A stretch of 64,000 nucleotides of DNA from NCBI RefSeq assembly GCF_001750145.1, contig NZ_CP015732.1:3906001-3970000 (forward strand), in the 5' to 3' direction. Both the position numbers and the translations under genes were made by a program. Source of the stretch: Arthrobacter sp. U41. Its GTDB lineage: Bacteria > Actinomycetota > Actinomycetes > Actinomycetales > Micrococcaceae. Below, piece by piece: positions 1 to 64,000 of the stretch. How positions within the stretch are numbered: position 1 is the first letter of the stretch; each line of letters opens with the position of its first letter. The notes beneath the pieces were generated by a model. The model ran no database searches. It saw nothing but the letters and a program-made list of their open reading frames with translations, and was not told where the DNA came from.

Positions 1-93
1 CGTGGCATCACTCGGGTCTGCGGGGCGGTTTGGCGGCTGTTCCCAGCCTACTAGGGCACCGGAGGGAGGGCTTGTTCGGCCGCCGGACGGGCG

Positions 94-1095
94 TCACAAC
101 TCGGTGGCCTCGCCGGTCCGGCGCGCCCTGGCCGCCACCCGCGAGATCACCCGGGCGAGGTTGTCCGCCGTCGTGGCATTCCCGGCACTGACGGTCAGGG
201 TCCGCCCGTCCAGGCGGTCGACGACGACCGCGGGGCCGCTGCTGACCAGCAGCACCGCCGAGGTGCCGCGGCTCCGGTAGCCCCAGCCGCCGTAGTCAGC
301 TGCCCGGACTTCCTTCGGTGTTGCCGCCTCGATGGCCGAGGCCGGCACGTCCATGACCCTGACGAACCCGGCGGCGAAGACCCGCAGGCCGCTCCGGTCC
401 ACCCGGAGGCGGGCAAACAGGCTCGCCGCAGCCAGCAGGGCCAGGCCGGCCAGGAGGGCAGCCAGCCAGGGCACGGCGATGGTGAGGAGGGCGGCGGGAA
501 GCAGGGTGGCGATCCCGAGCATCACAAAGACTGAACTGCGGGCGTGGACCCACAGGCTCACTGAATCCCGGGCCAGATCCGGATCCAGTTCGCGGGCCAG
601 GGCCTCCTGCATCGCCTGGTCGTCGTCCGTGGACCAGCGTTCATCGGCTTTGAAGACGAAGCCCATGACGAAGCCCAGCCCCAGGGCAGCGCCGCTGCCC
701 ATGGCGAGCACCGCCACGTCCACCTGCGCCTGGCTCGCGTCCGCCAGGCCGAGCTGTCCGACCAGCACTGCGGCGAGAACGGTGGTGATGAAGAGGCTCA
801 CGAACAGTCCTGCGCCCATCATGATCCGGCGCATAATGGCCGGACGGGACAGCGGCACGGCCTGCACCAGCACGGCCCAGCCAATCAGCACGATCATGGC
901 GGCACCGCCGCCGATGACGGCCCCGAACGGCGCGAAGTCCGCTGCACCGGCCCCGGTCCAGCGGATGGCCAGCGGCTCGGGCAGATCGGAGCGGATCAGG
1001 AACGCGCAGACCACAAACGCCGCCGCGAGCATGAGCGGGAACCCCGCGGCGAAGCGCAGTGCCCTGGCGTCCACAGAATCCCGAAGCTTTCCCAT
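94..1095 (-). CDS. DUF1648 domain membrane protein
   Basis: A 333-residue integral membrane protein. The first ~60 residues carry a transmembrane segment followed by the motif LPEPLAIRWTGAGAADF, which matches the DUF1648 module (found in SdpI-like and other Gram-positive membrane proteins). Several further hydrophobic segments follow, then a soluble C-terminal part of about 100 residues that resembles a PH-like fold (RSGLRVFAAGFVRVMDVP). The reading frame stays open for more than 1 kb upstream, but that is antisense to pepN; I start at the ATG encoding MGKLRDSV because TAGCGT lies 7 nt upstream, which fits a leaderless promoter, and because hydrophobic membrane sequence starts just after it. 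It is divergent from pepN. Function unknown; related proteins take part in immunity to or sensing of membrane-active toxins, but nothing here shows that. Confidence 0.8.
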   Translation of the reverse strand: MGKLRDSVDARALRFAAGFPLMLAAAFVVCAFLIRSDLPEPLAIRWTGAGAADFAPFGAVIGGGAAMIVLIGWAVLVQAVPLSRPAIMRRIMMGAGLFVSLFITTVLAAVLVGQLGLADASQAQVDVAVLAMGSGAALGLGFVMGFVFKADERWSTDDDQAMQEALARELDPDLARDSVSLWVHARSSVFVMLGIATLLPAALLTIAVPWLAALLAGLALLAAASLFARLRVDRSGLRVFAAGFVRVMDVPASAIEAATPKEVRAADYGGWGYRSRGTSAVLLVSSGPAVVVDRLDGRTLTVSAGNATTADNLARVISRVAARARRTGEATEL

Positions 1096-1230
1096 ATCCC
1101 CAACGCTACCCCCGGCGCTTCGGCGTTCGGTATCTTGAGTGACCCAGGCAACTTGCCAAGTGCCGCACAAGTGAAAGAATGATTTCACAGTACCGATTTG
1201 CCCGTCCCTAAGCATCCCGGAGGCCCAATT

Positions 1231-3795
1231 TTGCCTGGAATGAACCTGACGCGCGCCGAAGCACGCGAGCGTGCCAAACTGATCGCCGTCGACTCCTACG
1301 AGGTCGAACTGGACCTGAGCCGCGGGGAGAAAGTCTTCGGCACCACCACCGCCGTGAAGTTCTCGGCCCAGCCGGGCTCCTCGACGTTCATCGATGCCGT
1401 TACCGACTCCGTGCTGGGTGTGACCCTGAACGGGCGCGAGCTTGACCCGGCAGAGGTTTCCGACGGGGTCCGGATCCAGTTGCCGGAGCTGGCGGCCTAC
1501 AACGAGTTGCTGGTTGTGGCCGAGGCCCCGTACATGAACACCGGCGAGGGGCTGCACCGCTTCGTGGACCCGGTGGACCAGGAGGTCTACCTCTACACCC
1601 AGTTCGAGGTTCCGGATTCCCGGCGGATGTTCGCCGTGTTCGAACAGCCCGACCTCAAGGCCAGCTTCACGTTCACGGTTATTGCCCCCTCGCACTGGGA
1701 TGTTGTGTCCAACTCCCCCACTCCGGTGCCGGTCGAGACCATCCCCGGCACCGACGGCGGCGCCCGCTCCGTGTGGGAGTTCACCCCCACACCCCGGCTC
1801 TCCTCCTACGTCACGGCGCTGATCGCCGGGCCGTACCAGTGCGTCCGCAGCGAAGTGGTCGCCGCCGACGGGAAGGTCACCCCGCTGGGCGTCTTCGCCC
1901 GCAAATCCCTCATGCAGTATCTCGACGCGGACAACATCTTCGAGCTCACCCGCCAGGGCTTCGAGTTCTTCGAGGCGCAGTTCGGCTGCCCCTACCCGTT
2001 CGAGAAGTATGACCAGCTCTTCGTGCCGGAGTTCAACGCCGGTGCCATGGAGAATGCCGGGGCCGTGACCATCCTGGAAGGCTACGTCTTCCGCAGCAAA
2101 GTCACCGACGCCCAGGTGGAGCGCCGCGCCATCACCGTGCTCCACGAGCTGGCCCACATGTGGTTCGGGGACCTCGTGACGATGCGCTGGTGGAACGACC
2201 TCTGGCTCAACGAGTCCTTCGCGGAGTACATGTCCCACCTGGCCGCGGTGGAAAACACCAGGTTCGACCGCGCCTGGACGACGTTCGCCTCGGTGGAGAA
2301 GTCCTGGGCCTACCGCCAGGACCAGCTCCCCACAACGCACCCGATCTTCGCGGAGATCAACGACCTGGAGGACGTCGAGGTTAACTTCGACGGCATCACC
2401 TACGCCAAGGGCGCCTCAGTGCTGCGCCAGCTCGTGGCATGGGTGGGTCCGGAGGAGTTCATGGCCGGTGTCCGCGAGTACTTCCGCAAGCATGCCTGGC
2501 AGAACACCGAGCTCAGCGACCTGATGGCTGAACTTGAGAAAGCCAGCGGCCGTGACCTGGACGAGTGGGGAGGTCTCTGGCTGGAGACTGCCGGGGTCAA
2601 CACACTCAAGCCGGAGCTGTCCGTGGGCGAGGACGGGACGATCTCCTCCTTCGCGATCCTGCAGTCCGCCACCGAGGCCCGGCCCACCATCCGTCCGCAC
2701 CGGCTCGCCGTCGGCTTCTACAACCTCAACGGCGCCGGGAAGCTGGAGCGCGTGCACCGCGAGGAGCTCGACGTCGCGGGCGGGCGCACCGAGGTGCCGG
2801 CGCTGGCCGGGCTCGCCCGGCCGGACCTGATCCTGCTCAACGATGACGACCTCGCCTACGCCAAGGTCCGTCTCGACCCGAAGTCCCTCGCCACGGCCAC
2901 GGCCCACCTCAAGGACTTCAGCCAGAGCCTTCCCCGCACCCTCGTGTGGGGCTCGGCCTGGGATGCCGCCCGCGACGGCGAAACCCCCGCCCGCGGCTAT
3001 GTGGAGCTGGTTCTGGCCAACATCGCAGAGGAATCCGATTCCTCCGTGATCCAGGTCCAGCTGCGCCAGCTGGCCACCACACTGAATTTCTACGTGGCCG
3101 CCGAACACAAGGAAGCCACCGCGGTTGCCGCCGCCGACCGGCTCTGGGAGCTCGCCGCGGGCGTCCCGGCCGGTTCCGACGCGCAGCTGCAGTTCGTCAA
3201 GTCCTATGCGCTGCTGGCCCGCAGCGCCGGTCAGCTCGACACCGTGTCCGGCCTGCTGGAGGGCCGCCTCACGCTGGAGGGCCTCACCGTTGACCAGGAC
3301 CTGCGCTGGGAACTCGTTGCTTCCCTCGTCGTCGGCGGGCGGGCCGGCCAGGAGAAAATCGACGCCGAGCTGGAGCACGACAACACCGCCACCGGGCAGA
3401 ACGCGGCGGCCCTCGCCAAGGCCGCCATTCCGACGCCCGAGGCCAAGGCCGCGGCCTGGGAATCGATTGTGGTCAAGGGCGAGCTGTCCAATGCGCTCCA
3501 GGGCTCGGCCGTCAGCGGTTTCAGCCGGGTGCTGGACGGTTCCCTGCTGGAGCCCTACGCGGAAAAGTACTTCGACGCCGTACCGGGCATCGTCAAGAAC
3601 CGCACGCACGCGCTGGCCCAGCAGATCGTCGTCGGACTCTACCCGGCGCAGCTGACCACGCAGGCGACCGTGGACCGCACCGATGAGTTCCTTGCCTCGC
3701 TGCCGGAGGACAGCGCGGCGCTGCGCCGGATGATGCTGGAGAACCGCGACGGCGTGGCGCGCGCACTGCGCGCCCGCCAGGCCGACGTAGGCTAG
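1231..3795 (+). CDS. pepN: Aminopeptidase N (M1 metallopeptidase)
   Basis: An 854-residue cytosolic zinc aminopeptidase that removes N-terminal residues from peptides. The exopeptidase motif GAMEN is at residues 271-275 and the zinc site HELAH is at 305-309, with the second glutamate ligand in NESFAEY some 20 residues later. Length and layout match the actinobacterial PepN family (catalytic half, then ERAP1-like C-terminal helical domain). I choose the TTG at 1231 (protein MPGMNLTRAEARERA) because a GGAGG lies 7 nt upstream and family members begin with MPG-x-NLTR; the ATG at 1240 is the alternative and the TTG at 1198 lacks a ribosome site. It is followed by a perfect hairpin terminator. Confidence 0.95.
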   Translation: MPGMNLTRAEARERAKLIAVDSYEVELDLSRGEKVFGTTTAVKFSAQPGSSTFIDAVTDSVLGVTLNGRELDPAEVSDGVRIQLPELAAYNELLVVAEAPYMNTGEGLHRFVDPVDQEVYLYTQFEVPDSRRMFAVFEQPDLKASFTFTVIAPSHWDVVSNSPTPVPVETIPGTDGGARSVWEFTPTPRLSSYVTALIAGPYQCVRSEVVAADGKVTPLGVFARKSLMQYLDADNIFELTRQGFEFFEAQFGCPYPFEKYDQLFVPEFNAGAMENAGAVTILEGYVFRSKVTDAQVERRAITVLHELAHMWFGDLVTMRWWNDLWLNESFAEYMSHLAAVENTRFDRAWTTFASVEKSWAYRQDQLPTTHPIFAEINDLEDVEVNFDGITYAKGASVLRQLVAWVGPEEFMAGVREYFRKHAWQNTELSDLMAELEKASGRDLDEWGGLWLETAGVNTLKPELSVGEDGTISSFAILQSATEARPTIRPHRLAVGFYNLNGAGKLERVHREELDVAGGRTEVPALAGLARPDLILLNDDDLAYAKVRLDPKSLATATAHLKDFSQSLPRTLVWGSAWDAARDGETPARGYVELVLANIAEESDSSVIQVQLRQLATTLNFYVAAEHKEATAVAAADRLWELAAGVPAGSDAQLQFVKSYALLARSAGQLDTVSGLLEGRLTLEGLTVDQDLRWELVASLVVGGRAGQEKIDAELEHDNTATGQNAAALAKAAIPTPEAKAAAWESIVVKGELSNALQGSAVSGFSRVLDGSLLEPYAEKYFDAVPGIVKNRTHALAQQIVVGLYPAQLTTQATVDRTDEFLASLPEDSAALRRMMLENRDGVARALRARQADVG

Positions 3796-3812
3796 CTTCT
3801 CCCATGCAGCTT

Positions 3813-3854
3813 GCAGCAGGGGCCGTTTCGGACGCCGTGAACGGCCCCTGCTGC
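3813..3854 (+). terminator. Hairpin terminator after pepN
   Basis: A perfect 15-bp inverted repeat (arms 3813-3827 and 3840-3854, arm GCAGCAGGGGCCGTT) with a 12-nt loop, 17 nt after the pepN stop. There is no T-tract, as is usual in high-GC actinobacteria. The same 15-base arm recurs in the hairpin after yaaA at 29206-29220. Confidence 0.75.
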
Positions 3855-3878
3855 CAGTCAGTTGGTCGGGGGGTGACC

Positions 3879-3884
3879 TAGGCT
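3879..3884 (+). promoter_or_regulatory. -10 element of OsmC gene
   Basis: TAGGCT ends exactly 6 nt before the ATG at 3891, which puts the expected transcription start on or next to the start codon; there is no Shine-Dalgarno in between. Predicted leaderless promoter. Confidence 0.6.
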
Positions 3885-3890
3885 GGAGCC

Positions 3891-4376
3891 ATGAGCCTCG
3901 ATGAGCACCGCTATGCGCTGACAGTGCGTTGGACCGGGAACCTTGGCGAAGGGACGGTGTCGTACCGGGGGTATTCACGGGACCACGACATCGGGATCCC
4001 CGGGCTTCCCGTCCTGCCGGGCTCCGCGGATCCGACCTTCCACGGCGACCGGAACCGCTACAACCCGGAACAGCTGCTGCTGGCTGCCCTGTCCCAGTGC
4101 CACATGCTCTCCTTCCTGCACGTCGCGGTGAAGCACGGCGTGGTGGTGACGGCGTATGAGGACCGGGCCGAGGGGCTGATGCGGACCAACCGGGACGGCA
4201 GCGGACAGTTTGAATCGGTCACGCTCAAGCCCCGGGTCACCCTGGCGGCGCCGGTGGCGGCGGAACTGATGGAAGAATTGCACGCCGGAGCGAACAGGGT
4301 CTGCTTTATCGCCCGGAGCGTCAATTTCCCGGTACTGCACGAGCCGAGCGCCATGGTTGAGGGCCGGGAGGACTGA
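3891..4376 (+). CDS. OsmC family peroxide-reductase-like protein
   Basis: A 161-residue OsmC/Ohr-superfamily protein. It shows the superfamily's YNPEQLLLAALSQCHMLSFL segment with the conserved first cysteine in SQCHM, and a second cysteine in ANRVCFIARS, which is the dithiol arrangement used to reduce organic hydroperoxides. The sequence after the N-terminus (TVSYRGYSRDHDI) is typical of the stand-alone actinobacterial OsmC subgroup rather than true Ohr. The gene is preceded by a leaderless-type -10 element and is not obviously in an operon; the next plus-strand gene begins more than 200 nt later. Substrate not predictable. Confidence 0.88.
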   Translation: MSLDEHRYALTVRWTGNLGEGTVSYRGYSRDHDIGIPGLPVLPGSADPTFHGDRNRYNPEQLLLAALSQCHMLSFLHVAVKHGVVVTAYEDRAEGLMRTNRDGSGQFESVTLKPRVTLAAPVAAELMEELHAGANRVCFIARSVNFPVLHEPSAMVEGRED

Positions 4377-4503
4377 ACGGCCCAGCCGGTCCCGGCGGCA
4401 CCTGGCGGGCTGATTCTGCTGACGGGAATACCGTGCCGCCCGGGACCTGAATGCGTGTGGGGCTGCGCTGCGGCGCTAATGTTGAAGTAGACCAGAGTGT
4501 TAT

Positions 4504-4525
4504 GCGCCCGGCGAAAGCCGGGCGC
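4504..4525 (+). promoter_or_regulatory. GNRA-loop hairpin in mscS leader
   Basis: A perfect 9-bp stem, GCGCCCGGC / GCCGGGCGC, closed by a GAAA tetraloop, 65 nt upstream of the MscS start codon. It has no T-tract and lies between the likely promoter and the ribosome site, so it may shape or stabilise the leader RNA; attenuation is also possible. Confidence 0.4.
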
Positions 4526-4590
4526 CTATCCGGAGGCCCGACACTGCCGGCCGGCCGCCGGGACGCAGCAACAAGGAGTACCCCCCGCCG

Positions 4591-5250
4591 ATGATCAGCC
4601 TGACCACTATTGAACCGATTGCCGCCCCGGACATCTCGGCCATCAACCTGCCGGGTGTTCTCATCAGCCTGGGAGTCGGCGTTGCCGTGTGGCTGGTGGC
4701 GTCGTTCGTGATCGCCGGAATCACCAAACGCGTTGCCGCGGGCAGCACGTTTTTCAAGAAGCCGCACTTCCGCTGGGTGGCCCCGGCCCTGCGCGCCCTG
4801 GACCACGAGCGCCGGGTCCAGCGGGCCAACACCATCGGCTCCCTGCTCAACAGTGTGGTCAGCGTGACCGTGGCCGTCCTCACCACCATGTACGTGCTCA
4901 ACAACCTGAACGTGAACATTGCGCCGATCCTGACCAGCGTTGGAATCCTCGGTATCGCCATCGGCTTCGGCGCCCAGCAGCTCATCCGCGACTTCCTGGC
5001 CGGCATCTTCATCACCATGGAGGACCAGTACGGCATCGGCGACATCATCGAGACCTCCGAAGTGGTGGGCACGGTGGAGTCCATGAACCTGCGGATCACC
5101 CGGGTCCGGGCGGAGGACGGCGCCATCTGGTACCTGCGCAACGGCGAAATCCTGCGGGTGGGCAACCGCTCCCAGGGCACCTATGTGCCGCCGGAAACAC
5201 CGGCGGTGGAAGAAGCCGACAACGCACCCCAGCAGAAGGCCGGAGAATAG
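4591..5250 (+). CDS. MscS-family mechanosensitive ion channel
   Basis: A 219-residue small-conductance mechanosensitive channel of the inner membrane, which opens under osmotic downshock. Two to three hydrophobic segments occupy the first half; the pore-lining TM3 and first beta-domain motif are visible as LGIAIGFGAQQLIRDFLAG and the following GDIIE. The C-terminal alpha/beta vestibule of full-length MscS is nearly absent, so it is a short form. An AAGGAG ribosome site precedes the ATG. The globin gene starts only 4 nt after the stop, so the two are almost certainly cotranscribed. Confidence 0.9.
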   Translation: MISLTTIEPIAAPDISAINLPGVLISLGVGVAVWLVASFVIAGITKRVAAGSTFFKKPHFRWVAPALRALDHERRVQRANTIGSLLNSVVSVTVAVLTTMYVLNNLNVNIAPILTSVGILGIAIGFGAQQLIRDFLAGIFITMEDQYGIGDIIETSEVVGTVESMNLRITRVRAEDGAIWYLRNGEILRVGNRSQGTYVPPETPAVEEADNAPQQKAGE

Positions 5251-5254
5251 AGCC

Positions 5255-5713
5255 ATGACAATCCCCAGTGCCGGCGCACCCCGCCAGCCCAAGCAGCTGC
5301 TGCAGAACGATCCGTTCAGCCAGCCCGGCTACACGGACAGCTTCTACGACGCCGTGGGGGGCCACGAGACCTTCGTGAAGCTCATCGACGTGTTCTACGA
5401 CGGCGTCGCGACCGACCCGCTGCTGCGTCCCATGTACCCCGAGGAGGATCTTGGCCCCGCAAAGCGTCGCTTCCTGATGTTCCTCGAGCAGTATTGGGGC
5501 GGCCCGACGACGTACGGTGAGGAGCGCGGGCACCCCCGGCTGAGGATGCGGCACCAGCCGTTCCGGGTGACGCCCGAGGCCAAGGACCGCTGGCTGCACC
5601 ACATGCGCACCGCGGTGGATTCCCTGGAGCTCCCGCCCCTGCACGAGGGGACGCTCTGGGACTACATGGAGCGGGCAGCCCTCTCCATGGTGAACAGCCC
5701 GTCCGAAGCCTGA
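5255..5713 (+). CDS. glbO: Truncated hemoglobin, group II (GlbO type)
   Basis: A 152-residue group II truncated hemoglobin. Recognisable family landmarks are FYDAVGG at the A/B region, the helix B/CD stretch ending in FYDGVATDPLL, the pattern MFLEQYWGGPTTYGEERG and MRHQPF around the proximal region, and the conserved tryptophan in DRWLHHM (G8). Such globins bind oxygen and NO and are linked to respiration and nitrosative stress in actinobacteria. The ATG chosen lies 4 nt after the mscS stop. The N-terminal ~25 residues extend beyond the usual start of the fold. Confidence 0.92.
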   Translation: MTIPSAGAPRQPKQLLQNDPFSQPGYTDSFYDAVGGHETFVKLIDVFYDGVATDPLLRPMYPEEDLGPAKRRFLMFLEQYWGGPTTYGEERGHPRLRMRHQPFRVTPEAKDRWLHHMRTAVDSLELPPLHEGTLWDYMERAALSMVNSPSEA

Positions 5714-5744
5714 GGGGCCCGCGCGGTTCTGTGCAGACCCGGGA

Positions 5745-6452
5745 TCAGCGCCGCGTGTGCCGCACTGCCAGCGCGGAGCGCGCATTGCCGGCGCCATGCA
5801 GGAGGGTCGCGATGACGAGGAATGTGACGAGCACCTGCGCCGTCGTCGTCAGCGCTGCCGGCCAGCCGCCGTCGAGCGTCGGATCAAGGAAGTCGTAGAC
5901 GTACCAGCCGTCGATGGCTCCGCGCACCCACGAAAACACGAGGAAGGCGGCCGGGTAGCTGAGCCACACGAGCGGCCGACCCCATTTGCCGCGGACGGTC
6001 CTCGTGACCAGGAGCCAGTCCAGGGCTGCGAACAGCGGAGCCACGCGGTGGTGTGCGAGCTGGGGCCAGTACAGGTCAAGGCTCCACCACGGCTCCTCCG
6101 GCGGGGCCACCAGGACCACGTAGATGATGCCGGTCATCACCAGGTAGAACGCGAGCGCACCGAACAGGTGGTCCCACCACTCCGGCAGCCGGGTCCGCGG
6201 CAGGGCGGCGGATATTATGAGCACGATCCCGAGGGCGAGGTTCGACTGGACCGTGAATTCCGAGTAGAGCTGGGCGACGTCCACGTCATTGCCGGGGAGC
6301 GTCGCATCGAAGGTCTTCCGGGCCAGGGCGACGAGCACGAACACGCCGACCGCGAAGCGGAGCGCGCGGATCCAAATGCGGTCCGGATGCAGTGCATCGT
6401 TGAGGCCAAGGTGCCGCTCGACCGGGGGATCCAGCACAGACATGCCGCTCAT
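5745..6452 (-). CDS. Pr6Pr family membrane protein
   Basis: A 235-residue integral membrane protein with about six hydrophobic segments, matching the actinobacterial Pr6Pr family (FAR-17a/AIG1-like). Typical elements are TVQSNLALGIVL near residue 75, a TGIIYVVLVAPP loop and a WLSYPAAFLVFSWVRG segment with a conserved carboxyl-side Tyr/Asp pair (YVYDFLDP). The start ATG (MSGMSVLD) is preceded at 6 nt by CATACT, a near-consensus -10, suggesting a leaderless message. It is convergent with the globin gene. Biochemical role unknown. Confidence 0.8.
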   Translation of the reverse strand: MSGMSVLDPPVERHLGLNDALHPDRIWIRALRFAVGVFVLVALARKTFDATLPGNDVDVAQLYSEFTVQSNLALGIVLIISAALPRTRLPEWWDHLFGALAFYLVMTGIIYVVLVAPPEEPWWSLDLYWPQLAHHRVAPLFAALDWLLVTRTVRGKWGRPLVWLSYPAAFLVFSWVRGAIDGWYVYDFLDPTLDGGWPAALTTTAQVLVTFLVIATLLHGAGNARSALAVRHTRR

Positions 6453-6524
6453 GCGCTCAGTATGCCAGCCCCGTCAAGCCCGGCGAGGGCGCCAGGCGAT
6501 CATCACGGCTGCTGACGAGCGCCC

Positions 6525-7184
6525 TTACAGCCCCGAACCGGTGCGGGCCAGGACGTGCCCGCGGGCTCCGCTGAGCCGGAACCAGCGCCCGGCCCGGTAG
6601 AGCTGCTGTTCACCGTCGGCCAGGAAGCCGAGGGCGAGGGCTGCGAACGCTGCGCCCAGCGGAAGCCCGCCGGCACCCGGCAGTTCCCTGCCCCAAACTG
6701 TGGCGCGGGCGTTGTTGACGATCAAGGCTCCGGGTTTGTCCGGGATGATGGCGGCGATCTCGGTGATCCCGGCCTCGGCGGACCGGCGCAGCCCGGCGTC
6801 CGGCAGCGTCACCACGGCCTCCCACCCGGTACGGGGCGCTCCGACGCCGGCCCACGATTCGGTGACGGTCACCGGCGGCAGCGGCAGCTCGACGTCGTTC
6901 TCCCCGGCCCGCGCCAGGCGGTCCAGCACCGCCGAGATGGGAACGGTGACGTCAGTGTCGGCCGGTTGCGCCAGGGCCATCGTGCGCAGCCCGAGGATCG
7001 TCGGGGTCGACTCCCCCAGCAGCCGCGGGCGCAGCACACACACGTAGGCGGCGAGCACCGTCCCGGACGCCTGGAGCCGGATGGCGCCGTCGTCGATCGA
7101 TCTGGCACGGGTCGCGAAGGTGCGCAGATCGGCGAGGTCTCGTGGATCGGTGAACTGCAGGGGCTGGGTAAGGACATCAGACAC
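6525..7184 (-). CDS. Conserved actinobacterial protein, unknown function
   Basis: A 219-residue protein without signal peptide or clear membrane segment. It reads as a single soluble domain with a central stretch (ESWAGVGAPRTGWEAV) and a late WGRELPGAGGLPLGAAFAALALGFL segment that is moderately hydrophobic. I do not recognise a catalytic motif. The start is a GTG (MSDVLTQPLQ); TAGAGT lies 7 nt upstream. The frame runs open further upstream, but only antisense to tesB. It is divergent from tesB with 63 nt between start codons, an arrangement that suggests shared promoter DNA. Confidence 0.75.
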   Translation of the reverse strand: MSDVLTQPLQFTDPRDLADLRTFATRARSIDDGAIRLQASGTVLAAYVCVLRPRLLGESTPTILGLRTMALAQPADTDVTVPISAVLDRLARAGENDVELPLPPVTVTESWAGVGAPRTGWEAVVTLPDAGLRRSAEAGITEIAAIIPDKPGALIVNNARATVWGRELPGAGGLPLGAAFAALALGFLADGEQQLYRAGRWFRLSGARGHVLARTGSGL

Positions 7185-7235
7185 ATTATCGACTCTACCG
7201 GCTGTGCCTCTTTGGGACGGTGCCGGAGGGACGTC

Positions 7236-7241
7236 TAGAGT
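7236..7241 (+). promoter_or_regulatory. -10 element of tesB
   Basis: TAGAGT ends exactly 6 nt before the ATG at 7248. Predicted leaderless promoter. Confidence 0.6.
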
Positions 7242-7247
7242 CGAACC

Positions 7248-8228
7248 ATGACTGAAGCCGAAGCCGGATTGCAGGCCCCGCCGACACAGGACCCCACCTC
7301 CTCCCTCCTCCAACTGCTGAACCTTGGTGAGCTGGAGGGCGCCCGGACGGACGAGGACATCTTTATGGGCCCCTCCCAGCAGCAGCCCCGGCACCGCGTG
7401 TTTGGCGGCCAAGTGCTCGCGCAGTCGCTGATCGCCGGGAGCCGGACGGTTCCCGAGGGGCGCGGCGTGCACTCCATGCACGGATACTTCCTGCGCCCGG
7501 GGGATGCCAACAAGCCGATCACCTTCGGCGTCCAGCGGCTCCGGGACGGCCGCTCGTTTTCGGCGCGGCGCGTCCACGCGTACCAGGAGGGCATGCCCAT
7601 CCTGTCCATGATCGCGTCGTTCCAGGACGAGGACGAAGGAATCGAACACCAGACCGAGATGCCGGCCGGCATCCCCGCGCCGGAGTCGCTGCCCAGCACG
7701 GCTGACCTGCTGGGCAAGTTTGACCACCCGGTGGCACGCCACTGGGCCTACGAGCGGCCCTTCGATATCCGGCACGTCGACCCGGCACTGTACGTCTCGG
7801 CGAAGGGCCACAAGGAACCGCGCAACGCCGTCTGGATGAAGACCTTCGGCCCCATGCCGGACGATCCGGACCTGCACCGTGCCGCCCTGGCCTACGCCAG
7901 CGACTACACCCTGCTGGAATCCATCCTCCGCAAGCACGGCATGAGCTGGATCACCCCGGGCATGTCGGTGGCCAGCCTGGACCACGCCATGTGGTGGCAC
8001 CGGCCGGTCCGGGTCGACGAGTGGCTGCTCTATGTCCAGGAGTCCCCCAGCGCCCAGGGCGCCCGCGGCCTGGCTACCGGCAAGATCTTCAGCCGCGACG
8101 GCAGCCATGTGGCCACGGTGGCGCAGGAGGGCATGATCCGGGTTCCGACGGACTTCAAGAACAAGGTCCGGGGCGCCGTCCAGTCCAAGGTCCTGCAGCA
8201 CCAGATGCGCAAGGCTGAACGCGGCTGA
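7248..8228 (+). CDS. tesB: Acyl-CoA thioesterase II
   Basis: A 326-residue double-hotdog thioesterase that hydrolyses medium- and long-chain acyl-CoA. N-terminal hotdog: RVFGGQVLAQSLIAG, the hallmark substrate-binding helix of TesB. C-terminal hotdog: GMSVASLDHAMWWHRP, which contains the catalytic aspartate, and the late SRDGSHVATVAQEGMIR. Length is slightly above the usual ~285 residues because of N-terminal and interdomain additions. A leaderless -10 is placed 6 nt before the ATG. A bidirectional-looking terminator follows and separates it from convergent ettA. Confidence 0.95.
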   Translation: MTEAEAGLQAPPTQDPTSSLLQLLNLGELEGARTDEDIFMGPSQQQPRHRVFGGQVLAQSLIAGSRTVPEGRGVHSMHGYFLRPGDANKPITFGVQRLRDGRSFSARRVHAYQEGMPILSMIASFQDEDEGIEHQTEMPAGIPAPESLPSTADLLGKFDHPVARHWAYERPFDIRHVDPALYVSAKGHKEPRNAVWMKTFGPMPDDPDLHRAALAYASDYTLLESILRKHGMSWITPGMSVASLDHAMWWHRPVRVDEWLLYVQESPSAQGARGLATGKIFSRDGSHVATVAQEGMIRVPTDFKNKVRGAVQSKVLQHQMRKAERG

Positions 8229-8240
8229 AATTCCGCACGA

Positions 8241-8272
8241 AAAAGGCCGGCTCCCTGGGGAGCCGGCCTTTT
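8241..8272. terminator. Bidirectional terminator between tesB and ettA
   Basis: A 14-bp perfect inverted repeat, AAAAGGCCGGCTCC / GGAGCCGGCCTTTT, with a CTGG loop. The A-rich start and T-rich end let it serve both convergent genes. Confidence 0.85.
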
Positions 8273-8309
8273 CTCTTCCGCTCTGTGCCGCGCGGGCTTA
8301 GCTCGTGGC

Positions 8310-9992
<1,683 letters not shown>

Positions 9993-10125
9993 GCCTACAA
10001 ATCTAGTGGTTCGGCCCGGATAACTCACATTCAGACTGTTCCCCGGCGACACCGGACTGCGGCCCCGGACCCGGCCCCACGTGGCGTGACGCCCGGCCCG
10101 GGCGTTTACAGAACCACGTTGCCCT

Positions 10126-10701
10126 TCAGGCGGCCGCCCCTTTCAGCTCGCCGGTCTGTTCGTCGAGTTCCTCGACCTCGCCGTTGACGTCGTCGATGAA
10201 GACCATGTGGGTTGCCGACTCGTCGCCGTCGTTGTCGTCGTCGTGCCCCTCAGGGGGCTGGTCGTCCTCCAGGTTCCCTTCATAGCTGCCCTCCGGGGAG
10301 GCCGCTGCCGCACCGGAGGGACTGGCGGCGGCCTGGGGCCCGTTGCCAGCCGTCCGGATGAAGTTGGCGGAACCCCACATAAGGTCGTGACCGACGGACT
10401 CGGCGTCGATTTCAACCGCGTGGTAAAACCGGCCGTCCCTTTCCCAGCTTCTTATTTTGAGCCGTCCCACGACGATGACCTTCTGGCCCTTCTTGACACT
10501 GCAGCCGATGTTTCCGGCCAATTGCCGGTAGCCCTGGACCCTGAACCAGTTGATGTTCCCGTCGGACCAGGTGTTCGCGGCGCGGTCGTAGCGCCGTTCG
10601 GTGGAACCCAGCCGGAACGACGCCGTCGCCACTCCGCCCGGCGTCGTCGAAGTCGTGATCTCCGAGGCGACGAAGCCACGGACCGTGATGTTGTCACTCA
10701 T
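10126..10701 (-). CDS. Single-stranded DNA-binding protein (paralogue)
   Basis: A 191-residue SSB. The OB fold covers about residues 1-110 (MSDNITVRGF, TASFRLGSTERRYD, NWFRVQGYRQLAGN, GQKVIVVGRLKIRSWE). The C-terminal tail is acidic and disordered, but ends in GELKGAAA and lacks the aromatic acidic tip (DDDIPF type) by which SSB recruits partner proteins. It also stands outside the rpsF-ssb-rpsR locus, so it is likely a secondary SSB, as used in competence or repair in actinobacteria. I start at the second ATG (MSDNI), 7 nt after AGGA; the first is 6 nt upstream. A DnaA box lies about 90 nt upstream. Confidence 0.88.
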   Translation of the reverse strand: MSDNITVRGFVASEITTSTTPGGVATASFRLGSTERRYDRAANTWSDGNINWFRVQGYRQLAGNIGCSVKKGQKVIVVGRLKIRSWERDGRFYHAVEIDAESVGHDLMWGSANFIRTAGNGPQAAASPSGAAAASPEGSYEGNLEDDQPPEGHDDDNDGDESATHMVFIDDVNGEVEELDEQTGELKGAAA

Positions 10702-10790
10702 GCTCATGTCCTGTCTCGAAATGTTGTGCCCTAGCAGGCTCTTTCAGCTTCGCGCCGGGGACGACCCATCGCGAGGGGCACGACCCGCCA

Positions 10791-10800
10791 TGTGGATAAC
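10791..10800 (-). promoter_or_regulatory. DnaA box upstream of ssb paralogue
   Basis: TGTGGATAAC on the plus strand, i.e. GTTATCCACA on the minus strand, containing the consensus TTATCCACA. It is a single site about 90 nt upstream of the SSB start, so it could link ssb expression to DnaA; isolated boxes also occur by chance. Confidence 0.4.
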
Positions 10801-10862
10801 CCCGGGCCGAACAGCGCCGGGGAGGCCGGGCCGGTGTCCGGGCAGGCTGGACTCAGCGCGCC

Positions 10863-10888
10863 CGGGTGTCCCTGACCTCGGACACCCG
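10863..10888. repeat. Inverted repeat between ssb and tRNA-Arg
   Basis: CGGGTGTCC and GGACACCCG, 9-bp perfect arms with an 8-nt spacer, just upstream of the tRNA-Arg promoter region (TAAACT at 10899-10904). Could be an operator or a terminator of short transcripts. Confidence 0.35.
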
Positions 10889-10940
10889 CGGGACACGGTA
10901 AACTTTTTGAGGCGTCCCCCGGCAGCAGCCGGGCCGGCAC

Positions 10941-11016
10941 GCCCCAGTAGCTCAGGGGATAGAGCAGCGGCCTTCTAATCCGCCGGTCGGGGGTTCGATT
11001 CCCTCCTGGGGCACCA
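10941..11016 (+). tRNA. tRNA-Arg (TCT)
   Basis: A 76-nt cloverleaf including an encoded CCA. Acceptor arms are GCCCCAG and CTGGGGC; the D arm GCTC/GAGC and the T arm with GTTCGATTC loop are intact. The anticodon loop CTTCTAA gives TCT, which reads AGA/AGG. The anticodon stem has one C-T mismatch next to the loop. Confidence 0.95.
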
Positions 11017-11286
11017 GCGCGGGGCTGGCCTGCGGAACTTACCGCGGGCCAGCGCCGACCGCATTGTCGACAACGCTCACGGCCGCCCCTCCTGCTCGAG
11101 GCATCCCCTGCGGCGCCCTACCGTCGTCCGTCCCGTGCCAACGGCCCGCGCTTTCGCCGGGGCCTGCACCGCGCCCGCGGCCCGAATACTCCCAGCCAGC
11201 CATCAGCCCACTTATTATTGAGTGGACAGGCAGGACATTCCAGGGAAAGCCTGCGCGCCCTGCCGCAACCGAAAGGTATGGCCGCC

Positions 11287-11808
11287 ATGACCCAGACACC
11301 CCGCGGATTCGATCCCTCCGATCCCAACGGCCCCAGCGAGGCTTCCCCCACCCAGTACCCCGGGGCGGCTGAGGCCCCGGCCGGGTCCGGGGCAGCGGGC
11401 TCCAGCACCGGGGCTCCGTCGGGCAGCACCGATCTTGTGCCCGGAGCTGCGGCTTCCCCAGCAGCGCCGGCTGGGGAACCTCCCCGTGCGGTGCAGCCAG
11501 AAAGGCCGGCCCCCGCCCCGGAAACCCGCCAGGTTACCCGCGCTGGCATGGTCTGGGCCGCAGTCGCCAGCGCGCTGGTGGTGCTGATCCTGCTCATCGC
11601 CTTCATCCTGCAGAACCAGGACTATGTGCTGGTGAAGTTCTTTGGCCTGGAGGGGTCGGTCCCGCTCGGCATTGCGCTGTTCATCGCGGCAGTCGGCGGC
11701 GGTGTGCTGGTGGCCATCGCCGGGGCCGCCCGCATCATTCAGCTGCGGCTGGCCGCCCACCGCCAGCGTGTCAGCCGCCAGGCCGGCAAGGGTGCCCGCA
11801 CGCGCTGA
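11287..11808 (+). CDS. LapA domain membrane protein (DUF1049)
   Basis: A 173-residue protein. The first ~75 residues are low-complexity Pro/Ala/Gly/Ser, followed by two transmembrane segments (GMVWAAVASALVVLILLIAF and LGIALFIAAVGGGVLVAIAG) that flank the short QNQDYVLVKFFGL turn diagnostic of the LapA family. A basic C-terminal tail (RQAGKGARTR) is cytoplasmic. The ATG at 11287 is favoured because an AAAGG lies 11 nt upstream; the ATG at 11278 is only 2 nt from it. LapA proteins of gamma-proteobacteria help assemble lipopolysaccharide, which this organism lacks, so its role here is open. Confidence 0.8.
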   Translation: MTQTPRGFDPSDPNGPSEASPTQYPGAAEAPAGSGAAGSSTGAPSGSTDLVPGAAASPAAPAGEPPRAVQPERPAPAPETRQVTRAGMVWAAVASALVVLILLIAFILQNQDYVLVKFFGLEGSVPLGIALFIAAVGGGVLVAIAGAARIIQLRLAAHRQRVSRQAGKGARTR

Positions 11809-11822
11809 CGCCGGGCGGGCGC

Positions 11823-11828
11823 TAACCT
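11823..11828 (+). promoter_or_regulatory. -10 element of GNAT gene
   Basis: TAACCT ends exactly 6 nt before the ATG at 11835. Predicted leaderless promoter. Confidence 0.55.
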
Positions 11829-11834
11829 CGTTCC

Positions 11835-12524
11835 ATGGGTGAAGCAGGACCGCGCGGGCAGGCAGCGGTCACCACCGCTGCGGCGGACTGGCCCGACGTC
11901 GAGCGTCTCTTTGGCATCCGCGGCGAGCCGTCGCGCTGCTGGTGCCGGTTCTTCGCCCTGACCGGAGCGCAGTGGTCCGCGTCGACTCCGGAGCAGCGGA
12001 AAGCCCAGTTGCGTGACAAGTTCGACGGCGGCGGCCCTGCTCCGGGGGTGCTGGCCTTCCGCGGCGGCAATCCTGTGGGCTGGTGCGCCGTCGAGCCGAG
12101 CCGCTGCTATCCCAGGATCCTGCGCTCCAAGGTTTTGACCGCGGCCGGCCCCGAGGTGGCTGCGGATCCCGGCAGGGACCAGGTGTGGTCCGTGAGTTGT
12201 TTTGTTGTCTCCCCCGGCCAGCGCCGCACCGGCGTGGCAAGGGCGCTGCTCGCAGCCGCCGTCGGGCACGCGTTCGTCCACGGCGCAGACACGGTGGAGG
12301 GCTATCCGGTCGATGCCGCGCAACGGCCCAAAGCCGGCCCGGCCGATCTCTATCACGGCACCCTGGGTCTTTTTCTGGCGGCCGGCTTCCAGGTGGTCAG
12401 CGACGCGGTGCCAAGGCGGGCCGTCGTGCGCCTGACGGCGCTCCGGGCCGGCGCCGCTGCGCCGGCCGTCCAGCGCAGCCCGGGCCCGGAACCGTCCACG
12501 GGCCCTAAGGCAGGGTCAGGATGA
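11835..12524 (+). CDS. GNAT family N-acetyltransferase
   Basis: A 229-residue acetyltransferase of the GNAT fold. The acetyl-CoA pyrophosphate loop is visible as VVSPGQRRTGVARALLAAA at about residues 125-143 (R/Q-x-x-G-x-G/A pattern). The upstream RGGNPVGWCAVEPS strand and a downstream EGYPVDA segment are typical of the DUF-like actinobacterial subgroup. Substrate not predictable. The 3' end overlaps the 3' end of map on the opposite strand by 20 bp. Leaderless-type promoter. Confidence 0.85.
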   Translation: MGEAGPRGQAAVTTAAADWPDVERLFGIRGEPSRCWCRFFALTGAQWSASTPEQRKAQLRDKFDGGGPAPGVLAFRGGNPVGWCAVEPSRCYPRILRSKVLTAAGPEVAADPGRDQVWSVSCFVVSPGQRRTGVARALLAAAVGHAFVHGADTVEGYPVDAAQRPKAGPADLYHGTLGLFLAAGFQVVSDAVPRRAVVRLTALRAGAAAPAVQRSPGPEPSTGPKAGSG

Positions 12525-13272
12525 CCGGTCCGTCCGCGGTGATGGCCACGGTGTGCTCGCTGTGGGCCGCGCGGCGGCCGCTGGCCGAACGGAGGGTCCA
12601 TTCGTCGTCGTCGTGGAAGTAGTCGTCCTTGCCGCCCAGGATCAGCATCGGCTCGATGGCAATAACCAGGCCCTCGGTCAGCTTGATGCCGCGGCCGGGC
12701 CGGCCGTCATTGGGAACGTGCGGTTCGGCGTGCATTGTCGTGCCGATCCCGTGGCCGCCGTGGTCGGCCAGCAACCCGTAACCGGCGCGGCGCGCCGCCC
12801 CGCCGATCGCGTAGCCGAGGTCCCCCATCTTGTTCCCGATCCGGGCGGTCTCGATGCCGCGGGCCAGGGCCGCGTTGGTGGCCTCGATCAGGGCCTGGTC
12901 CACCGGGTCGGCCGTGCCAACGATGAAACTGATTGCCGCGTCACCGCACCACCCGTCGAGGAACGCGCCGCAGTCCACGCTGAGCAGGTCCCCGTCCTGG
13001 AGCCGGTAATCGTTGGGGATGCCGTGCACCACCGCATCGTTGACGGACGTGCAGATCACCCCGGGAAACGGCACCGAGGCCCACCGGGGTTTGTAGTTCA
13101 GGAACGCCGGCGTCGCCCCGGCGTCGGCGATCGTCTCAGCCGCCAGGGCGTCCAGTTCCTTCAGGGACACGCCGACGGCGGCGGCGTTCCGGACGCGTTC
13201 CAGCGTGTTGGCCACCACCCGGCCGGCTTCGCGCATCAGGGCAATCTCGGCTGGGCTTTTGATCATCGACAT
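12505..13272 (-). CDS. map: Type I methionine aminopeptidase
   Basis: A 255-residue cytosolic metalloprotease that removes the initiator methionine after deformylation. The five metal ligands of the pita-bread fold are seen in SVDCGAFLDGWCGDAA (two Asp), GHGIGTTMHAEPHVPN (His), and the later IAIEPML (Glu) and SEHTVAI (Glu) segments. The start at 13272 is supported by TAGAGT 6 nt upstream (leaderless). The gene's 3' end overlaps the convergent GNAT gene by 20 bp. The window also encodes peptide deformylase (17932), the preceding enzyme of the pathway. Confidence 0.95.
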   Translation of the reverse strand: MSMIKSPAEIALMREAGRVVANTLERVRNAAAVGVSLKELDALAAETIADAGATPAFLNYKPRWASVPFPGVICTSVNDAVVHGIPNDYRLQDGDLLSVDCGAFLDGWCGDAAISFIVGTADPVDQALIEATNAALARGIETARIGNKMGDLGYAIGGAARRAGYGLLADHGGHGIGTTMHAEPHVPNDGRPGRGIKLTEGLVIAIEPMLILGGKDDYFHDDDEWTLRSASGRRAAHSEHTVAITADGPVILTLP

Positions 13273-13278
13273 GCCTCA

Positions 13279-13284
13279 ACTCTA
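13279..13284 (-). promoter_or_regulatory. -10 element of map
   Basis: TAGAGT on the minus strand, 6 nt before the map ATG. Only 19 nt separate it from the opposing -10 of the AlkD-like gene. Confidence 0.6.
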
Positions 13285-13303
13285 AAGCCGGCCGGAGCGT
13301 GGC

Positions 13304-13309
13304 TAAGGT
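13304..13309 (+). promoter_or_regulatory. -10 element of AlkD-like gene
   Basis: TAAGGT ends exactly 6 nt before the ATG at 13316. Predicted leaderless promoter, back to back with that of map. Confidence 0.6.
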
Positions 13310-13315
13310 TGCCTC

Positions 13316-13996
13316 ATGGCCAGCCCTGAACTGATTTCCGCGATCCGGTCACAGCTGAGGGGTGCTGCCGATCCGGTCCGGGCGGCAGGGGCACAGGCCT
13401 ATCTGAAGTCCGAGATGCCCTCGCTGGGCGTCCGGGTTCCGGAGGTCCGCCGGATAGTCAAGGCCGCCGCCAAGGAACTGCCTCCCGGTTCCCTCAAGGA
13501 CTTGCAGTCCGCCGTGCTGGAGTTGTGGCGGGGCGCACGCTGGCGGGAGGAACGGTACGCGGCCATCGACCTCACGGGGTTGAAGCTGGCGGCCGGCGAG
13601 TTGAGCATGCTGCCGCTCTACGAGGAGATCATCCGCAGCGGCGCCTGGTGGGATCTCGTGGACGGGGTCTCGCACCGGATCTGCGGGCTGCTTCAGGCGC
13701 ATAGGGAGGACATGTCCCCTGTACTCCTCCGCTGGAGCACGGACGCGGACCTCTGGATCCGGAGGGCCGCCATCACGGCCCAGCTCGGCGCCAAATCAGC
13801 TACGGATCCGGCTCTTCTGGCAGCGGTCATCGAACCGAACCTGGCCGACCCGGAGTTCTTCATCAGGAAGGCGATTGGCTGGGCCCTGCGTGACTTTTCC
13901 GCCACGGATCCGGACTGGGTCCGGGACTTTGCGGCGCGGCACGGCGCGGCGCTTAGCCCGCTCTCCCGCAGGGAGGCCCTGCGGAACCTCAGATGA
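13316..13996 (+). CDS. DNA alkylation repair protein (AlkD-like)
   Basis: A 226-residue HEAT-repeat DNA glycosylase-like protein. Family features: the N-terminal AQAYLKSEMPSLGVRVPEVRRI, W-rich central repeats (LWRGARWREERYAAIDL, WWDLVDGVSHRIC), and the C-terminal DPEFFIRKAIGWALRDFS, where the WALR helix contacts DNA. AlkD enzymes excise bulky cationic 3-alkyl and 7-alkyl purines. The divergent promoter region with map is only 43 nt. The stop region overlaps the 3' end of mptB by 8 bp. Confidence 0.92.
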   Translation: MASPELISAIRSQLRGAADPVRAAGAQAYLKSEMPSLGVRVPEVRRIVKAAAKELPPGSLKDLQSAVLELWRGARWREERYAAIDLTGLKLAAGELSMLPLYEEIIRSGAWWDLVDGVSHRICGLLQAHREDMSPVLLRWSTDADLWIRRAAITAQLGAKSATDPALLAAVIEPNLADPEFFIRKAIGWALRDFSATDPDWVRDFAARHGAALSPLSRREALRNLR

Positions 13997-15545
13997 CCGG
14001 GCGGGTGGTGACCGGTTCCTCGGACTTGCTGAAGAGCAGCTTGGTTTTGGGGTCCAGGAAAATCAGGTACAGGGCGAAGAGTAGGGCAATGATCGCGGCG
14101 GCGTTCCGGGCGAGGGCGAGTGCCAGGCCGAGATCTGCGGTCTGCAGGTAGGGGAAAACTTCCAGCTGGTCCGAGATCGCGTAGACCATAAAGAACGACA
14201 CGATGAAGTACAGCGCCTTGACCTGCCAGTCATCACGGATGCCGGTGACGGCGAAGAGCGGGATGAGCCAGACGACGTACCAGGACTGGATCATCGGGGC
14301 GAGGACGACGACGGCGGCGAACGCCAGCGTGAGACGGCGGATCAGGCGGTCATAGTCGCCGCGGAAGATCTGCCAGGCGATGATGCCGAGCGCCAGCAGC
14401 TTCCCGGCGTCATAGACCCACTTGGCCAGCCCCCAGCCGTCGAGCCCGAAAGCGTTGAAGATGGAAGCGACCACCAGGCCCAGCAGCCCGACCGGGGCGT
14501 ACCAGATCCAGATGCTGCCGGGGGCGGAGAGGCCGTTGATCCAGCCGAAGCCGAAGCCGTTGACCATGCTCATCGCGTACAGCAGAGCCAGGCTGATGCC
14601 GGCGGTGAGTCCCCAGAAGACGAATTTCCGCGGCCAGCTGGCGTTCTTTCCTGCCCAGAGCAGGCCGATGAACGGCAGGAACACGATCGTAATGGGCTTG
14701 ACCGAGATAGACAGGGTCACGAGGACCAGGCCGAGGATAACCCGCCGGGTGGCGCAGTAGTAGAGCCCGGCCAGGGCCAGGCCGATCATGAGCGCGTCGT
14801 TGTGGACGCTGGCGATGAAGTTGGTGAGGAAGAGGGGGTTGGCGGCGGTAAGCCACAGGGCGCGGTGCGGGTTGACGCCGTGCAGTTCGGCGAGCTTCGG
14901 CACATAGATGATGCACAGCACGATCCCGACCGCCGCGGCGAGGCGGAACAGCATGATGCTGCCTTCCGGGTGCACATTGGTGGACCAGACAACGAACTGT
15001 TCGATCCATAGGAACAGCTGGCCGTAAGGTACCGGCGCCTCGGTCCACATCTTGTCGGCCCCGAGCTGGAAGTAGTTCGACAGTGCGGAGATGCCGTTTT
15101 CGTAGGGGTTGAAGCCCTCGACCATCAGCCGGCCCTGCCCGATGTAGGCGTAGACGTCGCGGCTGAACAGCGGGACGGAAAACATCAGGGGCAGTCCCCA
15201 CAGGACAACCGCCTGCAGCGTCGCATTGCGGGCCTCCGCTCCCCAGACCCGCACGCGCTGGCCGAGCCTGAGCCAGGACCGGACCAGCAGCATCCCGCCG
15301 ATGGCCAGCAGCACAATGCACAGGCCAACGCCGACGGCCTCGGTGCGCATCCAGATGAACAGCGGAACGCGGCGGAGTTCGGACGCCGGGGCGAGCCAGC
15401 CCACGCCAAGGGAACCGATCGCCATAAACAGAGAGCCGATAAATCCCGCCAGCAGCGGTGAACGGGCGTTGTCCACGTCAGCAATGGCTGCCACCGGGGA
15501 CGTGCCGGCAGCCGCTTTCCCCGCCGCAGGCACAGGCACCGTCAT
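13989..15545 (-). CDS. mptB: Polyprenol phosphomannose-dependent alpha-1,6-mannosyltransferase
   Basis: A 518-residue GT-C fold glycosyltransferase with roughly a dozen transmembrane segments. It carries the MptB signature (polyprenol-phosphate mannose-dependent alpha-1,6 mannosyltransferase): an extracytoplasmic loop with FSRDVYAYIGQGRLMVEGFN, in which the D residue after R is the usual GT-C catalytic position, and NPYENG. MptB extends the mannan backbone of lipomannan in the plasma membrane of actinobacteria. I start at the ATG encoding MTVPVPAAGK; the frame continues upstream without similarity. It is convergent with and overlaps the AlkD-like gene. Confidence 0.88.
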   Translation of the reverse strand: MTVPVPAAGKAAAGTSPVAAIADVDNARSPLLAGFIGSLFMAIGSLGVGWLAPASELRRVPLFIWMRTEAVGVGLCIVLLAIGGMLLVRSWLRLGQRVRVWGAEARNATLQAVVLWGLPLMFSVPLFSRDVYAYIGQGRLMVEGFNPYENGISALSNYFQLGADKMWTEAPVPYGQLFLWIEQFVVWSTNVHPEGSIMLFRLAAAVGIVLCIIYVPKLAELHGVNPHRALWLTAANPLFLTNFIASVHNDALMIGLALAGLYYCATRRVILGLVLVTLSISVKPITIVFLPFIGLLWAGKNASWPRKFVFWGLTAGISLALLYAMSMVNGFGFGWINGLSAPGSIWIWYAPVGLLGLVVASIFNAFGLDGWGLAKWVYDAGKLLALGIIAWQIFRGDYDRLIRRLTLAFAAVVVLAPMIQSWYVVWLIPLFAVTGIRDDWQVKALYFIVSFFMVYAISDQLEVFPYLQTADLGLALALARNAAAIIALLFALYLIFLDPKTKLLFSKSEEPVTTRPVI

Positions 15546-15691
15546 CTCAGGATCGTCCAATCTGTTGTGGGGCTCTTCTCCGCCCTCAGCCGGCCGTGAA
15601 AACCGGCCCGGGGCGCGCCGCGATGACGAAAAATATCGACGCCCGCGTACCCGAAATCCTAGCACCGGACCGCCCGGCAGCGACGAAACGG

Positions 15692-15697
15692 TAGGCT
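15692..15697 (+). promoter_or_regulatory. -10 element of orn
   Basis: TAGGCT ends exactly 6 nt before the GTG at 15704. Predicted leaderless promoter; supports the GTG start. Confidence 0.6.
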
Positions 15698-15703
15698 GGG
15701 CGC

Positions 15704-16402
15704 GTGCCTATATCTAATGAACGCATCGTCTGGATCGACTGCGAAATGACCGGCCTGGACAGCGTCAACGACGCCCTCATCGAGGTGGCTGCGCTGGTGA
15801 CGGACTCCGAGCTCAATATCCTGGGCGACGGGGTCGACGTCGTCATCAAACCCGATGACGCCGCCCTTGCGCAGATGAACGACTTCGTCCGCGACATGCA
15901 CACCCGCTCCGGGCTCCTGGCGGAACTCCCCCGCGGCAAGACCATGGCGGAGGCCCAGGCCATCGTGCTGGACTACATCAAGAAGTGGGTGCCGGATCCC
16001 AAGAAGGCCCCGCTGGGCGGCAACTCGGTGGGAACCGACCGCGTCTTCCTGGTCCGCGACATGCCCGAACTGGTGGAACACCTGCATTACCGGGTCATCG
16101 ACGTGAGCACCATCAAGGAACTCTCCCGGCGCTGGTATGCGCGGGCCTACTTCCAGTCCCCCGCCAAGCTCGGCGGCCACCGCGCCCTCGGCGACATCCA
16201 GGACTCCATCGACGAACTGCGCTACTACCGCGAGGCCGTCTTCGTCCCCGCACCGGGTCCGGACAGCGCCACCGCGCAGCGGATCGCCCGCAGGGTGACG
16301 GGAAAGCCGGACGAACCCGCCGCCGAAGGCACGCCCTCCGAGCCGGAAACGGCTGCCGGCGGCACCCCCTCCGAGGCTGCCTCCGGGACGCCGGCGACGT
16401 AG
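15704..16402 (+). CDS. orn: Oligoribonuclease
   Basis: A 232-residue DEDDh 3'-5' exoribonuclease that degrades 2-5 nt RNA fragments and pGpG. Exo I motif IDCEMTGLD near residue 11, central VGTDRVFLVRDMPEL, and the C-terminal HRALGDIQDSIDEL with the catalytic His and Asp. The catalytic core ends near residue 190; about 40 extra residues rich in Pro, Glu, Ala and Thr follow, which are absent in enterobacterial Orn. GTG start, confirmed by the conserved MPISNERIVWID N-terminus. Confidence 0.95.
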   Translation: MPISNERIVWIDCEMTGLDSVNDALIEVAALVTDSELNILGDGVDVVIKPDDAALAQMNDFVRDMHTRSGLLAELPRGKTMAEAQAIVLDYIKKWVPDPKKAPLGGNSVGTDRVFLVRDMPELVEHLHYRVIDVSTIKELSRRWYARAYFQSPAKLGGHRALGDIQDSIDELRYYREAVFVPAPGPDSATAQRIARRVTGKPDEPAAEGTPSEPETAAGGTPSEAASGTPAT

Positions 16403-16558
16403 TCCGCCGGCCGGCCGCCGTTAAGTAATCTCCGCCACGTTTGCGGAAATTTTTGGTGAAAATCCGAAAAGTGGCAAAAGCAGCGCCGAAGAGCAGGTAA
16501 GCTATTTGTCGTTGCCTTTTCAGCCAGCCGGTCCGCCGGAGGGCATGGCGGGGCACAT

Positions 16559-16632
16559 GGTGGGCGTAGCTCAGTTGGCAGAGCGCCTGGTTGTGGTCCA
16601 GGAGGTCGCGGGTTCAACCCCCGTCGCTCACC
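16559..16632 (+). tRNA. tRNA-His (GTG)
   Basis: Cloverleaf with the histidine-specific extra G at -1 (16559) opposite C73 (16632). Acceptor GTGGGCG/CGCTCAC, anticodon loop TTGTGGT with GTG, T loop GTTCAACCC. No CCA is encoded. Confidence 0.95.
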
Positions 16633-16663
16633 CTCATGAAGGACGGCAGTGATCCGCCCTTAG

Positions 16664-16702
16664 ACGAAGGCCGTACCGGATATCCGGTGCGGCCTTTGTC
16701 GT
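16664..16702 (+). terminator. Terminator after tRNA-His
   Basis: Long hairpin AAGGCCGTACCGGA / TCCGGTGCGGCCTTT with a 2-nt TA centre and one G-U pair, about 35 nt after tRNA-His and shortly before the acyl-CoA dehydrogenase ribosome site. Confidence 0.75.
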
Positions 16703-16735
16703 CTGTCCATGGAACCGTGCACGGAAGGAAACGCT

Positions 16736-17890
16736 ATGCAGCGCAGGCTTTTTGAAGAAGACCACGAGATGTTCCGTGAGATGGCGACCGAGTTCAACAC
16801 GCGCGCCGTTGCACCGCACTACGCCCAGTGGGACAAGGACCACATGATGTCCCGGGACCTGTGGTCGGCGGCCGGCGAGCAGGGCCTGCTGGGCCTGGCC
16901 GTTCCGGAGGAGTTCGGCGGCATGGGCATGGACGACTACCGCTTCCGCGCCGTACTGGACGAGGAGTTCGCCAAGAGCAACCACCTCGCGGTGGGCCTGG
17001 CCTTCCACCTGCACGATGACATGGTCCTCCCCCACCTGCTGGCTTACGGCTCCGACGAGCTCAAGGGCCGCTGGCTTCCCGGCATGGTTTCCGGCGAGAC
17101 GGTCACCTCGATCGCCTGGACCGAGCCCGGCGCGGGTTCAGACCTCCGCGGCATCCGCACCAAGGCCGTCCGCGACGGCGACGACTGGCTGATCATCGGG
17201 CAGAAGACCTTCATCGGCAACGGCATCTCCGGGGATGCCTCCCTGGTCCTGGCCCGCACCGACGCCGGCACCGGGCGGGGAAAGCAGGACTCCTTCTCCC
17301 TGTTCATGGTCCGCAAGGGCGAGGGCTACACGGCCGGCAACCAGCTGGACAAGATGGGCCTCAAGGCCTCGGATACCGCAGAGCTGTTCTTCGACGGGGT
17401 CCGCGTTCCGCACGCGGACCTCGTCGGCGAAGAGGGCAAGGGCCTGCAGTACGCCGCCGAGCAGCTCCCCCAGGGCCGCCTCGCGATCGCGGTGGCAAGC
17501 TCCGCCGTCGTCCGCGCCGTCTACGAGGCGACCGTGCGTTACACAAAGGACCGCAACGCCTTCGGCGAACGGATCATCGATTTCCAGAACAGCCGCTTCG
17601 AGCTGGCCGACATCCTCACCGAGGTCGAAGTCACCGAAACCTACGTGGACCAGGCGGTCCTGGCCTTCAACGCCGGCGAGCTCGACGCCGCCTCCGCCGC
17701 CCGCGCGAAACTGTGGGCGTCCGAGCGCGCCAAGTCCGTCACCGACCGGTGCCTCCAGCTGCACGGCGGCTACGGCTACATCCTGGAATACCCCGTGGCA
17801 CAGGCCTTCCTCGCTGCCCGGCTGCTGACGATCTTCGGCGGCACCAACGAAATCATGCGCGACGTCGTCGGCCGCACCATCGCAGACTGA
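16736..17890 (+). CDS. Acyl-CoA dehydrogenase (long-chain type)
   Basis: A 384-residue FAD enzyme that introduces the alpha-beta double bond in acyl-CoA. FAD/substrate segments SIAWTEPGAGSDLRGIRT and the late LHGGYGYILEYPVAQAF are typical. The C-terminal signature reads FGGTNEIM rather than the YEGT of medium- and short-chain enzymes; glycine at this place is the pattern of the long-chain enzymes, whose catalytic glutamate sits elsewhere. Start is the ATG with GGAAGGA 7 nt upstream. The deformylase gene follows after 41 nt and may be cotranscribed. Confidence 0.92.
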   Translation: MQRRLFEEDHEMFREMATEFNTRAVAPHYAQWDKDHMMSRDLWSAAGEQGLLGLAVPEEFGGMGMDDYRFRAVLDEEFAKSNHLAVGLAFHLHDDMVLPHLLAYGSDELKGRWLPGMVSGETVTSIAWTEPGAGSDLRGIRTKAVRDGDDWLIIGQKTFIGNGISGDASLVLARTDAGTGRGKQDSFSLFMVRKGEGYTAGNQLDKMGLKASDTAELFFDGVRVPHADLVGEEGKGLQYAAEQLPQGRLAIAVASSAVVRAVYEATVRYTKDRNAFGERIIDFQNSRFELADILTEVEVTETYVDQAVLAFNAGELDAASAARAKLWASERAKSVTDRCLQLHGGYGYILEYPVAQAFLAARLLTIFGGTNEIMRDVVGRTIAD

Positions 17891-17931
17891 CCCGACTCCG
17901 TTTTGACAGCACAGCAGAGGAAGCAGCTGAC

Positions 17932-18504
17932 ATGACCGTTTTGCCCATCACGATCTGGGGCGAGCCCGTACTGCACCGCCGGGCCCCGGAAGTCGAAGTC
18001 TTCGACAACGAACTCCGGACCCTGATCGCCGACATGTTCGAGACCAATGAGGCCGCCAACGGCGTCGGCCTTGCCGCGCCGCAGGTCGGGGTGGGCAAAC
18101 GGCTCTTCATCTACAAATACGAGAACGACGACGGCGCCCCGCCGTCCGGGGCCGTCGTCAACCCGGTGCTGACCCTCTCCAAGGTCTCCGGCGCGCTGCC
18201 GGACCCGGACGAGGACGAGGAGGGCTGCCTGTCCTTCCCCGGCGGGCAGTACCCGCTCAAGCGCGCGGAGTGGGTCCGGGTGCAGGGCTTTGACGGGGAC
18301 GGCAACCCGGTCGAGTTCGAGGCGACGGGCTGGTTTGCCCGGGTGATCCAGCACGAATACGACCACCTCGACGGCAAGCTCTACGTCAACCGGCTGATCG
18401 ACCGTTACGCCCGCAAGGCCATGAAGCAGGCCAAGAAGAGCGGCTGGGGCGTCCCCGGGCTGACGTGGATGCCCGGCGTGGATCCGGACCCGTTCGGGCA
18501 CTGA
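17932..18504 (+). CDS. def: Peptide deformylase
   Basis: A 190-residue metalloprotease that removes the formyl group from nascent proteins. All three motifs are present: GVGLAAPQVGV (motif 1), EEGCLSFPG (motif 2, Cys metal ligand) and QHEYDHLDG (motif 3, HExxH). Ribosome site GAGGAAG lies about 10 nt before the ATG. The C-terminal extension (KKSGWGVPGLTWMPG) is characteristic of actinobacterial type I deformylases. Confidence 0.96.
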   Translation: MTVLPITIWGEPVLHRRAPEVEVFDNELRTLIADMFETNEAANGVGLAAPQVGVGKRLFIYKYENDDGAPPSGAVVNPVLTLSKVSGALPDPDEDEEGCLSFPGGQYPLKRAEWVRVQGFDGDGNPVEFEATGWFARVIQHEYDHLDGKLYVNRLIDRYARKAMKQAKKSGWGVPGLTWMPGVDPDPFGH

Positions 18505-18513
18505 GGTCCGGGC

Positions 18514-19218
18514 TTACCCGCTCCGGTCGACGGCGGCCAGGATCGCCGCTCCCAGTTCGGCCGGCCGGGTGAACTGTGGCCAGTGCCCGGTGGGCAGGTC
18601 CACGTACTCGACGTCCCGCACGCGGCCGAGTTCCGCGACATACGGGTGGCCGGCCCCGATCATCTCGATGAGCATGGAGGACGGGAACTCGCAGGCGATG
18701 ACGGTCGCAGGGACGTCGTAGCGCCGCTCGTCGTGCAGCCGCTGCTGGTCCTTGGCCACGGCCGTCGGCTGCGGGACGGCGCGGGCCCGGAACATGGCCC
18801 GCAACTCCTCGTCCAGGTCGGTGAGGTCCTCATCCTCGAAGAATTCCCACGGGGGAAGCGGGACCTCGACGCCGTCGTCCGGCAGCTCGTCGTTGATCAC
18901 GCCGCCTTCGCCGAGCGGACCGCTGTCCACATAGATTGCCCGGACCACCCGGTCCGGGCGGGCGTCGACGGCGCCGTAAATGATGGCGCCCCCGCCCGAG
19001 TGGCCGACCAGGACGACCGGGATGTCGAGCTCGTCAATCTCCGCCACGACGGCGTCGATGTGGGTGCGCAGGCCGATGCCGGACCGCCGCGCGTCAGCTG
19101 ATTCCAGCCCGGGCAGGGTAAGCGGGTGGACCCGGTGCCCGGCGGCGACCAGCGGCGGGGTCACCTGCTCCCATGACGAGGCGTCCAACCAGAATCCGGG
19201 TACCAGGATGATGTCCAT
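18514..19218 (-). CDS. Alpha/beta hydrolase
   Basis: A 234-residue alpha/beta hydrolase. The nucleophile elbow is GHSGGG near residue 94, the oxyanion region is LVPGFWLDASSWEQV at the N-terminus, and the catalytic His is probably in PTGHWPQFTRP near the C-terminus. The acidic residue of the triad is not certain. Substrate unknown. Convergent with def, 9 nt apart. A -10 element TAGGGT lies 6 nt before the ATG. Confidence 0.88.
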   Translation of the reverse strand: MDIILVPGFWLDASSWEQVTPPLVAAGHRVHPLTLPGLESADARRSGIGLRTHIDAVVAEIDELDIPVVLVGHSGGGAIIYGAVDARPDRVVRAIYVDSGPLGEGGVINDELPDDGVEVPLPPWEFFEDEDLTDLDEELRAMFRARAVPQPTAVAKDQQRLHDERRYDVPATVIACEFPSSMLIEMIGAGHPYVAELGRVRDVEYVDLPTGHWPQFTRPAELGAAILAAVDRSG

Positions 19219-19224
19219 GCCGGT

Positions 19225-19230
19225 ACCCTA
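19225..19230 (-). promoter_or_regulatory. -10 element of alpha/beta hydrolase gene
   Basis: TAGGGT on the minus strand ends exactly 6 nt before the ATG at 19218. Predicted leaderless promoter. Confidence 0.6.
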
Positions 19231-19283
19231 CCTGCCCGGGTCTGCAGCCGCACGGACCGGCGGGAAGATTCCCTCCCGCCGGG

Positions 19284-20180
19284 CTATTCCTCACCGGATT
19301 TCTGCAGGATCGCGGCGTGATCCGGAACGTAACGGAACAACTCCCGCGGCGGGCGCGTGTAGTTGACGGCCTTGGGCCTTTCCGGCAACGTCACCTGCTC
19401 TGTCCGGACTTCGGTGTAGTCAATGCTGGAGAGCAGATGGGCGATCATATTGATCCGGGCCCGTCGTTTATCCTCTGCCTCGACCACGTACCAGGGGGAT
19501 TCGGCAGTATCCGTCTGCATGAACATGTCGTCCTTGGCCCGTGAGTAGTCTTCCCAGCGGAGGATCGCCTCCCGGTCCATCGGCGAGAGTTTCCATTGCC
19601 GCATCGGATCATCCAGCCGGGACTTGAAGCGCCGTTCCTGTTCGGCGTGGCTGATCGAAAACCAGTATTTGAACAGCAGAATGCCGTCCTGGACCAGGAG
19701 GCGTTCAAAGACCGGGCACTGGGCCATAAAGCGTTTGTGTTCCGCGGGCGTGCAGAACCCCATCACATGTTCAACGCCGGCCCGGTTGTACCAGGAGCGG
19801 TCCATCAGGACGATCTCCCCCGCTGCGGGCAGGTGCTGCACGTAGCGCTGGAAATACCATTCACCCCGCTGCCGCTCGGTCGGGGCCGGCAACGCCACGA
19901 TGCGCGCGGCGCGCGGGTTCAGGTACTCCGTGAGCCGCTTGATCGCGCTGCCCTTGCCGGCGGCGTCGCGCCCCTCAAAGATCACCAGCACGCGCGCCCC
20001 CGTGCTGCGGACCCATTCCTGCATCGCGACGAGCTCCGCCTGGAGCCGGAAGAGTTCGGCCTCGTAAACGGCCAGGGGCAACCTCTCCGTACGTCCCTCG
20101 GGTTGCCCCTTGGCGCCCTTCCGGCCTGCCTGTACCTTGCCGGAGCCGGCTTTGCCGGCGCCGTCCTTGCGATGTGCCAT
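19284..20180 (-). CDS. ppk2: Polyphosphate kinase 2
   Basis: A 298-residue PPK2-family kinase that transfers phosphate between polyphosphate and nucleoside diphosphates. Walker A is GRDAAGKGS at about residue 70, Walker B is MDRSWYNRAGVE, and the lid includes RRFKSRLDDPMRQWKLS. The PMRQWKLSPMD motif and length indicate class I, which prefers ADP to make ATP. The N-terminal 35 residues are Lys/Gly-rich and likely disordered. I start at MAHRKDGAG; the frame runs on upstream over the pfkB promoter. Divergent from pfkB. Confidence 0.93.
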   Translation of the reverse strand: MAHRKDGAGKAGSGKVQAGRKGAKGQPEGRTERLPLAVYEAELFRLQAELVAMQEWVRSTGARVLVIFEGRDAAGKGSAIKRLTEYLNPRAARIVALPAPTERQRGEWYFQRYVQHLPAAGEIVLMDRSWYNRAGVEHVMGFCTPAEHKRFMAQCPVFERLLVQDGILLFKYWFSISHAEQERRFKSRLDDPMRQWKLSPMDREAILRWEDYSRAKDDMFMQTDTAESPWYVVEAEDKRRARINMIAHLLSSIDYTEVRTEQVTLPERPKAVNYTRPPRELFRYVPDHAAILQKSGEE

Positions 20181-20303
20181 GGTTCCCGTTCCACTGGTTG
20201 CGGCGGACTTTCGTGTCGCCAGTCCTGCCGCGCTTATTCTCGCCGAGCGGCCGACCGCCCACAAGGGGACGCCCCGCCGGGGACACCGGCAACGCCAAGC
20301 TCC

Positions 20304-20309
20304 TATGCT
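20304..20309 (+). promoter_or_regulatory. -10 element of pfkB
   Basis: TATGCT ends exactly 6 nt before the ATG at 20316. This decides the start among three in-frame ATGs (20316, 20334, 20340). Confidence 0.55.
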
Positions 20310-20315
20310 TGGGCC

Positions 20316-21296
20316 ATGGAAGCCCCCCGACCGATGGCGATGCAACCCATCCTCACTCTCACCATAAATCCCGCCCTGGACGTCAGCACCTCAACGGAGC
20401 AGGTCATCAGCGGCCACAAGCTGCGCTGCGGCACCACCCGCCTCGACCCGGGCGGCGGAGGCGTGAACGTGTCCCGGGTCGTGCAGCGCCTCGGTGGCCG
20501 GACCCTGGCGGTCTACACCGCCGGCGGACCCACCGGAGAGGCGTACCGCCGGCTCATCGAAGCCGAACGCATCGCCACCCTGGCCATACCGATCCAAGGG
20601 AGCACCCGCGAGGACTTCACGGTCGATGAGACGACAACGGGAAAGCAGTTCCGTTTTGTGCTTGAGGGCCCCGAGCTGAGTGAGCCCGAGTGGCGTTTGT
20701 GCCTTGCGCTTGTGGCGGATTCGATTCCGAGGGGCGGGTATGTCGTGGCCAGCGGAAGCCTGCCCCCGGGGGTTCCGGAGGACTTCTACGCCCAGGTGGC
20801 CCGGCTGGCCCGGCAGCAGGATGCACGCTGCATCGTGGACGCCGCCGGGCCGGCACTGGCCGAAGCCCTCGCCGAGGGGGTGTTCCTGGTGAAGCCGAGC
20901 CGCCGGGAACTGGGGCTGCACTTCGGCACGACACTCGAGAGCGATGCAAGCCAGGTCGAAGCGGCCGCAGCGCTGGTCGCCGACGGCTCCGCGGAACATG
21001 TCGCCCTGACCCTGGGCGGCAAGGGCGCAGTGCTCGCCTCGAAGTCCGGAATTCTCCGGCTGGCCGTGCCCCGGGTGCAGGTTCGAAGCACCGTCGGAGC
21101 CGGCGACAGTTTCCTGGCCGCTTTCGTGCTCCGCCTGGCCCAAGGCCGCACCCTCGAGGAAGCGCTGCGGGCCGCCGTCGCCGCCGGAAGCGCCACGGTC
21201 ACAACGCTCGCCACCGAACTCTGCCACCGCGAGGACGTCGAACGGCTGGAGGCCCAACTCGCCGCCCGGGACCTGGACGGGAGCGCGGCAGGGTGA
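20316..21296 (+). CDS. pfkB: 6-phosphofructokinase/1-phosphofructokinase, PfkB family
   Basis: A 326-residue ribokinase-fold sugar kinase that resembles E. coli Pfk-2 closely: LTLTINPALDVSTSTEQV at the start, the substrate loop RLDPGGGGVNVSR, SGSLPPGVPEDFY, and the phosphate/anion hole with catalytic Asp in STVGAGDSFLAAF near residue 265. The expected reaction is phosphorylation of fructose 6-phosphate; use of tagatose 6-phosphate or fructose 1-phosphate cannot be excluded. It is divergent from ppk2, so ATP-regenerating and ATP-using enzymes share a 135-nt promoter region. Confidence 0.9.
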   Translation: MEAPRPMAMQPILTLTINPALDVSTSTEQVISGHKLRCGTTRLDPGGGGVNVSRVVQRLGGRTLAVYTAGGPTGEAYRRLIEAERIATLAIPIQGSTREDFTVDETTTGKQFRFVLEGPELSEPEWRLCLALVADSIPRGGYVVASGSLPPGVPEDFYAQVARLARQQDARCIVDAAGPALAEALAEGVFLVKPSRRELGLHFGTTLESDASQVEAAAALVADGSAEHVALTLGGKGAVLASKSGILRLAVPRVQVRSTVGAGDSFLAAFVLRLAQGRTLEEALRAAVAAGSATVTTLATELCHREDVERLEAQLAARDLDGSAAG

Positions 21297-21468
21297 AGCC
21301 GGGACCGGCAGCGAAGCCGGCGGCCCTGCGGCGGCCGGCCCCGTCAGGCTCCCCGTCCAGGCGAACCCCGGCCGCTGCAAGGCAGTTGTCGTTCCGCCGT
21401 CGTTTCCTCTCGGCCAGCGCAGGCGGCACACTTGGGGAGAGGCCTGCCTACCACTACAAGGAGCACCC

Positions 21469-22146
21469 ATGACCACGGCCAAACCAGTCATTGTCTTTGA
21501 CGTGAACGAAACACTCTCTGACATGTCCCCCATGGGGCAACGCTTCAGCGAGGTGGGGGCCCCGCCTGAACTGGCAGAGCTCTGGTTCGCGGCGCTTCTG
21601 CGCGACGGTTTCGCACTCACCGCCAGTGGGGACAACGGATCCTTCGCCGCTATCGGGGCGGACGCACTCCGCCGGCTGCTGAGCCGGGTGGAGCCTGATC
21701 GTGGCCTGGAGGCAGCGGTCGAGCACGTCATGGGCGGCCTGGCCGGCCTCGGAGTTCATCCGGATGTCCCCGCCGGGGTCCGGTCCCTCTCCGCTGCCGG
21801 GTTCCGGCTCATCACGCTCAGCAACGGCTCTGCCCAGATCGCCCGGAAGCTGCTCAGCGAGGCGGGGATCCGGGAGGAGTTCGAGATGCTGCTTTCGGTC
21901 GAGGACGCGCCTGCCTGGAAGCCTGCCCGCGCCTCCTACGAATATGCCGCCGCCTCCACCGCGTCCGAGACGTCGGCCATGCTGCTGGTCGCCGTCCACC
22001 CGTGGGACGTCCACGGTGCGGTCCGCGCCGGGTTGCGCACGGCGTGGGTGAATCGGACTGGAGCAGCCTATCCGGGCTACTTTGAGGCCCCGGAGTTCAC
22101 CGTTGCCGCATTGACCGAGCTTCCAGCCGTTTTGGTCGCGGCGTGA
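21469..22146 (+). CDS. HAD-superfamily haloacid dehalogenase, type II
   Basis: A 225-residue HAD hydrolase. Motif I reads VFDVNETL with the nucleophile at Asp11; the VNETL variant is typical of the L-2-haloacid dehalogenase subfamily rather than phosphatases. Motif II is TLSNGSAQI, motif III Lys in WKPARASYEYA, and motif IV is replaced by VAVHPWDVHGA, also as in haloacid dehalogenases. An AAGGAG lies 7 nt before the ATG. Whether it acts on haloacids in vivo is unproven. Convergent with the DUF1524 gene. Confidence 0.88.
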   Translation: MTTAKPVIVFDVNETLSDMSPMGQRFSEVGAPPELAELWFAALLRDGFALTASGDNGSFAAIGADALRRLLSRVEPDRGLEAAVEHVMGGLAGLGVHPDVPAGVRSLSAAGFRLITLSNGSAQIARKLLSEAGIREEFEMLLSVEDAPAWKPARASYEYAAASTASETSAMLLVAVHPWDVHGAVRAGLRTAWVNRTGAAYPGYFEAPEFTVAALTELPAVLVAA

Positions 22147-22158
22147 TCTGGCGGAGGT

Positions 22159-22962
22159 CTACTGAGCAGCCGCAACGATCGTCTGCTGCCCGGGGCAGGT
22201 GCTGAGGATCCGCCTCATCGCCTCCTTCTCGGCCGGGGTAACCCACAGCCGGTAGGCCGCCTTCACGGAGATCTGCCGGGCGACGTAGTGGCAGCGGAAG
22301 GCCTTGTTCGCCGGCAGCCAGGTGGCGGCGTCGGAAGCCCCCTTGTCCTGGTTCGCGGGGCCGTCGGCGGCGATCAGGTTCAGCGGATCGTTCGCCAGGT
22401 GCTCGCGCTGCCCTGCGGTCAACTGCTGGGCACCCTTTTGCCAGGCGTCCCCCAGCGCCACAACATGGTCAACCTGAACGTCCTTGCTGCTCCCGGCTCC
22501 CCGGCGGAACGGGATCAGGCGGCCGGTGTACGGTTCGCGGAACCAGCCGGCGGCCACCAGGCAGCGGGATCCCGCGGTGAAGGCGGTGTCCGACAAGTCG
22601 CGGCGGAGGATGTCGTTGCGGGTATCGCATCCGTTGCGGTCCGCGTCCAGCCAGGCCTGGCCGAAGGCGCTCCGGTCGTAGGTGTCCTTGGCGGCGCGTC
22701 CCTTCACCGCCAGCGTGTCCAGCAGCGCCGCTGCCGGGCCCGGTGGAACAGTCCGAACGGAGGGGATGGCGTTCATCCAGCCCGCTGCCAGCACGGGCGC
22801 CTCGCGGGGTCCGTCGGCGGGTCCCTCGACGGCGGCAAACTGCCCGGCGGTGAAGAACCAGCCGAGTCCCGCGAGCAAGGAGAGTGCGGCGGCGGTCAAC
22901 AGAACCCAGGCCTGGCGGGACCGCCGTCGTGCCCGCCGGAACCCGGCCCAGGTGAGGGTCAT
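22159..22962 (-). CDS. HNH nuclease-like protein, DUF1524 (membrane-anchored or secreted)
   Basis: A 267-residue protein with a basic N-terminus (RRARRRSRQ) and one hydrophobic segment at about residues 20-40, consistent with a signal anchor or signal peptide. The C-terminal domain is DUF1524/HNH: VQVDHVVALGDAWQKGA holds the His of the catalytic beta-beta-alpha-metal motif, followed by NDPLNLIAADGPANQDKGA (Asn) and WLPANKAFRCHYVARQI. Such exported nucleases occur widely in actinobacteria and may degrade external DNA for nutrients or uptake. Confidence 0.85.
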   Translation of the reverse strand: MTLTWAGFRRARRRSRQAWVLLTAAALSLLAGLGWFFTAGQFAAVEGPADGPREAPVLAAGWMNAIPSVRTVPPGPAAALLDTLAVKGRAAKDTYDRSAFGQAWLDADRNGCDTRNDILRRDLSDTAFTAGSRCLVAAGWFREPYTGRLIPFRRGAGSSKDVQVDHVVALGDAWQKGAQQLTAGQREHLANDPLNLIAADGPANQDKGASDAATWLPANKAFRCHYVARQISVKAAYRLWVTPAEKEAMRRILSTCPGQQTIVAAAQ

Positions 22963-23091
22963 ACCGGCGTCCCGGCGGGATGCTTCCGGACCGGCCCTTC
23001 CCGGGCAGCACTGTGGGATCCAGGGCGTACCGGCGCGGGGCGAATTCGTTCCACCCCCGAAGCCTAGGCCCGGCCCCCGCTGCTGCGGCCG

Positions 23092-23100
23092 TTATCCACA
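23092..23100 (+). promoter_or_regulatory. DnaA box consensus
   Basis: TTATCCACA, a perfect consensus, in the 159-nt gap between the DUF1524 gene and the small gene at 23122. Isolated; function unproven. Confidence 0.35.
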
Positions 23101-23121
23101 GTGTGGAGGACAGGTGCCCTG

Positions 23122-23331
23122 CTAGTTCTCTTTCGTCACGCGCACAAGGTCTTCGTTGGCGAGGGCCATCAGCGATTCGAGTTGCCGGACCCGTGCCTCG
23201 TCGACCTCTCCGGCCGCATGCTTGGCACGGGCATCATCAAGGAGCCGTTTGGCTTCCTTGACGTTCCGCCGAGCGACGTCCAGCGCGTGTTCCAGGGTGG
23301 TTTCGTGCTCTACTGCCGAGTTCTGTTCCAT
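23122..23331 (-). CDS. Small hypothetical coiled-coil protein
   Basis: A 69-residue soluble protein, strongly helical and charged, with heptad-like spacing in the stretch VARRNVKEAKRLLDDARAKH and a second helix EARVRQLESLMALANEDLVR. No known domain. The start is taken at MEQNSAVEH; a longer reading through the upstream terminator is less likely. Codon use is like the neighbours. It lies directly downstream of gap on the same strand but beyond gap's terminator. Confidence 0.6.
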   Translation of the reverse strand: MEQNSAVEHETTLEHALDVARRNVKEAKRLLDDARAKHAAGEVDEARVRQLESLMALANEDLVRVTKEN

Positions 23332-23347
23332 TGCACTATTGTGGTGC

Positions 23348-23385
23348 CCTTTCCCGGCCGATTCCAGAGGATCGGCCGGGAAAGG
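23348..23385 (-). terminator. Terminator of gap
   Basis: Perfect 15-bp inverted repeat CCTTTCCCGGCCGAT / ATCGGCCGGGAAAGG with an 8-nt loop, 25 nt after the gap stop codon. Confidence 0.8.
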
Positions 23386-23410
23386 CGGAACAGACTTTAG
23401 CGCGGCGGGG

Positions 23411-24907
23411 TCAGGCCGTGACCTCGACGGGCAGGCCGGCTGCCTCCAGGGTCGCTGCTGCATCTTTGGCCGGGAACGACGGCGGGTTCACGCCGGCCAT
23501 CTCCTCCATGACGCGGACCACCTGGCAGCTGTAGCCGAACTCGTTGTCGTACCAGACATAGAGCACGAGGTTCTTGTTGGTGCAGATCGTGGCCAGGCCG
23601 TCGACGATGCCCGCGCGGCGCGAACCGACGAAGTCCGTGGAAACAACCTCGGGCGAATCGATGTAGTCGATCTGCTTACGGAGTTCCGAGTGCAGCGACA
23701 TTTCCCGCAGGTAGTCGTTGACCTCGTCCTTGGTGGTGCCGTTTTCCAGGCTCAGGTTCAGGATGGCCATCGAAACGTCCGGGGTGGGGACGCGGATGGC
23801 GTTGCCGGTGAGCTTGCCCTGGAGCTCCGGCAGGGCCTTGGCGACAGCCTTGGCGGCACCGGTCTCGGTGATGACCATGTTCAGCGCTGCGGAGCGTCCG
23901 CGGCGGTCTCCCTTATGGAAGTTGTCGATCAGGTTCTGGTCGTTGGTAAAGGAGTGGACCGTCTCGACGTGGCCGTGCACCACGCCGTAGCGGTCGTTGA
24001 TGGCCTTCAGCACCGGGGTGATGGCGTTGGTGGTGCAGGAGGCTGCGGTGACAATCTTGTCCGAATCGGTGATCGCCGCGTGGTTGATGCCGTGCACAAT
24101 GTTCTTCAGGTCGCCCTTGCCCGGTGCCGTGAGCAGCACCCGGGAAACGCCCTTGCTCTTCAGGTGCTGGGACAGGCCCTCGGCGTCGCGCCAGCGTCCC
24201 GTGTTGTCGACGACGAGAGCGTCGTGGATGCCGTAGGCGGTGTAGTCGACGGTGGCGGGGTTGTCCGAGTAAATGACCTGGATCTGGACACCGTTGGCGG
24301 TGATGGTGTCGTTCTCGAGGTCCACCTTGATGGTGCCCTCGAAGGAGCCGTGGACCGAATCGCGGCGCAGCAGACTGGCGCGCTTGGTCAGGTCGTTGTC
24401 CGAACCGCGGCGGACCACGACGGCGCGCAGGCGCAGGCCGTGGCCGCCGCCGGCCTTTTCGATCAGGAGGCGGGCCAGCAGGCGGCCAATGCGGCCAAAG
24501 CCGTAGAGAACGACGTCGGTGCTGGTGCGGTCGTCTCCGCCGCGCTTGCCAACAACCTCGGCGAGTTCCTTACGGAGGAATTCATCCAGGGTGGCGCCGT
24601 TGCCCTCGACCCGGTACTTCTCGGTGAGGCGGGCGATGTCGATGGCAGCGGCGCCGAGCTCAAGTTTGGTGAGGGCGTCCAGCAGCGGGGCTGTTTCTTC
24701 GAGACGCAGTTCTTCCTTGCTCATCCGGCGGGCGAAGCGGTGCGCCTTGAGGATGTTCATGGTGGATTTGTTGATCAGGCTGCGACCGTGGATGGAGGTG
24801 ACCACGTTGTTTTCGCGGTACAGCCGGCCGATCACCGGGATCATGGCCTCGGCGAGCGCCTCCCGGCCCATCCACGTATCAAGACAAGAATCTGACGTCT
24901 GGCTCAC
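23411..24907 (-). CDS. gap: Glyceraldehyde-3-phosphate dehydrogenase, long form
   Basis: A 498-residue GAPDH. The first ~125 residues are an extension not found in standard ~335-residue enzymes; the NAD(P)-binding fold then starts at VVLYGFGRIGRLLARLL, and the active-site cysteine is in ASCTTNAITPVL. This architecture is that of the long actinobacterial GAPDH (GapX/GapB-like), usually considered NADP-linked or gluconeogenic, so I infer an anabolic role. GTG start with AGGAAGG 7 nt upstream. A perfect 18-bp palindrome lies 24 nt upstream of the start codon, marking this gene as regulated. Monocistronic, ending in a strong terminator. Confidence 0.9.
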   Translation of the reverse strand: MSQTSDSCLDTWMGREALAEAMIPVIGRLYRENNVVTSIHGRSLINKSTMNILKAHRFARRMSKEELRLEETAPLLDALTKLELGAAAIDIARLTEKYRVEGNGATLDEFLRKELAEVVGKRGGDDRTSTDVVLYGFGRIGRLLARLLIEKAGGGHGLRLRAVVVRRGSDNDLTKRASLLRRDSVHGSFEGTIKVDLENDTITANGVQIQVIYSDNPATVDYTAYGIHDALVVDNTGRWRDAEGLSQHLKSKGVSRVLLTAPGKGDLKNIVHGINHAAITDSDKIVTAASCTTNAITPVLKAINDRYGVVHGHVETVHSFTNDQNLIDNFHKGDRRGRSAALNMVITETGAAKAVAKALPELQGKLTGNAIRVPTPDVSMAILNLSLENGTTKDEVNDYLREMSLHSELRKQIDYIDSPEVVSTDFVGSRRAGIVDGLATICTNKNLVLYVWYDNEFGYSCQVVRVMEEMAGVNPPSFPAKDAAATLEAAGLPVEVTA

Positions 24908-24931
24908 AGAAATACCTTCCTAGAATCCACT

Positions 24932-24949
24932 GCATACGACGTCGTATGC
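24932..24949. promoter_or_regulatory. Palindromic operator upstream of gap
   Basis: GCATACGACGTCGTATGC, a perfect 18-bp palindrome with a central CG, 25 nt before the gap GTG. Its symmetry and central CG fit a dimeric repressor such as LacI or GntR family. The regulator is not identified here. Confidence 0.65.
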
Positions 24950-25180
24950 GGAAGTCGGCTGCCGGAGGGTGTCCGGAACCTCGGCGCCGGCGGGGATTCG
25001 GTCCACCCCGGGCGCCTGTGTCGAGCAAAGAAAAGCCACCGGCTGCGAACGCAGACCCGGCGGCAGAACTTCTACGTTCAGCATCCAGTCTAACGGCGGC
25101 CCGGCCTGCTCCGGTGCCCGGTGACGCGTGAAATGACTCACACAGCGGGGGCCGCCGCGCTCACTGTCTCCTCAGCACGC

Positions 25181-26791
25181 CTACCGCGCGTCCTGCAGGA
25201 TCATGTCGACGGCCTTTTCCGCGATCATGATGGTCGGCGCCTGCGTATTTGCACTGACCAGCCGGGGCATGATCGAGGAATCAACGACGCGCAGTCCCTC
25301 CAGCCCGTGGACCTTCAGCCGCGGCGAAACGACAGAATCATCAGTGGTTCCCATGGCGCACGTGCCGACCGGGTGGTACGAGGTCCGCCCGTAGGAGCGC
25401 ACGAAATTCACATACTCGTCCCGGGTTTCCACCCGCGTGCCGTCGCCGATGTGCTCAGCCTTGGTAAGCGCCGCCATCGACGACTGCTCCATGATCTCGC
25501 GGCTCTGCCGCACCCCGGCGATGGCCATCTCGAGGTCGTAGTCGTCGGCGAGATAGTTCGGATCGATGAGCGGTGCTTTGCTTGGATCGGAGGACACCGG
25601 ACGGACGGTTCCCCGGCTCCGTGGCCGCAGGAAATAGGAGTTCAATGTGGCACCGAATCCGGGCTTCAAAGCCGTGGCGCCCGTCCCCAACCGCGCGGCG
25701 GGGAGGAAGTGGAACTGCAGGTCGGGGGTCTTTTCATCCTTGTTTGCGTAACTGAAGCCTCCGGCCTCAACAAGGGTTGAGGCGAACGGTCCCGAACGGA
25801 AGGCAAGGTACTCCACACCGGCCAGGACCGTGGCAGGGCGCACCTGATTGAGCCGGTCCAGGCTGTGGTAATCGGTGAGTTCGTAGACGATGTCAACGTC
25901 GCAGTGGTCATGCAGGTTCTTGCCGACGCCGGGCAGGGCGTGGACGGTATCGATGCCTGCGGCGGCGAGATCCTCCGGATCGCCGATGCCCGAGAGTTGC
26001 AGCAGCTTGGGCGAACCGAAGGCACCCGCGGAGACAATGACCTCGCGGCCGGCGCTGTACGTTCGCGCGCTGCCGCCTTCGATCGCCTCAATTCCGACGG
26101 CCCGGCCGTTCCTGACGATCACCCGGGAGACCGTCACGTTGGCCCGGACAGTGAGGTTGGGCCGCCTGCGGGCCGGCCGGAGGTAGGCGACGGCCGCGCT
26201 GCACCGCCGGCCGTTCTTGGTGGTGGTCTGGTAGAAACCGACGCCGTACTGCTGGGCGCCGTTGAAGTCGCTGTTGTAGGGCAGCCCAAATTCCTGACCC
26301 GCTTTTACGAAGGCCGCCGAGAGCTTGTGCGGGCGAAGCAGGTCGGAGACTCCGAGCGGCCCCTGGGTGCCGTGGTGCGGCGCCGAGAGCCGGCTGTTCG
26401 ACTCCGATCGGACGAAGTACTCACTCACTTCATCGGCGGACCAGCCTTCGCAGCCAAAATCCGTGACCCAGCTGTCGTAGTCCTCGGCCACGCCGCGGGT
26501 GAACACCTGGGAGTTGATGGACCCTCCGCCGCCCAGCACGCGGCCCTGGGCGAGCGGGATGCGGCGGCCGTTGCAGTGCTTCTGCGGAATGCTGGCGTAG
26601 TCCCACTGGTACGGGCCGTTCTTCAGCTTCGGGAAACCCGCGGGGACATGGATGAACGGATGACGGTCGGACCTGCCCGCCTCAAGCAGAAGGACCCGCA
26701 CCGAGGGGTCTTCACTGAGCCTGCCGGCCAGAACGCTGCCGCCGCTGCCACCCCCGGCAATGACATAGTCGTAGCTTTCGTCGTCCGGCAC
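25181..26791 (-). CDS. GMC family FAD oxidoreductase (choline dehydrogenase-like)
   Basis: A 536-residue FAD-dependent GMC oxidoreductase. The N-terminal dinucleotide site is VIAGGGSGGSVLAGRL, followed by GMC signature 1 (GRVLGGGGSINSQVF) and signature 2 (GAFGSPKLLQLSGIGD). The C-terminal active site includes SYHPVGTCAMG with the catalytic His and a second His/Asn position near NTQAPTIMIAEK. Substrates are alcohols; which one is unknown. I use the GTG that follows GGAG by 5 nt (MPDDESYDY); the frame continues upstream. Encoded downstream of rnpB on the same strand. Confidence 0.88.
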   Translation of the reverse strand: MPDDESYDYVIAGGGSGGSVLAGRLSEDPSVRVLLLEAGRSDRHPFIHVPAGFPKLKNGPYQWDYASIPQKHCNGRRIPLAQGRVLGGGGSINSQVFTRGVAEDYDSWVTDFGCEGWSADEVSEYFVRSESNSRLSAPHHGTQGPLGVSDLLRPHKLSAAFVKAGQEFGLPYNSDFNGAQQYGVGFYQTTTKNGRRCSAAVAYLRPARRRPNLTVRANVTVSRVIVRNGRAVGIEAIEGGSARTYSAGREVIVSAGAFGSPKLLQLSGIGDPEDLAAAGIDTVHALPGVGKNLHDHCDVDIVYELTDYHSLDRLNQVRPATVLAGVEYLAFRSGPFASTLVEAGGFSYANKDEKTPDLQFHFLPAARLGTGATALKPGFGATLNSYFLRPRSRGTVRPVSSDPSKAPLIDPNYLADDYDLEMAIAGVRQSREIMEQSSMAALTKAEHIGDGTRVETRDEYVNFVRSYGRTSYHPVGTCAMGTTDDSVVSPRLKVHGLEGLRVVDSSIMPRLVSANTQAPTIMIAEKAVDMILQDAR

Positions 26792-26965
26792 TATGACTCC
26801 TATGCTTTTCGCTGACTGCGCCGTTGTTTGAAACGTTCCCTGCAGTCTCTGGTCCCGCCGGGACGATGTCAAGCATTCGGGTCGGCCCGTATCCGCGCAG
26901 GCATCCGGGCAGGCAAAAGGCGCCCGGCAGCGGAAACGGCGGCAGGGACTCCCTGTGGTGTGAAT

Positions 26966-27361
26966 GGATGGGTTGACCGATACGCCGGGTTCTGTGTTCC
27001 CGCGCCGTTACCAGCGCGGGAATAGCGGCCATCCATCTACGAACGCCGTTGCCGACGCCCTCCAGCAGCCTACCCGGGCACTCGGGCGAGCAGCCCTCAA
27101 ACGTGCCCTGTCTGGCCTTGCTCCGGGTGGGGTTTACCTAGCCTTCCCGGTCACCCGGGAAGCTGGTGGTCTCTTACACCACCGTTTCACCCTTACCTGC
27201 CCTGCAGCCCGTGCAAGCACGCGCCGCATGCAGGCGGTCTGTTCTCTGTGGCACTGGCCTGCGGGTTACCCCGAGTGGGCGTTACCCACCACCCTGCCCT
27301 GCGGAGCCCGGACGTTCCTCGAGCCACTTGCGTGACGCGCGGCCGCCTGGTCAACCCATCC
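26966..27361 (-). ncRNA. rnpB: RNase P RNA, bacterial type A
   Basis: About 396 nt, transcribed leftwards. Helix P1 is formed by GGTCAACCCATCC at 27349-27361 and GGATGGGTTGACC at 26966-26978, a perfect 13-bp pairing. Conserved sequence blocks are present on the minus strand: the region around GAGGAACGTCCGGGCTCC near the 5' end, GGGTGAAACGGTGGTGTAAG in the middle, GGTAAACCCCACCCGGAG, and the 3' block ACAGAACCCGGCGTATCGG. It is the catalytic RNA that matures tRNA 5' ends. A -10 TAGAAT sits 7 nt upstream of the 5' end. Confidence 0.95.
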
Positions 27362-27368
27362 GCTGTCC

Positions 27369-27374
27369 ATTCTA
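27369..27374 (-). promoter_or_regulatory. -10 element of rnpB
   Basis: TAGAAT on the minus strand, 7 nt before the predicted first base of helix P1. No convincing -35 hexamer was found. Confidence 0.55.
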
Positions 27375-27418
27375 CGGTCAGCGCGGACCCGTCCGGGGAC
27401 ACCACCGGGCGCCGGGCC

Positions 27419-27424
27419 TATGAT
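27419..27424 (+). promoter_or_regulatory. -10 element of lipoprotein esterase gene
   Basis: TATGAT ends exactly 6 nt before the ATG at 27431, though GGGGA also lies in the gap. Confidence 0.5.
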
Positions 27425-27430
27425 CGGGGA

Positions 27431-28351
27431 ATGGACCAATCCGCCCTGAGCCGGCGCCGGCTCCTTGAGCTGGCAGGAATCGGACTGGGCGTGTCAGCTC
27501 TCGCGGCCTGCACCGCCGACACCGCACCCGCTGCCCCCTCAGCCGCATCGTCTTCACAGCCATCGTCCCGCGCCGCCCCGGCCAGCCCGACGACGGCCGC
27601 ACCACCGGTCCCCGCAGCCCCGTTGACGGTCCGGACCAGCACGGGATCATTTGTCTCGGCCTTCCGCCCCGGGATCGCCAGCCACTGGTCGCTGGCCGCG
27701 CCTGAACTGCCGCCCGGCGGCGCGCAGCCCGAACTTCCCGTGGCCGTGTTCCTTCATGGACTCGGCGGCAGCCACGCCGTCATGCTGGATGGGCTCGCGG
27801 CCCACGAGGCGCTCCAGCGGCACCTCGACGCCGGCGGCGAACCGTTTGCCCTCGCCGCGGTGGACGGCGGGAACACCTGGTGGCACCCCCGCGCCGACGG
27901 CAGCGACACCCAGGCGATGCTGGTCAAGGAATTTGTTCCGTTCCTCGGCGAGAAGGGTTATGACCTGGGCAGGATCGGCCTCTTCGGCCTCTCGATGGGA
28001 GGCTTCGGCTCCCTCCTGCTCGCGTCCCAGGGGCGGCTGCCCGGGGTCCGGGCCGTGGCGGCCATGAGTCCGGCGGTCTGGGAGCACTACGGCTCAAGCA
28101 TGGACACCGCCTTCGACAGTCCGGCCGACTTCGCGGCCCACGATGTGTTCGCGCTCCGGGCCCGCCTCGCGGCGGTACCCAAACGGATCGACTGCGGCAC
28201 CGGGGACGACCTTGCCGCGACTGTTCGTGACTACCGGGCGGAACTCCCGGGCGCCGTCGAGGGCGGTTTCCAGTCCGGCGGGCACGACGACAGCTACTGG
28301 CGCTCCATCCTGCCCGAAGTGTTGTCCTTCCTCGGCCGCAACCTCCGCTGA
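27431..28351 (+). CDS. Exported esterase-like alpha/beta hydrolase (Tat/lipoprotein signal)
   Basis: A 306-residue protein with a twin-arginine signal (LSRRRLLELAG) that ends in a lipobox, LAAC at residues 20-23, so it is probably a Tat-exported lipoprotein. A Ser/Pro/Ala-rich linker to about residue 60 follows, then an esterase-D/antigen-85-like hydrolase domain: FLHGLGGSHAV, nucleophile elbow GLSMGGFGS near residue 190, and GGHDDSYWRSILPEVL with the catalytic His near the C-terminus. Substrate unknown; antigen-85-type acyl transfer in the cell envelope is one possibility. Confidence 0.88.
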   Translation: MDQSALSRRRLLELAGIGLGVSALAACTADTAPAAPSAASSSQPSSRAAPASPTTAAPPVPAAPLTVRTSTGSFVSAFRPGIASHWSLAAPELPPGGAQPELPVAVFLHGLGGSHAVMLDGLAAHEALQRHLDAGGEPFALAAVDGGNTWWHPRADGSDTQAMLVKEFVPFLGEKGYDLGRIGLFGLSMGGFGSLLLASQGRLPGVRAVAAMSPAVWEHYGSSMDTAFDSPADFAAHDVFALRARLAAVPKRIDCGTGDDLAATVRDYRAELPGAVEGGFQSGGHDDSYWRSILPEVLSFLGRNLR

Positions 28352-28426
28352 ACAGGCTGACCCGTGGGCCGCTGCGCGGCTCCGGAGGCGGGCCGGCTCC
28401 GTACGAACCCGGCAGCGGGCCGCCGC

Positions 28427-28432
28427 TAAGAT
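28427..28432 (+). promoter_or_regulatory. -10 element of yaaA
   Basis: TAAGAT ends exactly 6 nt before the GTG at 28439 and supports that start. Predicted leaderless promoter. Confidence 0.6.
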
Positions 28433-28438
28433 TGGACG

Positions 28439-29203
28439 GTGCTGATTCTGCTGCCGCCCTCCGAAGGCAAAACCCCCGCCACGGCCGGCAACGCCGTCGA
28501 CTGGACCACCCTGAGTTTCCCCGGGCTGAACGCGAACCGGGCCACGGTGCTGGAGGGGCTCGGAACGGTCAGCGCCCATGAGGACGCCCTGGCCCTGCTT
28601 GGCGTTGGCGCCTCGCTGCGGGCCGACGTCGAACGCAACACGAGGCTGCACGCCGAGCCTGCGGCCCCCGCCCACCAGGTCTACTCCGGGGTGCTCTACG
28701 ACGCGCTGGACTACAACTCCCTCACCCCGGCGCAGCGGAAGAGGGCGGACGAGTGCGTCCTGGTCATTTCCGCGCTCTGGGGTGCCATCCGCTTCGGCGA
28801 CCGGGTGCCTGCCTACCGGCTGTCGATGGCGACCGCACTGCCCGAAGTCGGACGCCTGGCGTCCTTCTGGAAGCCGCAGCTCAATGCGGCCCTCGCGTCG
28901 TCCACGGAAGGGGAGCTGCTGGTGGACTGCCGCTCCAGCACCTACGCCGCCGCGTGGACTCCCCCGCCCCCGCAGACCGTTGCCGTGAACGTGTTCACCG
29001 AAGTCAACGGCGCGCGGAAAGTGGTCAGCCACTTCGCGAAGCACACCCGGGGCGAATTTGCCCGGCACCTGCTGGCCCGCCGGGGCAAGGCTCCGCAGAC
29101 CCCCGCCCAGCTGGAGAAGGCGGCGGCCGAGAAGTGGACCGCCGAACTGGTCGAGGGCACGGCCCGGAAGCCGCACACCCTCAACCTGATCCTGCCCAAC
29201 TGA
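28439..29203 (+). CDS. yaaA: Peroxide stress protein YaaA (DUF328)
   Basis: A 254-residue YaaA/DUF328 protein. The family N-terminus LILLPPSEGKTP is clear, as are YSGVLYDALDYNSL, ISALWGAIRFGDRVPAYRL and DCRSSTYAAAW, with the C-terminal HFAKHTRGEFARHLL. In E. coli YaaA lowers free intracellular iron and so limits Fenton damage under peroxide stress. GTG start. A 22-bp perfect hairpin follows the stop immediately. Confidence 0.92.
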   Translation: MLILLPPSEGKTPATAGNAVDWTTLSFPGLNANRATVLEGLGTVSAHEDALALLGVGASLRADVERNTRLHAEPAAPAHQVYSGVLYDALDYNSLTPAQRKRADECVLVISALWGAIRFGDRVPAYRLSMATALPEVGRLASFWKPQLNAALASSTEGELLVDCRSSTYAAAWTPPPPQTVAVNVFTEVNGARKVVSHFAKHTRGEFARHLLARRGKAPQTPAQLEKAAAEKWTAELVEGTARKPHTLNLILPN

Positions 29204-29249
29204 ACGCAGCAGGGGCCGTTCTGAGTGCTCAGAACGGCCCCTGCTGCGT
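29204..29249. terminator. Perfect hairpin terminator between yaaA and zinc-ribbon gene
   Basis: A 22-bp perfect inverted repeat beginning one base after the yaaA stop (arms 29204-29225 and 29228-29249). It contains the same GCAGCAGGGGCCGTT arm as the pepN terminator. It lies between convergent genes and can serve both. Confidence 0.85.
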
Positions 29250-29265
29250 ATTTAGTTCTGGGTGG

Positions 29266-30003
29266 TTACGACCACTCAGCGGAGCGGACCAGAATGCAGC
29301 CGGAATCCGGGCAGAACACAACGTCATCCTCGGCCGCAGCCTTGATTTCGGCGAGGTCGCCCGGGCTCAGCTGCATGCCCGAGCCCTCAGACGTTCCATG
29401 GAAGAGGCGGGCGGCACCGACCCCCCGCTTGGCCAGGGTCTTCTCGTAGATCGCCAGGAGGCCGGCATCCAGACCCTCGGCGAACTCGGCGCGTTTGCCG
29501 CGCACCACCGTGGCCTCGGCCGCGATCTCGGCGATCTGCTCGTCCAGCTCGGAACGGATGGAGCCGAAGGAGCCCTGGATGTCATCAACGATCTGCTGCT
29601 GGGTGGCCTGGCGCAGGCGCAGTGAGTCCAGCCGCTCCAGGACTTCCAGTTCGACGTCCTCAAGGTCGGAGCGGCGCTTGTTCAGGGACACCAGGTCGCG
29701 CTGCAGGGCCACGAGGTCCTTGGACAGGCCGGTGCCGCTGTTGAGCCTCGCCTCGTCACGTTCGATCCGGGAGGCGACCTGCTCCACATCCGCTTCGGCG
29801 CGTTTGAGCTCGAGTTCCGCGTCGTGGACGGCGACCTTCGCAGCCCCGAGTTCACCGTTGGCCACGCTGAGGGCTGCTTCAAGATCGGTGATCCGGGAGT
29901 CGCTTTCAAGGCTTCGGCGGCGGTTGGACAGGGATTTGAGTTTTGCATCAAGTCCCTGCAATTCGAGCAACTTCAACTGTTCCGCCGGTGCTGCCTTGGC
30001 CAC
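29266..30003 (-). CDS. C4-type zinc ribbon/coiled-coil protein (DUF164 family)
   Basis: A 245-residue protein. Residues ~5-175 form a long antiparallel coiled coil (ELQGLDAKLKSLSNRRRSLE onwards), followed by the DUF164 ribbon region ending in VVFCPDSGCILVRS. Only one cysteine pair (CPDSGC) is present; the first CxxC of the classic family is replaced by ARLFHGTSEG, so zinc binding may be lost. It is encoded downstream of the Nif3-like gene, a conserved actinobacterial pairing. The Helicobacter homologue FlgZ-like proteins act in flagellar regulation, but function here is unknown. Confidence 0.88.
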   Translation of the reverse strand: MAKAAPAEQLKLLELQGLDAKLKSLSNRRRSLESDSRITDLEAALSVANGELGAAKVAVHDAELELKRAEADVEQVASRIERDEARLNSGTGLSKDLVALQRDLVSLNKRRSDLEDVELEVLERLDSLRLRQATQQQIVDDIQGSFGSIRSELDEQIAEIAAEATVVRGKRAEFAEGLDAGLLAIYEKTLAKRGVGAARLFHGTSEGSGMQLSPGDLAEIKAAAEDDVVFCPDSGCILVRSAEWS

Positions 30004-30126
30004 TATTTACCTCCGCTTGTTCCCTTCCGGCCGGAGCCGGGCACCTATTCGGCGCTCCCTAGACTCTAGCGCCTAGCGTGCTCCCCAGCCTCGCTACGCT
30101 CACCCGGGGCCCCTCGCACGCCAGGC

Positions 30127-31044
30127 TTAGCCCGGAGTCAGAATGAAGTCCCACGGATCGCTGTTGGTGGTGCTGACCCGGATCTCGACGTCGTGCCCCT
30201 GATCGCTCAGCACGTTGCCCAGCGCCTCCGCCGCGGCCGGCAGCCACAGCCATTCGCTGGCGAAGTGGGAAACGTCGATCAGGTACGGCCGGTCATTGAC
30301 CGCCGCCTCGCGGGCTTCCGACGCCGGATGGTGCCGGAGATCCGCGGTCAGGTAGACGTCGGCGTTGCTCGCCCGGACCTCGCCGAAGAGGGAATCACCG
30401 GCGCCGCCGCAGACGGCGACGCGGCGTACCAGCCCGTCCCGGTCCCCCGACACACGCACCCCGCCGGCGACCGCGGGCAGGATGCCGAACACGCGGGCGG
30501 CAAAGTCGCCCAGGGTTAGGACATCCTTGAGGTCCCCGACCCTTCCGATGCCTTCCTCCGGCAGACCGTTCGCGGCCGGGGTCAGCGGGGTGACGTTCTG
30601 CAGGCCCAAGGCGTCGGCGAGGACGTCCGAGACGCCGCCGACGGCGGAATCACCGTTTGTGTGGACCGTCAGCAGCCCGGTACCCGACTCAATCAGGCGG
30701 TGCACGGCCCGGCCCTTGGCGGTGGTCGCGGCCACCGAGGTGACCCCTTTGAGCAACAGCGGATGGTGGGTAATGAGCAGTTCGGCGCCGAATTCGATGG
30801 CCTCCTCGATCACTTCGAGCGTCGGGTCGACGGCGAAGAGGATCCTGCTCACCTCGGCGGAGGGCCGGCCGGCCACGAGGCCCACCTCGTCCCAGTCCTC
30901 CGCGAGGGATTCGGGCCAGAGCTCTTCCACGGCCAGCAGGATCATGCCCAGGGTGGGCGCCCCGGGTGTCTCCCGGGGTTGGTTGCCGGGAGCGTCGGTT
31001 CCTTCGGAAGGGCCAGCTGAAACGTCGGTGTTTACAGGTTCCAT
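30127..31044 (-). CDS. Nif3-like dinuclear metal center protein
   Basis: A 305-residue member of the Nif3/YbgI family (GTP cyclohydrolase 1 type 2-like), a toroidal hexamer with two metal ions per active site. Metal-binding motifs: LLITHHPLLLKG (His pair), VHTNGDSAVGG (His, Asp) and the C-terminal IDVSHFASEWLW (His, Glu). The first ~30 residues (rich in Pro, Gly, Thr) precede the family core at LGMILLAVEELWP, so the real start could be later than the ATG chosen. Probably cotranscribed with the zinc-ribbon gene, 123 nt downstream. Confidence 0.9.
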   Translation of the reverse strand: MEPVNTDVSAGPSEGTDAPGNQPRETPGAPTLGMILLAVEELWPESLAEDWDEVGLVAGRPSAEVSRILFAVDPTLEVIEEAIEFGAELLITHHPLLLKGVTSVAATTAKGRAVHRLIESGTGLLTVHTNGDSAVGGVSDVLADALGLQNVTPLTPAANGLPEEGIGRVGDLKDVLTLGDFAARVFGILPAVAGGVRVSGDRDGLVRRVAVCGGAGDSLFGEVRASNADVYLTADLRHHPASEAREAAVNDRPYLIDVSHFASEWLWLPAAAEALGNVLSDQGHDVEIRVSTTNSDPWDFILTPG

Positions 31045-31121
31045 ACCCCATTTTTACCCTATCTACGGGCAAGCCCGGAGCCGCCGGGAATCTTCGGGGC
31101 CGTTCAACCATTGAAGAAGGC

Positions 31122-31646
31122 ATGAGAACTTTTGTCCTCGGCGGAGGCTGCTTTTGGTGCCTCGACGCCGTCTACCAGACAACCAAGGGTGTCAGCGCCG
31201 TCGTTTCGGGCTACACCGGCGGCCATGACCGCAACCCCGACTACTACGCAGTCTGCTCCGGAACGACAGGCCATGCCGAGGTGGTGGCGGTGACCTTCGA
31301 TGAGGAGATCATCCCGGCTGTGGTCATCCTGGACATGTTCTTCGCACTCCACGACCCCACCACGCTTAACCGTCAGGGCTACGACGTCGGAACCCAGTAC
31401 CGCTCCTCCATGTTCTACGAGACGACCGAGGAAAAGATCCTCTTTGAGGACGCGATCGATCGAAACCAGTCGCTTTGGGCGCATCCGATCGTCACGGAGG
31501 TGTGCCGGCTGCCGGTGTTCCACCGGGCGGAGGAAATCCACCAGGACTACTTCGCCAAGTTCCCCGAGCAGGGCTACTGTCAGGTGATCATCAATCCGAA
31601 GCTGGCCAAGGCCAGGAAATATTACTCAGCATGGCTTAATGCTTAG
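31122..31646 (+). CDS. msrA: Peptide-methionine (S)-S-oxide reductase
   Basis: A 174-residue MsrA that repairs oxidised methionine. The catalytic cysteine is in GGGCFWCLDAVYQ near residue 10, with the methyl pocket Phe-Trp; downstream motifs are YTGGHDRNPDYYAVCSGTTGHAE and NRQGYDVGTQYRS. The resolving cysteine is probably in GYCQVIINPK near the C-terminus. GAAGAAGG ribosome site 5 nt before the ATG. The upstream open frame is not part of the protein. Confidence 0.95.
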   Translation: MRTFVLGGGCFWCLDAVYQTTKGVSAVVSGYTGGHDRNPDYYAVCSGTTGHAEVVAVTFDEEIIPAVVILDMFFALHDPTTLNRQGYDVGTQYRSSMFYETTEEKILFEDAIDRNQSLWAHPIVTEVCRLPVFHRAEEIHQDYFAKFPEQGYCQVIINPKLAKARKYYSAWLNA

Positions 31647-31714
31647 CAGGGGTCCGCGGGCCATCGTTAGGCTGACCTCAGTATTCCCTCTTCAACAGAC
31701 AGGCGCAGACACCC

Positions 31715-32650
31715 ATGGCACGGATCTATGACGACGTTACCCAGCTGGTCGGCGGCACCCCGATGGTGCGGCTCAACCGGCTGACCGAAGGCCTTGACGC
31801 CACGGTGGCCGTCAAGCTCGAGTTCTACAACCCGGCCAACAGCGTCAAGGACCGGATCGGTGTCGCGATCGTCGACGCAGCGGAGAAGTCCGGTGCCCTC
31901 AAGCCCGGCGGCACCATCGTCGAAGGCACCTCCGGCAATACCGGAATCGCCCTGGCCATGGTCGGCGCCGCCCGCGGCTACAAGGTCATCCTGACCATGC
32001 CGGAAACCATGTCCACCGAACGCCGTGTCATGCTTCGCGCCTATGGTGCCGAGATTGTGCTCACTCCCGGCTCCGAGGGCATGCGTGGCGCCGTGGAGAA
32101 GGCCCAGGAGATCGTGGCCAACACGGAGAATTCCATCTGGGCCCAGCAGTTCGCCAACGAGGCCAACCCCGAGATCCACCGCGAGACCACGGCAGAGGAA
32201 ATCTGGTCCGACACCGACGGCAAGGTGGACATCTTCGTCGCCGGCGTCGGCACCGGCGGAACCGTCACCGGCGTCGGACAGGTGCTCAAGGAGCGCAAGC
32301 CCGAGGTGCAGATCATCGCCGTCGAGCCGAAGGACTCCGCCATCCTCAACGGCGGTGCACCGGGCCCCCACAAGATCCAGGGCCTCGGCGCCAACTTCAT
32401 TCCGGAAATCCTGGACACCAACGTCTACGACGAGGTCCTCGACGCCACCCTGGAGGACTCGGTCCGCGTGGCCCGCGAACTCGGCGTCAAGGAGGGCATC
32501 CTCGGCGGCATCTCCTCCGGCGCGATCGTCTGGGCAGCCCTGGAACTCGCCAAGCGCCCGGAGAACGCCGGTAAGCTGATTGTGGCGATTGTCTGCGACT
32601 TTGGTGAGCGTTACATCTCCACCGTGCTGTACGACGACATCCGCGGCTGA
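31715..32650 (+). CDS. cysK: Cysteine synthase A (O-acetylserine sulfhydrylase)
   Basis: A 311-residue PLP enzyme that makes cysteine from O-acetylserine and sulfide. The PLP lysine lies in [11 protein letters not shown] near residue 45, the substrate loop is [11 protein letters not shown], and the phosphate loop is [14 protein letters not shown]. The C-terminal [14 protein letters not shown] is characteristic. It is followed after 38 nt by cysE; the two enzymes form the cysteine synthase complex and catalyse consecutive steps. A TAGGCT -10 lies about 40 nt upstream of the ATG. Confidence 0.96.
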
Positions 32651-32688
32651 GTCCGGCCCGCAATCCACGATTTCGTAGAAAGGTCTTT

Positions 32689-33273
32689 GTGAGCTTCTTC
32701 GCAAGACTGAAGGAAGACCTCGACGCCGCCCGGTCACACGACCCGGCGGCTCGGGGGTCCATTGAGAACTTCTTTACCTACTCCGGCCTGCACGCGATCT
32801 GGGCGCACCGCCTGACGCACCGGCTGTGGCAGAACCCGGCGCTTCGCTTCCCGGCACGGCTGATATCCCAGCTGGCCCGCTTTTTCACCGGGATCGAGAT
32901 CCACCCCGGAGCCACGATTGGCCGCCGCTTTTTCATCGACCACGGCATGGGGGTCGTCATCGGTGAGACCGCCGAAATCGGCGAGGACGTCATGATCTAC
33001 CACGGCGTGACGCTCGGCGGCCGCTCCCTGGCCAAGGTCAAGCGCCACCCCACCCTCGAGGACCGCGTCGTCATCGGCGCCGGAGCCAAGATCCTGGGAC
33101 CGATCACCATCGGCCGGGACAGCGCCGTGGGCGCCAATGCCGTGGTGGTCAAGGATGCCCCGGCGGAATCGATCCTCACCGGGGTGCCGGCCACCTGGCG
33201 GCACCGAGACGCGCAGCGTGAGACCAAGCCCGCCGTCGACCCGGCCGAATACCTGATCGAATACCGGATCTGA
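32689..33273 (+). CDS. cysE: Serine O-acetyltransferase
   Basis: A 194-residue serine acetyltransferase of the short EpsC/CysE type, supplying O-acetylserine to CysK. An N-terminal helical part (about 60 residues) is followed by a left-handed beta helix of hexapeptide repeats ([57 protein letters not shown]). The C-terminal tail ends in EYLIEYRI; the terminal Ile is the residue that usually inserts into the CysK active site. GTG start with GAAAGG 8 nt upstream. Confidence 0.94.
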
Positions 33274-33303
33274 CCGGCTCTGGCCGGCTCTGGCCGGCTC
33301 TGG
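33274..33303 (+). repeat. Tandem 10-bp repeat after cysE
   Basis: CCGGCTCTGG repeated three times head to tail starting inside the last base of the cysE stop region and followed by a partial fourth unit (CCGG). Possible replication-slippage product within the 3' region of the cys operon. Confidence 0.8.
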
Positions 33304-33334
33304 CCGGCCGCCGGTACCGGCATGAGGGCGGACG

Positions 33335-34168
33335 CTACGCGGGAAACCGTTTGTTGATGTTCCAGATCACGACGTCGAAGGCCCGGTCCGGCAGCAGCCG
33401 CCGCAGCAGCAGGATGGCCCGGGCGCCTTTGCCCACCGGATAGCGGGTCCTGGGCTTCGGGGATGTTGCGGCGTGGACAATGGCGTCGGCAATGACGTCC
33501 GGGGGCGTGGACATGATGGAACCGACGGTGGATGCCAGCGCCGCCGCCACCACCTTCGCCTGGTCCATATAAGGTCCGTGCCCGGACGTGGCCAGCAGGC
33601 TGTCGCCGGAGATGGCGCCCCACTCGGATTCCGTTCCCGACGGCTCGATAATGGACACATCGATGCCGTGGGGCTTGAGCTCGATCCGCAGTGAATCGCT
33701 CAGGCCCTCGACGGCGAACTTCGTGGCGTGGTACCAGGCCCCCAGCGGCTCATACATCTGTCCGCCGATCGAGGACACGTTGATGATCCTCCCCCGGCCC
33801 GCGGCCCGCATTCCGGGCAACACAAGCTGGGTCATCCGCGCCAGTCCGAAGAGGTTGACGTCGAACTGCCGCCGCCCCTCGGCCAGCTCCACTTCCTCCA
33901 GCGAGCCGTAGGAACCGTAGCCGGCGTTGTTCACCAGGACGTCGACCCGGCCGTGGGCGGCAATCACCTGGTCGACGGCGGCGGTCATGGAATCCTCGTC
34001 GGTGACGTCCAGCGCCACGACCGTCACTCCATGCGCCTTGAGGGGTTCCATCTTCTCGACGCGACGGGCCCCGGCGTAGACCGTGAAACCGCGCGCCGCG
34101 AGCTTCCAGGCTGTCTCATAACCGATTCCGGTGGAGGCACCGGTGACAAATGCTACGGGCTGGGACAT
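33335..34168 (-). CDS. Short-chain dehydrogenase/reductase
   Basis: A 277-residue classical SDR. Cofactor loop TGASTGIGYET at the N-terminus, ARR in the second strand that favours NADP, NNAGYG, then catalytic Ser in NVSSIGGQ and YHATK with the Tyr and Lys. The C-terminus is extended with a basic stretch (GARAILLLRRLLPDR) often seen in membrane-associated actinobacterial SDRs. Start chosen at MSQPVAFV, 8 nt after AGGAG; an ATG 9 nt upstream exists. Substrate unknown. Confidence 0.9.
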   Translation of the reverse strand: MSQPVAFVTGASTGIGYETAWKLAARGFTVYAGARRVEKMEPLKAHGVTVVALDVTDEDSMTAAVDQVIAAHGRVDVLVNNAGYGSYGSLEEVELAEGRRQFDVNLFGLARMTQLVLPGMRAAGRGRIINVSSIGGQMYEPLGAWYHATKFAVEGLSDSLRIELKPHGIDVSIIEPSGTESEWGAISGDSLLATSGHGPYMDQAKVVAAALASTVGSIMSTPPDVIADAIVHAATSPKPRTRYPVGKGARAILLLRRLLPDRAFDVVIWNINKRFPA

Positions 34169-34244
34169 CTGCTGCACTCCTGGGACGCTGACGGGGGCTG
34201 CCGGCTGCCGGGAGCCCCGGGAGGGGAGCCCGGGGAAACGCGAA

Positions 34245-34281
34245 CGGCCGGTGCTCCCAGCGTAACGGGGAGCACCGGCCG
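34245..34281 (-). terminator. Terminator of gnd
   Basis: Perfect 14-bp inverted repeat CGGCCGGTGCTCCC / GGGAGCACCGGCCG with a 9-nt loop, between the gnd stop and the SDR start. Confidence 0.75.
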
Positions 34282-34299
34282 CCTGCTTCAGCCGTGAGA

Positions 34300-35736
34300 C
34301 TAGTGGGTGTCCACTGCCTCGATTTCAGATTTGTCCTCGCCCCAAAGGGTGTGGAAGGTTCCTTCTGCGTCGACGCGGCCGTAGGTGTGCGCGCCGAAGA
34401 GGTCGCGCTGGCCTTGGATCACGGCGGCCGGGAGGCGCTTGCGGCGCAGGCCGTCGTAGTAGGCCAGCGAGGAGGAGAACACCGGTACCGGGATGCCGAG
34501 CTGGACCGCGGTCGAGACCACCCGGCGCCAGGCCGGGAGGACGTCGGCGATCGCCTTGGTGAACGCCGGGGCGAACAGCAGGTTCGCCGGCTTCTCCGCC
34601 GCGGCGTAGGCCTTGGTGATCTCCTTGAGCAGCTCGGCGCGGATGATGCAGCCGCCGCGCCACAGCGAGGCGATCTCGTCCAGCTTCAGGTCCCAGCCGT
34701 ATTCCTTGGCCGCCGAGGTGAGCATGTCCAGCCCCTGGGCGTAGGAGACCAGCTTGGAGGCGTACAGCGCCTGGCGGACGTCCTCGACGAAGCTCTCGGG
34801 GACCTCGACGTCGGTCTCGCCGCCGGCGAGCAGTTCCTGGGCCAGCTTCCGCTGCTCCGTCTGGGAGGACAGGGCCCGGGCGAAGACCGATTCGGCGATG
34901 CCGGAGGTCGGCGAGCCCAGCTCGAGCGCGGAGATGACCGTCCAGCGGCCGGTGCCCTTCTGCCCGGCGGCGTCCACCACGACGTCGACGAACGGCTTGC
35001 CGGTCTTCGCATCCACGTGGCCGAGGACCTCGGCGGAGATCTCGATCAGGAAGGAGGCGAGGTCGCCCTTATTCCACTCGGCGAAGATTTGGGCCTGCTC
35101 GGCCGGTTCAATCCCTGCGCCGGAGCGCAGCAGGTCGAACGCTTCCCCGATGACCTGCATGTCGGCGTATTCGATGCCGTTGTGGACCATCTTGACGAAG
35201 TGGCCGGCGCCGTCGGTGCCGATCCAGGCGCAGCAGGGCTTGCCGTCGACGTGGGCGGCGATCTTCTCCAGCAGCGGGCCCAGGGCGTCGTAGGACTCCT
35301 TCGAGCCGCCGGGCATGATTGAGGGGCCGATAAGGGCGCCTTCCTCTCCGCCGGAGACCCCGATGCCGACGAAGTGCAGATCCTTCTTGGCCAGCGCTGC
35401 CTCGCGGCGGCGGGTGTCCTCATAGTGGGAGTTGCCGGCGTCGATGATGATATCGCCCGGTTCCAGCAGCGGCTCGAGCTGTTCGATCACGGAGTCGACC
35501 GGCTTGCCGGCCTTGACCATGATCAGCACGCGGCGCGGCTTCTCCAGCGAGTCGACGAGCTCCTGCAGGGTCTCCGTGCGGATGAAGTCGCCGTCCGTGC
35601 CGTGCTTAGCCAGCAGGGCATCGGTCTTCTCAACGGACCGGTTGTGCAGGGCAACGGTGAAGCCGTTCCGGGCCAGGTTGCGGGCGAGGTTGGCCCCCAT
35701 CACCGCAAGGCCGGTGACACCGATGTGTGCTGACAT
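34300..35736 (-). CDS. gnd: 6-phosphogluconate dehydrogenase, NADP-dependent
   Basis: A 478-residue enzyme of the oxidative pentose phosphate pathway that forms ribulose 5-phosphate, CO2 and NADPH. Rossmann motif GLAVMGANLARN with HNRS following (NADP preference), substrate motif VGIGVSGGEEGAL and catalytic region HFVKMVHNGIEYADMQ, KGTGRWT. C-terminal swap helix ends in FHTLWGEDKSEIEAVDTH. Start: the ATG 5 nt after GGAG (MSAHIGV). A divergent FadR-type regulator gene (35976) shares its promoter region, as in gluconate regulons of other actinobacteria. Confidence 0.96.
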   Translation of the reverse strand: MSAHIGVTGLAVMGANLARNLARNGFTVALHNRSVEKTDALLAKHGTDGDFIRTETLQELVDSLEKPRRVLIMVKAGKPVDSVIEQLEPLLEPGDIIIDAGNSHYEDTRRREAALAKKDLHFVGIGVSGGEEGALIGPSIMPGGSKESYDALGPLLEKIAAHVDGKPCCAWIGTDGAGHFVKMVHNGIEYADMQVIGEAFDLLRSGAGIEPAEQAQIFAEWNKGDLASFLIEISAEVLGHVDAKTGKPFVDVVVDAAGQKGTGRWTVISALELGSPTSGIAESVFARALSSQTEQRKLAQELLAGGETDVEVPESFVEDVRQALYASKLVSYAQGLDMLTSAAKEYGWDLKLDEIASLWRGGCIIRAELLKEITKAYAAAEKPANLLFAPAFTKAIADVLPAWRRVVSTAVQLGIPVPVFSSSLAYYDGLRRKRLPAAVIQGQRDLFGAHTYGRVDAEGTFHTLWGEDKSEIEAVDTH

Positions 35737-35774
35737 CAAAACTCCAATTCATTTCTGTGCAACGGGTGCAGTTC

Positions 35775-35795
35775 GTCCCGCGCATGAGGCGGGAC
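35775..35795. promoter_or_regulatory. Inverted repeat in gnd leader
   Basis: GTCCCGC / GCGGGAC, 7-bp perfect arms with a 7-nt spacer, 39 nt upstream of gnd. It may be an operator for the divergent FadR-type regulator or an RNA hairpin. Confidence 0.35.
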
Positions 35796-35975
35796 TGTCT
35801 TCTTGGGATCAGTGGCTGTCAATAAACCATATGTATTTCCGCGGCCAGCTGGAAAGCAGTGCCCACGTGGCGGAATATGGCGCGTCACAAACAGTCTATG
35901 ATTTCCGGCGCCCCCTGCGCCGGTCCGGGCCGCAACGTCGGCTGGAACAGTATCGGCCGCACTATGCTTACGACT

Positions 35976-36704
35976 ATGTCAACCAGCCTCCACCACCGCG
36001 CGATTGAGCACCTGGGCGCCCGCATCGTCGCCGGCGAGCTCCCGGCCGGCCACATCATGCTGGCCGAGCACCTCGAAGATGAACTCAAAGTGTCCCGTTC
36101 GGTGGTCCGCGAGGCGGTGCGGGTCCTTCAGTCGCTCGGACTGGTCGAAACGACCAAGCGTGTGGGCATCCGGGTACTGCCGGCCAACCGCTGGAACCCC
36201 TTCGACCCCCAGGTGATCCGCTGGCGGCTCGCCGGCAAAGGCCGCGGCGCCCAGCTGCGCTCCCTCGCCGAACTGCGCACCGCCGTCGAACCCGTTGCCG
36301 CCGAACTGGCCGCCGTCAACGCCCCCGGGGAGATCCGCCGCGAGCTCGTGGACGTTTCGCACGCCATGCGCGACGCCGGGCAGGCCGGGGACGTGCCGCG
36401 GTTCCTGGAACTGGACATCCGCTTCCATTCCCTGCTGCTCACCGGCTCCGGGAACGAGATGTTCGCCAACATGGTGGGCCAGGTGGCTGAGACGCTGACC
36501 GGCCGCACGGTGCACGGCCTGATGCCGGACCACCCCCGCGACACGGCGCTGCAGCGGCACGTGGACCTGGCGGAGGCGATCGCCGCCGGAAACCCCGCAG
36601 CAGCCCGCGAGGCCTCGGACCGGATCATGCGGGAGACCATCGCGGAGATGGAACCCGAATGGAAGGACCAGCCCAGGGTGTTTGTCCCGGTCCAGCGGCC
36701 CTAA
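35976..36704 (+). CDS. FadR/GntR-family transcriptional regulator (FCD domain)
   Basis: A 242-residue regulator. The N-terminal winged helix (about 10-75) includes LAEHLEDELKVSRSVVREAVRVL and the wing VETTKRVGIRVLP. An FCD ligand domain follows, with its metal/ligand residues in ELDIRFHSLLLTGSGNE and RDTALQRHVDLAEAI. Divergent from gnd, so gluconate-type control is likely, by analogy with GntR regulators of gnd and gluconate genes in other actinobacteria. Start taken at MSTSLHH, 7 nt after TATGCT; an ATG 12 nt upstream is possible. Confidence 0.88.
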   Translation: MSTSLHHRAIEHLGARIVAGELPAGHIMLAEHLEDELKVSRSVVREAVRVLQSLGLVETTKRVGIRVLPANRWNPFDPQVIRWRLAGKGRGAQLRSLAELRTAVEPVAAELAAVNAPGEIRRELVDVSHAMRDAGQAGDVPRFLELDIRFHSLLLTGSGNEMFANMVGQVAETLTGRTVHGLMPDHPRDTALQRHVDLAEAIAAGNPAAAREASDRIMRETIAEMEPEWKDQPRVFVPVQRP

Positions 36705-36746
36705 CAAGGGCTCGGCCGTCCGGGCCGCCAGCGAGGCCGCAGTCCA

Positions 36747-36752
36747 TAGGAT
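36747..36752 (+). promoter_or_regulatory. -10 element of hydroxyacid dehydrogenase gene
   Basis: TAGGAT ends exactly 6 nt before the ATG at 36759. Predicted leaderless promoter. Confidence 0.6.
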
Positions 36753-36758
36753 GGTTCC

Positions 36759-37814
36759 ATGACCCCTGTTGAGACCGTTGTCGCGATCGCCGTCCCCCTC
36801 GAAGCCGAGCACGTGGAGCGCATCCGCGCTGTCGACCCGTCCGTGACCGTGCTGTACGAGCCCGATCTGCTCCCCCCGGAACGCTACCCCGCCGACCACA
36901 CCGGGGACCCGGCCTTCCGACGCACCCGGGAGCAGGAGGACCGTTACTGGGCGCTTTTGAACAGCGCCCAGGTGCTCTACGGCATCCCGAACGAGAACCC
37001 CGGCGGGCTGGCCCGGATCGTGGCCAGCAACCCGCATCTGCAGTGGATCCAGGCCATGGCGGCCGGTGCCGGGGGCACCGTGAAGGCGTCGGGGCTCGAC
37101 ACCGAGGCCCTCGGCAAGCTCAAAATCACCAACTCCGCCGGGGTGCATGCCCTGCCGCTGGCTGAGTTCTCGGCGCTCGGTGTCCTCAACGGCTTCAAGC
37201 GCACCGCGGAACTTGCCCGGGACCAGGCCGCCAAGACCTGGCCGGAGGTGCGCACTCCCACAAGGCTGGTCAGCGGCTCACACCTGGTGATCACCGGACT
37301 CGGCGAGATCGGACTGGAAACGGCCCGGATCGCCCGCGCCCTCGGGATGACCGTCAGCGGCACCAAGCGCACGGTGGAGGCACTCGACGGAATCAAGGAA
37401 GTGACGGACAACGACGGCCTCGCCGGGCTGCTCCCGGCCGCCGACGCCGTCGTCAACACCCTGCCCGGCACGCCTTACACCGAGAAGCTGTTCAACCACG
37501 ACATCTTCGCCGCAATGAAGCCGGGCACCGTGTTCGTCAACGTGGGCCGCGGCACCGTGGTCGACGAGGACGCCCTGCTGGAGGCACTCGACAACGGCCA
37601 GGTGTCCTACGCCTGCCTGGACGTGTTCGCCGTCGAACCGCTCCCTGCGGACAGTCCGCTGTGGAACCACCCAGGAGTGATGGTTTCCCCGCACTCCTCC
37701 GCCTTGAGCGCAGCGGAGAACCGTCTCATCTCCGACCGCTTCTGCAGCAATCTGCGGATATTCCTCGACGGCGGCGATCTCCCCCACCTTGTCGACCCTG
37801 TTCACTTCTACTAG
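36759..37814 (+). CDS. D-2-hydroxyacid dehydrogenase
   Basis: A 351-residue NAD(P)-dependent D-2-hydroxyacid dehydrogenase. The dinucleotide motif is GLGEIGLETARIA, the catalytic Arg is in NVGRGTVVDEDAL, the Glu is in FAVEPLPADSPLW, and the catalytic His in SPHSSALS (an S-P-H-S-S variant). The N-terminal catalytic segment is longer than usual, with the RTREQEDRYWALL insert. Substrates could be glyoxylate, hydroxypyruvate or related acids; not determinable. Confidence 0.9.
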   Translation: MTPVETVVAIAVPLEAEHVERIRAVDPSVTVLYEPDLLPPERYPADHTGDPAFRRTREQEDRYWALLNSAQVLYGIPNENPGGLARIVASNPHLQWIQAMAAGAGGTVKASGLDTEALGKLKITNSAGVHALPLAEFSALGVLNGFKRTAELARDQAAKTWPEVRTPTRLVSGSHLVITGLGEIGLETARIARALGMTVSGTKRTVEALDGIKEVTDNDGLAGLLPAADAVVNTLPGTPYTEKLFNHDIFAAMKPGTVFVNVGRGTVVDEDALLEALDNGQVSYACLDVFAVEPLPADSPLWNHPGVMVSPHSSALSAAENRLISDRFCSNLRIFLDGGDLPHLVDPVHFY

Positions 37815-38017
37815 CCGCTTCGGTCGGAGACTCCATTCGGCAACGCCTGTCGGCAACGTCGGCCGGGACAGGCTCCCCGCGGGACGTCGACCCGAGGGCG
37901 CAGGCCGTTGACGGGCGACCCGAAGCCAGCAATTACGCCATCGAATAGGCATTTTTGCCGCTCAGAGTCGCCGCCGCGTGTTTCACATTTCCAAATATTC
38001 ACGGTATATTCGTTTCA

Positions 38018-38060
38018 GGCCTTCCACCGCGGCATCCCCCAATAGTCGCGGTGGAGGGCC
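38018..38060 (+). terminator. Hairpin after hydroxyacid dehydrogenase gene
   Basis: 14-bp inverted repeat GGCCTTCCACCGCG / CGCGGTGGAGGGCC with one G-U pair and a 15-nt loop, followed by TTTCC. It is about 200 nt beyond the 36759 gene; the intervening DNA (37815-38017) is relatively AT-rich around 37980-38010 and shows no gene. Confidence 0.55.
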
Positions 38061-38110
38061 TTTCCAATGCCCCGGCGCATGCGGTACGAAATGCCACGGT
38101 GATGAAGCGT

Positions 38111-38401
38111 CTAGGCCGCGTCCGCGACCGCCTCCCGGAGCCGCCAGCCGCCGCCCAGACCGTCACGGATGATTTCCATCGTGGTGAGGGCCGAACCCGA
38201 ATTTCGGCCAAGCCTCGCCTGGACCTGCCATACCTCGACATCAACGCGGCTAAGTCCCTTGGGCATCCGCCGCTCTGCCTCCCACCAGCTCACCCGCTCG
38301 AACCAGCGGACCGGCTCAGCGCCGACGATCCATTCGCGGCCGGCGCGCACCACCGCGAGGGGCTGTCCATCCGGACCAGATTTCACCATGACGTGTTCCA
38401 T
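38111..38401 (-). CDS. DUF6504-like small protein
   Basis: A 96-residue protein. The pattern VRAGREWIVGAEPVRWFERVSWWEAE followed by VDVEVWQVQARL and the terminal GLGGGWRLREA is the conserved core of DUF6504 actinobacterial proteins, which are associated in places with DNA polymerase IV-like loci. No catalytic motif is visible. Start ATG (MEHVMVK) with TACCGT 7 nt upstream. Function unknown. Confidence 0.75.
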   Translation of the reverse strand: MEHVMVKSGPDGQPLAVVRAGREWIVGAEPVRWFERVSWWEAERRMPKGLSRVDVEVWQVQARLGRNSGSALTTMEIIRDGLGGGWRLREAVADAA

Positions 38402-38646
38402 GCCAGCCACGGTAGGGTCAGGCTCCGACAATATCCGCGGCGCTGCCCCGCCGTGGAGATGTGAGCAGGGCACCGCCCGGCGCTGGCTCCTTCAAGCAGC
38501 CGCCGGGGGTTGACTGGTTGCCACCGAACGCGTCGGGACCTTCGACCCTACTGTCGCATCGCGGCACTGGATCAGAGTGAAACGTGCAGGAACGACCGCT
38601 CCTCGCTATCGCCAAACATAATCGCGAGCCTTAGACCGGAAGAACC

Positions 38647-39768
38647 ATGCCCCCGCACCGCGACTCAATGGATGGCCCCGTAGTCGCCGCTGCGCGACAG
38701 GCGCTCGAGGCCGCCGACGTCAACCTCGTCCTGCCCTTCGTCCACCCCGACGGTGAAGCCGAGGTCCGGGCCATGTTTGACACGGTGATGCCTGTTAGGG
38801 GCTTGGCGCCGGGGGCTCGCGAAGTGGCGGACCGCCTCTTCTTCGAAACTGTTGTGCGCATTCACCGCGCCGGGGAAGGCGGGCCGTACACAGGTCTGAA
38901 ATCTGCCGGCCTCTCAGTTGGACCGGTCATCCCACTTGCCGAACGTGCTGTCGAGACCGGTTCACCAGACGAGGTCGGGACCTTCCTGACCGCGGCGTTG
39001 CGCAACGAGCTTAAGCGGCGGCTGGAACTGGTAAATACCCTGAAAGCCACCAAGGACCGCTCCACGGACCATGCCCGGCAGTATGTTGAGGCGATGCTCG
39101 ACTTCGAGGTCTACAGTGACCAGGTATTCCGGTCAATCGTCGTTGCGGGCACAGTGGCCGGAGGGAATCCGCGTTCGAGCATCACGGGTAGTTTGCGTCC
39201 GTTTTGCTGGCCGAGAACCCGACCACGGGCTGGCGACGCACTCACCCGCAGCCACCGGTCGGGCGGTCGGTCCCCAGCTGCGGAACTAACGCCCGCTGTC
39301 GCTTTGCTCCGAGCTCGCTTGGGGCTGCATCACGTACACAAGCGCTCCTGTTGGGTCGGTGAACATGCAGATGCGGCCGACCTCCGGGATGTCGTGCGGC
39401 TCCTCGAGCACGGTTCCGCCAAGGCCGCGGACGTGGCCGGCGATTGCGTCCACGTCAGCCACGGCAATGTATCCGATCCATCGTGGCGGCGGCGAGCCGG
39501 CATAGTCGCGGGGGGTCGGATTCATCATCCCGGCCACGTCTTGGCCATTGCGGCGGAAGAGGGTGTAGGTGCCCAGCGGCCCCGCGTCGACTTCGTGGCG
39601 GTCCCATCCGAACAACTCGCTATAAAAGGTGCCGGCAATTTGTTGATCGGGTGTGACGAGTTCGTTCCAGATGAAGGTGCCGGGTTCATTCATCTCAGTC
39701 TTCCTTTCGGCTGTTCCGTGCCATGGACCGGAGGTGTCCGTGATCGCTCCCGCGCGGGGACTGCCTGA
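38647..39768 (+). CDS. DUF6448 family protein, probably with lost stop or frameshifted end
   Basis: The frame is 373 residues, but only the first ~175 (MPPHRDSMDGPVVAAARQAL to about VAGTVAGGNP) match the DUF6448 family, whose members are about 170-190 residues and end in a His-rich tail. The His-rich tail is missing and the rest is Arg/Ser-rich read-through that overlaps the whole VOC gene in antisense. I infer that the native stop was lost by mutation around 39170-39190, so the extended protein is likely nonfunctional at its end; a sequence error is possible. The true domain ends near 39177. Function of DUF6448 unknown. Confidence 0.55.
   Translation: MPPHRDSMDGPVVAAARQALEAADVNLVLPFVHPDGEAEVRAMFDTVMPVRGLAPGAREVADRLFFETVVRIHRAGEGGPYTGLKSAGLSVGPVIPLAERAVETGSPDEVGTFLTAALRNELKRRLELVNTLKATKDRSTDHARQYVEAMLDFEVYSDQVFRSIVVAGTVAGGNPRSSITGSLRPFCWPRTRPRAGDALTRSHRSGGRSPAAELTPAVALLRARLGLHHVHKRSCWVGEHADAADLRDVVRLLEHGSAKAADVAGDCVHVSHGNVSDPSWRRRAGIVAGGRIHHPGHVLAIAAEEGVGAQRPRVDFVAVPSEQLAIKGAGNLLIGCDEFVPDEGAGFIHLSLPFGCSVPWTGGVRDRSRAGTA
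39286..39693 (-). CDS. VOC family protein (glyoxalase/bleomycin resistance fold)
   Basis: A 135-residue vicinal oxygen chelate protein with two beta-alpha-beta-beta-beta repeats: GTFIWNELVTPDQQIAGTFY and RWIGYIAVADVDAIAGHVR. The pattern FYSELFGWD and C-terminal MFTDPTGALVYVMQP are typical. It belongs to the stand-alone actinobacterial VOC group without assigned substrate. AAGGAAG ribosome site 7 nt before the ATG. The DUF6448 frame overlaps it in antisense. Confidence 0.88.
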   Translation of the reverse strand: MNEPGTFIWNELVTPDQQIAGTFYSELFGWDRHEVDAGPLGTYTLFRRNGQDVAGMMNPTPRDYAGSPPPRWIGYIAVADVDAIAGHVRGLGGTVLEEPHDIPEVGRICMFTDPTGALVYVMQPQASSEQSDSGR

Positions 39769-39980
39769 CCGAACCCGTCTTCAGTTTCCGCGCCCCGGGA
39801 CCGCGTTCCTCAGGGCCAATGGTCCCCAATGCCTCGGGAAAAGCGCACCCAACCCGAGGCCCCCGACGCCGGGGCCGGACTGCCCGGCATCCCGTTGGCA
39901 CAGGAGCTGCAGCGTCCGCCTTTCAAGGCGCCAAGTCTTCACGGTTCCCTTGCTCAGTGCCCCCGCGGCAGAGCGAAACA
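39694..39980. other. Intergenic stretch without convincing gene
   Basis: About 290 nt between the VOC gene and the tRNA-Val terminator. Short reading frames exist on both strands but none has family similarity, ribosome site or codon pattern that I would support. It must hold the VOC promoter. Confidence 0.5.
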
Positions 39981-40029
39981 CAAAAAACCCCGCCGTGCGG
40001 CCCTTGGGCGCGCACTGACGGGGTTTGTC
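39981..40029 (-). terminator. Terminator of tRNA-Val
   Basis: Inverted repeat CAAAAAACCCCG and CGGGGTTTGT flanking a GC-rich centre, directly downstream of tRNA-Val on the minus strand; the run of As becomes a T-tract in the transcript. Confidence 0.75.
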
Positions 40030-40030
40030 T

Positions 40031-40106
40031 TGGTGGGTCCTACCGGGATCGAACCGATGACATCCACGGTGTAAACGTGGCGCTCTACCAGCTGAGCTAA
40101 AGACCC
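40031..40106 (-). tRNA. tRNA-Val (TAC)
   Basis: 76-nt cloverleaf including encoded CCA. Acceptor GGGTCTT/AGGACCC, D arm GCTC/GAGC, anticodon stem CCACG/CGTGG with loop TTTACAC (TAC), T loop GTTCGATCC. Confidence 0.95.
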
Positions 40107-40187
40107 AAACCGCTGTTTCCGCGCTTGCGCGCTTGAACCAACGAACAGTTACTGTACCGGACGAACCCTGCGGAGCGCCAATCGGAC

Positions 40188-41108
40188 TCAGAGCGGCGGG
40201 AGTTCAGCAGCCAGCCAGCTGAGCGCCTCGCTGACGCCGGCGTCGAGCTTGACGGTCGCAAGCTCATCCCCGCGGGTCTGGCCCCGGTTGATGATAACAA
40301 CGGGCTTTCCGTGCTTGGCAGCGTGCCGGGCAAACCTCAGGCCGCTCATCACCGTCAGCGAGGAGCCGGCAACCAGCAAGGCACCGGCCTGGTCCACCAT
40401 GGCGTACGAGCGTTCCACCCGGTCCTTGGGGACGTTCTCACCGAAGTAAACGAAATCAGGTTTGAGCGTGCCGCCGCAGGCCGGGCAGTGGGCCACGACA
40501 AAACTCTCGATCAGGGCGGCGTCCTCGACCACCGCATCGGCGTCCGGAGCCATTTCGACCAGGCCGCCCGAGAGCGCCCGTTCCAGGAAACCAGGGTTGA
40601 GTTCTTCCAGCACACCCGCCAGCAGCGTCCGGCTGTAGCTCCGGTGGCAGGCGAGGCAGACCACCCGGTCGAAGCGGCCGTGCAGGTCCACCACGTTGAC
40701 GCTCCCGGCGTCCTCGTGGAGCCGGTCAACGTTCTGGGTGATGAGTCCGGTGAGCAGCCCGCGGTGCTCCAGCCGGGCGACGGCGGCGTGGCCGTCATTG
40801 GGGTCGGCACGTCGCAGGTGGGACCATCCGATGTGGTTCCGGGCCCAGTAGCGGCGCCTGTTGTCCGCTTCGCCGACGAATTCCTGGTATGTCATGGGCG
40901 CCCGGGGGGCGGCGCCCGGCCCGCGGTAGTCCGGGATACCGGAATCGGTGCTCAGCCCGGCCCCGGTTAGCAGCGCAAAACGCTCCCCTGCGAGAATGTT
41001 GTGGATTTCCCGCAGGACCTCGAGCTCGTCCCGGGCGGGAGTCCCGGCGGGGACCGGGGGCAGGCTGGCAAAACCAGTCATGCCGATCCCGGGCCGCCGT
41101 GTCCTCAC
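40188..41108 (-). CDS. NAD-dependent protein deacetylase (sirtuin)
   Basis: A 306-residue Sir2-family enzyme. The NAD site reads GAGLSTDSGIPDYRG, the active site is TQNVDRLHEDAG with catalytic His in VDLHGRFDRVV, and four zinc cysteines occur in CLACHRS and CPACGG. The pocket sequence DFVYFGENVP is like the bacterial class. GTG start at 41108, 4 nt after the stop of the peroxiredoxin gene and with GGGAG at a fitting distance, so it is the last gene of a three-gene operon DUF3052 - peroxiredoxin - sirtuin. Targets in other bacteria include acetyl-CoA synthetase; acetyl-CoA metabolism (aceE) lies across the intergenic region. Confidence 0.92.
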   Translation of the reverse strand: MRTRRPGIGMTGFASLPPVPAGTPARDELEVLREIHNILAGERFALLTGAGLSTDSGIPDYRGPGAAPRAPMTYQEFVGEADNRRRYWARNHIGWSHLRRADPNDGHAAVARLEHRGLLTGLITQNVDRLHEDAGSVNVVDLHGRFDRVVCLACHRSYSRTLLAGVLEELNPGFLERALSGGLVEMAPDADAVVEDAALIESFVVAHCPACGGTLKPDFVYFGENVPKDRVERSYAMVDQAGALLVAGSSLTVMSGLRFARHAAKHGKPVVIINRGQTRGDELATVKLDAGVSEALSWLAAELPPL

Positions 41109-41112
41109 TGCG

Positions 41113-41631
41113 TCAGCTCCCGCCGAGTCCCGCCAGAGCGGACCGGTACTCTGCGAAATCCCGGGCCTGGCCGCGGGGATTCACCACCCTGTAGCGGACG
41201 ATCCCGCTTGCGTCGATGATGAAGGTTCCGCGCTTGGCCATGCCGCTCGCGGGGTCGAACACGCCGTATTGCTCGGCGACGGCCCCGTGCGGCCAGAAGT
41301 CCGCCAGCAGGTCGAAGGCATAGCCTTCCTTTTCCGCATAGGCCCGCTGGGCGAACTTGCTGTCCACCGAGATCCCCAGGACGGCGGCGTCGGCGTCCTC
41401 GAACAGTGCCAGGTGGTCCCGGATTTCGCACAGCTCACCCGTGCAGATGCCGGAGAAGGCGAACGGGAAAAACACGATCACGACGTTCCGGCCCCGGAGT
41501 TCCGAAAGCCTCACCGGCTCACCGAACTGGTTCAACAGCTCAAAGTCGGGAGCGACACCGCCGAGAGCGGGCACAGCCTGTGCGTCAGCGGCCTCATCCC
41601 CGAGGAGACGGACCGCGCCGGCTTGGGTCAC
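41113..41631 (-). CDS. Peroxiredoxin (AhpE/BCP type)
   Basis: A 172-residue thiol peroxidase. The peroxidatic cysteine lies in FSGICTGELCEI, the T-x-x-C environment of the AhpE subfamily, with FFPFAFSG before it. A second cysteine four residues later (GELCEI) could be the resolving one. The N-terminal ~22 residues precede the fold. Overlaps the DUF3052 gene by 4 bp (ATGA), so they are translationally coupled; reduces hydroperoxides generated near the pyruvate dehydrogenase complex is a reasonable inference. Confidence 0.92.
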   Translation of the reverse strand: MTQAGAVRLLGDEAADAQAVPALGGVAPDFELLNQFGEPVRLSELRGRNVVIVFFPFAFSGICTGELCEIRDHLALFEDADAAVLGISVDSKFAQRAYAEKEGYAFDLLADFWPHGAVAEQYGVFDPASGMAKRGTFIIDASGIVRYRVVNPRGQARDFAEYRSALAGLGGS

Positions 41632-42044
41632 TTGTTCTTCCGCGTGACCCGCGTGGCGCTCCAGTCCTTGGAGACGCCCGCGGAGGTGGTGTAGTGCAGG
41701 CCCGCGGTGGGTGCGGCATCCTGGATGTCCGCCGGTGAAACATAGCCCACCCGGCCGGACTTCGGGGTCAACACCCAGATAACGCCGCCCTCAGCAAGGG
41801 TGGTCAGCGAGTCAACCAGGGTGTCAACGAGGTCACCATCGCCGGACCGCCACCAAAGAATGACGGCATCGACCACCTCGTGGTCGTCCTCATCGAGGAG
41901 TTCCGAGCCCGTGAGATCTTCGATGTCGTCGCGCAAATCGAAGTCGACGTCGTCGTCATAGCCGAATTCCTGAATCAGGTCACCGGTTTTGAAACCCAGT
42001 TTTTCCGCCACATTTACCGAAGTGGCGGCGTCGGCCTCGCTCAC
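41628..42044 (-). CDS. DUF3052 domain protein
   Basis: A 138-residue acidic protein matching DUF3052: KLGFKTGDLIQEFGYDDDVDFDLRDDIE, the D/E-rich centre, and the pattern EGGVIWVLTPKSGRVGYVSPADI. It is conserved in actinobacteria next to aceE in just this divergent arrangement. GTG start, 5 nt after AGGAGC. Function unknown; a link to pyruvate dehydrogenase or to fatty acid precursors is suggested only by the context. Confidence 0.9.
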   Translation of the reverse strand: MSEADAATSVNVAEKLGFKTGDLIQEFGYDDDVDFDLRDDIEDLTGSELLDEDDHEVVDAVILWWRSGDGDLVDTLVDSLTTLAEGGVIWVLTPKSGRVGYVSPADIQDAAPTAGLHYTTSAGVSKDWSATRVTRKNK

Positions 42045-42468
42045 GTGTTGCTCCTATGCTTGGTGTTTTCAAAAGCTCTAGTGATTTCCATTACTCCAAG
42101 CCAACACCCTTTGCGCCTGCGCTTCAAGCTGTTGGCCCCGCGATCCGCCATATTCTGCGTCACACACGGCGATCCGAGCACCGCCGGGCGGCACATCGTC
42201 ACACAACCAGTATGCCCGTCAAATACAACCGGACCCCCACGCGACAGCTACGCATCCCCGAGATGTGAGGGCTAGAGTGGCTGATGACGACTACGCCCGC
42301 GAGGGCGAACGCCCCGCTGACACAGGCGGGAATAGTTGTGATTGGACCTTGCCCGGCGCACATGACCGGGCAGTTGTAACCGATATGTCGCACACGTCGC
42401 GTTCACGCCAGGCAGTTACCCTGCCGGAGCTGAGGGTGCCGATGAATGCGCTCAAAGAGAGGTTGGAC
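42045..42468. promoter_or_regulatory. Divergent promoter region of DUF3052 operon and aceE
   Basis: A 424-nt stretch without a gene I can support. It is more AT-rich than its surroundings at 42055-42130. A TAGAGT at 42272-42277 is a plausible -10 for aceE, giving a leader of about 185 nt. In-frame ATGs upstream of the aceE GTG (42385, 42442) are alternative starts. Confidence 0.45.
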
Positions 42469-45222
42469 GTGGCTGCAGGAGAAGAGACCTCCCATATCCT
42501 CAGCGGGTTGACAAACCAGCTGCCTGATCGTGATCCAGAAGAGACCGCCGAATGGCTGGAGTCCCTGGATACGCTGATTCAGGAACAGGGCACCGAACGT
42601 GCCCAGTACATAATGCGCAGCCTGCTTCAGCGGGCCGGCGCGCAGAGCGTGGGCGTTCCGATGGTCACCACCACGGACTACGTCAACACGATCCCTGTGG
42701 ACCAGGAAGCACCGTTCCCCGGCGACGAGGAAATTGAGCGGAAGTACCGGGCCTGGCTGCGCTGGAACGCAGCGGTGATGGTGCACCGGGCGCAGCGGGC
42801 CGATATCGGCGTCGGCGGGCACATTTCCACCTACGCCGGTGCCGCGACGCTGTACGAGGTTGGGTTCAACCACTTCTTCCGCGGCAAGGACCACCCCGGC
42901 GGCGGGGACCAGATCTTCTTCCAGGGCCACGCCTCCCCCGGCATGTACGCCCGGGCCTTCATGGAAGGCCGGCTCTCCGAGGAGGACCTGGACGGCTTCC
43001 GGCAGGAGAAGTCCAAGGAAGGACATGCCCTGTCCTCCTACCCGCATCCGCGCCTGATGCCGGAGTTCTGGGAGTTCCCCACCGTCTCCATGGGCATCGG
43101 CCCGATGAACGCGATCTACCAGGCACAGTCCAACCGGTACCTGCAGAACCGTGGCATCAAAGACACCAGCGACCAGCAGGTCTGGGCGTTCCTGGGCGAC
43201 GGGGAAATGGACGAGCCGGAGTCCCGCGGCCTGCTCCAGCTCGCCGCGAACGACAAGCTCGACAACCTCAACTTCGTGATCAACTGCAACCTCCAGCGCC
43301 TCGACGGACCCGTCCGCGGCAACGGCAAGATCATGCAGGAACTTGAGGCGTTCTTCCGCGGCGCGGGCTGGAACGTCATCAAGGTCGTCTGGGGCCGGGA
43401 GTGGGATGACCTGCTGGCCAAGGACGAGGACGGCTCGCTCGTGAAGATCATGAACGAAACCGTCGACGGCGACTACCAGACCTACAAGGCCGAGTCCGGC
43501 GCGTTCGTCCGCGAGCACTTCTTCGGGCAGACCCCGCAGACGAAGGAAATGGTCCAGGACCTCACCGACGACCAGATCTGGAACCTCAAGCGCGGCGGCC
43601 ACGACTACAACAAGGTCTACGCCGCGTACAAGGCCGCGACCGAGTTCAAGGGCAAGCCCACGGTCATCCTCGCGCACACCGTCAAGGGCTACGGCCTGGG
43701 CACCCACTTCGAGGGCCGCAACGCGACCCACCAGATGAAAAAGCTCACCCTCGCGGACCTCAAGGCTTTCCGCGACCACCTGCGCATCCCGATCACGGAC
43801 GACCAGCTCGAAGGGGACCTCTACCGGCCCCCGTACTACCACCCCGGCATGGATTCCCCCGAGATCCAGTACCTCATGGATCGCCGCCGCGCGCTCGGGG
43901 GCTTCGTCCCCGAACGCCGCTCCAAGCACTCCGAGGTCACCCTCCCGGCGGAAAAGGTCTACGAAGTCGCGAACCGCGGCTCCGGCAAGCAGCTGGCGGC
44001 CACCACCATGGCCTTCGTCCGGCTGCTCAAGGACCTCATGCGGGACAAGGAATTCGGCCAGCGGATCGTTCCGATCATCCCGGACGAGGCCCGCACCTTC
44101 GGCATGGACGCGTTCTTCCCGACCGCGAAGATCTACAACCCGAACGGCCAGAACTACCTGTCCGTGGACCGCGAGCTGGTCCTGGCGTACAAGGAGTCCA
44201 TCTCCGGGCAGATCGTGCACGCCGGGATCAACGAGGCCGGTTCGGTGGCGGCGTTCACCGCGGCGGGCACGTCCTACGCCACGCACGGTGAACCGCTGAT
44301 CCCGATCTACGTCTTCTACTCGATGTTCGGTTTCCAGCGCACGGGCGATTCCTTCTGGGCGGCAGCGGACCAGATGACCCGCGGGTTCATCATCGGCGCC
44401 ACGGCCGGCCGCACCACGCTGACCGGTGAAGGGCTGCAGCACGCGGACGGGCACTCACCCATCCTGGCCGCAACCAACCCGGCAGTCCTCAGCTACGATC
44501 CCGCCTACGGCTACGAGATCGGCGTCATCATGCGCGACGGCCTCAACCGCATGTACGGTCCGGGACCGGCGGACAACGACCCGTCGCGGAACGTGATGTA
44601 CTACATCACGGTCTACAACGAGCCGATTTCCCAGCCCGCAGCACCGGCGGAACTCGACGTCGAGGGCATCATCAAGGGCATCTACCTGCTGGCACCGGCC
44701 AAGATTGACGGCCCGCGCACGCAGATCCTTGCCTCCGGTGTGTCCGTCCCCTGGGCCCTCGAAGCCCAGCGGGTCCTCGCCGAGGACTGGGGCGTCTCCG
44801 CGGACGTCTGGTCCGTGACGTCCTGGACGGAACTGCGCCGCGATGCCATGGCCGCCGAGGAAGAAGCCTTCCTCAACCCCGGCCAGCCCGCCCGCGTTCC
44901 GTTCGTCACCGAACAGCTTGCCGGCGCGACCGGTCCGATTGTGGCCGTCACCGACTACATGAAGGCCGTGCCGGACCAGATCCGCCAGTTCCTCCCGAAC
45001 GAGTTCGCCTCGCTCGGAGCCGACGGCTTTGGTTTCTCCGACACCCGCGCCGCAGCCCGCCGCTTCTTCAAGAACGACATCCACTCCGTGGTTGTCCGTT
45101 CCCTGCAGATGCTGGCCCGCCGCGGCGAGGTGGATGCCCAGGCTCCGGCCCAGGCGATCGAGAAGTACCGCCTGCACAACGTCAATGCCGGAACCACCGG
45201 CAACGCCGGCGGCGATTCCTAG
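42469..45222 (+). CDS. aceE: Pyruvate dehydrogenase E1 component (homodimeric)
   Basis: A 917-residue homodimeric E1 that decarboxylates pyruvate with thiamine diphosphate and acetylates the E2 lipoyl group. The ThDP/Mg motif is [14 protein letters not shown] with NCNLQRLDG completing it; the pyruvate-binding HP pair is in YPHPRLMP and [16 protein letters not shown]-terminal transketolase-like half ends in [12 protein letters not shown] choose the GTG start ([11 protein letters not shown]), 7 nt after GAGAGG, because orthologues begin there; the frame extends 68 codons upstream. It provides acetyl-CoA to the fab operon downstream. Confidence 0.95.
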
Positions 45223-45240
45223 AGTCAGTCCGGCAGCATA

Positions 45241-45278
45241 CGACGGCGGTCCCCACCGGAAGGCGGGGGCCGCCGTCG
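45241..45278 (+). terminator. Terminator of aceE
   Basis: 14-bp hairpin CGACGGCGGTCCCC / GGGGGCCGCCGTCG with one G-U pair and a 10-nt loop, 18 nt after the stop. Confidence 0.8.
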
Positions 45279-45409
45279 GCAGTTAATCTGCGCCTAATCT
45301 GCGTTCACGGGCCGGGGCGCGACGCCGTCCCGGCTAGGCTGCGGCGCTGTGATCCAGCACAAAGCGCGTTGTAGCCTTTGCACAAATGGAGCTTGGGCGG
45401 GCCGCACCG

Positions 45410-45415
45410 TATGCT
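45410..45415 (+). promoter_or_regulatory. -10 element of fasR
   Basis: TATGCT ends exactly 6 nt before the ATG at 45422. Predicted leaderless promoter; supports this start over an earlier in-frame codon. Confidence 0.55.
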
Positions 45416-45421
45416 CGATGC

Positions 45422-46666
45422 ATGGCCGAGCCGATCACCACTCCCGCAAAACGTAAGCCCGCCTCGAGGGCGGTGCCTCCGGAGAAGGTCGAGACGCTCA
45501 AGAAGCTTCGGGCCAGCGTGGGGCAGCTCTCCACAACGACGCTGCGCCAGTTGGAGAAGTCCCTGCCGTGGTACAGCCGGTTGAATTCCGACGAACGCTC
45601 GGCCCTGGGCATGGTGGCGCAGAACGGGATCGCCGCCTTCGTCACCTGGTATGAGCGCCCGAGCTCGCCGTCATGGATCCTTTCCGACGTCTTCGGCACC
45701 GCACCCACCGAGCTGACCCGCTCCATCAGCCTGCAAAAGGCCCTCCAGCTGATCCGGATCGTCGTTGAAGTGGTCGAGGACCAGGTACCGGTGATCGCCC
45801 CGGAGGCGGACCAGGGCGCGCTGCGGGAGGCGGTGCTGCGGTACTCCCGCGAGGTGGCCTTCGCCGCCGCCGATGTCTATGCCCGCGCTGCCGAGACCCG
45901 CGGATCCTGGGACACCCGGCTCGAAGCACTCATTGTGGACGCCATCCTGCGCGGCGAAAACACCGATGCCCTGCGGTCCCGCATTGCCGCCCTGGGCTGG
46001 AAGGCCCAGGAGCGATTCACCGTTATGGTGGGCAATTCCCCGTCCGAACCGAACGCCAGCTACGTCAGCGAACTGCGCCGCACGGCCGGGCGCTTCGCCG
46101 AAGACGCCCTCGTCGGGATCCAGGGCGACCGGCTCATCCTCATCCTCGGCGGGCTCCACGACCGCGAAACGGCCTACCTGAAGCTTGCCGAACTCTTCGC
46201 CCCTGGGCCGGTTGTCTACGGCGCCGAGGCGGATTCCCTGCTGGACGCCAGCGGCTCGGCCCAGTCCGCCTTCGCGGGGCTGACTGCTGCCCGCGCCTGG
46301 CCCGCCGCGCCGCGCCCGGTGGCAGCCGACGACCTCCTGCCCGAGCGCGTCATCTCCGGGGACGACGCCGCCAGGCGGTCCCTCGTCAAAAACATCTACC
46401 GGCCCCTGCTCGCGGCCTCCAACGGGCTGGTGGAGACCCTCGGCGCCTACCTCGAACTCGGTCATTCGCTCGAAGCCACAGCCCGGCAACTCTTCGTCCA
46501 TGCCAACACCGTGCGCTACCGGCTCAAGCGCGTTTGTGACGTCACCGGCTGGGATCCGCTGTTGCCGCGGGAGGCCTTTGTACTCCAGACGGCCCTTGTC
46601 GTGGGCCGGCTTGCCGCCCCGCTCAAACCCGCCACCGAACGACAGCCGTCACGTAACAACCTCTGA
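45422..46666 (+). CDS. fasR: PucR/CdaR-type regulator of fatty acid synthesis
   Basis: A 414-residue regulator. The C-terminal helix-turn-helix of the PucR family lies at about 345-400 (YLELGHSLEATARQLFVH, ANTVRYRLKRVCDVTGWDP), preceded by a GGDEF-like CdaR domain. It sits directly upstream of fabD-fabH-acpP-fabF. In Streptomyces coelicolor the gene at this place, FasR, activates the fab operon; I assign the symbol by this synteny and domain match. A perfect inverted repeat in the fabD promoter (46671) is the likely target. Confidence 0.85.
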   Translation: MAEPITTPAKRKPASRAVPPEKVETLKKLRASVGQLSTTTLRQLEKSLPWYSRLNSDERSALGMVAQNGIAAFVTWYERPSSPSWILSDVFGTAPTELTRSISLQKALQLIRIVVEVVEDQVPVIAPEADQGALREAVLRYSREVAFAAADVYARAAETRGSWDTRLEALIVDAILRGENTDALRSRIAALGWKAQERFTVMVGNSPSEPNASYVSELRRTAGRFAEDALVGIQGDRLILILGGLHDRETAYLKLAELFAPGPVVYGAEADSLLDASGSAQSAFAGLTAARAWPAAPRPVAADDLLPERVISGDDAARRSLVKNIYRPLLAASNGLVETLGAYLELGHSLEATARQLFVHANTVRYRLKRVCDVTGWDPLLPREAFVLQTALVVGRLAAPLKPATERQPSRNNL

Positions 46667-46670
46667 GCAG

Positions 46671-46687
46671 TTGTAGACTTCCTACAA
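46671..46687. promoter_or_regulatory. Candidate FasR operator upstream of fabD
   Basis: TTGTAG-N5-CTACAA, a perfect 6+6 inverted repeat 4 nt after the fasR stop and 66 nt before the fabD start. Position and symmetry fit the binding site of the adjacent regulator. Confidence 0.5.
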
Positions 46688-46753
46688 AGTGACCCGGTGA
46701 GCTTGGTGCATGAATGCACCGATAATCACGCCGCAATTTGGAAAGCTGGATAC

Positions 46754-47683
46754 GTGCTTGCAATCGTTTGCCCTGGACAGGGCTCCCAGACCCCCGGCTT
46801 TCTCGCCCCTTGGCTGGAACTGCCCCCCGTCGCAGGCCATCTGGCCGCCCTCAGCGAAATCGCAGGCATCGACCTCACCGCCCACGGCACCACCTCGGAT
46901 GAAGAGACCATCAAGGACACCGCTGTTGCGCAGCCCCTGATCGTTGCCGCCGGGCTGGTGGCCGCTAAGTCCCTGTTCGACGTCGAACTTTCCACCCTGC
47001 CGGTCATCCTGGCCGGCCACTCCGTCGGCGAAATCACCGCTTCCGCCCTGGCCGGCGTACTGACTGAAACCGAAGCCATGACCTTCGTCCGCGAACGAGC
47101 CAACAGCATGGCAGCCGCCGCGGCGGCCACCCCTACCGGCATGAGCGCCGTTGTGGGCGGCGACCCGGCCGAGGTTCTGGCCGCGATCGAGGCCTGCGGT
47201 GCAACGGCGGCCAACGTCAACGGCACCGGCCAGACCGTCGCGGCCGGCACCCTCGACCAGCTCAAGGCCCTTGCGGAAAACCCGCCGGCCAAGGCCCGGG
47301 TCATCCCGCTGAAGGTCGCCGGGGCGTTCCACACCTCGCACATGTCCCCCGCCGTCGCAGCACTGCAGGCCCTCCGGCCCAGGCTGCACCCGCGGAACCC
47401 GCAGGTCCCCCTGCTCTCCAACTTCGACGGCCAGCCGGTCACCGATGGTGACGCCGCCGTGGAGAGCCTGATTGCCCAAGTGTCCCGCCCGGTGCGCTGG
47501 GACCGCTGCATGGAAACGCTCGTGAAGCGCGGCGTGACCGGCGTCATTGAACTGGCCCCCGCCGGAACGCTTGCCGGACTGGCCAAGCGCGGCATGCCGG
47601 GCGTGAAAACCGTAACCGTCAAGACCCCGGACGACCTGTCCGCCGCCCTGGCCCTATTCGCAGAACTGGAAGGACAGGCATGA
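46754..47683 (+). CDS. fabD: Malonyl-CoA:ACP transacylase
   Basis: A 309-residue acyltransferase that loads malonyl onto ACP. N-terminal CPGQGSQTPGFL, nucleophile elbow AGHSVGEI with catalytic Ser near residue 90, catalytic His in GAFHTSHM near residue 200. GTG start (MLAIVCPG) as in the family. First gene of the type II fatty acid synthase operon, overlapping fabH by 4 bp. Confidence 0.95.
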   Translation: MLAIVCPGQGSQTPGFLAPWLELPPVAGHLAALSEIAGIDLTAHGTTSDEETIKDTAVAQPLIVAAGLVAAKSLFDVELSTLPVILAGHSVGEITASALAGVLTETEAMTFVRERANSMAAAAAATPTGMSAVVGGDPAEVLAAIEACGATAANVNGTGQTVAAGTLDQLKALAENPPAKARVIPLKVAGAFHTSHMSPAVAALQALRPRLHPRNPQVPLLSNFDGQPVTDGDAAVESLIAQVSRPVRWDRCMETLVKRGVTGVIELAPAGTLAGLAKRGMPGVKTVTVKTPDDLSAALALFAELEGQA

Positions 47684-48741
47684 GCGTTCCCACCTTGAAG
47701 CAGGCGCCCCTGCACGAGAACACCCGCGTCATGGGAGTCGGTGCCTACCGGCCCGACGTGATCGTCACCAACGATGACGTCTGCCAGTGGATCGACTCCT
47801 CCGACGAGTGGATCCGCCAGCGCACCGGCATCATCACGCGGCACCGCGCCCCGGCCGACATCAGCGTCATCGACATGGCCGAAGGCGCTGCCCGCGAGGC
47901 ACTGCAAAAGGCCGGCATCGAGGCCTCCCAGCTCGGCGCCGTCATCGTCTCCACGGTCACCCACCCCTATGCGACCCCGTCCGCCGCTGCGAGCCTCGCC
48001 GACCGCCTCGGCGCGACGCCGGCACCGGCCTTTGACATCTCCGCCGCGTGCGCCGGCTACTGCTACGGCATCGCCCAGGCCGATGCGCTGGTCCGCTCCG
48101 GCGCTGCCGACTATGTCCTGGTGGTCGGCGCTGAAAAGCTCTCTGACGTCATCGACAACACCGAGCGCACGATTTCCTTCCTGCTCGGCGACGGCGCCGG
48201 CGCCGTGGTGATCGGCCCCTCCGACACTCCGGGCATCGGCCCGTCGGTCTGGGGCTCGGACGGCAGCAAGTGGGACGCAATCGGCATGACCGGCTCCATG
48301 CTGGACCTCCGCGAGCTCGCCACGGCCGGGAAACACGGCGGTGCGCTGAGCGCCGAAGAAGCCGCCGTCACCGACGCGGCCGTCTGGCCGACGCTCCGCC
48401 AGGACGGCCAGACGGTGTTCCGCTGGGCGGTCTGGGAGATGGCCAAGGTGGCCCAGCAGGCACTGGACGCTGCCGGCATCAGCGCCGATGACCTCGCGGC
48501 CTTCATCCCGCACCAGGCGAACATGCGGATCATCGACGAGATGGCCAAAAAACTGAAGCTGCCGGAGCACGTCATCATCGCGCGGGACATCGCCGATGCC
48601 GGCAACACCTCCGCAGCCTCCATCCCCCTGGCCACCCACCGCCTGCTGCAGGAAAACCCGCAGCTCAGCGGCGGGCTGGCATTGCAGATCGGCTTCGGTG
48701 CCGGTCTGGTCTTCGGTGCCCAAGTGATCGTGCTTCCGTAG
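47680..48741 (+). CDS. fabH: Beta-ketoacyl-ACP synthase III
   Basis: A 353-residue initiating condensing enzyme joining acyl-CoA with malonyl-ACP. Catalytic triad: Cys in DISAACAGYCYG, His in FIPHQANMRI, Asn in DAGNTSAASIP. In actinobacteria FabH prefers branched-chain acyl-CoA primers, giving iso/anteiso fatty acids. About 20 residues longer than E. coli FabH, with the extra residues at the N-terminus. Start overlaps the fabD stop (ATGA). Confidence 0.95.
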   Translation: MSVPTLKQAPLHENTRVMGVGAYRPDVIVTNDDVCQWIDSSDEWIRQRTGIITRHRAPADISVIDMAEGAAREALQKAGIEASQLGAVIVSTVTHPYATPSAAASLADRLGATPAPAFDISAACAGYCYGIAQADALVRSGAADYVLVVGAEKLSDVIDNTERTISFLLGDGAGAVVIGPSDTPGIGPSVWGSDGSKWDAIGMTGSMLDLRELATAGKHGGALSAEEAAVTDAAVWPTLRQDGQTVFRWAVWEMAKVAQQALDAAGISADDLAAFIPHQANMRIIDEMAKKLKLPEHVIIARDIADAGNTSAASIPLATHRLLQENPQLSGGLALQIGFGAGLVFGAQVIVLP

Positions 48742-48872
48742 GCGTCCCTGTTTTCCCCGTCTTTCCCCAGCTTCACATCCCACCACAAGCCGAACCCTCG
48801 GTTTGAATCATTTCCGTCCGAAGCTGCCGGCACACCGGCAGCCCAGGGCAACAACAAGAAAAGGAGCCATCA

Positions 48873-49118
48873 ATGGCGAGCAACGAAGAGATCCTGGCCG
48901 GCCTGGCTGAAATCGTCAACGAAGAGACCGGCCTGGCCACCGAGGCTGTCGAAATGGACAAGTCCTTCACCGAGGACCTGGACATCGACTCCATCTCGAT
49001 GATGACGATTGTCGTCAACGCTGAAGAGAAGTTCGGCGTGCGCATCCCGGACGAAGAGGTCAAGAACCTCAAGACCGTCGGCGACGCCGTCAGCTTCATC
49101 GCGAACGCACAGGCCTAA
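48873..49118 (+). CDS. acpP: Acyl carrier protein
   Basis: An 81-residue acidic four-helix ACP. The phosphopantetheine serine is Ser40 in the DLDIDSISMM motif (Ile rather than Leu after the Ser, as in many actinobacterial ACPs). AAGGAG lies 8 nt before the ATG. Third gene of the fab operon; carries the growing acyl chain. Confidence 0.96.
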   Translation: MASNEEILAGLAEIVNEETGLATEAVEMDKSFTEDLDIDSISMMTIVVNAEEKFGVRIPDEEVKNLKTVGDAVSFIANAQA

Positions 49119-49272
49119 ATAAGGCCCCGGCCGGTCCGGGGGGCGCAACTGCACCCCCGGACCGCGCCACCTGCAGCACCCTCCAGTGCAACACCCCAGA
49201 ATTTTTCAAACGCGGGCCCCGCAACCACCCAAGGTTCCGGATACGGCTGGCGCACCGACAGAGAGTGATCCC

Positions 49273-50508
49273 ATGGCACGCAAAGTAGTCATTACCGGTC
49301 TGGGTGCCACCACACCCATCGGCGGCGATGTCCCCACGATGTGGAAGAACGCGCTCAAGGGCGTCTCCGGCGCGCACACGCTTGAAGATGACTGGGTGGC
49401 CAAATACGAACTGCCCGTCCACTTTGCCGCACGCGCCACCACGCCCGCGACCGAGGTCCTGAGCCGCGTCGAGGCCAAGCGCATGGACCCGTCCACGCAG
49501 TTCGCCGTGGTCGCCTCCCGCGAGGCATGGGCCGACGCCGGCATCACCGAAGTCGACCACGACCGCCTGGCCGTGGCTTTCGCCACCGGCATCGGCGGCG
49601 TCTGGACCCTCCTTGATGCCTGGGACACCCTGCGCGAAAAGGGCCCCCGCCGTGTCCTGCCCATGACCGTGCCGATGCTGATGCCCAACGGCCCGGCAGC
49701 GGCCGTAAGCCTTGACCTGGGTGCCCGCGCCGGCGCCCACACCCCCGTGTCCGCCTGCGCGTCCGGCACCGAAGCCGTTCACATGGGCCTGGACCTGATC
49801 CGCTCCGGCAAGGCCGACGTCGTCGTCTGCGGTGGCGCCGAAGCCGCGATCCACCCGATGCCGATCGCAGCGTTCGCCTCCATGCAGGCACTCTCGCGCC
49901 GCAACGACGATCCCGAGCACGCCTCACGCCCCTACGACCTTGGCCGCGACGGTTTCGTCATGGGCGAGGGCGCCGGCGCCCTGGTGCTGGAAGCCGAGGA
50001 ACACGCGCTGGCCCGCGGCGCCCGCATCTACGCCGAACTGGCCGGCACCTCGGTCACCGCCGACGCTTACCACATCACCGCCCCGGACCCCCAGGGCCTC
50101 GGCGCCACCCGGGCGCTGAAGGCGGCCATGTTCGACGGCCGGATCCAGCCCGAAGATGTGGTGCACGTCAACGCGCACGCCACCTCCACCCCGGTCGGCG
50201 ACAAGCCCGAGTACGCGGCCCTCAAGGCCGCCCTGGGCAAGCAGTTGGACAACGTCGCAGTCTCCGCCACGAAGTCGCAGATGGGGCACCTGCTGGGCGC
50301 TTCCGGTGCGGTCGAGGCCGTCCTGACCGTCATGGCCATCTACGACCGCAAGGCGCCGGTGACCATCAACCTGGAACACCAGGATCCGGAGATCCCGCTC
50401 GACGTCGTCACCTCGGCCCGCGACCTGCCTTCCGGCAGCATCGCGGCGCTGAGCAACTCCTTCGGCTTCGGTGGCCACAACGCCGTGATCGCGGTGCGCA
50501 GCGTCTAG
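49273..50508 (+). CDS. fabF: Beta-ketoacyl-ACP synthase II
   Basis: A 411-residue elongating condensing enzyme. Catalytic Cys in VSACASGTEAVH, His in VNAHATSTPVGD and SQMGHLLGASGAVEA, with the terminal FGFGGHNAV phosphopantetheine-binding loop. Last gene of the fab operon. I start at MARKVVITGLG; the 29 codons upstream in frame have no similarity. A UUCG-capped terminator follows. Confidence 0.96.
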   Translation: MARKVVITGLGATTPIGGDVPTMWKNALKGVSGAHTLEDDWVAKYELPVHFAARATTPATEVLSRVEAKRMDPSTQFAVVASREAWADAGITEVDHDRLAVAFATGIGGVWTLLDAWDTLREKGPRRVLPMTVPMLMPNGPAAAVSLDLGARAGAHTPVSACASGTEAVHMGLDLIRSGKADVVVCGGAEAAIHPMPIAAFASMQALSRRNDDPEHASRPYDLGRDGFVMGEGAGALVLEAEEHALARGARIYAELAGTSVTADAYHITAPDPQGLGATRALKAAMFDGRIQPEDVVHVNAHATSTPVGDKPEYAALKAALGKQLDNVAVSATKSQMGHLLGASGAVEAVLTVMAIYDRKAPVTINLEHQDPEIPLDVVTSARDLPSGSIAALSNSFGFGGHNAVIAVRSV

Positions 50509-50532
50509 CTCCGTCTCCCCCGCAGCACAACA

Positions 50533-50570
50533 AGATGGCGGCAAGGTTCTTCGGAACCTTGCCGCCATCT
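50533..50570 (+). terminator. UUCG tetraloop terminator of fab operon
   Basis: Perfect 17-bp stem AGATGGCGGCAAGGTTC / GAACCTTGCCGCCATCT closed by TTCG, 24 nt after the fabF stop. The UUCG loop makes it unusually stable. Confidence 0.88.
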
Positions 50571-50622
50571 GTCATCTGACGCTGCTATGGGGTGTGTGTT
50601 GCGGTGTTCTGGCTCCGGCGTC

Positions 50623-51126
50623 CTAGCCGACCTGGTGGAGCCAGCGCACCGGAGCGCCTTCGGCGGCGTGCCGGAAGGGCTCAAGCTCTTCGTCCCAGGC
50701 CTCGCCCAGGGCGAGGGAGAGCTCATGGTAGACCGCGGAAGGGTCGCCGGCGCCGGATTCGTAGGCATAGCGGATGCGGTCCTCGGAGACCATGATGTTG
50801 CCGTGCACGTCCGTGACAGCGTGGAAGATGCCAAGCTCAGGCGTGTGCGACCAGCGGCCGCCATCCACACCCTGGCTGGGCTCTTCGGTGACTTCATAGC
50901 GCAGGTGCGCCCAGCCCCGGAGAGCCGACGCCAACTGCGCTCCCGTGCCCGGTTTTCCGGTCCACGACAGCTCGGCCCGGAACATTCCGGGCGCTGCTGG
51001 CTGAGCAGTCCACTCAAGATCTGTCCGCTTGTCCACAACAGAACCTATGGCCCACTCAACGTGGGGGCACAGGGCAGTTGGGGCCGAGTGAACGAACAAC
51101 ACACCGCGGGTCAGTGCAACAGACAT
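50623..51126 (-). CDS. DUF3145 domain protein
   Basis: A 167-residue soluble protein matching DUF3145: TRGVLFVHSAPTALCPHVEWA at the start, EVTEEPS, and DEELEPFRHAAEGAPVRWLHQ at the end. It is conserved next to fabF in actinobacteria, here convergent with it. Start ATG 5 nt after GGAGG (MSVALTR). Function unknown; context ties it to fatty acid synthesis. Confidence 0.9.
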   Translation of the reverse strand: MSVALTRGVLFVHSAPTALCPHVEWAIGSVVDKRTDLEWTAQPAAPGMFRAELSWTGKPGTGAQLASALRGWAHLRYEVTEEPSQGVDGGRWSHTPELGIFHAVTDVHGNIMVSEDRIRYAYESGAGDPSAVYHELSLALGEAWDEELEPFRHAAEGAPVRWLHQVG

Positions 51127-51418
51127 TCCATCCTCCATAGCTGTAGGTACGTCTTCCCCAACGACCTCTGCCTGGATGTCTGTCTGTTGCGCGGGTCCGT
51201 AGTGAGCGGTGGTCCTAGCCAGACTATTAAGTTGCTGCCCGGTTCCGGCGGTGCTTGATCAAGAGCTTCAAGCGACACTTGAAAGTTGCCGGGCGTGAGT
51301 CCCATTCTGCCGTACCCTTCCTAATTACGCCAGTGAAATTCGGCGCGTCTTCCCCGGCGCGCCGCGCGGCGTCACGTAGGGGCCCTTTCGGGGACAGGTT
51401 CGGCCTGGAACTCCGGGG
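51127..51418. other. Intergenic region between DUF3145 gene and xerC
   Basis: About 290 nt with the DUF3145 promoter at its left end. I see a CTTGATCAAG palindrome near 51254-51263 and an AT-rich patch around 51310-51340, but no gene. Confidence 0.4.
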
Positions 51419-52345
51419 TCAGGCCCTCGGATGGGCCTGCTGGTAGCTCTGCCGCAGCCTCTCGACCGAGACATGGGTGTAGATCTGGGTGGTGGCCAGG
51501 CTGCTGTGGCCCAGAATTTCCTGCACCGCGCGGAGGTCCGCCCCGCCGTCGAGCAGGTGCGTGGCGGCGGTGTGGCGGAGGGCGTGGGGCCCGGTGGCCG
51601 AGGTGTCCCCCAGAGCCTCCAGCAAGTCGTGGACGACAGTGCGGACCTGCCGCTGGTCGATCCGTTTGCCCCGCGCGCCGAGGAACAGTGCCGGGCCGGA
51701 GGCGGCCGCGGCCAGGGCGGGGCGGCCGCGGCGCAGCCAGTCGTCGACGGCGAGCGCCGCGGGCAGTCCGTAGGGCACGGTACGTTCCTTGTTGCCTTTG
51801 CCAAGCACCCGCAGGGTCCTGCGGTCGGGATCGAGATCGTCCACGTCGAGGCCGGACAGTTCGCCGACCCGGATGCCGGTGGCGTAGAGCAGTTCAACCA
51901 TGGCCCGGTTCCGCAGGGGCATGGCCCCGCCCTCGGCGGCAGCGGATTCCGCCCCTTCGACGAGCCGCAGGACCTGCTGCTGATGCAGCACCCCGGGCAA
52001 TGACTTCTCCCGTTTCGGTGCCTTCAGCCGCAGGGCCGGGTTCCCCTCGATCAGCTCCTCACGGACGGCCCAGGCGGTGAACGCCCTGGCCGTGGCGGAG
52101 CGCCGGGCCAGGGTGGCCCGGGAGATGCCCGCTTCGCTCTGCGATCCGAGCCAGCGCCGCAGGGTGCCCAGCTCCAGCCCGGCGAGGTCCTCGACTCCTT
52201 CCGAGGCCGCATGCTCCAGGAGGCTGCGAACGTCGGAGAGGTAGGCGCGGACCGTGTGGACGGAACGGCCCCGTTCCGCCTCCAGATATCGCCCGAAGCT
52301 CAGGGCTGCGGCGGCCAGTGCGGCCGGGATCTGTTGGGTGGACAC
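51419..52345 (-). CDS. xerC: Tyrosine recombinase XerC
   Basis: A 308-residue tyrosine recombinase. N-terminal SAM-like domain to about residue 110, then the catalytic domain: first Arg in [12 protein letters not shown], Lys in [10 protein letters not shown], HxxR in [12 protein letters not shown], His in [15 protein letters not shown] with the nucleophile Tyr. With XerD it resolves chromosome dimers at dif. It lies downstream of dprA on the same strand, a common actinobacterial order, and is therefore a core gene rather than part of the mobile element next door. GTG start (MSTQQIP). Confidence 0.92.
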
Positions 52346-52457
52346 TCTCCTACTGTCGCAGGATTCGCCCGCCGGTCAAGGAACTCCACGGCGAGCCGCT
52401 GGTGCGCGCGGTCTCTGCTCTCTCGCGGCCGACACTCCGCGGGAAACAACCGGCCCC

Positions 52458-53648
52458 TCAGGCTGTTGTGCCGGACCGCCGCCAGCCCCCACGGTGCGAC
52501 TCGGCCAGGCCCAGCAGCCCCAGCCGGCCCAGGCCCGCCCGGACCGATTCCGCGCTCAGTCCCGCGACGGCAGTGAGCTTGTCGACAGAGGTGGTGGTCC
52601 GCAACGGCAGGGCATCCAGCAGAATGAGGTCCTCCAGGGTCAACCCGTCCTGCACCGCCGCCCGGCCGCTCTTGATCTCGGGCAGCGATTCGCCGCTGGG
52701 CCCGGCAAGCTCCGCGATCTCTGCCGCATCGGTGACGCAGACCGCCCCGCCTTCCCGGAGCAGCCGGTGGCAACCCGCTGAGTTGGCGCTGTGCACTGAC
52801 CCGGGCACCGCGCCGACGGCTCTGCCCAGGGTTTCCGCGTGGTGGGCCGTGTTGAGCGCCCCGGACCGCCATCTGGCTTCCACGACGACGGTGACGGAAG
52901 CCAGCGCGGCGATCAGCCTGTTGCGCTGGAGAAATCTGTACCGCGTCGGGGCGGACCCCGGCGGGACTTCGGCCAGTACGGCGCCGAGGTTCGCAACTGA
53001 CCGCAGCAGGTCCTCGTTGCCGGACGGGTAGAAACGGTCCACTCCCCCTGCCATCACCGCAATCGTGGGTATGCCGCCGGAGGAGCCACCGGCAAGGGCT
53101 GACCGATGGGCGTGCGCGTCGATCCCATAGGCGCCGCCGGAGATGATCGTGAATCCCCGCTGCGCCAGCGAATACGCGAGGTCGCCCGTCACGGCGGAAC
53201 CGTAGGAGGTGCTGTCCCTGGAACCCACCAGCGCAATTGATTTGTTGGCCGGAGGCAGCGGCTGCTCGACGCCGCGCCACCAGAGACAGATTGGCTCCTG
53301 CAGTCCGAGGTCGCCCAGTTGCCGGGGCCAGAGTTCGTCCGAAGGCATGATCACCCGCCCGCCGAGCCGCTGCACCGTTGCGAGGTCCCGTGCCGGAGCC
53401 AGGTCCGGAACCCGCGGCGCCCAGCGTTTTTTGGCGATCGCGAGGCCCGTCCAGCCACTCCCCAGGCCGTTCTCGTCCAACAGCCCGGTCATCTCCCTCT
53501 CCAGCTCCGGTCCGGCGGCCAGCTCACCGGTGGCGATCCTGAGCCCGTCCTCCGCCCCGGCAAGGTGCACGAGTGCGAGGCCTGCGGCGTCCTGCGGCTC
53601 GAAGAGCCGGGACAACGCCGCCCGGGCGGTCCGTTCGCTCTCTGTCAT
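52458..53648 (-). CDS. dprA: DNA-processing protein DprA
   Basis: A 396-residue DprA/Smf protein that loads RecA on incoming single-stranded DNA during transformation. The Rossmann core contains ALVGSRDSTSYGSAV, GFTIISGGAYGIDAHAHRSAL and MAGGVDRFYPSGNEDLL, followed by a C-terminal winged-helix region (LPLRTTTSVDKLTAVAGL). GAAAGGA lies 8 nt before the ATG. Normally transcribed with comM upstream; here comM is cut by the mobile element, so dprA expression may be altered. Confidence 0.93.
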   Translation of the reverse strand: MTESERTARAALSRLFEPQDAAGLALVHLAGAEDGLRIATGELAAGPELEREMTGLLDENGLGSGWTGLAIAKKRWAPRVPDLAPARDLATVQRLGGRVIMPSDELWPRQLGDLGLQEPICLWWRGVEQPLPPANKSIALVGSRDSTSYGSAVTGDLAYSLAQRGFTIISGGAYGIDAHAHRSALAGGSSGGIPTIAVMAGGVDRFYPSGNEDLLRSVANLGAVLAEVPPGSAPTRYRFLQRNRLIAALASVTVVVEARWRSGALNTAHHAETLGRAVGAVPGSVHSANSAGCHRLLREGGAVCVTDAAEIAELAGPSGESLPEIKSGRAAVQDGLTLEDLILLDALPLRTTTSVDKLTAVAGLSAESVRAGLGRLGLLGLAESHRGGWRRSGTTA

Positions 53649-53722
53649 GGTGTTGTCCTTTCACTGGCTGGCGGATAGCGGTGATGGCCGAATTTCTTGC
53701 CGATGCGTCCGGTGGAGCTCTG

Positions 53723-53830
53723 CTAGGCGGCGGCCTGCCGAAGACTGAGAGCCAGCCCGATATCGTCCGCCTCCGGGACGGCACGGAGGCCGAGGTCCGC
53801 CAGCGTCCAGGCCAACAGCTGCATGCTAGA
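53723..53830 (-). pseudogene. comM: 3' remnant of comM (YifB-type AAA ATPase)
   Basis: On the minus strand, 74 nt upstream of dprA, a short open stretch ends in a TAG and reads LLAWTLADL...DDIGLALSLRQAAA. AWTLADL followed by a helix ending in LR-x-G/A is the C-terminus of the Mg-chelatase-like ComM/YifB, whose gene usually precedes dprA. The upstream ~480 residues are absent; the reading frame continues into the integrase gene, so the element inserted into the 3' part of comM. The rest of comM would be expected at the far end of the element, beyond the window. Confidence 0.65.
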
Positions 53831-53842
53831 TTTGCATACGTG
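53806..53842. other. Left attachment junction (attL) of the mobile element
   Basis: The switch from comM-like codons to integrase-specific sequence takes place within these bases. The integrase start codon GTG is at 53840-53842. The exact core dinucleotide cannot be set without the right junction or an empty site. Confidence 0.5.
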
Positions 53843-55237
53843 AAAGCAATCATTTATCTCCGCATCAGCATGGACCGCACCGGCCAGCAGCTAGGCGTCA
53901 CCCGCCAGCTGGAGGACTGCCGCCGAAAAGCCGCCGAACGGGGCTGGGAAGTCGTCGCCGTGGAAACGGACAACGACCTCAGCGCCTACAGCGGCAAGCG
54001 CCGCCCCGCCTTCGAGGCCGTCCTCGCCGCTGTGAGCACCGGCCGCGCTCAGGTAGTGATTGCCTGGTCCTTGGACCGGCTGCAGCGCAACCGCCGGGAC
54101 GAGGTGCGCCTCTATGAGACCTGCCGGGACAACGCCGTGCAACTGGCACTCGTGAACGGTACCGATCTGGATTTCTCGACGGCGGCCGGCCGCTTCGTCG
54201 CCGACGCCCTGGGTAGCGTTGCCCGCATGGAAGTTGAGATGAAGTCAGACCGGCAGCGCCGCGCCGCTGAGCAGGCTGCAGCGGCCGGCAAGCGCAGCGG
54301 CGGCCGCCGCCCGTTCGGTTATGACGCCGACGGCATGACGATCCGGCCCAGCGAGGCCGCCGCCGTCGTCGCCGGCTACGAGTCCTTCCTCGCTGGCGTC
54401 CCCATCACGGAGATAGCACGCGCGTGGAACGATCAGGGATTCTTCACCGGGCAGGAGCGCCGCGGGGCAAACCTGGGCCAGCCCTCGCCCTGGACGCGCT
54501 CAAGCGTCCGCGACGTGCTGCGCAATCCCCGGTACATGGGCAAGCGTGCCCACCGTGGCGAGATTGTCGCCGACGCAGTATGGCCGGCCCTTGTGTCCGA
54601 ACCAACGTGGCAGGCCGCACAGGCGATCCTTGCACACAGGGCAGGCCTGCAGACGCCCAACGCCGCCAAGTACCTGCTTTCCGGCATCGGCCGCTGCGGT
54701 GTGTGCGGCGGCAACATCCACGCCGGGGCCACAGCACGTGCCGGCGTCCGCGGCTACCGCTGCGCAGAGACAACTGGCCACTTCGCCCGCAAGGCCGATC
54801 CGGTAGAGGACTACGTTGCCCAGGTCATCACGGCCCGCCTGTCCATGCCCGACGCCGGCCACCTCCTGACCGACACCACTAAGGCGGACCTCCCCCAGCT
54901 GCGCACCGACGCCACCGCGCTCCGGCAGCGCCTCAACTCCCTTGCCACGGACTTCGCCGACGGGGAACTGACGGCCCAGCAGTTGCGCGCCGCGTCGTCC
55001 CGCATCAAGGAGAAGCTGGCAGCAGCAGAGGCCTCCATGGCGGACGCGGGCCGAGTGAGCCTGTTGGGACCGCTAATCCATGCCAGCGACGTCCGCGCCG
55101 CCTGGGACGGGCTGCTGACCAGCCAACAGCGCGCCGTCATCGACACCCTGGCAACCGTGACGCTGCACCCCCCAGGGCGCGGCGTGCGCAACTTCAACCC
55201 CGATACGGTGAGCATCGACTGGAAATCGAACCTATAG
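53840..55237 (+). CDS. Large serine recombinase (integrase)
   Basis: A 465-residue serine integrase. Resolvase domain at about 2-150: nucleophile Ser10 in YLRISMDRTG, VIAWSLDRLQRNRRDE with the conserved Arg residues, and LDFSTAAGRFV. Recombinase domain about 165-260 (GGRRPFGYDADG, WTRSSVRDVLRNPRYMGK). Zinc ribbon with Cys286 and Cys289 (CGVCGG) and a later GYRCAET, then a coiled coil around 345-400 (LRQRLNSLATDFADGEL). The GTG start gives the canonical short N-terminus; it lies on the host junction, so promoter and ribosome site come from comM-derived DNA. It needs the excisionase-like partner or another directionality factor for excision. Confidence 0.93.
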   Translation: MKAIIYLRISMDRTGQQLGVTRQLEDCRRKAAERGWEVVAVETDNDLSAYSGKRRPAFEAVLAAVSTGRAQVVIAWSLDRLQRNRRDEVRLYETCRDNAVQLALVNGTDLDFSTAAGRFVADALGSVARMEVEMKSDRQRRAAEQAAAAGKRSGGRRPFGYDADGMTIRPSEAAAVVAGYESFLAGVPITEIARAWNDQGFFTGQERRGANLGQPSPWTRSSVRDVLRNPRYMGKRAHRGEIVADAVWPALVSEPTWQAAQAILAHRAGLQTPNAAKYLLSGIGRCGVCGGNIHAGATARAGVRGYRCAETTGHFARKADPVEDYVAQVITARLSMPDAGHLLTDTTKADLPQLRTDATALRQRLNSLATDFADGELTAQQLRAASSRIKEKLAAAEASMADAGRVSLLGPLIHASDVRAAWDGLLTSQQRAVIDTLATVTLHPPGRGVRNFNPDTVSIDWKSNL

Positions 55238-55465
55238 CGACACGCCCAAACCCTGCCGCGCTCGAAATCTCCATTAGAGGTTGAAAGATTGCGTTAATGT
55301 GTAACCAGTAGCAACCCCCGCAGCGGAGTCCGAGCGCGTACCGGGAGGCCAAGAAACCACAGCTTGTAAAGGCACCATCCGCATCACGTAGGTAGGCAGG
55401 GTACTCGGACCCGACCAACTCCCACGGAGCCGCGGGCAGTAATTTACTGTCCCCGGAGGCTCCCC
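55238..55465 (+). promoter_or_regulatory. Noncoding control region between integrase and excisionase-like gene
   Basis: 228 nt with no gene. It holds separated inverted repeats GTCCGAG (near 55327) and CTCGGAC (near 55405), and next to the excisionase start a CAGTAA-T-TTACTG palindrome at 55437-55449. It likely contains the promoter and operator of the replication operon. Confidence 0.5.
55437..55449. promoter_or_regulatory. Palindromic operator candidate
   Basis: CAGTAATTTACTG, two 6-bp inverted arms around a central T, 16 nt before the TTG start of the excisionase-like gene and overlapping no coding sequence. Confidence 0.45.
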
Positions 55466-55756
55466 TTGCCAACGCCCGCCACAGATGAGCTGCTCACCGT
55501 CCGTGAAGCAGCCACCATTCTGCGCGTCTCCCCTGAATCAGTCCGCCGCCGTGTCCGCGCCGGCTCACTCCCCGCCTGCAGGCTCAGCCAGCGGGCCATC
55601 CGCATCCGCCGCGCCGACCTCGACACCATCACGACACCTGATGAATCCCTCGAGGCGCACATCGCCAAACTCGTCGCCGCAGCCCCACCGCTAAGCCCCG
55701 AACAAAGCACCCGGATCGCCATGCTCTTCCGGCCTGTAGCAGGTGCAACCGCGTGA
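55466..55756 (+). CDS. Excisionase-like helix-turn-helix protein
   Basis: A 96-residue protein with a MerR/excisionase-type winged helix at about 8-55 (LLTVREAATILRVSPESVRR, then RRVRAGSLPACRLSQRAIRI). Likely the DNA-bending directionality factor or the regulator of the element. TTG start, supported by GGAGG 7 nt upstream. Its stop overlaps the primase start by 4 bp (GTGA), coupling the two. Confidence 0.78.
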   Translation: MPTPATDELLTVREAATILRVSPESVRRRVRAGSLPACRLSQRAIRIRRADLDTITTPDESLEAHIAKLVAAAPPLSPEQSTRIAMLFRPVAGATA

Positions 55757-57339
55757 GCCCGGACATGGAAAAGCCCCCGGCTGGCGAAACCAGGGGCCTG
55801 AAGGAGAATCCAACATCTTCCGCACCAATTCTAAGCCCTGACGGACTCAATCACTCGGAACAAGCACAGCTGATTCCGCTGCAGTCCGCGGACCTGAAGC
55901 AGCACAACGGCCCCGCCAGCGTCACCCAGCACGGCGACCAGGCACCGGCCCCCCAGGCACCCGCCCCGGCTGAAACCAAGCTCGTCCAGGAGGGCGCACA
56001 GATCCACCGCGGGCAAGTCCGCATCGCCTACATGCTCGCCGACGCCGGCAACGGCCAGCTGCTCCACGTCTACGGACTCGGCTGGCACTACTGGAACGGA
56101 CGCTGCTGGCAGGAGGACCGCACCGGCCACGCGAAACGCGCCGTCCTCTTCGTCCTCGCCGACTGCTACAAACGGTCAGCCAACGATCCGGAACTGCGCA
56201 TCGACGTCCGCAAATGCGAGACGGCCGCCGGCATCGAGGGCGTCCTCAAGATCGCCTCAGCGCTCCCGGAATTCGCCGTCACCGCCGACCAGCTCGACGC
56301 AGACCCCTACCTGCTCAACGTCGCCAACGGAACCCTGGACCTGCACACCATGCAACTCCACCCCCACGACCCGGCCAACCGCATGACACGCTGCACCAAC
56401 GCCGCGTGGAACCCCGCAGCGGCCGGCCCCACATGGGAGGCCTGCCTCACCCGCTGGTTGCCCGACGCCGACGCCCGCGGATTCCTGCAGCGCTACGCCG
56501 GGCTCGCGCTCGCCGGCAAGGTCCTTGAGCACGTCCTCGCCATCCTCACCGGCCCCGGCCGCAACGGTAAAGGCGTCTGGTACGGGGCATTCAGCGCCGC
56601 CCTGGGCAACTACGCCGCCGCCGCCGAACCGGACCTGTTCATGCACCGCGAAGGGGCACACCCCACCGGGGAGATGGACCTCCGCGGCCGGCGCTGGGTA
56701 GTCGTCTCAGAATCCGACAAGGACCGGCGCCTGGCCGAGGCCACCATGAAAAGGCTCACCGGCGGCGACATGATCCGCGCCAGACGCCTCTACCAGGACT
56801 TCACAGAGTTCACCCCGTCGCACACGGCAGCGCTTGTCACCAACCACCTGCCGAAAGTCAGCGGAGACGACGCCGCCATCTGGGCCCGAATCCGCGTCAT
56901 CCCTTTCGACGTCGTGATCCCGGCAGAGGAACAGGACCCGCACCTGCCCGAAAAACTGCAGCTGGAGATGGACGCCGTCCTTGCCTGGGCATTGACCGGC
57001 TGGCAGGCCTACCAGCGTCAAGGCCTCGCCGCCCCCGCCGCCGTCCTCGCCGCGACGGACAACTACCACCGCGACGCCGACGCCCTGGGCAGGTTCATCA
57101 GCGACGAATGTGACACCGGGCCCGGCTACTCCACCCTTACCGAACCGCTGCACCAGGCATGGAACGAATGGGCCGCAGCGGACGGCGTGGCACCCATGAG
57201 TAAACGGGCGTTCGGCGCTGCGCTTGAGCAACGCGGCTATCAGGCGAGGAAAGGAACGGGCGGCGTCCGCATCCGCGCCGGAATCCAACTCAAAATCGTC
57301 AACGTTTTCAGCTTTCCGAATGCCTCCAACAACCAATAG
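55753..57339 (+). CDS. SF3 primase-helicase (P4/D5 type)
   Basis: A 528-residue replication protein. The first ~75 residues are low-complexity Pro/Gln/Ala. A D5_N-like region follows (GLGWHYWNGRCWQEDRTGHA, then VANGTLDLHTMQLHPHDP), then the SF3 helicase: Walker A GPGRNGKGVW with Lys273, Walker B/B' around RGRRWVVVSESDKDRRLAE, motif C VTNHLPKVSGDDAAIWARIRVIPFD. This is the class found in P4-type satellites, phages and plasmids, where it unwinds and often primes at an adjacent origin. GTG start overlapping the excisionase-like stop. A candidate origin follows directly. Confidence 0.88.
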   Translation: MSPDMEKPPAGETRGLKENPTSSAPILSPDGLNHSEQAQLIPLQSADLKQHNGPASVTQHGDQAPAPQAPAPAETKLVQEGAQIHRGQVRIAYMLADAGNGQLLHVYGLGWHYWNGRCWQEDRTGHAKRAVLFVLADCYKRSANDPELRIDVRKCETAAGIEGVLKIASALPEFAVTADQLDADPYLLNVANGTLDLHTMQLHPHDPANRMTRCTNAAWNPAAAGPTWEACLTRWLPDADARGFLQRYAGLALAGKVLEHVLAILTGPGRNGKGVWYGAFSAALGNYAAAAEPDLFMHREGAHPTGEMDLRGRRWVVVSESDKDRRLAEATMKRLTGGDMIRARRLYQDFTEFTPSHTAALVTNHLPKVSGDDAAIWARIRVIPFDVVIPAEEQDPHLPEKLQLEMDAVLAWALTGWQAYQRQGLAAPAAVLAATDNYHRDADALGRFISDECDTGPGYSTLTEPLHQAWNEWAAADGVAPMSKRAFGAALEQRGYQARKGTGGVRIRAGIQLKIVNVFSFPNASNNQ

Positions 57340-57420
57340 TGGCGCAAGTGGCATAAGAACTTTTTCTTTCCATACGTGCGGGTATACAGAAGTTCCTCAA
57401 GCTGTGCCACTTACGCCACT
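57338..57420. repeat. Iteron-like inverted repeat, candidate replication origin
   Basis: Four copies of the 9-mer AGTGGC-NNA: AGTGGCGCA (57338) and AGTGGCATA (57347) in direct order, and AGTGGCGTA (57412-57420) and AGTGGCACA (57403-57411) on the other strand. They flank a 47-nt AT-richer centre with a second nested inverted repeat (GAACTT / AAGTTC). It overlaps the primase stop codon. Alternatively a large terminator. Confidence 0.55.
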
Positions 57421-57456
57421 CCCCCCAAAAAACCCCTAGAAATCAAGGAATTTCAG

Positions 57457-57846
57457 ATGAGCGCAAACCCCAGCACCGTCCAGGCCCTGCAAATCGACGG
57501 ACTCAACACCCTGCAAATCGGCGGCCTAACCATCACCAAGGACATCGCCAAGCAGCTCGACCAGCTGCACTCCATGCACGACCACACACGGTTTGAGCCG
57601 TTGGGCCGGGTCCGCACCGGCCAAGGCTTCGAAGGCATGGAAGTACTCGGCCGCGACACCGCCACCGGGGCCCTCGTCATCATGCGCCACACACCCAATC
57701 CCCGCTGGGTCACGGAAGCCTACGACGACGCCGGCAAGACGCGCTACCGGACCGCCAACGACGGCAAGGACGAACTGCGCAACGCACTCACCAACGCCTA
57801 CAGCCAGCTGCCGCTCATCGTCCTCCCCAAGGACGGCCGGCCATGA
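57457..57846 (+). CDS. Hypothetical element protein
   Basis: A 129-residue soluble protein. Residues 1-40 contain two imperfect repeats of a D/G-L-x-x-L-Q-I motif (ALQIDGLNTLQIGGLTITKD). The C-terminal half is mixed alpha/beta (FEGMEVLGRDTATGALVIMR, then RWVTEAYDDAGKTRYRTANDG). No family recognised. AAGGAA lies 7 nt before the ATG. First gene after the origin-like repeats. Confidence 0.65.
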   Translation: MSANPSTVQALQIDGLNTLQIGGLTITKDIAKQLDQLHSMHDHTRFEPLGRVRTGQGFEGMEVLGRDTATGALVIMRHTPNPRWVTEAYDDAGKTRYRTANDGKDELRNALTNAYSQLPLIVLPKDGRP

Positions 57847-57885
57847 CCCACACCACCCGCCCCAACGAAACGAAGGACAACTGAC

Positions 57886-58035
57886 ATGGCGAAGCAAGCC
57901 CACGACCAGGGAGTCAAAAAGAGCCGCAAGGACAAGCTTAAGCAGCCGTCCGTCACCAATTACGACGCCGTCGCGGAATCACTCGTTGACCGCGGGCTGT
58001 GCAGCCGCTACATCCTCTTCGGCCACCGCAAATGA
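57886..58035 (+). CDS. Small basic element protein
   Basis: A 49-residue protein, lysine-rich at its start (GVKKSRKDKLKQ), with one Cys (GLCSRY). AAGGAC precedes the ATG. Its stop overlaps the start of the next gene (ATGA). No family recognised; a small nucleic-acid-binding role is possible. Confidence 0.55.
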   Translation: MAKQAHDQGVKKSRKDKLKQPSVTNYDAVAESLVDRGLCSRYILFGHRK

Positions 58036-58286
58036 CAGCCCCGAAACTCATGGCCCGGCCCGACCAGCCCCGCATGGTCATCAAAGGCCGGCCCTGGACC
58101 TGGCACGCACCGGACGCCCCCGACGAAGCAGGCGTCGCACTGGTCATCGCGACCTCAAGGGTCGTCCAATTCCTCACCCCCGAACAGGCCATCACCCTCG
58201 CGGACCAACTCGTTGACGCCGCGGAATCACAGACCCACAACCACCCAACCGGCCACACGGCCACAAACGAAGGAACCGAATCATGA
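58032..58286 (+). CDS. Hypothetical element protein
   Basis: An 84-residue soluble protein. It contains a beta-rich middle (VIKGRPWTWHAPDAPDEAGV, ALVIATSRVVQFL) and a short helix EQAITLADQLVDAA. Overlaps both neighbours by 4 bp, so it is translationally coupled in the array. No family recognised. Confidence 0.6.
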   Translation: MTAPKLMARPDQPRMVIKGRPWTWHAPDAPDEAGVALVIATSRVVQFLTPEQAITLADQLVDAAESQTHNHPTGHTATNEGTES

Positions 58287-58924
58287 CCCGCACAGCACCC
58301 ATCAATTTCTCCGGCGGCAACAACTTCGCAGCCAACATGCGCCCGCCCAAGGAACTCCTCCCCGCCAACGTCGTCACCGCCCTGGCAGCGTACGACGACC
58401 TGCTGAACCGCCACTTCGCAGCCCGCGTCCGGGCCACCGCACTCAACAGCGACACCGCCACCGCCGAAGCGGAGAAGACCGACAACGCCGCCGTCGCCGC
58501 GGCCGTCGCCGCCAACGCACCCATCCCGGCACCCGAGGCGAAGAACGCCCTACTGAAGGCCCTGGAAGAATCCAACCGCGAACTGCAGGGCTTCGACACC
58601 GCCATCGCCGACGCAGAGAACAACCTCCGCACCCTCACCGAAAAGGCCGCAATCGCCTCCGGCTACGACCCGGCCAAAGAACACCAGACCATGCTCACCG
58701 CAACCAAGGGCCACCTCGACGCCGCCAACGCGGCGTTCGCCGCCTTCGCAGACCGTGAAGTCCTCAACGCCTGGATGATCAGCGGCGCACCCTTCGTCCC
58801 GCGCACCGCCGTCACCGTCCTCGACGTCCTTGCCCTCGAGCGAGGCATGATGGACGGCCGCAAGAATGTCCCCGTTCGGGAGATCCTCGACGGCGTCGTG
58901 AACGCGCTCAAGGTAGGCAAGTAA
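58283..58924 (+). CDS. Hypothetical element protein, helical
   Basis: A 213-residue protein, mostly alpha-helical with alanine-rich coiled-coil stretches between about 40 and 150 (TATAEAEKTDNAAVAAAVAA and FDTAIADAENNLRTLTEK). The C-terminal part (NAWMISGAPFVPRTAVTVLDVLALERG) is different in composition. Start overlaps the previous stop by 4 bp. No family recognised; the shape is compatible with a scaffold or structural protein but that is a guess. Confidence 0.62.
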   Translation: MTRTAPINFSGGNNFAANMRPPKELLPANVVTALAAYDDLLNRHFAARVRATALNSDTATAEAEKTDNAAVAAAVAANAPIPAPEAKNALLKALEESNRELQGFDTAIADAENNLRTLTEKAAIASGYDPAKEHQTMLTATKGHLDAANAAFAAFADREVLNAWMISGAPFVPRTAVTVLDVLALERGMMDGRKNVPVREILDGVVNALKVGK

Positions 58925-58926
58925 CC

Positions 58927-59136
58927 ATGGCCGGCATCGCATCGACACCCGGCGAAGTCCTCGCCGAAATCACCCGCGAACGCGGCAAGCGCCCCGCCGT
59001 GGACCACAACGGGCGCGTGCTCACCGTAGCGCCGGCAGAGTACACCGCAGGCCCGAACGGATGGCCGGTGAAGGTAGAGCCCACACCGCCCGCCGCCGTG
59101 CCGCCCGTCCCCGCCAGCACAGAACCCGCCGACTGA
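58927..59136 (+). CDS. Small hypothetical element protein
   Basis: A 69-residue protein with a polar start (GEVLAEITRERGKRPAVDHN) and a Pro/Val-rich tail. Starts 2 nt after the previous stop and overlaps the next start by one base (TGATG). No family recognised. Confidence 0.55.
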   Translation: MAGIASTPGEVLAEITRERGKRPAVDHNGRVLTVAPAEYTAGPNGWPVKVEPTPPAAVPPVPASTEPAD

Positions 59137-59351
59137 TGGCAGTCATGGCAATCATCGGCGGCACACAAGGCCACGAGGTTACCGTGAGCGAAGTGGAGTC
59201 AGGCCAAGGCAGAGGCCAAGGCTTCGCACAGTGTGAGTGTGGATGGACGGCCACGAACATCATGGTCAACCTCACCATCTCCAACTCCCTCGCACACGCC
59301 AGAGCCTGCAAGAGGCGCAGCGAGCACGACGCCGCGGCTGCTGCACAGTGA
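59136..59351 (+). CDS. Small hypothetical protein with Cys-x-Cys motif
   Basis: A 71-residue protein with C-E-C-G-W in the middle and ACKRR later, which may bind zinc. ATG overlaps the preceding TGA by one base. Last gene before the hairpin at 59355. No family recognised. Confidence 0.55.
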   Translation: MAVMAIIGGTQGHEVTVSEVESGQGRGQGFAQCECGWTATNIMVNLTISNSLAHARACKRRSEHDAAAAAQ

Positions 59352-59354
59352 GCC

Positions 59355-59398
59355 CCGTTGCCCGCCTGTCTTGCCCACACAGGGCAGGCGGGCAACGG
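59355..59398 (+). terminator. Large inverted repeat before small terminase gene
   Basis: Perfect 14-bp arms CCGTTGCCCGCCTG and CAGGCGGGCAACGG with a 16-nt spacer, right after the stop of the early gene array, followed by another short GC hairpin. Most simply the terminator of the early operon; its place beside the small terminase gene also makes it a candidate packaging site. Confidence 0.6.
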
Positions 59399-59518
59399 AC
59401 CCCCTGACGGGGCGGGGGGCACCCCCTTCCACCCCCTCCGATAGAGACGCGCCGGAGAGGGCATCGTCCTGCCGGGCATCGAAAATACAACCGTTTTCCC
59501 TTTCTGAGGAGGCACCAC

Positions 59519-59902
59519 ATGGCAGCTGACAAGCCTGCCGCACCTCGTGAGCTGGCACCGCGTGGGCGGAAGTTCTGGCGGCTCACGGTCGAAGTGCATG
59601 AACTGGAGCCGGAGGAACTCGAGCTGCTGCGCGAGGCGTGCCGGACGCTGGACAACCTGGACGCCTTGGGGCGTGCCATCCGCGTTGACGGGTCCATGGT
59701 CAAGGGCTCGGAAGGTCAGAGCCGCATTCACCCCGCGTTCGCTGAGATGCGCGGCGCGCAGGTGGTCTTGGGCCGGCTGCTGAAGCAGCTGGCGTTCCCG
59801 GAACCGGAGGCGGAACAGTCCGAGGCGTCCAAGCGTGCCCAGAAGGCCGCACAGGAGCGCTGGCGGATGGAAGCGGAACGGAAGGTCGGCCGCCATGCGT
59901 AG
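59519..59902 (+). CDS. Phage terminase small subunit (P27-like)
   Basis: A 127-residue protein with the layout of P27-type small terminases: ELAPRGRKFWRLTVEVHELE, an acidic helix EELELLREACRTLDNLDALG, and the conserved motif IHPAFAEMRGAQVVLGRLLKQL. It recognises the DNA packaging site of its genome. AGGAGG lies 7 nt before the ATG. No large terminase gene follows. Overlaps the next gene by 8 bp. Confidence 0.8.
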   Translation: MAADKPAAPRELAPRGRKFWRLTVEVHELEPEELELLREACRTLDNLDALGRAIRVDGSMVKGSEGQSRIHPAFAEMRGAQVVLGRLLKQLAFPEPEAEQSEASKRAQKAAQERWRMEAERKVGRHA

Positions 59903-60188
59903 GCGGGACCAGGCAGCGGCCACGCACAACGGGCTCTTGGCGGTCCCGGCCTACCTCCTGCCGATCACGGCCAGGGAACGGCGGCTCACAGCTCTCGGCG
60001 GGGAACCGGTGCCGGCGGATGAGGTCCCCAGGGGCGCGGATTTGCTGGCGGCGTGGTTGGAAGATCATGGCTGCGAGCGCAAGGACTACACAACACGAAA
60101 CGCCGCCATTCGGGCGGGGTCGAAGCTAAAATTATTGGAGCGGCAGGCATCCCACAGTGCACCGTCTCCACGTTTGAGGAAGAGGTAG
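59895..60188 (+). CDS. Hypothetical element protein between TerS and TMP
   Basis: A 97-residue basic protein (N-terminal MRRRDQ, C-terminal SPRLRKR) with LLADY-like helix LLAAWLEDHGCERKDY. No family recognised. In its place one would normally find the large terminase. Starts 8 bp inside the small terminase gene and ends 4 nt before the tape measure gene, so all three are one operon. Confidence 0.6.
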   Translation: MRRRDQAAATHNGLLAVPAYLLPITARERRLTALGGEPVPADEVPRGADLLAAWLEDHGCERKDYTTRNAAIRAGSKLKLLERQASHSAPSPRLRKR

Positions 60189-60192
60189 TGGG

Positions 60193-63165
60193 ATGTCGAA
60201 CGACCATGTGATTGATGTCAAGGCCCGGGCGGACTTCACTGCGCTGTCCAAGGGCCTCGCGGACGCTGAGCGGGACCTGGGCAAAGCGAAGGAGGGTTTC
60301 TCGAAGTACGGGTCCGAGGCTGACAAGGCCACGAAGCAGACCCAGGGCTTTGTGGAGAAGAACCGCGGCCACATGGAGACCGTCGGGCGGGACTCTGCCA
60401 TCATGGGTGGCGCCATCCTCGCCGGCATTGCCGTGGCCGTCCACGCCTACTCTGAGTTTTCCGGCCGCATGGCCCAGGTGCAGTCCCTCTCAGGCGCCAC
60501 GGCTGCCGAAATGGACGTCCTCACCAACTCGGCCCTCACCATGGGCACCGCGTTCGGGTTGTCAGCGAATGACGTCGCCGACGCGGAGATTGAGCTTGTG
60601 AAGGCCGGCGTCTCCGTGAAGGAGATGATCGGCGGGGCACTGCCTGGCGCTTTGGCGCTGGCCGCCGCCGGCCAGATCGACGTCGGCAAAGCCACGGAAA
60701 TCGCGACGATCGCGCTGACCCAGTTCAACCTCAAGGGCAAGGACGTCCCGCACGTCGCTGACCTCCTCGCTGCCGGGGCCGACAAAGCCCTGGGCGGCGT
60801 CTCCGAACTCGGTGAGGGCCTGAAGCAGGGCGGCCTGATCGCTTCCCAGTTCGGCCTCAGCATCGACGACACCGTTGGCACCTTGTCAGCCTTCGCCAAC
60901 GCGGGCCTGCTCGGCTCCGACGCCGGCACCTCCATGAAGACCATGTTCCTGGCCCTCGCGTCCCCGTCGAAGGCAGCGCAGGCCGCACTGGATCAGTACA
61001 ACATCACGGCGTACGACTCCAAGGGCGCGTTCATTGGTGTTGAGGCGCTCGCCGGGCAGTTGAAGGACAAGCTTGGCGGCCTGTCGGATGCGCAGCGCAA
61101 CGCTGCCCTGTCCACGATCTTCGGGACCGACGCCATGCGGTCCGCGTCAGTCCTGGTGAAGGAGGGGTCGGCCGGGATCCGGAAGTGGATCGATGACGTC
61201 AATGACCAGGGGTTCGCCGCGCAGCAGGCCGCCGGGAAAATGGATTCACTCAACGGCGACTTCAAAAAGCTGAAGGCGTCCGTTGAGACCGGGCTTATCC
61301 AGATGGGTGCCGCAGCGGATGGCGCCCTTCGCCCCGTGGTCCAGGCACTGACGGGTGCGATCACTGCTTTCAACGGACTCGACGACAGCACAAAGTCCAC
61401 GATCCTCACGGTGGCCGGGCTCGCCGGTTCCACCCTGCTGCTCGGCGGCATCCTTCTGAGCACGATTCCGAAGATCGCCGAAACGGCAAAGGCCATCCAG
61501 GCACTCCGTGCCGCGTCGCCCGCCGCGTCGGCTACCATCACGGCGCTGGGGAAGGCTGCGCTGCCGGCCGCTGCCGCGCTCACGGCCCTCCTGATCATGG
61601 ACCGCATCGGTGACTCGATGAAGCCAGCGACGAAGTCCGTTGAAGAGGCAGTGCAGTCTTTCGTCAAGCTCGGCAAGGAAGGGAAGTCCGCCGGAGATAT
61701 CTTCGGTAAGGACTTCTTCGGGTCCTCGAACGGTGCAGCACTCTCGGGTGAAATCCGTGGCGTGGGCGATGCGCTGAAGGAGGTCAACAACCTGGACCTC
61801 GGCGACAACCTGAACGACATGGTCTTCGGGATCACTTCGGCGTTCGGCATGCCGGTCAGCTCTCAGATCAACGAGACCCGCGCGTCCCTCGGGAAAATGG
61901 ACGACGCGCTGCAGTCCCTGTCGACGTCGGGGTCCTTTGATCTGGCGGCGAAGGGCTTCAAGCAGATCACGGAGGAGGGCCTGAAACAGGGCATCGCTGT
62001 GGAGACGACGGCCAAGTCCTTCCCGCAGTACATGGATTCGCTGCGGAAGCTCTCGAACGACCTGAAGGTCCCGCTGAACGACCAGGAACTCCTGAACTGG
62101 GCCCTTGGTGAGGTCCCGCAGAAAATGAAGGACGCGCAGACTTCCACGGAGGGCCAAGCCAAAGCAGCGGAGGTCGCGGCCAAGGCCACCGAGGCGCAGC
62201 AGAAAGCCCTCGACGAGCTCGGCATCGCAGCTGACGGGGCGATCCTGCACCTGGACAAGCTTGTGCAGTCCATGCAGGCGTCCGGGCTCATCAGCATCTC
62301 TGCGGATCAGGCAGCGATCAACTACCAGAAGTCGCTCGAGGAAGTCGACGCGATGGTCTTCAAGAACGGCCAGACCCTCGACATCCACACCAAAGCCGGC
62401 AAAGAAAACATGGAGTCCTGGCTGGGGCAGGCCAGCGCCGCGAACAACGCCACCCTGGCGAACGCGAAGAACGGCATGTCCTCGGAGGAACTGCAGGTCA
62501 ATCTGACCGACCAGTACTACAAGCTGCGGGACAACGCACTCGCCTTCGGGGCGGGCGCCACAGAGGCCGACAATATGGCACGCAAGGCTCTTGGCATCCC
62601 CAAGGACGTCAAGATCGAAACCGCGATCCAGAACTACGCCGACACCATGGCGAAGGCTCACGCGATCAAGCAGGCCGTCGACGGCATCACCTCGGTCAAG
62701 ACGATTTTCTTCCAGACCGACGCGTCCGGGTTTTACGACCCCAGCGCCGGCACGGACGGTAAGGGCGCCGGGTCCGGTGGGATGTCCAAGGGGCCGAGAG
62801 CGTACGCGAAGGGCGGCGCCATTGACGACGCACCGGGGCCCAAGGGCGTGGATTCCCAGCTGATCTACGCGGCCAAAGGCGAACACATGCTGGACACCTC
62901 CGACGTGGACGCGCTCGGCGGCCAGTCCGGCGTCTATGCCATGCGCAGGGCACTCCACAACGGCGGTGTGCGGCCCACCTACGCAGCGGCCCCACCAGCT
63001 GCTCCGGTAGCCATGGGCGGATTCGGCGGCGGCGGCGGCTCGCCGGAAGTCCGGGTCTACATCGGCAACGAACAGATTGACGCCCGGATCGAGTACGTCT
63101 CGGAAGGCGTCACCACCAGGGCACTCAACGGCGTCTCCCGCCAGGTCGGAGGTATGCGACGATGA
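60193..63165 (+). CDS. Phage tail tape measure protein (TP901 type)
   Basis: A 990-residue tape measure protein, the ruler that sets tail length in siphophages. The N-terminal TP901/PhageMin domain spans about 60-340 (AYSEFSGRMAQVQSLSGATA, then LLAAGADKALGGVSELGEGL, ALSTIFGTDAMRSASVLVKE). Hydrophobic segments occur near 395-425 (STLLLGGILLSTIP) and coiled-coil stretches beyond. The Gly-rich C-terminus (AKGGAIDDAPGPKGVDS) with VYIGNEQIDARIEYV is common in Gram-positive tape measures. At about 1.5 angstrom per residue it would give a tail near 150 nm. No lytic domain seen. Confidence 0.9.
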   Translation: MSNDHVIDVKARADFTALSKGLADAERDLGKAKEGFSKYGSEADKATKQTQGFVEKNRGHMETVGRDSAIMGGAILAGIAVAVHAYSEFSGRMAQVQSLSGATAAEMDVLTNSALTMGTAFGLSANDVADAEIELVKAGVSVKEMIGGALPGALALAAAGQIDVGKATEIATIALTQFNLKGKDVPHVADLLAAGADKALGGVSELGEGLKQGGLIASQFGLSIDDTVGTLSAFANAGLLGSDAGTSMKTMFLALASPSKAAQAALDQYNITAYDSKGAFIGVEALAGQLKDKLGGLSDAQRNAALSTIFGTDAMRSASVLVKEGSAGIRKWIDDVNDQGFAAQQAAGKMDSLNGDFKKLKASVETGLIQMGAAADGALRPVVQALTGAITAFNGLDDSTKSTILTVAGLAGSTLLLGGILLSTIPKIAETAKAIQALRAASPAASATITALGKAALPAAAALTALLIMDRIGDSMKPATKSVEEAVQSFVKLGKEGKSAGDIFGKDFFGSSNGAALSGEIRGVGDALKEVNNLDLGDNLNDMVFGITSAFGMPVSSQINETRASLGKMDDALQSLSTSGSFDLAAKGFKQITEEGLKQGIAVETTAKSFPQYMDSLRKLSNDLKVPLNDQELLNWALGEVPQKMKDAQTSTEGQAKAAEVAAKATEAQQKALDELGIAADGAILHLDKLVQSMQASGLISISADQAAINYQKSLEEVDAMVFKNGQTLDIHTKAGKENMESWLGQASAANNATLANAKNGMSSEELQVNLTDQYYKLRDNALAFGAGATEADNMARKALGIPKDVKIETAIQNYADTMAKAHAIKQAVDGITSVKTIFFQTDASGFYDPSAGTDGKGAGSGGMSKGPRAYAKGGAIDDAPGPKGVDSQLIYAAKGEHMLDTSDVDALGGQSGVYAMRRALHNGGVRPTYAAAPPAAPVAMGGFGGGGGSPEVRVYIGNEQIDARIEYVSEGVTTRALNGVSRQVGGMRR

Positions 63166-63212
63166 CCGCCATGACAACTCCGGAGCGTGGCCTAGGATTT
63201 GACCATGGATAA
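63162..63212 (+). pseudogene. Truncated start of a downstream tail gene
   Basis: ATGA overlap with the tape measure stop opens a 16-residue frame, MTAMTTPERGLGFDHG, then stops. In siphophages the gene after the tape measure encodes a distal tail protein and usually starts with such an overlap, so this may be its remnant cut by the sequence that follows; coincidence is possible. Confidence 0.35.
63193..63198 (+). promoter_or_regulatory. -10 element of 63205 gene
   Basis: TAGGAT ends exactly 6 nt before the ATG at 63205. Predicted leaderless promoter, so this gene need not be part of the tape measure operon. Confidence 0.55.
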
Positions 63213-63663
63213 CCTGCACCCAGACGACCAGCCCCCGGCAACGTGGCGGCGAGACGTCTCCGAGGGCGAAACAGAACAAGCCGTCCACGTAGCGTTTACA
63301 GACCCGGCCTTCGAACTCGGCGTCCTGTTCTGCAGCCTGTTGAAAGACCCGGACGTCACGGCATTCGAGCTCAGCCAGCTGGTCACGCCGGAGTCCCTGC
63401 CCCAATGGGGGGACTTCAGCGGCGCCATTGAATGGTTCCGCGGAATTGACGATGTAGGGTACGGCAGCAACGTTGACCGCGCCCTGGGAGACGACGCCGT
63501 GGCCTACTTCAAGGTCTTTTCGGGGACGACGTCCAGCTACCAGGTCACTGACCTGCAGATCATGAGCGGCCCCGGCGTCCTCACCTTGGTGAACCGTGAA
63601 GGCGCCGGCTGGCGCGTCCATGGCGTCGGCTCCCACATCCACCCCGAACAGATACCGCACTAG
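63205..63663 (+). CDS. Hypothetical protein after tape measure gene
   Basis: A 152-residue soluble, acidic protein (pI low; DNLHPDDQPP start), with a patterned DPAFELGVLFCSLLKDPD and a C-terminal GWRVHGVGSHIHPEQ. No family recognised; it does not look like a tail protein. It has its own leaderless-type promoter, uncoupled from the tape measure gene. TTG at 63199 is an alternative start. Confidence 0.65.
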   Translation: MDNLHPDDQPPATWRRDVSEGETEQAVHVAFTDPAFELGVLFCSLLKDPDVTAFELSQLVTPESLPQWGDFSGAIEWFRGIDDVGYGSNVDRALGDDAVAYFKVFSGTTSSYQVTDLQIMSGPGVLTLVNREGAGWRVHGVGSHIHPEQIPH

Positions 63664-63682
63664 GCCCCTTCCGGACACAGAG

Positions 63683-63715
63683 AACCCCGCCAGTCAACGC
63701 GACTGACGGGGTTTC
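63683..63715. terminator. Bidirectional terminator
   Basis: Inverted repeat AACCCCGCCAGTC / GACTGACGGGGTT with one mismatch and a 5-nt loop, between convergent genes ending at 63663 and 63728. Confidence 0.75.
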
Positions 63716-63727
63716 TTTGCTTTGCGG

Positions 63728-63970
63728 CTATGAGGCAGCGCTGAGTGTTCCCAGCACGCTGAGGAGGTCAGAGGCCAGTTCCCGCGCGGCGTCAACGCTC
63801 ATGCCTTCGGAGTCCCCCACGTAGACCAGGACGCCCTCCTCCGGGCTCCACGTCGTCTCGACGGTGCCCGCGCCCGGGCCCTTGTGCAGGTCCCCGCTGA
63901 GCTCAACCTCGCCTGCAGTAGTAGCGAGTGAGTTGAAGCCGGCCGGCGCGGCGATGGTGGTTGTGCTCAT
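63728..63970 (-). CDS. Small hypothetical protein
   Basis: An 80-residue protein with a Ser/Thr-rich start (MSTTTIAAPAG) and a helical end (SVDAARELASDLLSVLGTL). GGGGGA lies 9 nt before the ATG. No family recognised. On the opposite strand to the tape measure operon; whether it belongs to the element is not known. Confidence 0.6.
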   Translation of the reverse strand: MSTTTIAAPAGFNSLATTAGEVELSGDLHKGPGAGTVETTWSPEEGVLVYVGDSEGMSVDAARELASDLLSVLGTLSAAS

Positions 63971-64000
63971 GAGATAAATCCCCCTGGTTGATGTTGGTAT

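Follow-up and report, generated by a model that had tools for sequence, protein, structure and literature searches.

A candidate phage satellite with its own tape measure protein in comM of Arthrobacter sp. U41

Phage satellites of the SaPI/PICI type bring their own integrase, primase and small terminase subunit (TerS) and lack a large terminase subunit (TerL). The role of TerS in these satellites is as described in PMC10690885. The PLEs of Vibrio cholerae are reported to encode a tape measure protein (TMP) that has diverged from that of the helper and enters chimeric tails; it is required for efficient transfer, and deletion of tmp cuts transduction (PMC12987554). Here we analysed an integrated element in Arthrobacter sp. 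U41 that shares the SaPI/PICI plan of TerS without TerL and adds a TMP, whereas a divergent master repressor was not recognised. Positions refer to the window, the whole 64,000-nucleotide stretch of DNA that was analysed.

Limits and gene content of the element

The limits of the element were set by blastn against intact comM loci of the same genus (L167, L168 and L169), to within a few bp relative to L167. It measures 10.4 kb and has comM on both sides (Table 1): the gene is split, both halves were located, and the serine integrase lies inside the element. The preliminary description had drawn the extent as 53830..63165; its genes do lie there, but the comM breakpoints carry the element to ~64,239. 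The neighbouring occupant of comM is a real prophage next door.

Table 1. Features of the element and its left flank
Feature	Position	Strand	Evidence
Candidate satellite	53815..64000, on to ~64,239 past window end	+	breakpoints against intact comM (L167)
Host dprA, left flank	52458..53648	-	ORF, colinear with intact comM-dprA loci; named by content
3' end of interrupted host comM, to left attachment point	53723..53814	-	blastn; stop codon read by eye
Serine integrase	53840..55237	+	PF00239 6e-31, PF07508 8e-16, phrog_95 1e-100; 84% to sister element
HTH_17 protein, likely excisionase or regulator	55466..55756	+	PF12728 4.5e-13, phrog_66 1.5e-8; 69% in L117
D5_N/SF3 replicative primase-helicase	55753..57339	+	PF08706 2e-29, PF19263, phrog_6088 1e-113
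Small conserved protein, no function name	57457..57846	+	48% in L117, 50% in L118; clusters with L081 protein
Small ORF, no family	58032..58286	+	codon-position G+C; no Pfam family (longer form), PHROG match only 0.05, no PADLOC family
213-aa protein, no convincing family	58283..58924	+	Pfam, PHROG and PADLOC searches
Inverted repeat upstream of TerS	59355..59398		19-nt arms, 6-nt loop, 89% complementary
Small terminase subunit (TerS)	59519..59902	+	phrog_1496 4e-19
97-aa protein between TerS and TMP, no family	59895..60188	+	ORF, codon-position G+C; Pfam and PHROG scans
Tape measure protein (TMP), 990 aa	60193..63165	+	PF10145 8e-47, phrog_1533 3e-97
152-aa protein, no family	63205..63663	+	ORF; PHROG and PADLOC scans
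Right-end small ORF, conserved	63728..63970	-	present at right end of sister element L117
Second right-end small ORF, beyond window	~64,005-64,187	-	conserved in sister element L117

Pfam and PHROG matches confirmed the integrase, the excisionase-like HTH protein, the SF3 primase, TerS and TMP where the preliminary description had placed them. It had also put everything on a single strand, which is correct for the genes recognised in the left ~9.8 kb, but the two right-end ORFs are on the minus strand. Its origin-like repeat was not confirmed: the repeats detected were short and in two copies, and an ORF contains one of the clearest of them (57,485-57,532). TerS matched Pfam Terminase_4 (4e-5, 24.5 bits) marginally below the cut-off of 24.7, and is 49% identical to a TerS in G003. 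The slot of the 213-aa protein is filled in many relatives by one of 200-290 aa, mostly unrelated in sequence; a single sequence family was rejected, as among 14 such proteins compared only three capsid proteins matched one another, and L083 matched L090. PADLOC defence families had no match among eight small ORFs, and known RNA families gave none at gathering score.

Among the 18 element ORFs scanned against PHROGs, no match to TerL, portal, capsid or tail-tube proteins was obtained, nor any of the psu, delta or sid sort (P4-like genes) in the ORFs scanned, nor to a tail assembly chaperone in the ORFs adjoining TMP. Integrase, primase and TMP aside, no called ORF exceeds 400 aa. Following the element to the other half of comM agreed with the preliminary reading as a satellite, capsid, portal and TerL being unrecognised between the attachment points. 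Gene calling gave no divergent gene between integrase and primase, and ten minus-strand ORFs at 53,891-57,903 were without Pfam match. A classical divergent PICI repressor was not recognised in the element, which may have a repressor of an undescribed family. We found an integrase with its attachment site and a replication gene of its own in the absence of a recognised gene set for a complete virion, together with a TerS (phrog_1496), the gene that serves redirected packaging in TerS-bearing PICIs.

Sister element and actinobacterial relatives

A sister element in Arthrobacter pascens (L117) occupies the identical comM site. Its integrase is 84% identical to that of the U41 element, its primase 77-79% and its two right-end ORFs 64% and 73%, but the two TMPs share only 37% identity. 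The corresponding slot of L117 holds a TMP of another lineage, and other structural genes were not recognised in that element. Each of the sisters carries a TMP with the length and family of its own phage lineage; with TMPs from different phage lineages in two sister satellites, these comparisons indicate that TMP is an exchangeable cassette.

One search gave 32 primase places besides that of the element, of which the best 15 were taken, and the same primase type (52-60%) occurs in several mycobacterial elements. Relatives of similar plan are found in other actinobacteria; with these, L117 included, the element is not a lone degraded copy, which the preliminary description had named as grounds against a satellite. 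Among 36 primase-linked elements, nine have a TMP and four a TerS without TMP, and 17 are without structural class, their cargo having been scanned only in part. Six have a capsid match (L080, L121, L131, L084, L086 and L094), a class that means that a capsid gene is present, not capsid only, as their remaining ORFs were partly scanned. All nine TMP frames are unbroken (664-2054 codons), and in the stretches taken as these elements, with limits placed by eye except for the U41 element and L117, only integrase and primase ORFs exceed 400 aa besides TMP. The TMP call in L081 relies on a weak PHROG match (1.6e-5), Pfam giving none, and on the size, position and composition of the protein; that in L129 relies on PHROG (4e-14) with a Pfam match below the cut-off, and no integrase was noticed there among the listed ORFs upstream of the primase.

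Relatives, length and selection of the tape measure protein

The TMP of the U41 element is 73% identical to that of L134, an IMG/VR phage contig with portal and capsid genes. The L117 TMP is 69-71% identical along its length to the TMPs of the phages Auxilium and Gorpy, and long DNA similarity between L117 and Auxilium is restricted to the TMP gene. In the closest satellite-phage pairs the lengths agree (990 versus 979-989 aa; 1325 in L117 versus 1313; 1525 versus 1527), but they disagree in distant pairs (L126, 1734 versus 1884; L124, 2054 versus 1657). Since the closest pairs agree in length, TMP looks like a helper-matched replacement, and the match argues against a resizing of tails relative to the donor lineage. 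Tail resizing with respect to the nearest phages was therefore rejected, and the preliminary proposal that TMP could set tail length finds no support where a different length is meant.

Between the U41 element and L134, dN/dS of TMP was 0.17 (versus 0.21-0.26 in six phage-phage pairs). The L117-Auxilium comparison gave 0.20 and Auxilium-Persistence 0.17. A dS of ~1.2 is near saturation, and divergence may partly precede capture. Judged by these ratios, TMP is under purifying selection. The last ~50 aa, 36-39% identical to phages that are mutually 93-100% identical, raised the idea of a satellite-specific, rewritten C-terminus. This was dropped because the same type of end was found by eye in Auxilium and Persistence (for the U41 element) and in L178 and L137 (for L117); the type of C-terminal end seems to be exchanged among phages generally.

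Within the U41 genome, the element's own TMP is the sole PF10145 match, and a helper prophage was not recognised. The resident prophage carries a different TMP-like gene and was ruled out as TMP donor, the genome being without another PF10145 match. Comparison of L117 and of the U41 element with 23.4 kb of Auxilium turned up no shared cos-like site. The element's TerS had no match in seven IMG/VR records holding related TMPs or primase, several of which are fragments.

Proposed explanation and known systems

We consider the element to be probably a phage satellite in comM that swaps in a helper-matched TMP and builds chimeric tails on helper parts. Its serine integrase would put it into comM. 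Infection by a helper phage, presumably a siphophage, would induce excision, and the excised satellite would replicate by its own primase. Its TerS would then steer the helper's TerL onto satellite DNA, while its TMP would enter tails made otherwise of helper parts.

TMP could instead act as a weapon, a decoy or dominant negative against helper tail assembly, with the satellite riding in tails that contain the helper's TMP. Defences encoded by satellites or prophages are known to target tail assembly (PMC10884400, PMC12987554), and a length-matched TMP might compete with that of the helper. We nevertheless regard this as unlikely: the full length is retained under purifying selection, whereas a poison might tolerate truncation, and deletion of tmp in PLE11, PLE1 and PLE4 strongly lowered transduction, consistent with TMP acting in the virion of those satellites (PMC12987554).

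The preliminary description had favoured a satellite over a deleted prophage, in which TMP and TerS would be remnants of a former complete phage with no current role. Both are ordinary phage genes, a deletion could leave TMP alone, a real prophage also sits in comM next door, and the primase of two relatives (L083 and L162) is interrupted by a stop. However, TMP is intact through 990 codons at the low dN/dS versus its nearest phage relative, nine elements have unbroken TMP frames, and L117, which carries a TMP of another lineage at that place and no further recognised structural gene, largely refutes a deletion. On these three grounds it is no longer the leading idea, and we think it quite improbable. 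Very unlikely is a third reading, in which TMP serves delivery of the DNA and not tail assembly: it would exit the tail together with the DNA, and a TMP of another kind would evade the exclusion proteins made by resident prophages or by copies of the helper. TMP is tied to genome injection and exclusion in HK97 (work cited in PMC10884400), and such a role would account for TMP changing with phage lineage at constant length. The reading is compatible with the chimeric-tail satellite, for which it may be the selective reason.

Tentatively, the satellite interpretation might extend to a widespread actinobacterial family in which a hijack slot (TMP, capsid or TerS, sometimes TMP plus a head protease) is swapped to track the helper. 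The TMP branch would then produce satellite-specific chimeric tails of unchanged length, TMP being a part for identity or injection and not a ruler. The length match discriminates between a ruler that resizes tails and a part with a marking, protective or delivery role. The element suggests a second group of tmp-carrying satellites, with hosts and gene sets unlike those of the Vibrio PLEs, in a phylum from which phages have been cultivated in great number. To ask why satellites bring a TMP, L117 of Arthrobacter pascens could be paired in the laboratory with phages like Auxilium or Gorpy.

Candidate PICIs of Mycobacterium and phiRv1/phiRv2-like elements are likewise integrated in actinobacteria and carry an integrase, virion genes and sometimes replication genes, but are defined by integrase plus major capsid gene (PMC10654092). 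Since a capsid gene was not recognised in the U41 element, that definition would not pick it, and surveys requiring a capsid would overlook elements of this plan. Like the element, cf-PICIs carry structural genes, and a putative tmp is reported in a sampling of them (PMC12987554, Extended Data Fig. 10); they have their own heads and packaging enzymes (PMC10690885), whereas a head gene and TerL were not recognised here. MulchRoom and MiniFlayer, satellites in Streptomyces, are likewise actinobacterial and exploit phages of siphoviral morphology, but encode TerS, TerL, portal and capsid, and the term 'tape measure' is absent from the text of their description (PMC10690885).

A TMP of its own, which the preliminary description had thought unusual for a satellite, is what the element has in common with the Vibrio PLEs (PMC12987554). 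According to the same report, a tail assembly chaperone accompanies tmp in PLEs, in some together with a hub, whereas no chaperone was recognised here; their helper has a contractile tail, in contrast to the presumed siphophage. The PLE11 TMP differs by 95 aa from that of its helper, with tails ~10 nm shorter (PMC12987554), whereas the TMP of the U41 element has a phage-matched length. Compared by description rather than by sequence, the element further differs from the PLEs in that a TerS accompanies its TMP.

Limits and gene content of the comM element

The window belongs to a 4.39-Mb contig, which allowed reading past 64 kb; relatives such as Arthrobacter cheniae and Paenarthrobacter DKR-5 suggest a host in the Micrococcaceae. 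Comparison with intact comM loci of the same genus (L167, L168 and L169) revealed two cuts in the host gene. The 3' end of comM breaks off at 53,814 and picks up again at 64,240, and a prophage occupies the 5' part of the gene. The element has a G+C content of 65%, against 54% for the neighbouring prophage and 67% for the window's first 50 kb. The prophage also has a primase-like gene, and its portal-like gene scored under the PF04860 cut-off and matched the 15-kb Arthrobacter phage Berka at 40%.

Features and related loci with their coordinates
Feature	Position	Size or limits	Remarks
Element	~53,815-64,239	10.4 kb, limits good to a few bases	From comM breakpoints
Hairpin	59,355-59,398		Upstream of the small terminase gene; candidate terminator or packaging site
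Uncalled antisense ORF	61,246-63,678	Longer than 400 aa	Across the tape measure gene; no PHROG match
Prophage	~65,584-82,579 (beyond the window, L002/L003)	17 kb	Inserted towards the 5' end of this comM gene; own serine integrase
Transposase-like gene	74,174-75,214		Amid the prophage structural region; IS30-like by eye
Interrupted comM, another species of the genus	G704:C1:779,997-842,152	~60 kb	Further insertion into comM, near query codon 201-205
Mycobacterial element L127	L127:13109-18861		Head maturation protease paired with tape measure protein
Mycobacterial element L130	L130:13158-18810		Head maturation protease paired with tape measure protein
Mycobacterium interjectum element L125	L125:12788-18023		Protease-like and connector-like pieces; 1162-aa minor tail protein

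The preliminary description had proposed a phage satellite with a serine integrase, an HTH protein, an SF3 primase, a small terminase subunit (TerS) and a tape measure protein (TMP), and ORF calls, Pfam and PHROGs confirmed this gene set, with a D5/SF3 primase and a TMP of 990 aa. Several small ORFs, ORFs of 97 and 152 aa and two small minus-strand ORFs complete the element. Neither the 18 ORFs scanned against PHROGs (10 plus 8 more, three of the latter antisense to called genes) nor the 20 scanned against Pfam (10 plus 10 on the minus strand) matched a large terminase (TerL), portal, capsid, protease or tail-tube family, and only the integrase, primase and TMP exceed 400 aa among the called ORFs. 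As no TerL, portal or capsid gene was recognised beyond 64 kb inside the limits of this comM-bounded, 10.4-kb element either, its assignment as a phage satellite is supported.

Portal searches covered two families, PF04860 and PF05133. The former turned up in 2 of 17 genomes (a set that leaves aside the window's genome) and the latter in 3 of 21, with no match to PF05133 in the window's genome and none to either family inside the described elements. In the genome carrying the element, PF10145 matches the satellite TMP alone.

Primase-linked relatives and the sister element

The element is not a lone copy. In an even sample of 295 family genomes taken from a larger group, TerS was detected in 21, the TMP in 20 (1e-30) and the primase in 30 (1e-20). 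The primase (1e-90) occurred in 7 of 394 genomes of the class. The window's genome is included in every one of these counts. A primase scan with one genome per species gave 16 loci, the nearest being L117 in comM of Arthrobacter pascens, inserted at the same point as our element, as judged from the right-hand breakpoint. Identities between the two sisters are 84% for the integrase, 69% for the HTH protein, 77% for the primase (79% across aligned residues), 48% for the small protein following it, and 64% and 73% for the pair of ORFs at the right end. The modules enclosed by these shared ends are different: TMP identity is just 37%, and our TerS and 213-, 97- and 152-aa proteins had no tblastn match in L117 at 1e-3, where small ORFs were scanned in part for TerS of other families.

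We compared 36 primase-linked elements: ours, the top 15 of the 32 further places in the family scan, 14 of the 16 one-per-species loci (two repeat L080 and L081), one from a separate scan and 5 of 6 class-scan places (one repeats L131). Nine carry a TMP (ours, L117, L081, L124, L126, L127, L129, L130 and L133; weak in L081, moderate in L129), six a capsid gene (L080, L121, L131, L084, L086 and L094) and four TerS without TMP (L083, L088, L158 and L162). The remaining 17 were given no structural class; L125 is among them, as are at least three on contigs that end early (L118, L128 and L132). TerS without TMP was also found in L095 (G003), an element-like locus outside the 36 whose primase gave no match; its two different TerS-like genes stand in tandem, one of them 49% to ours. 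The capsid genes of L084, L086 and L094 are HK97-type (277-285 aa) and aligned solely to the C-terminal part of phrog_10.

Within the TMP group, Pfam confirmed an integrase in 8 of 9 elements; none was found in L129. No capsid gene was recognised in L127 or L130, and L133 encodes a neck-like protein in addition to its TMP. By eye, the DNA downstream of L124, L126, L127, L129 and L130 shows no portal- or TerL-sized ORF ahead of the host-like genes.

TMP carriage is clustered on the primase tree, since the label required 3 changes against a shuffled mean of 6.6 in the 36-row tree (0 of 500 shuffles as low) and of 5.9 in a 34-row tree without two stop-containing primases (12 of 500 as low). Part of this clustering comes from relatedness as such, and some of the forks are weakly supported. 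Starred branches of the 36-row tree force at least 2 TMP changes. Capsid (6 changes) and TerS (4) changed no less often than when shuffled; in the 34-row tree they required 5 (294 of 500 as low) and 2 changes. The best PHROG families of the TMPs vary by element (1533, 3547, 10780, 9228 and, weakly, 6090), which, together with the case of L117, points to repeated TMP capture.

Origin, length and selection of the tape measure genes

Counted from its likely start, the L117 TMP has 1325 aa; over the full length it shows 69-71% identity with the TMP (1313 aa) of Auxilium and Gorpy, two phages of Arthrobacter globiformis, and long DNA similarity to Auxilium is limited to this gene (23.4 kb of the 49.4-kb record compared). 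Our TMP matched those of the IMG/VR contigs L134, L135, L136 and L137 at 73%, 69%, 63% and 62% (989, 988, 984 and 979 aa, respectively); its best match in a cultivated phage, Persistence, reached 41%. We take these contigs as phages because L134 has an SPP1-type portal gene and an SU10-type capsid gene and L136 (42.8-kb record) has, by eye, the same ORF order.

The TMPs of both sister satellites are thus length-matched to their phage relatives. Among the other satellite TMPs, that of L130 has 1525 aa, compared with 1527 aa in Typha (44%) and 1565 aa in prophiGD43A-5 (51%), but those of L126 (1734 aa versus 1884 aa in BritBrat, 41%) and L124 (2054 aa versus 1657 aa in prophi68-1, 42% across 56%) disagree; agreement in length is therefore seen in close satellite-phage pairs but not in distant ones. 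The earlier suggestion that the TMP could set tail length, as a ruler, finds no support in these data (990/989 and 1325/1313 aa). By eye, the last ~45 aa of the TMPs of our element, L117, L137, Auxilium and the locus L178 fall into exchangeable end types that do not track the rest of the protein; perhaps they match tail-tip types.

Pairwise NG86 estimates gave dN 0.215 and dS 1.26 between our TMP and L134 (ratio 0.17), where dS of about 1.2 is near saturation and phage and satellite branches are inseparable. Ratios were 0.20-0.26 between ours and L135-L137, 0.21-0.26 for the six phage-phage pairs within L134-L137, 0.20 for L117-Auxilium, 0.26 for L117-Persistence and 0.17 for Auxilium-Persistence. 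A long-dead TMP gene would hardly yield such ratios and an unbroken frame.

Comparison with Vibrio satellites

In the Vibrio cholerae satellites termed PLEs, the satellite TMP is built into chimeric tails from which the phage TMP is excluded, the tails are ~10 nm shorter, as TMP length predicts, and removal of tmp reduces transfer, according to the portions of PMC12987554 drawn on here. Our element fits PLE-type TMP action: it might likewise place its own TMP into chimeric tails, here with conserved length. Candidate benefits of an equal-length TMP are escape from TMP-directed defence, a DNA-injection gate, or better pairing with satellite heads.

In the open-licence literature we found no report of capsid-less, TMP-bearing actinobacterial satellites, though Extended Data Fig. 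10 of PMC12987554 may hold one, and no paper combining 'phage satellite', 'tape measure' and 'Actinobacteria'. Satellites carrying a TMP are already known from the PLEs; compared with these, as described in the same portions of that paper, the element differs in a TMP that keeps phage length, whereas PLE tails come out shorter, in lacking a recognised tail assembly chaperone, and in carrying TerS.
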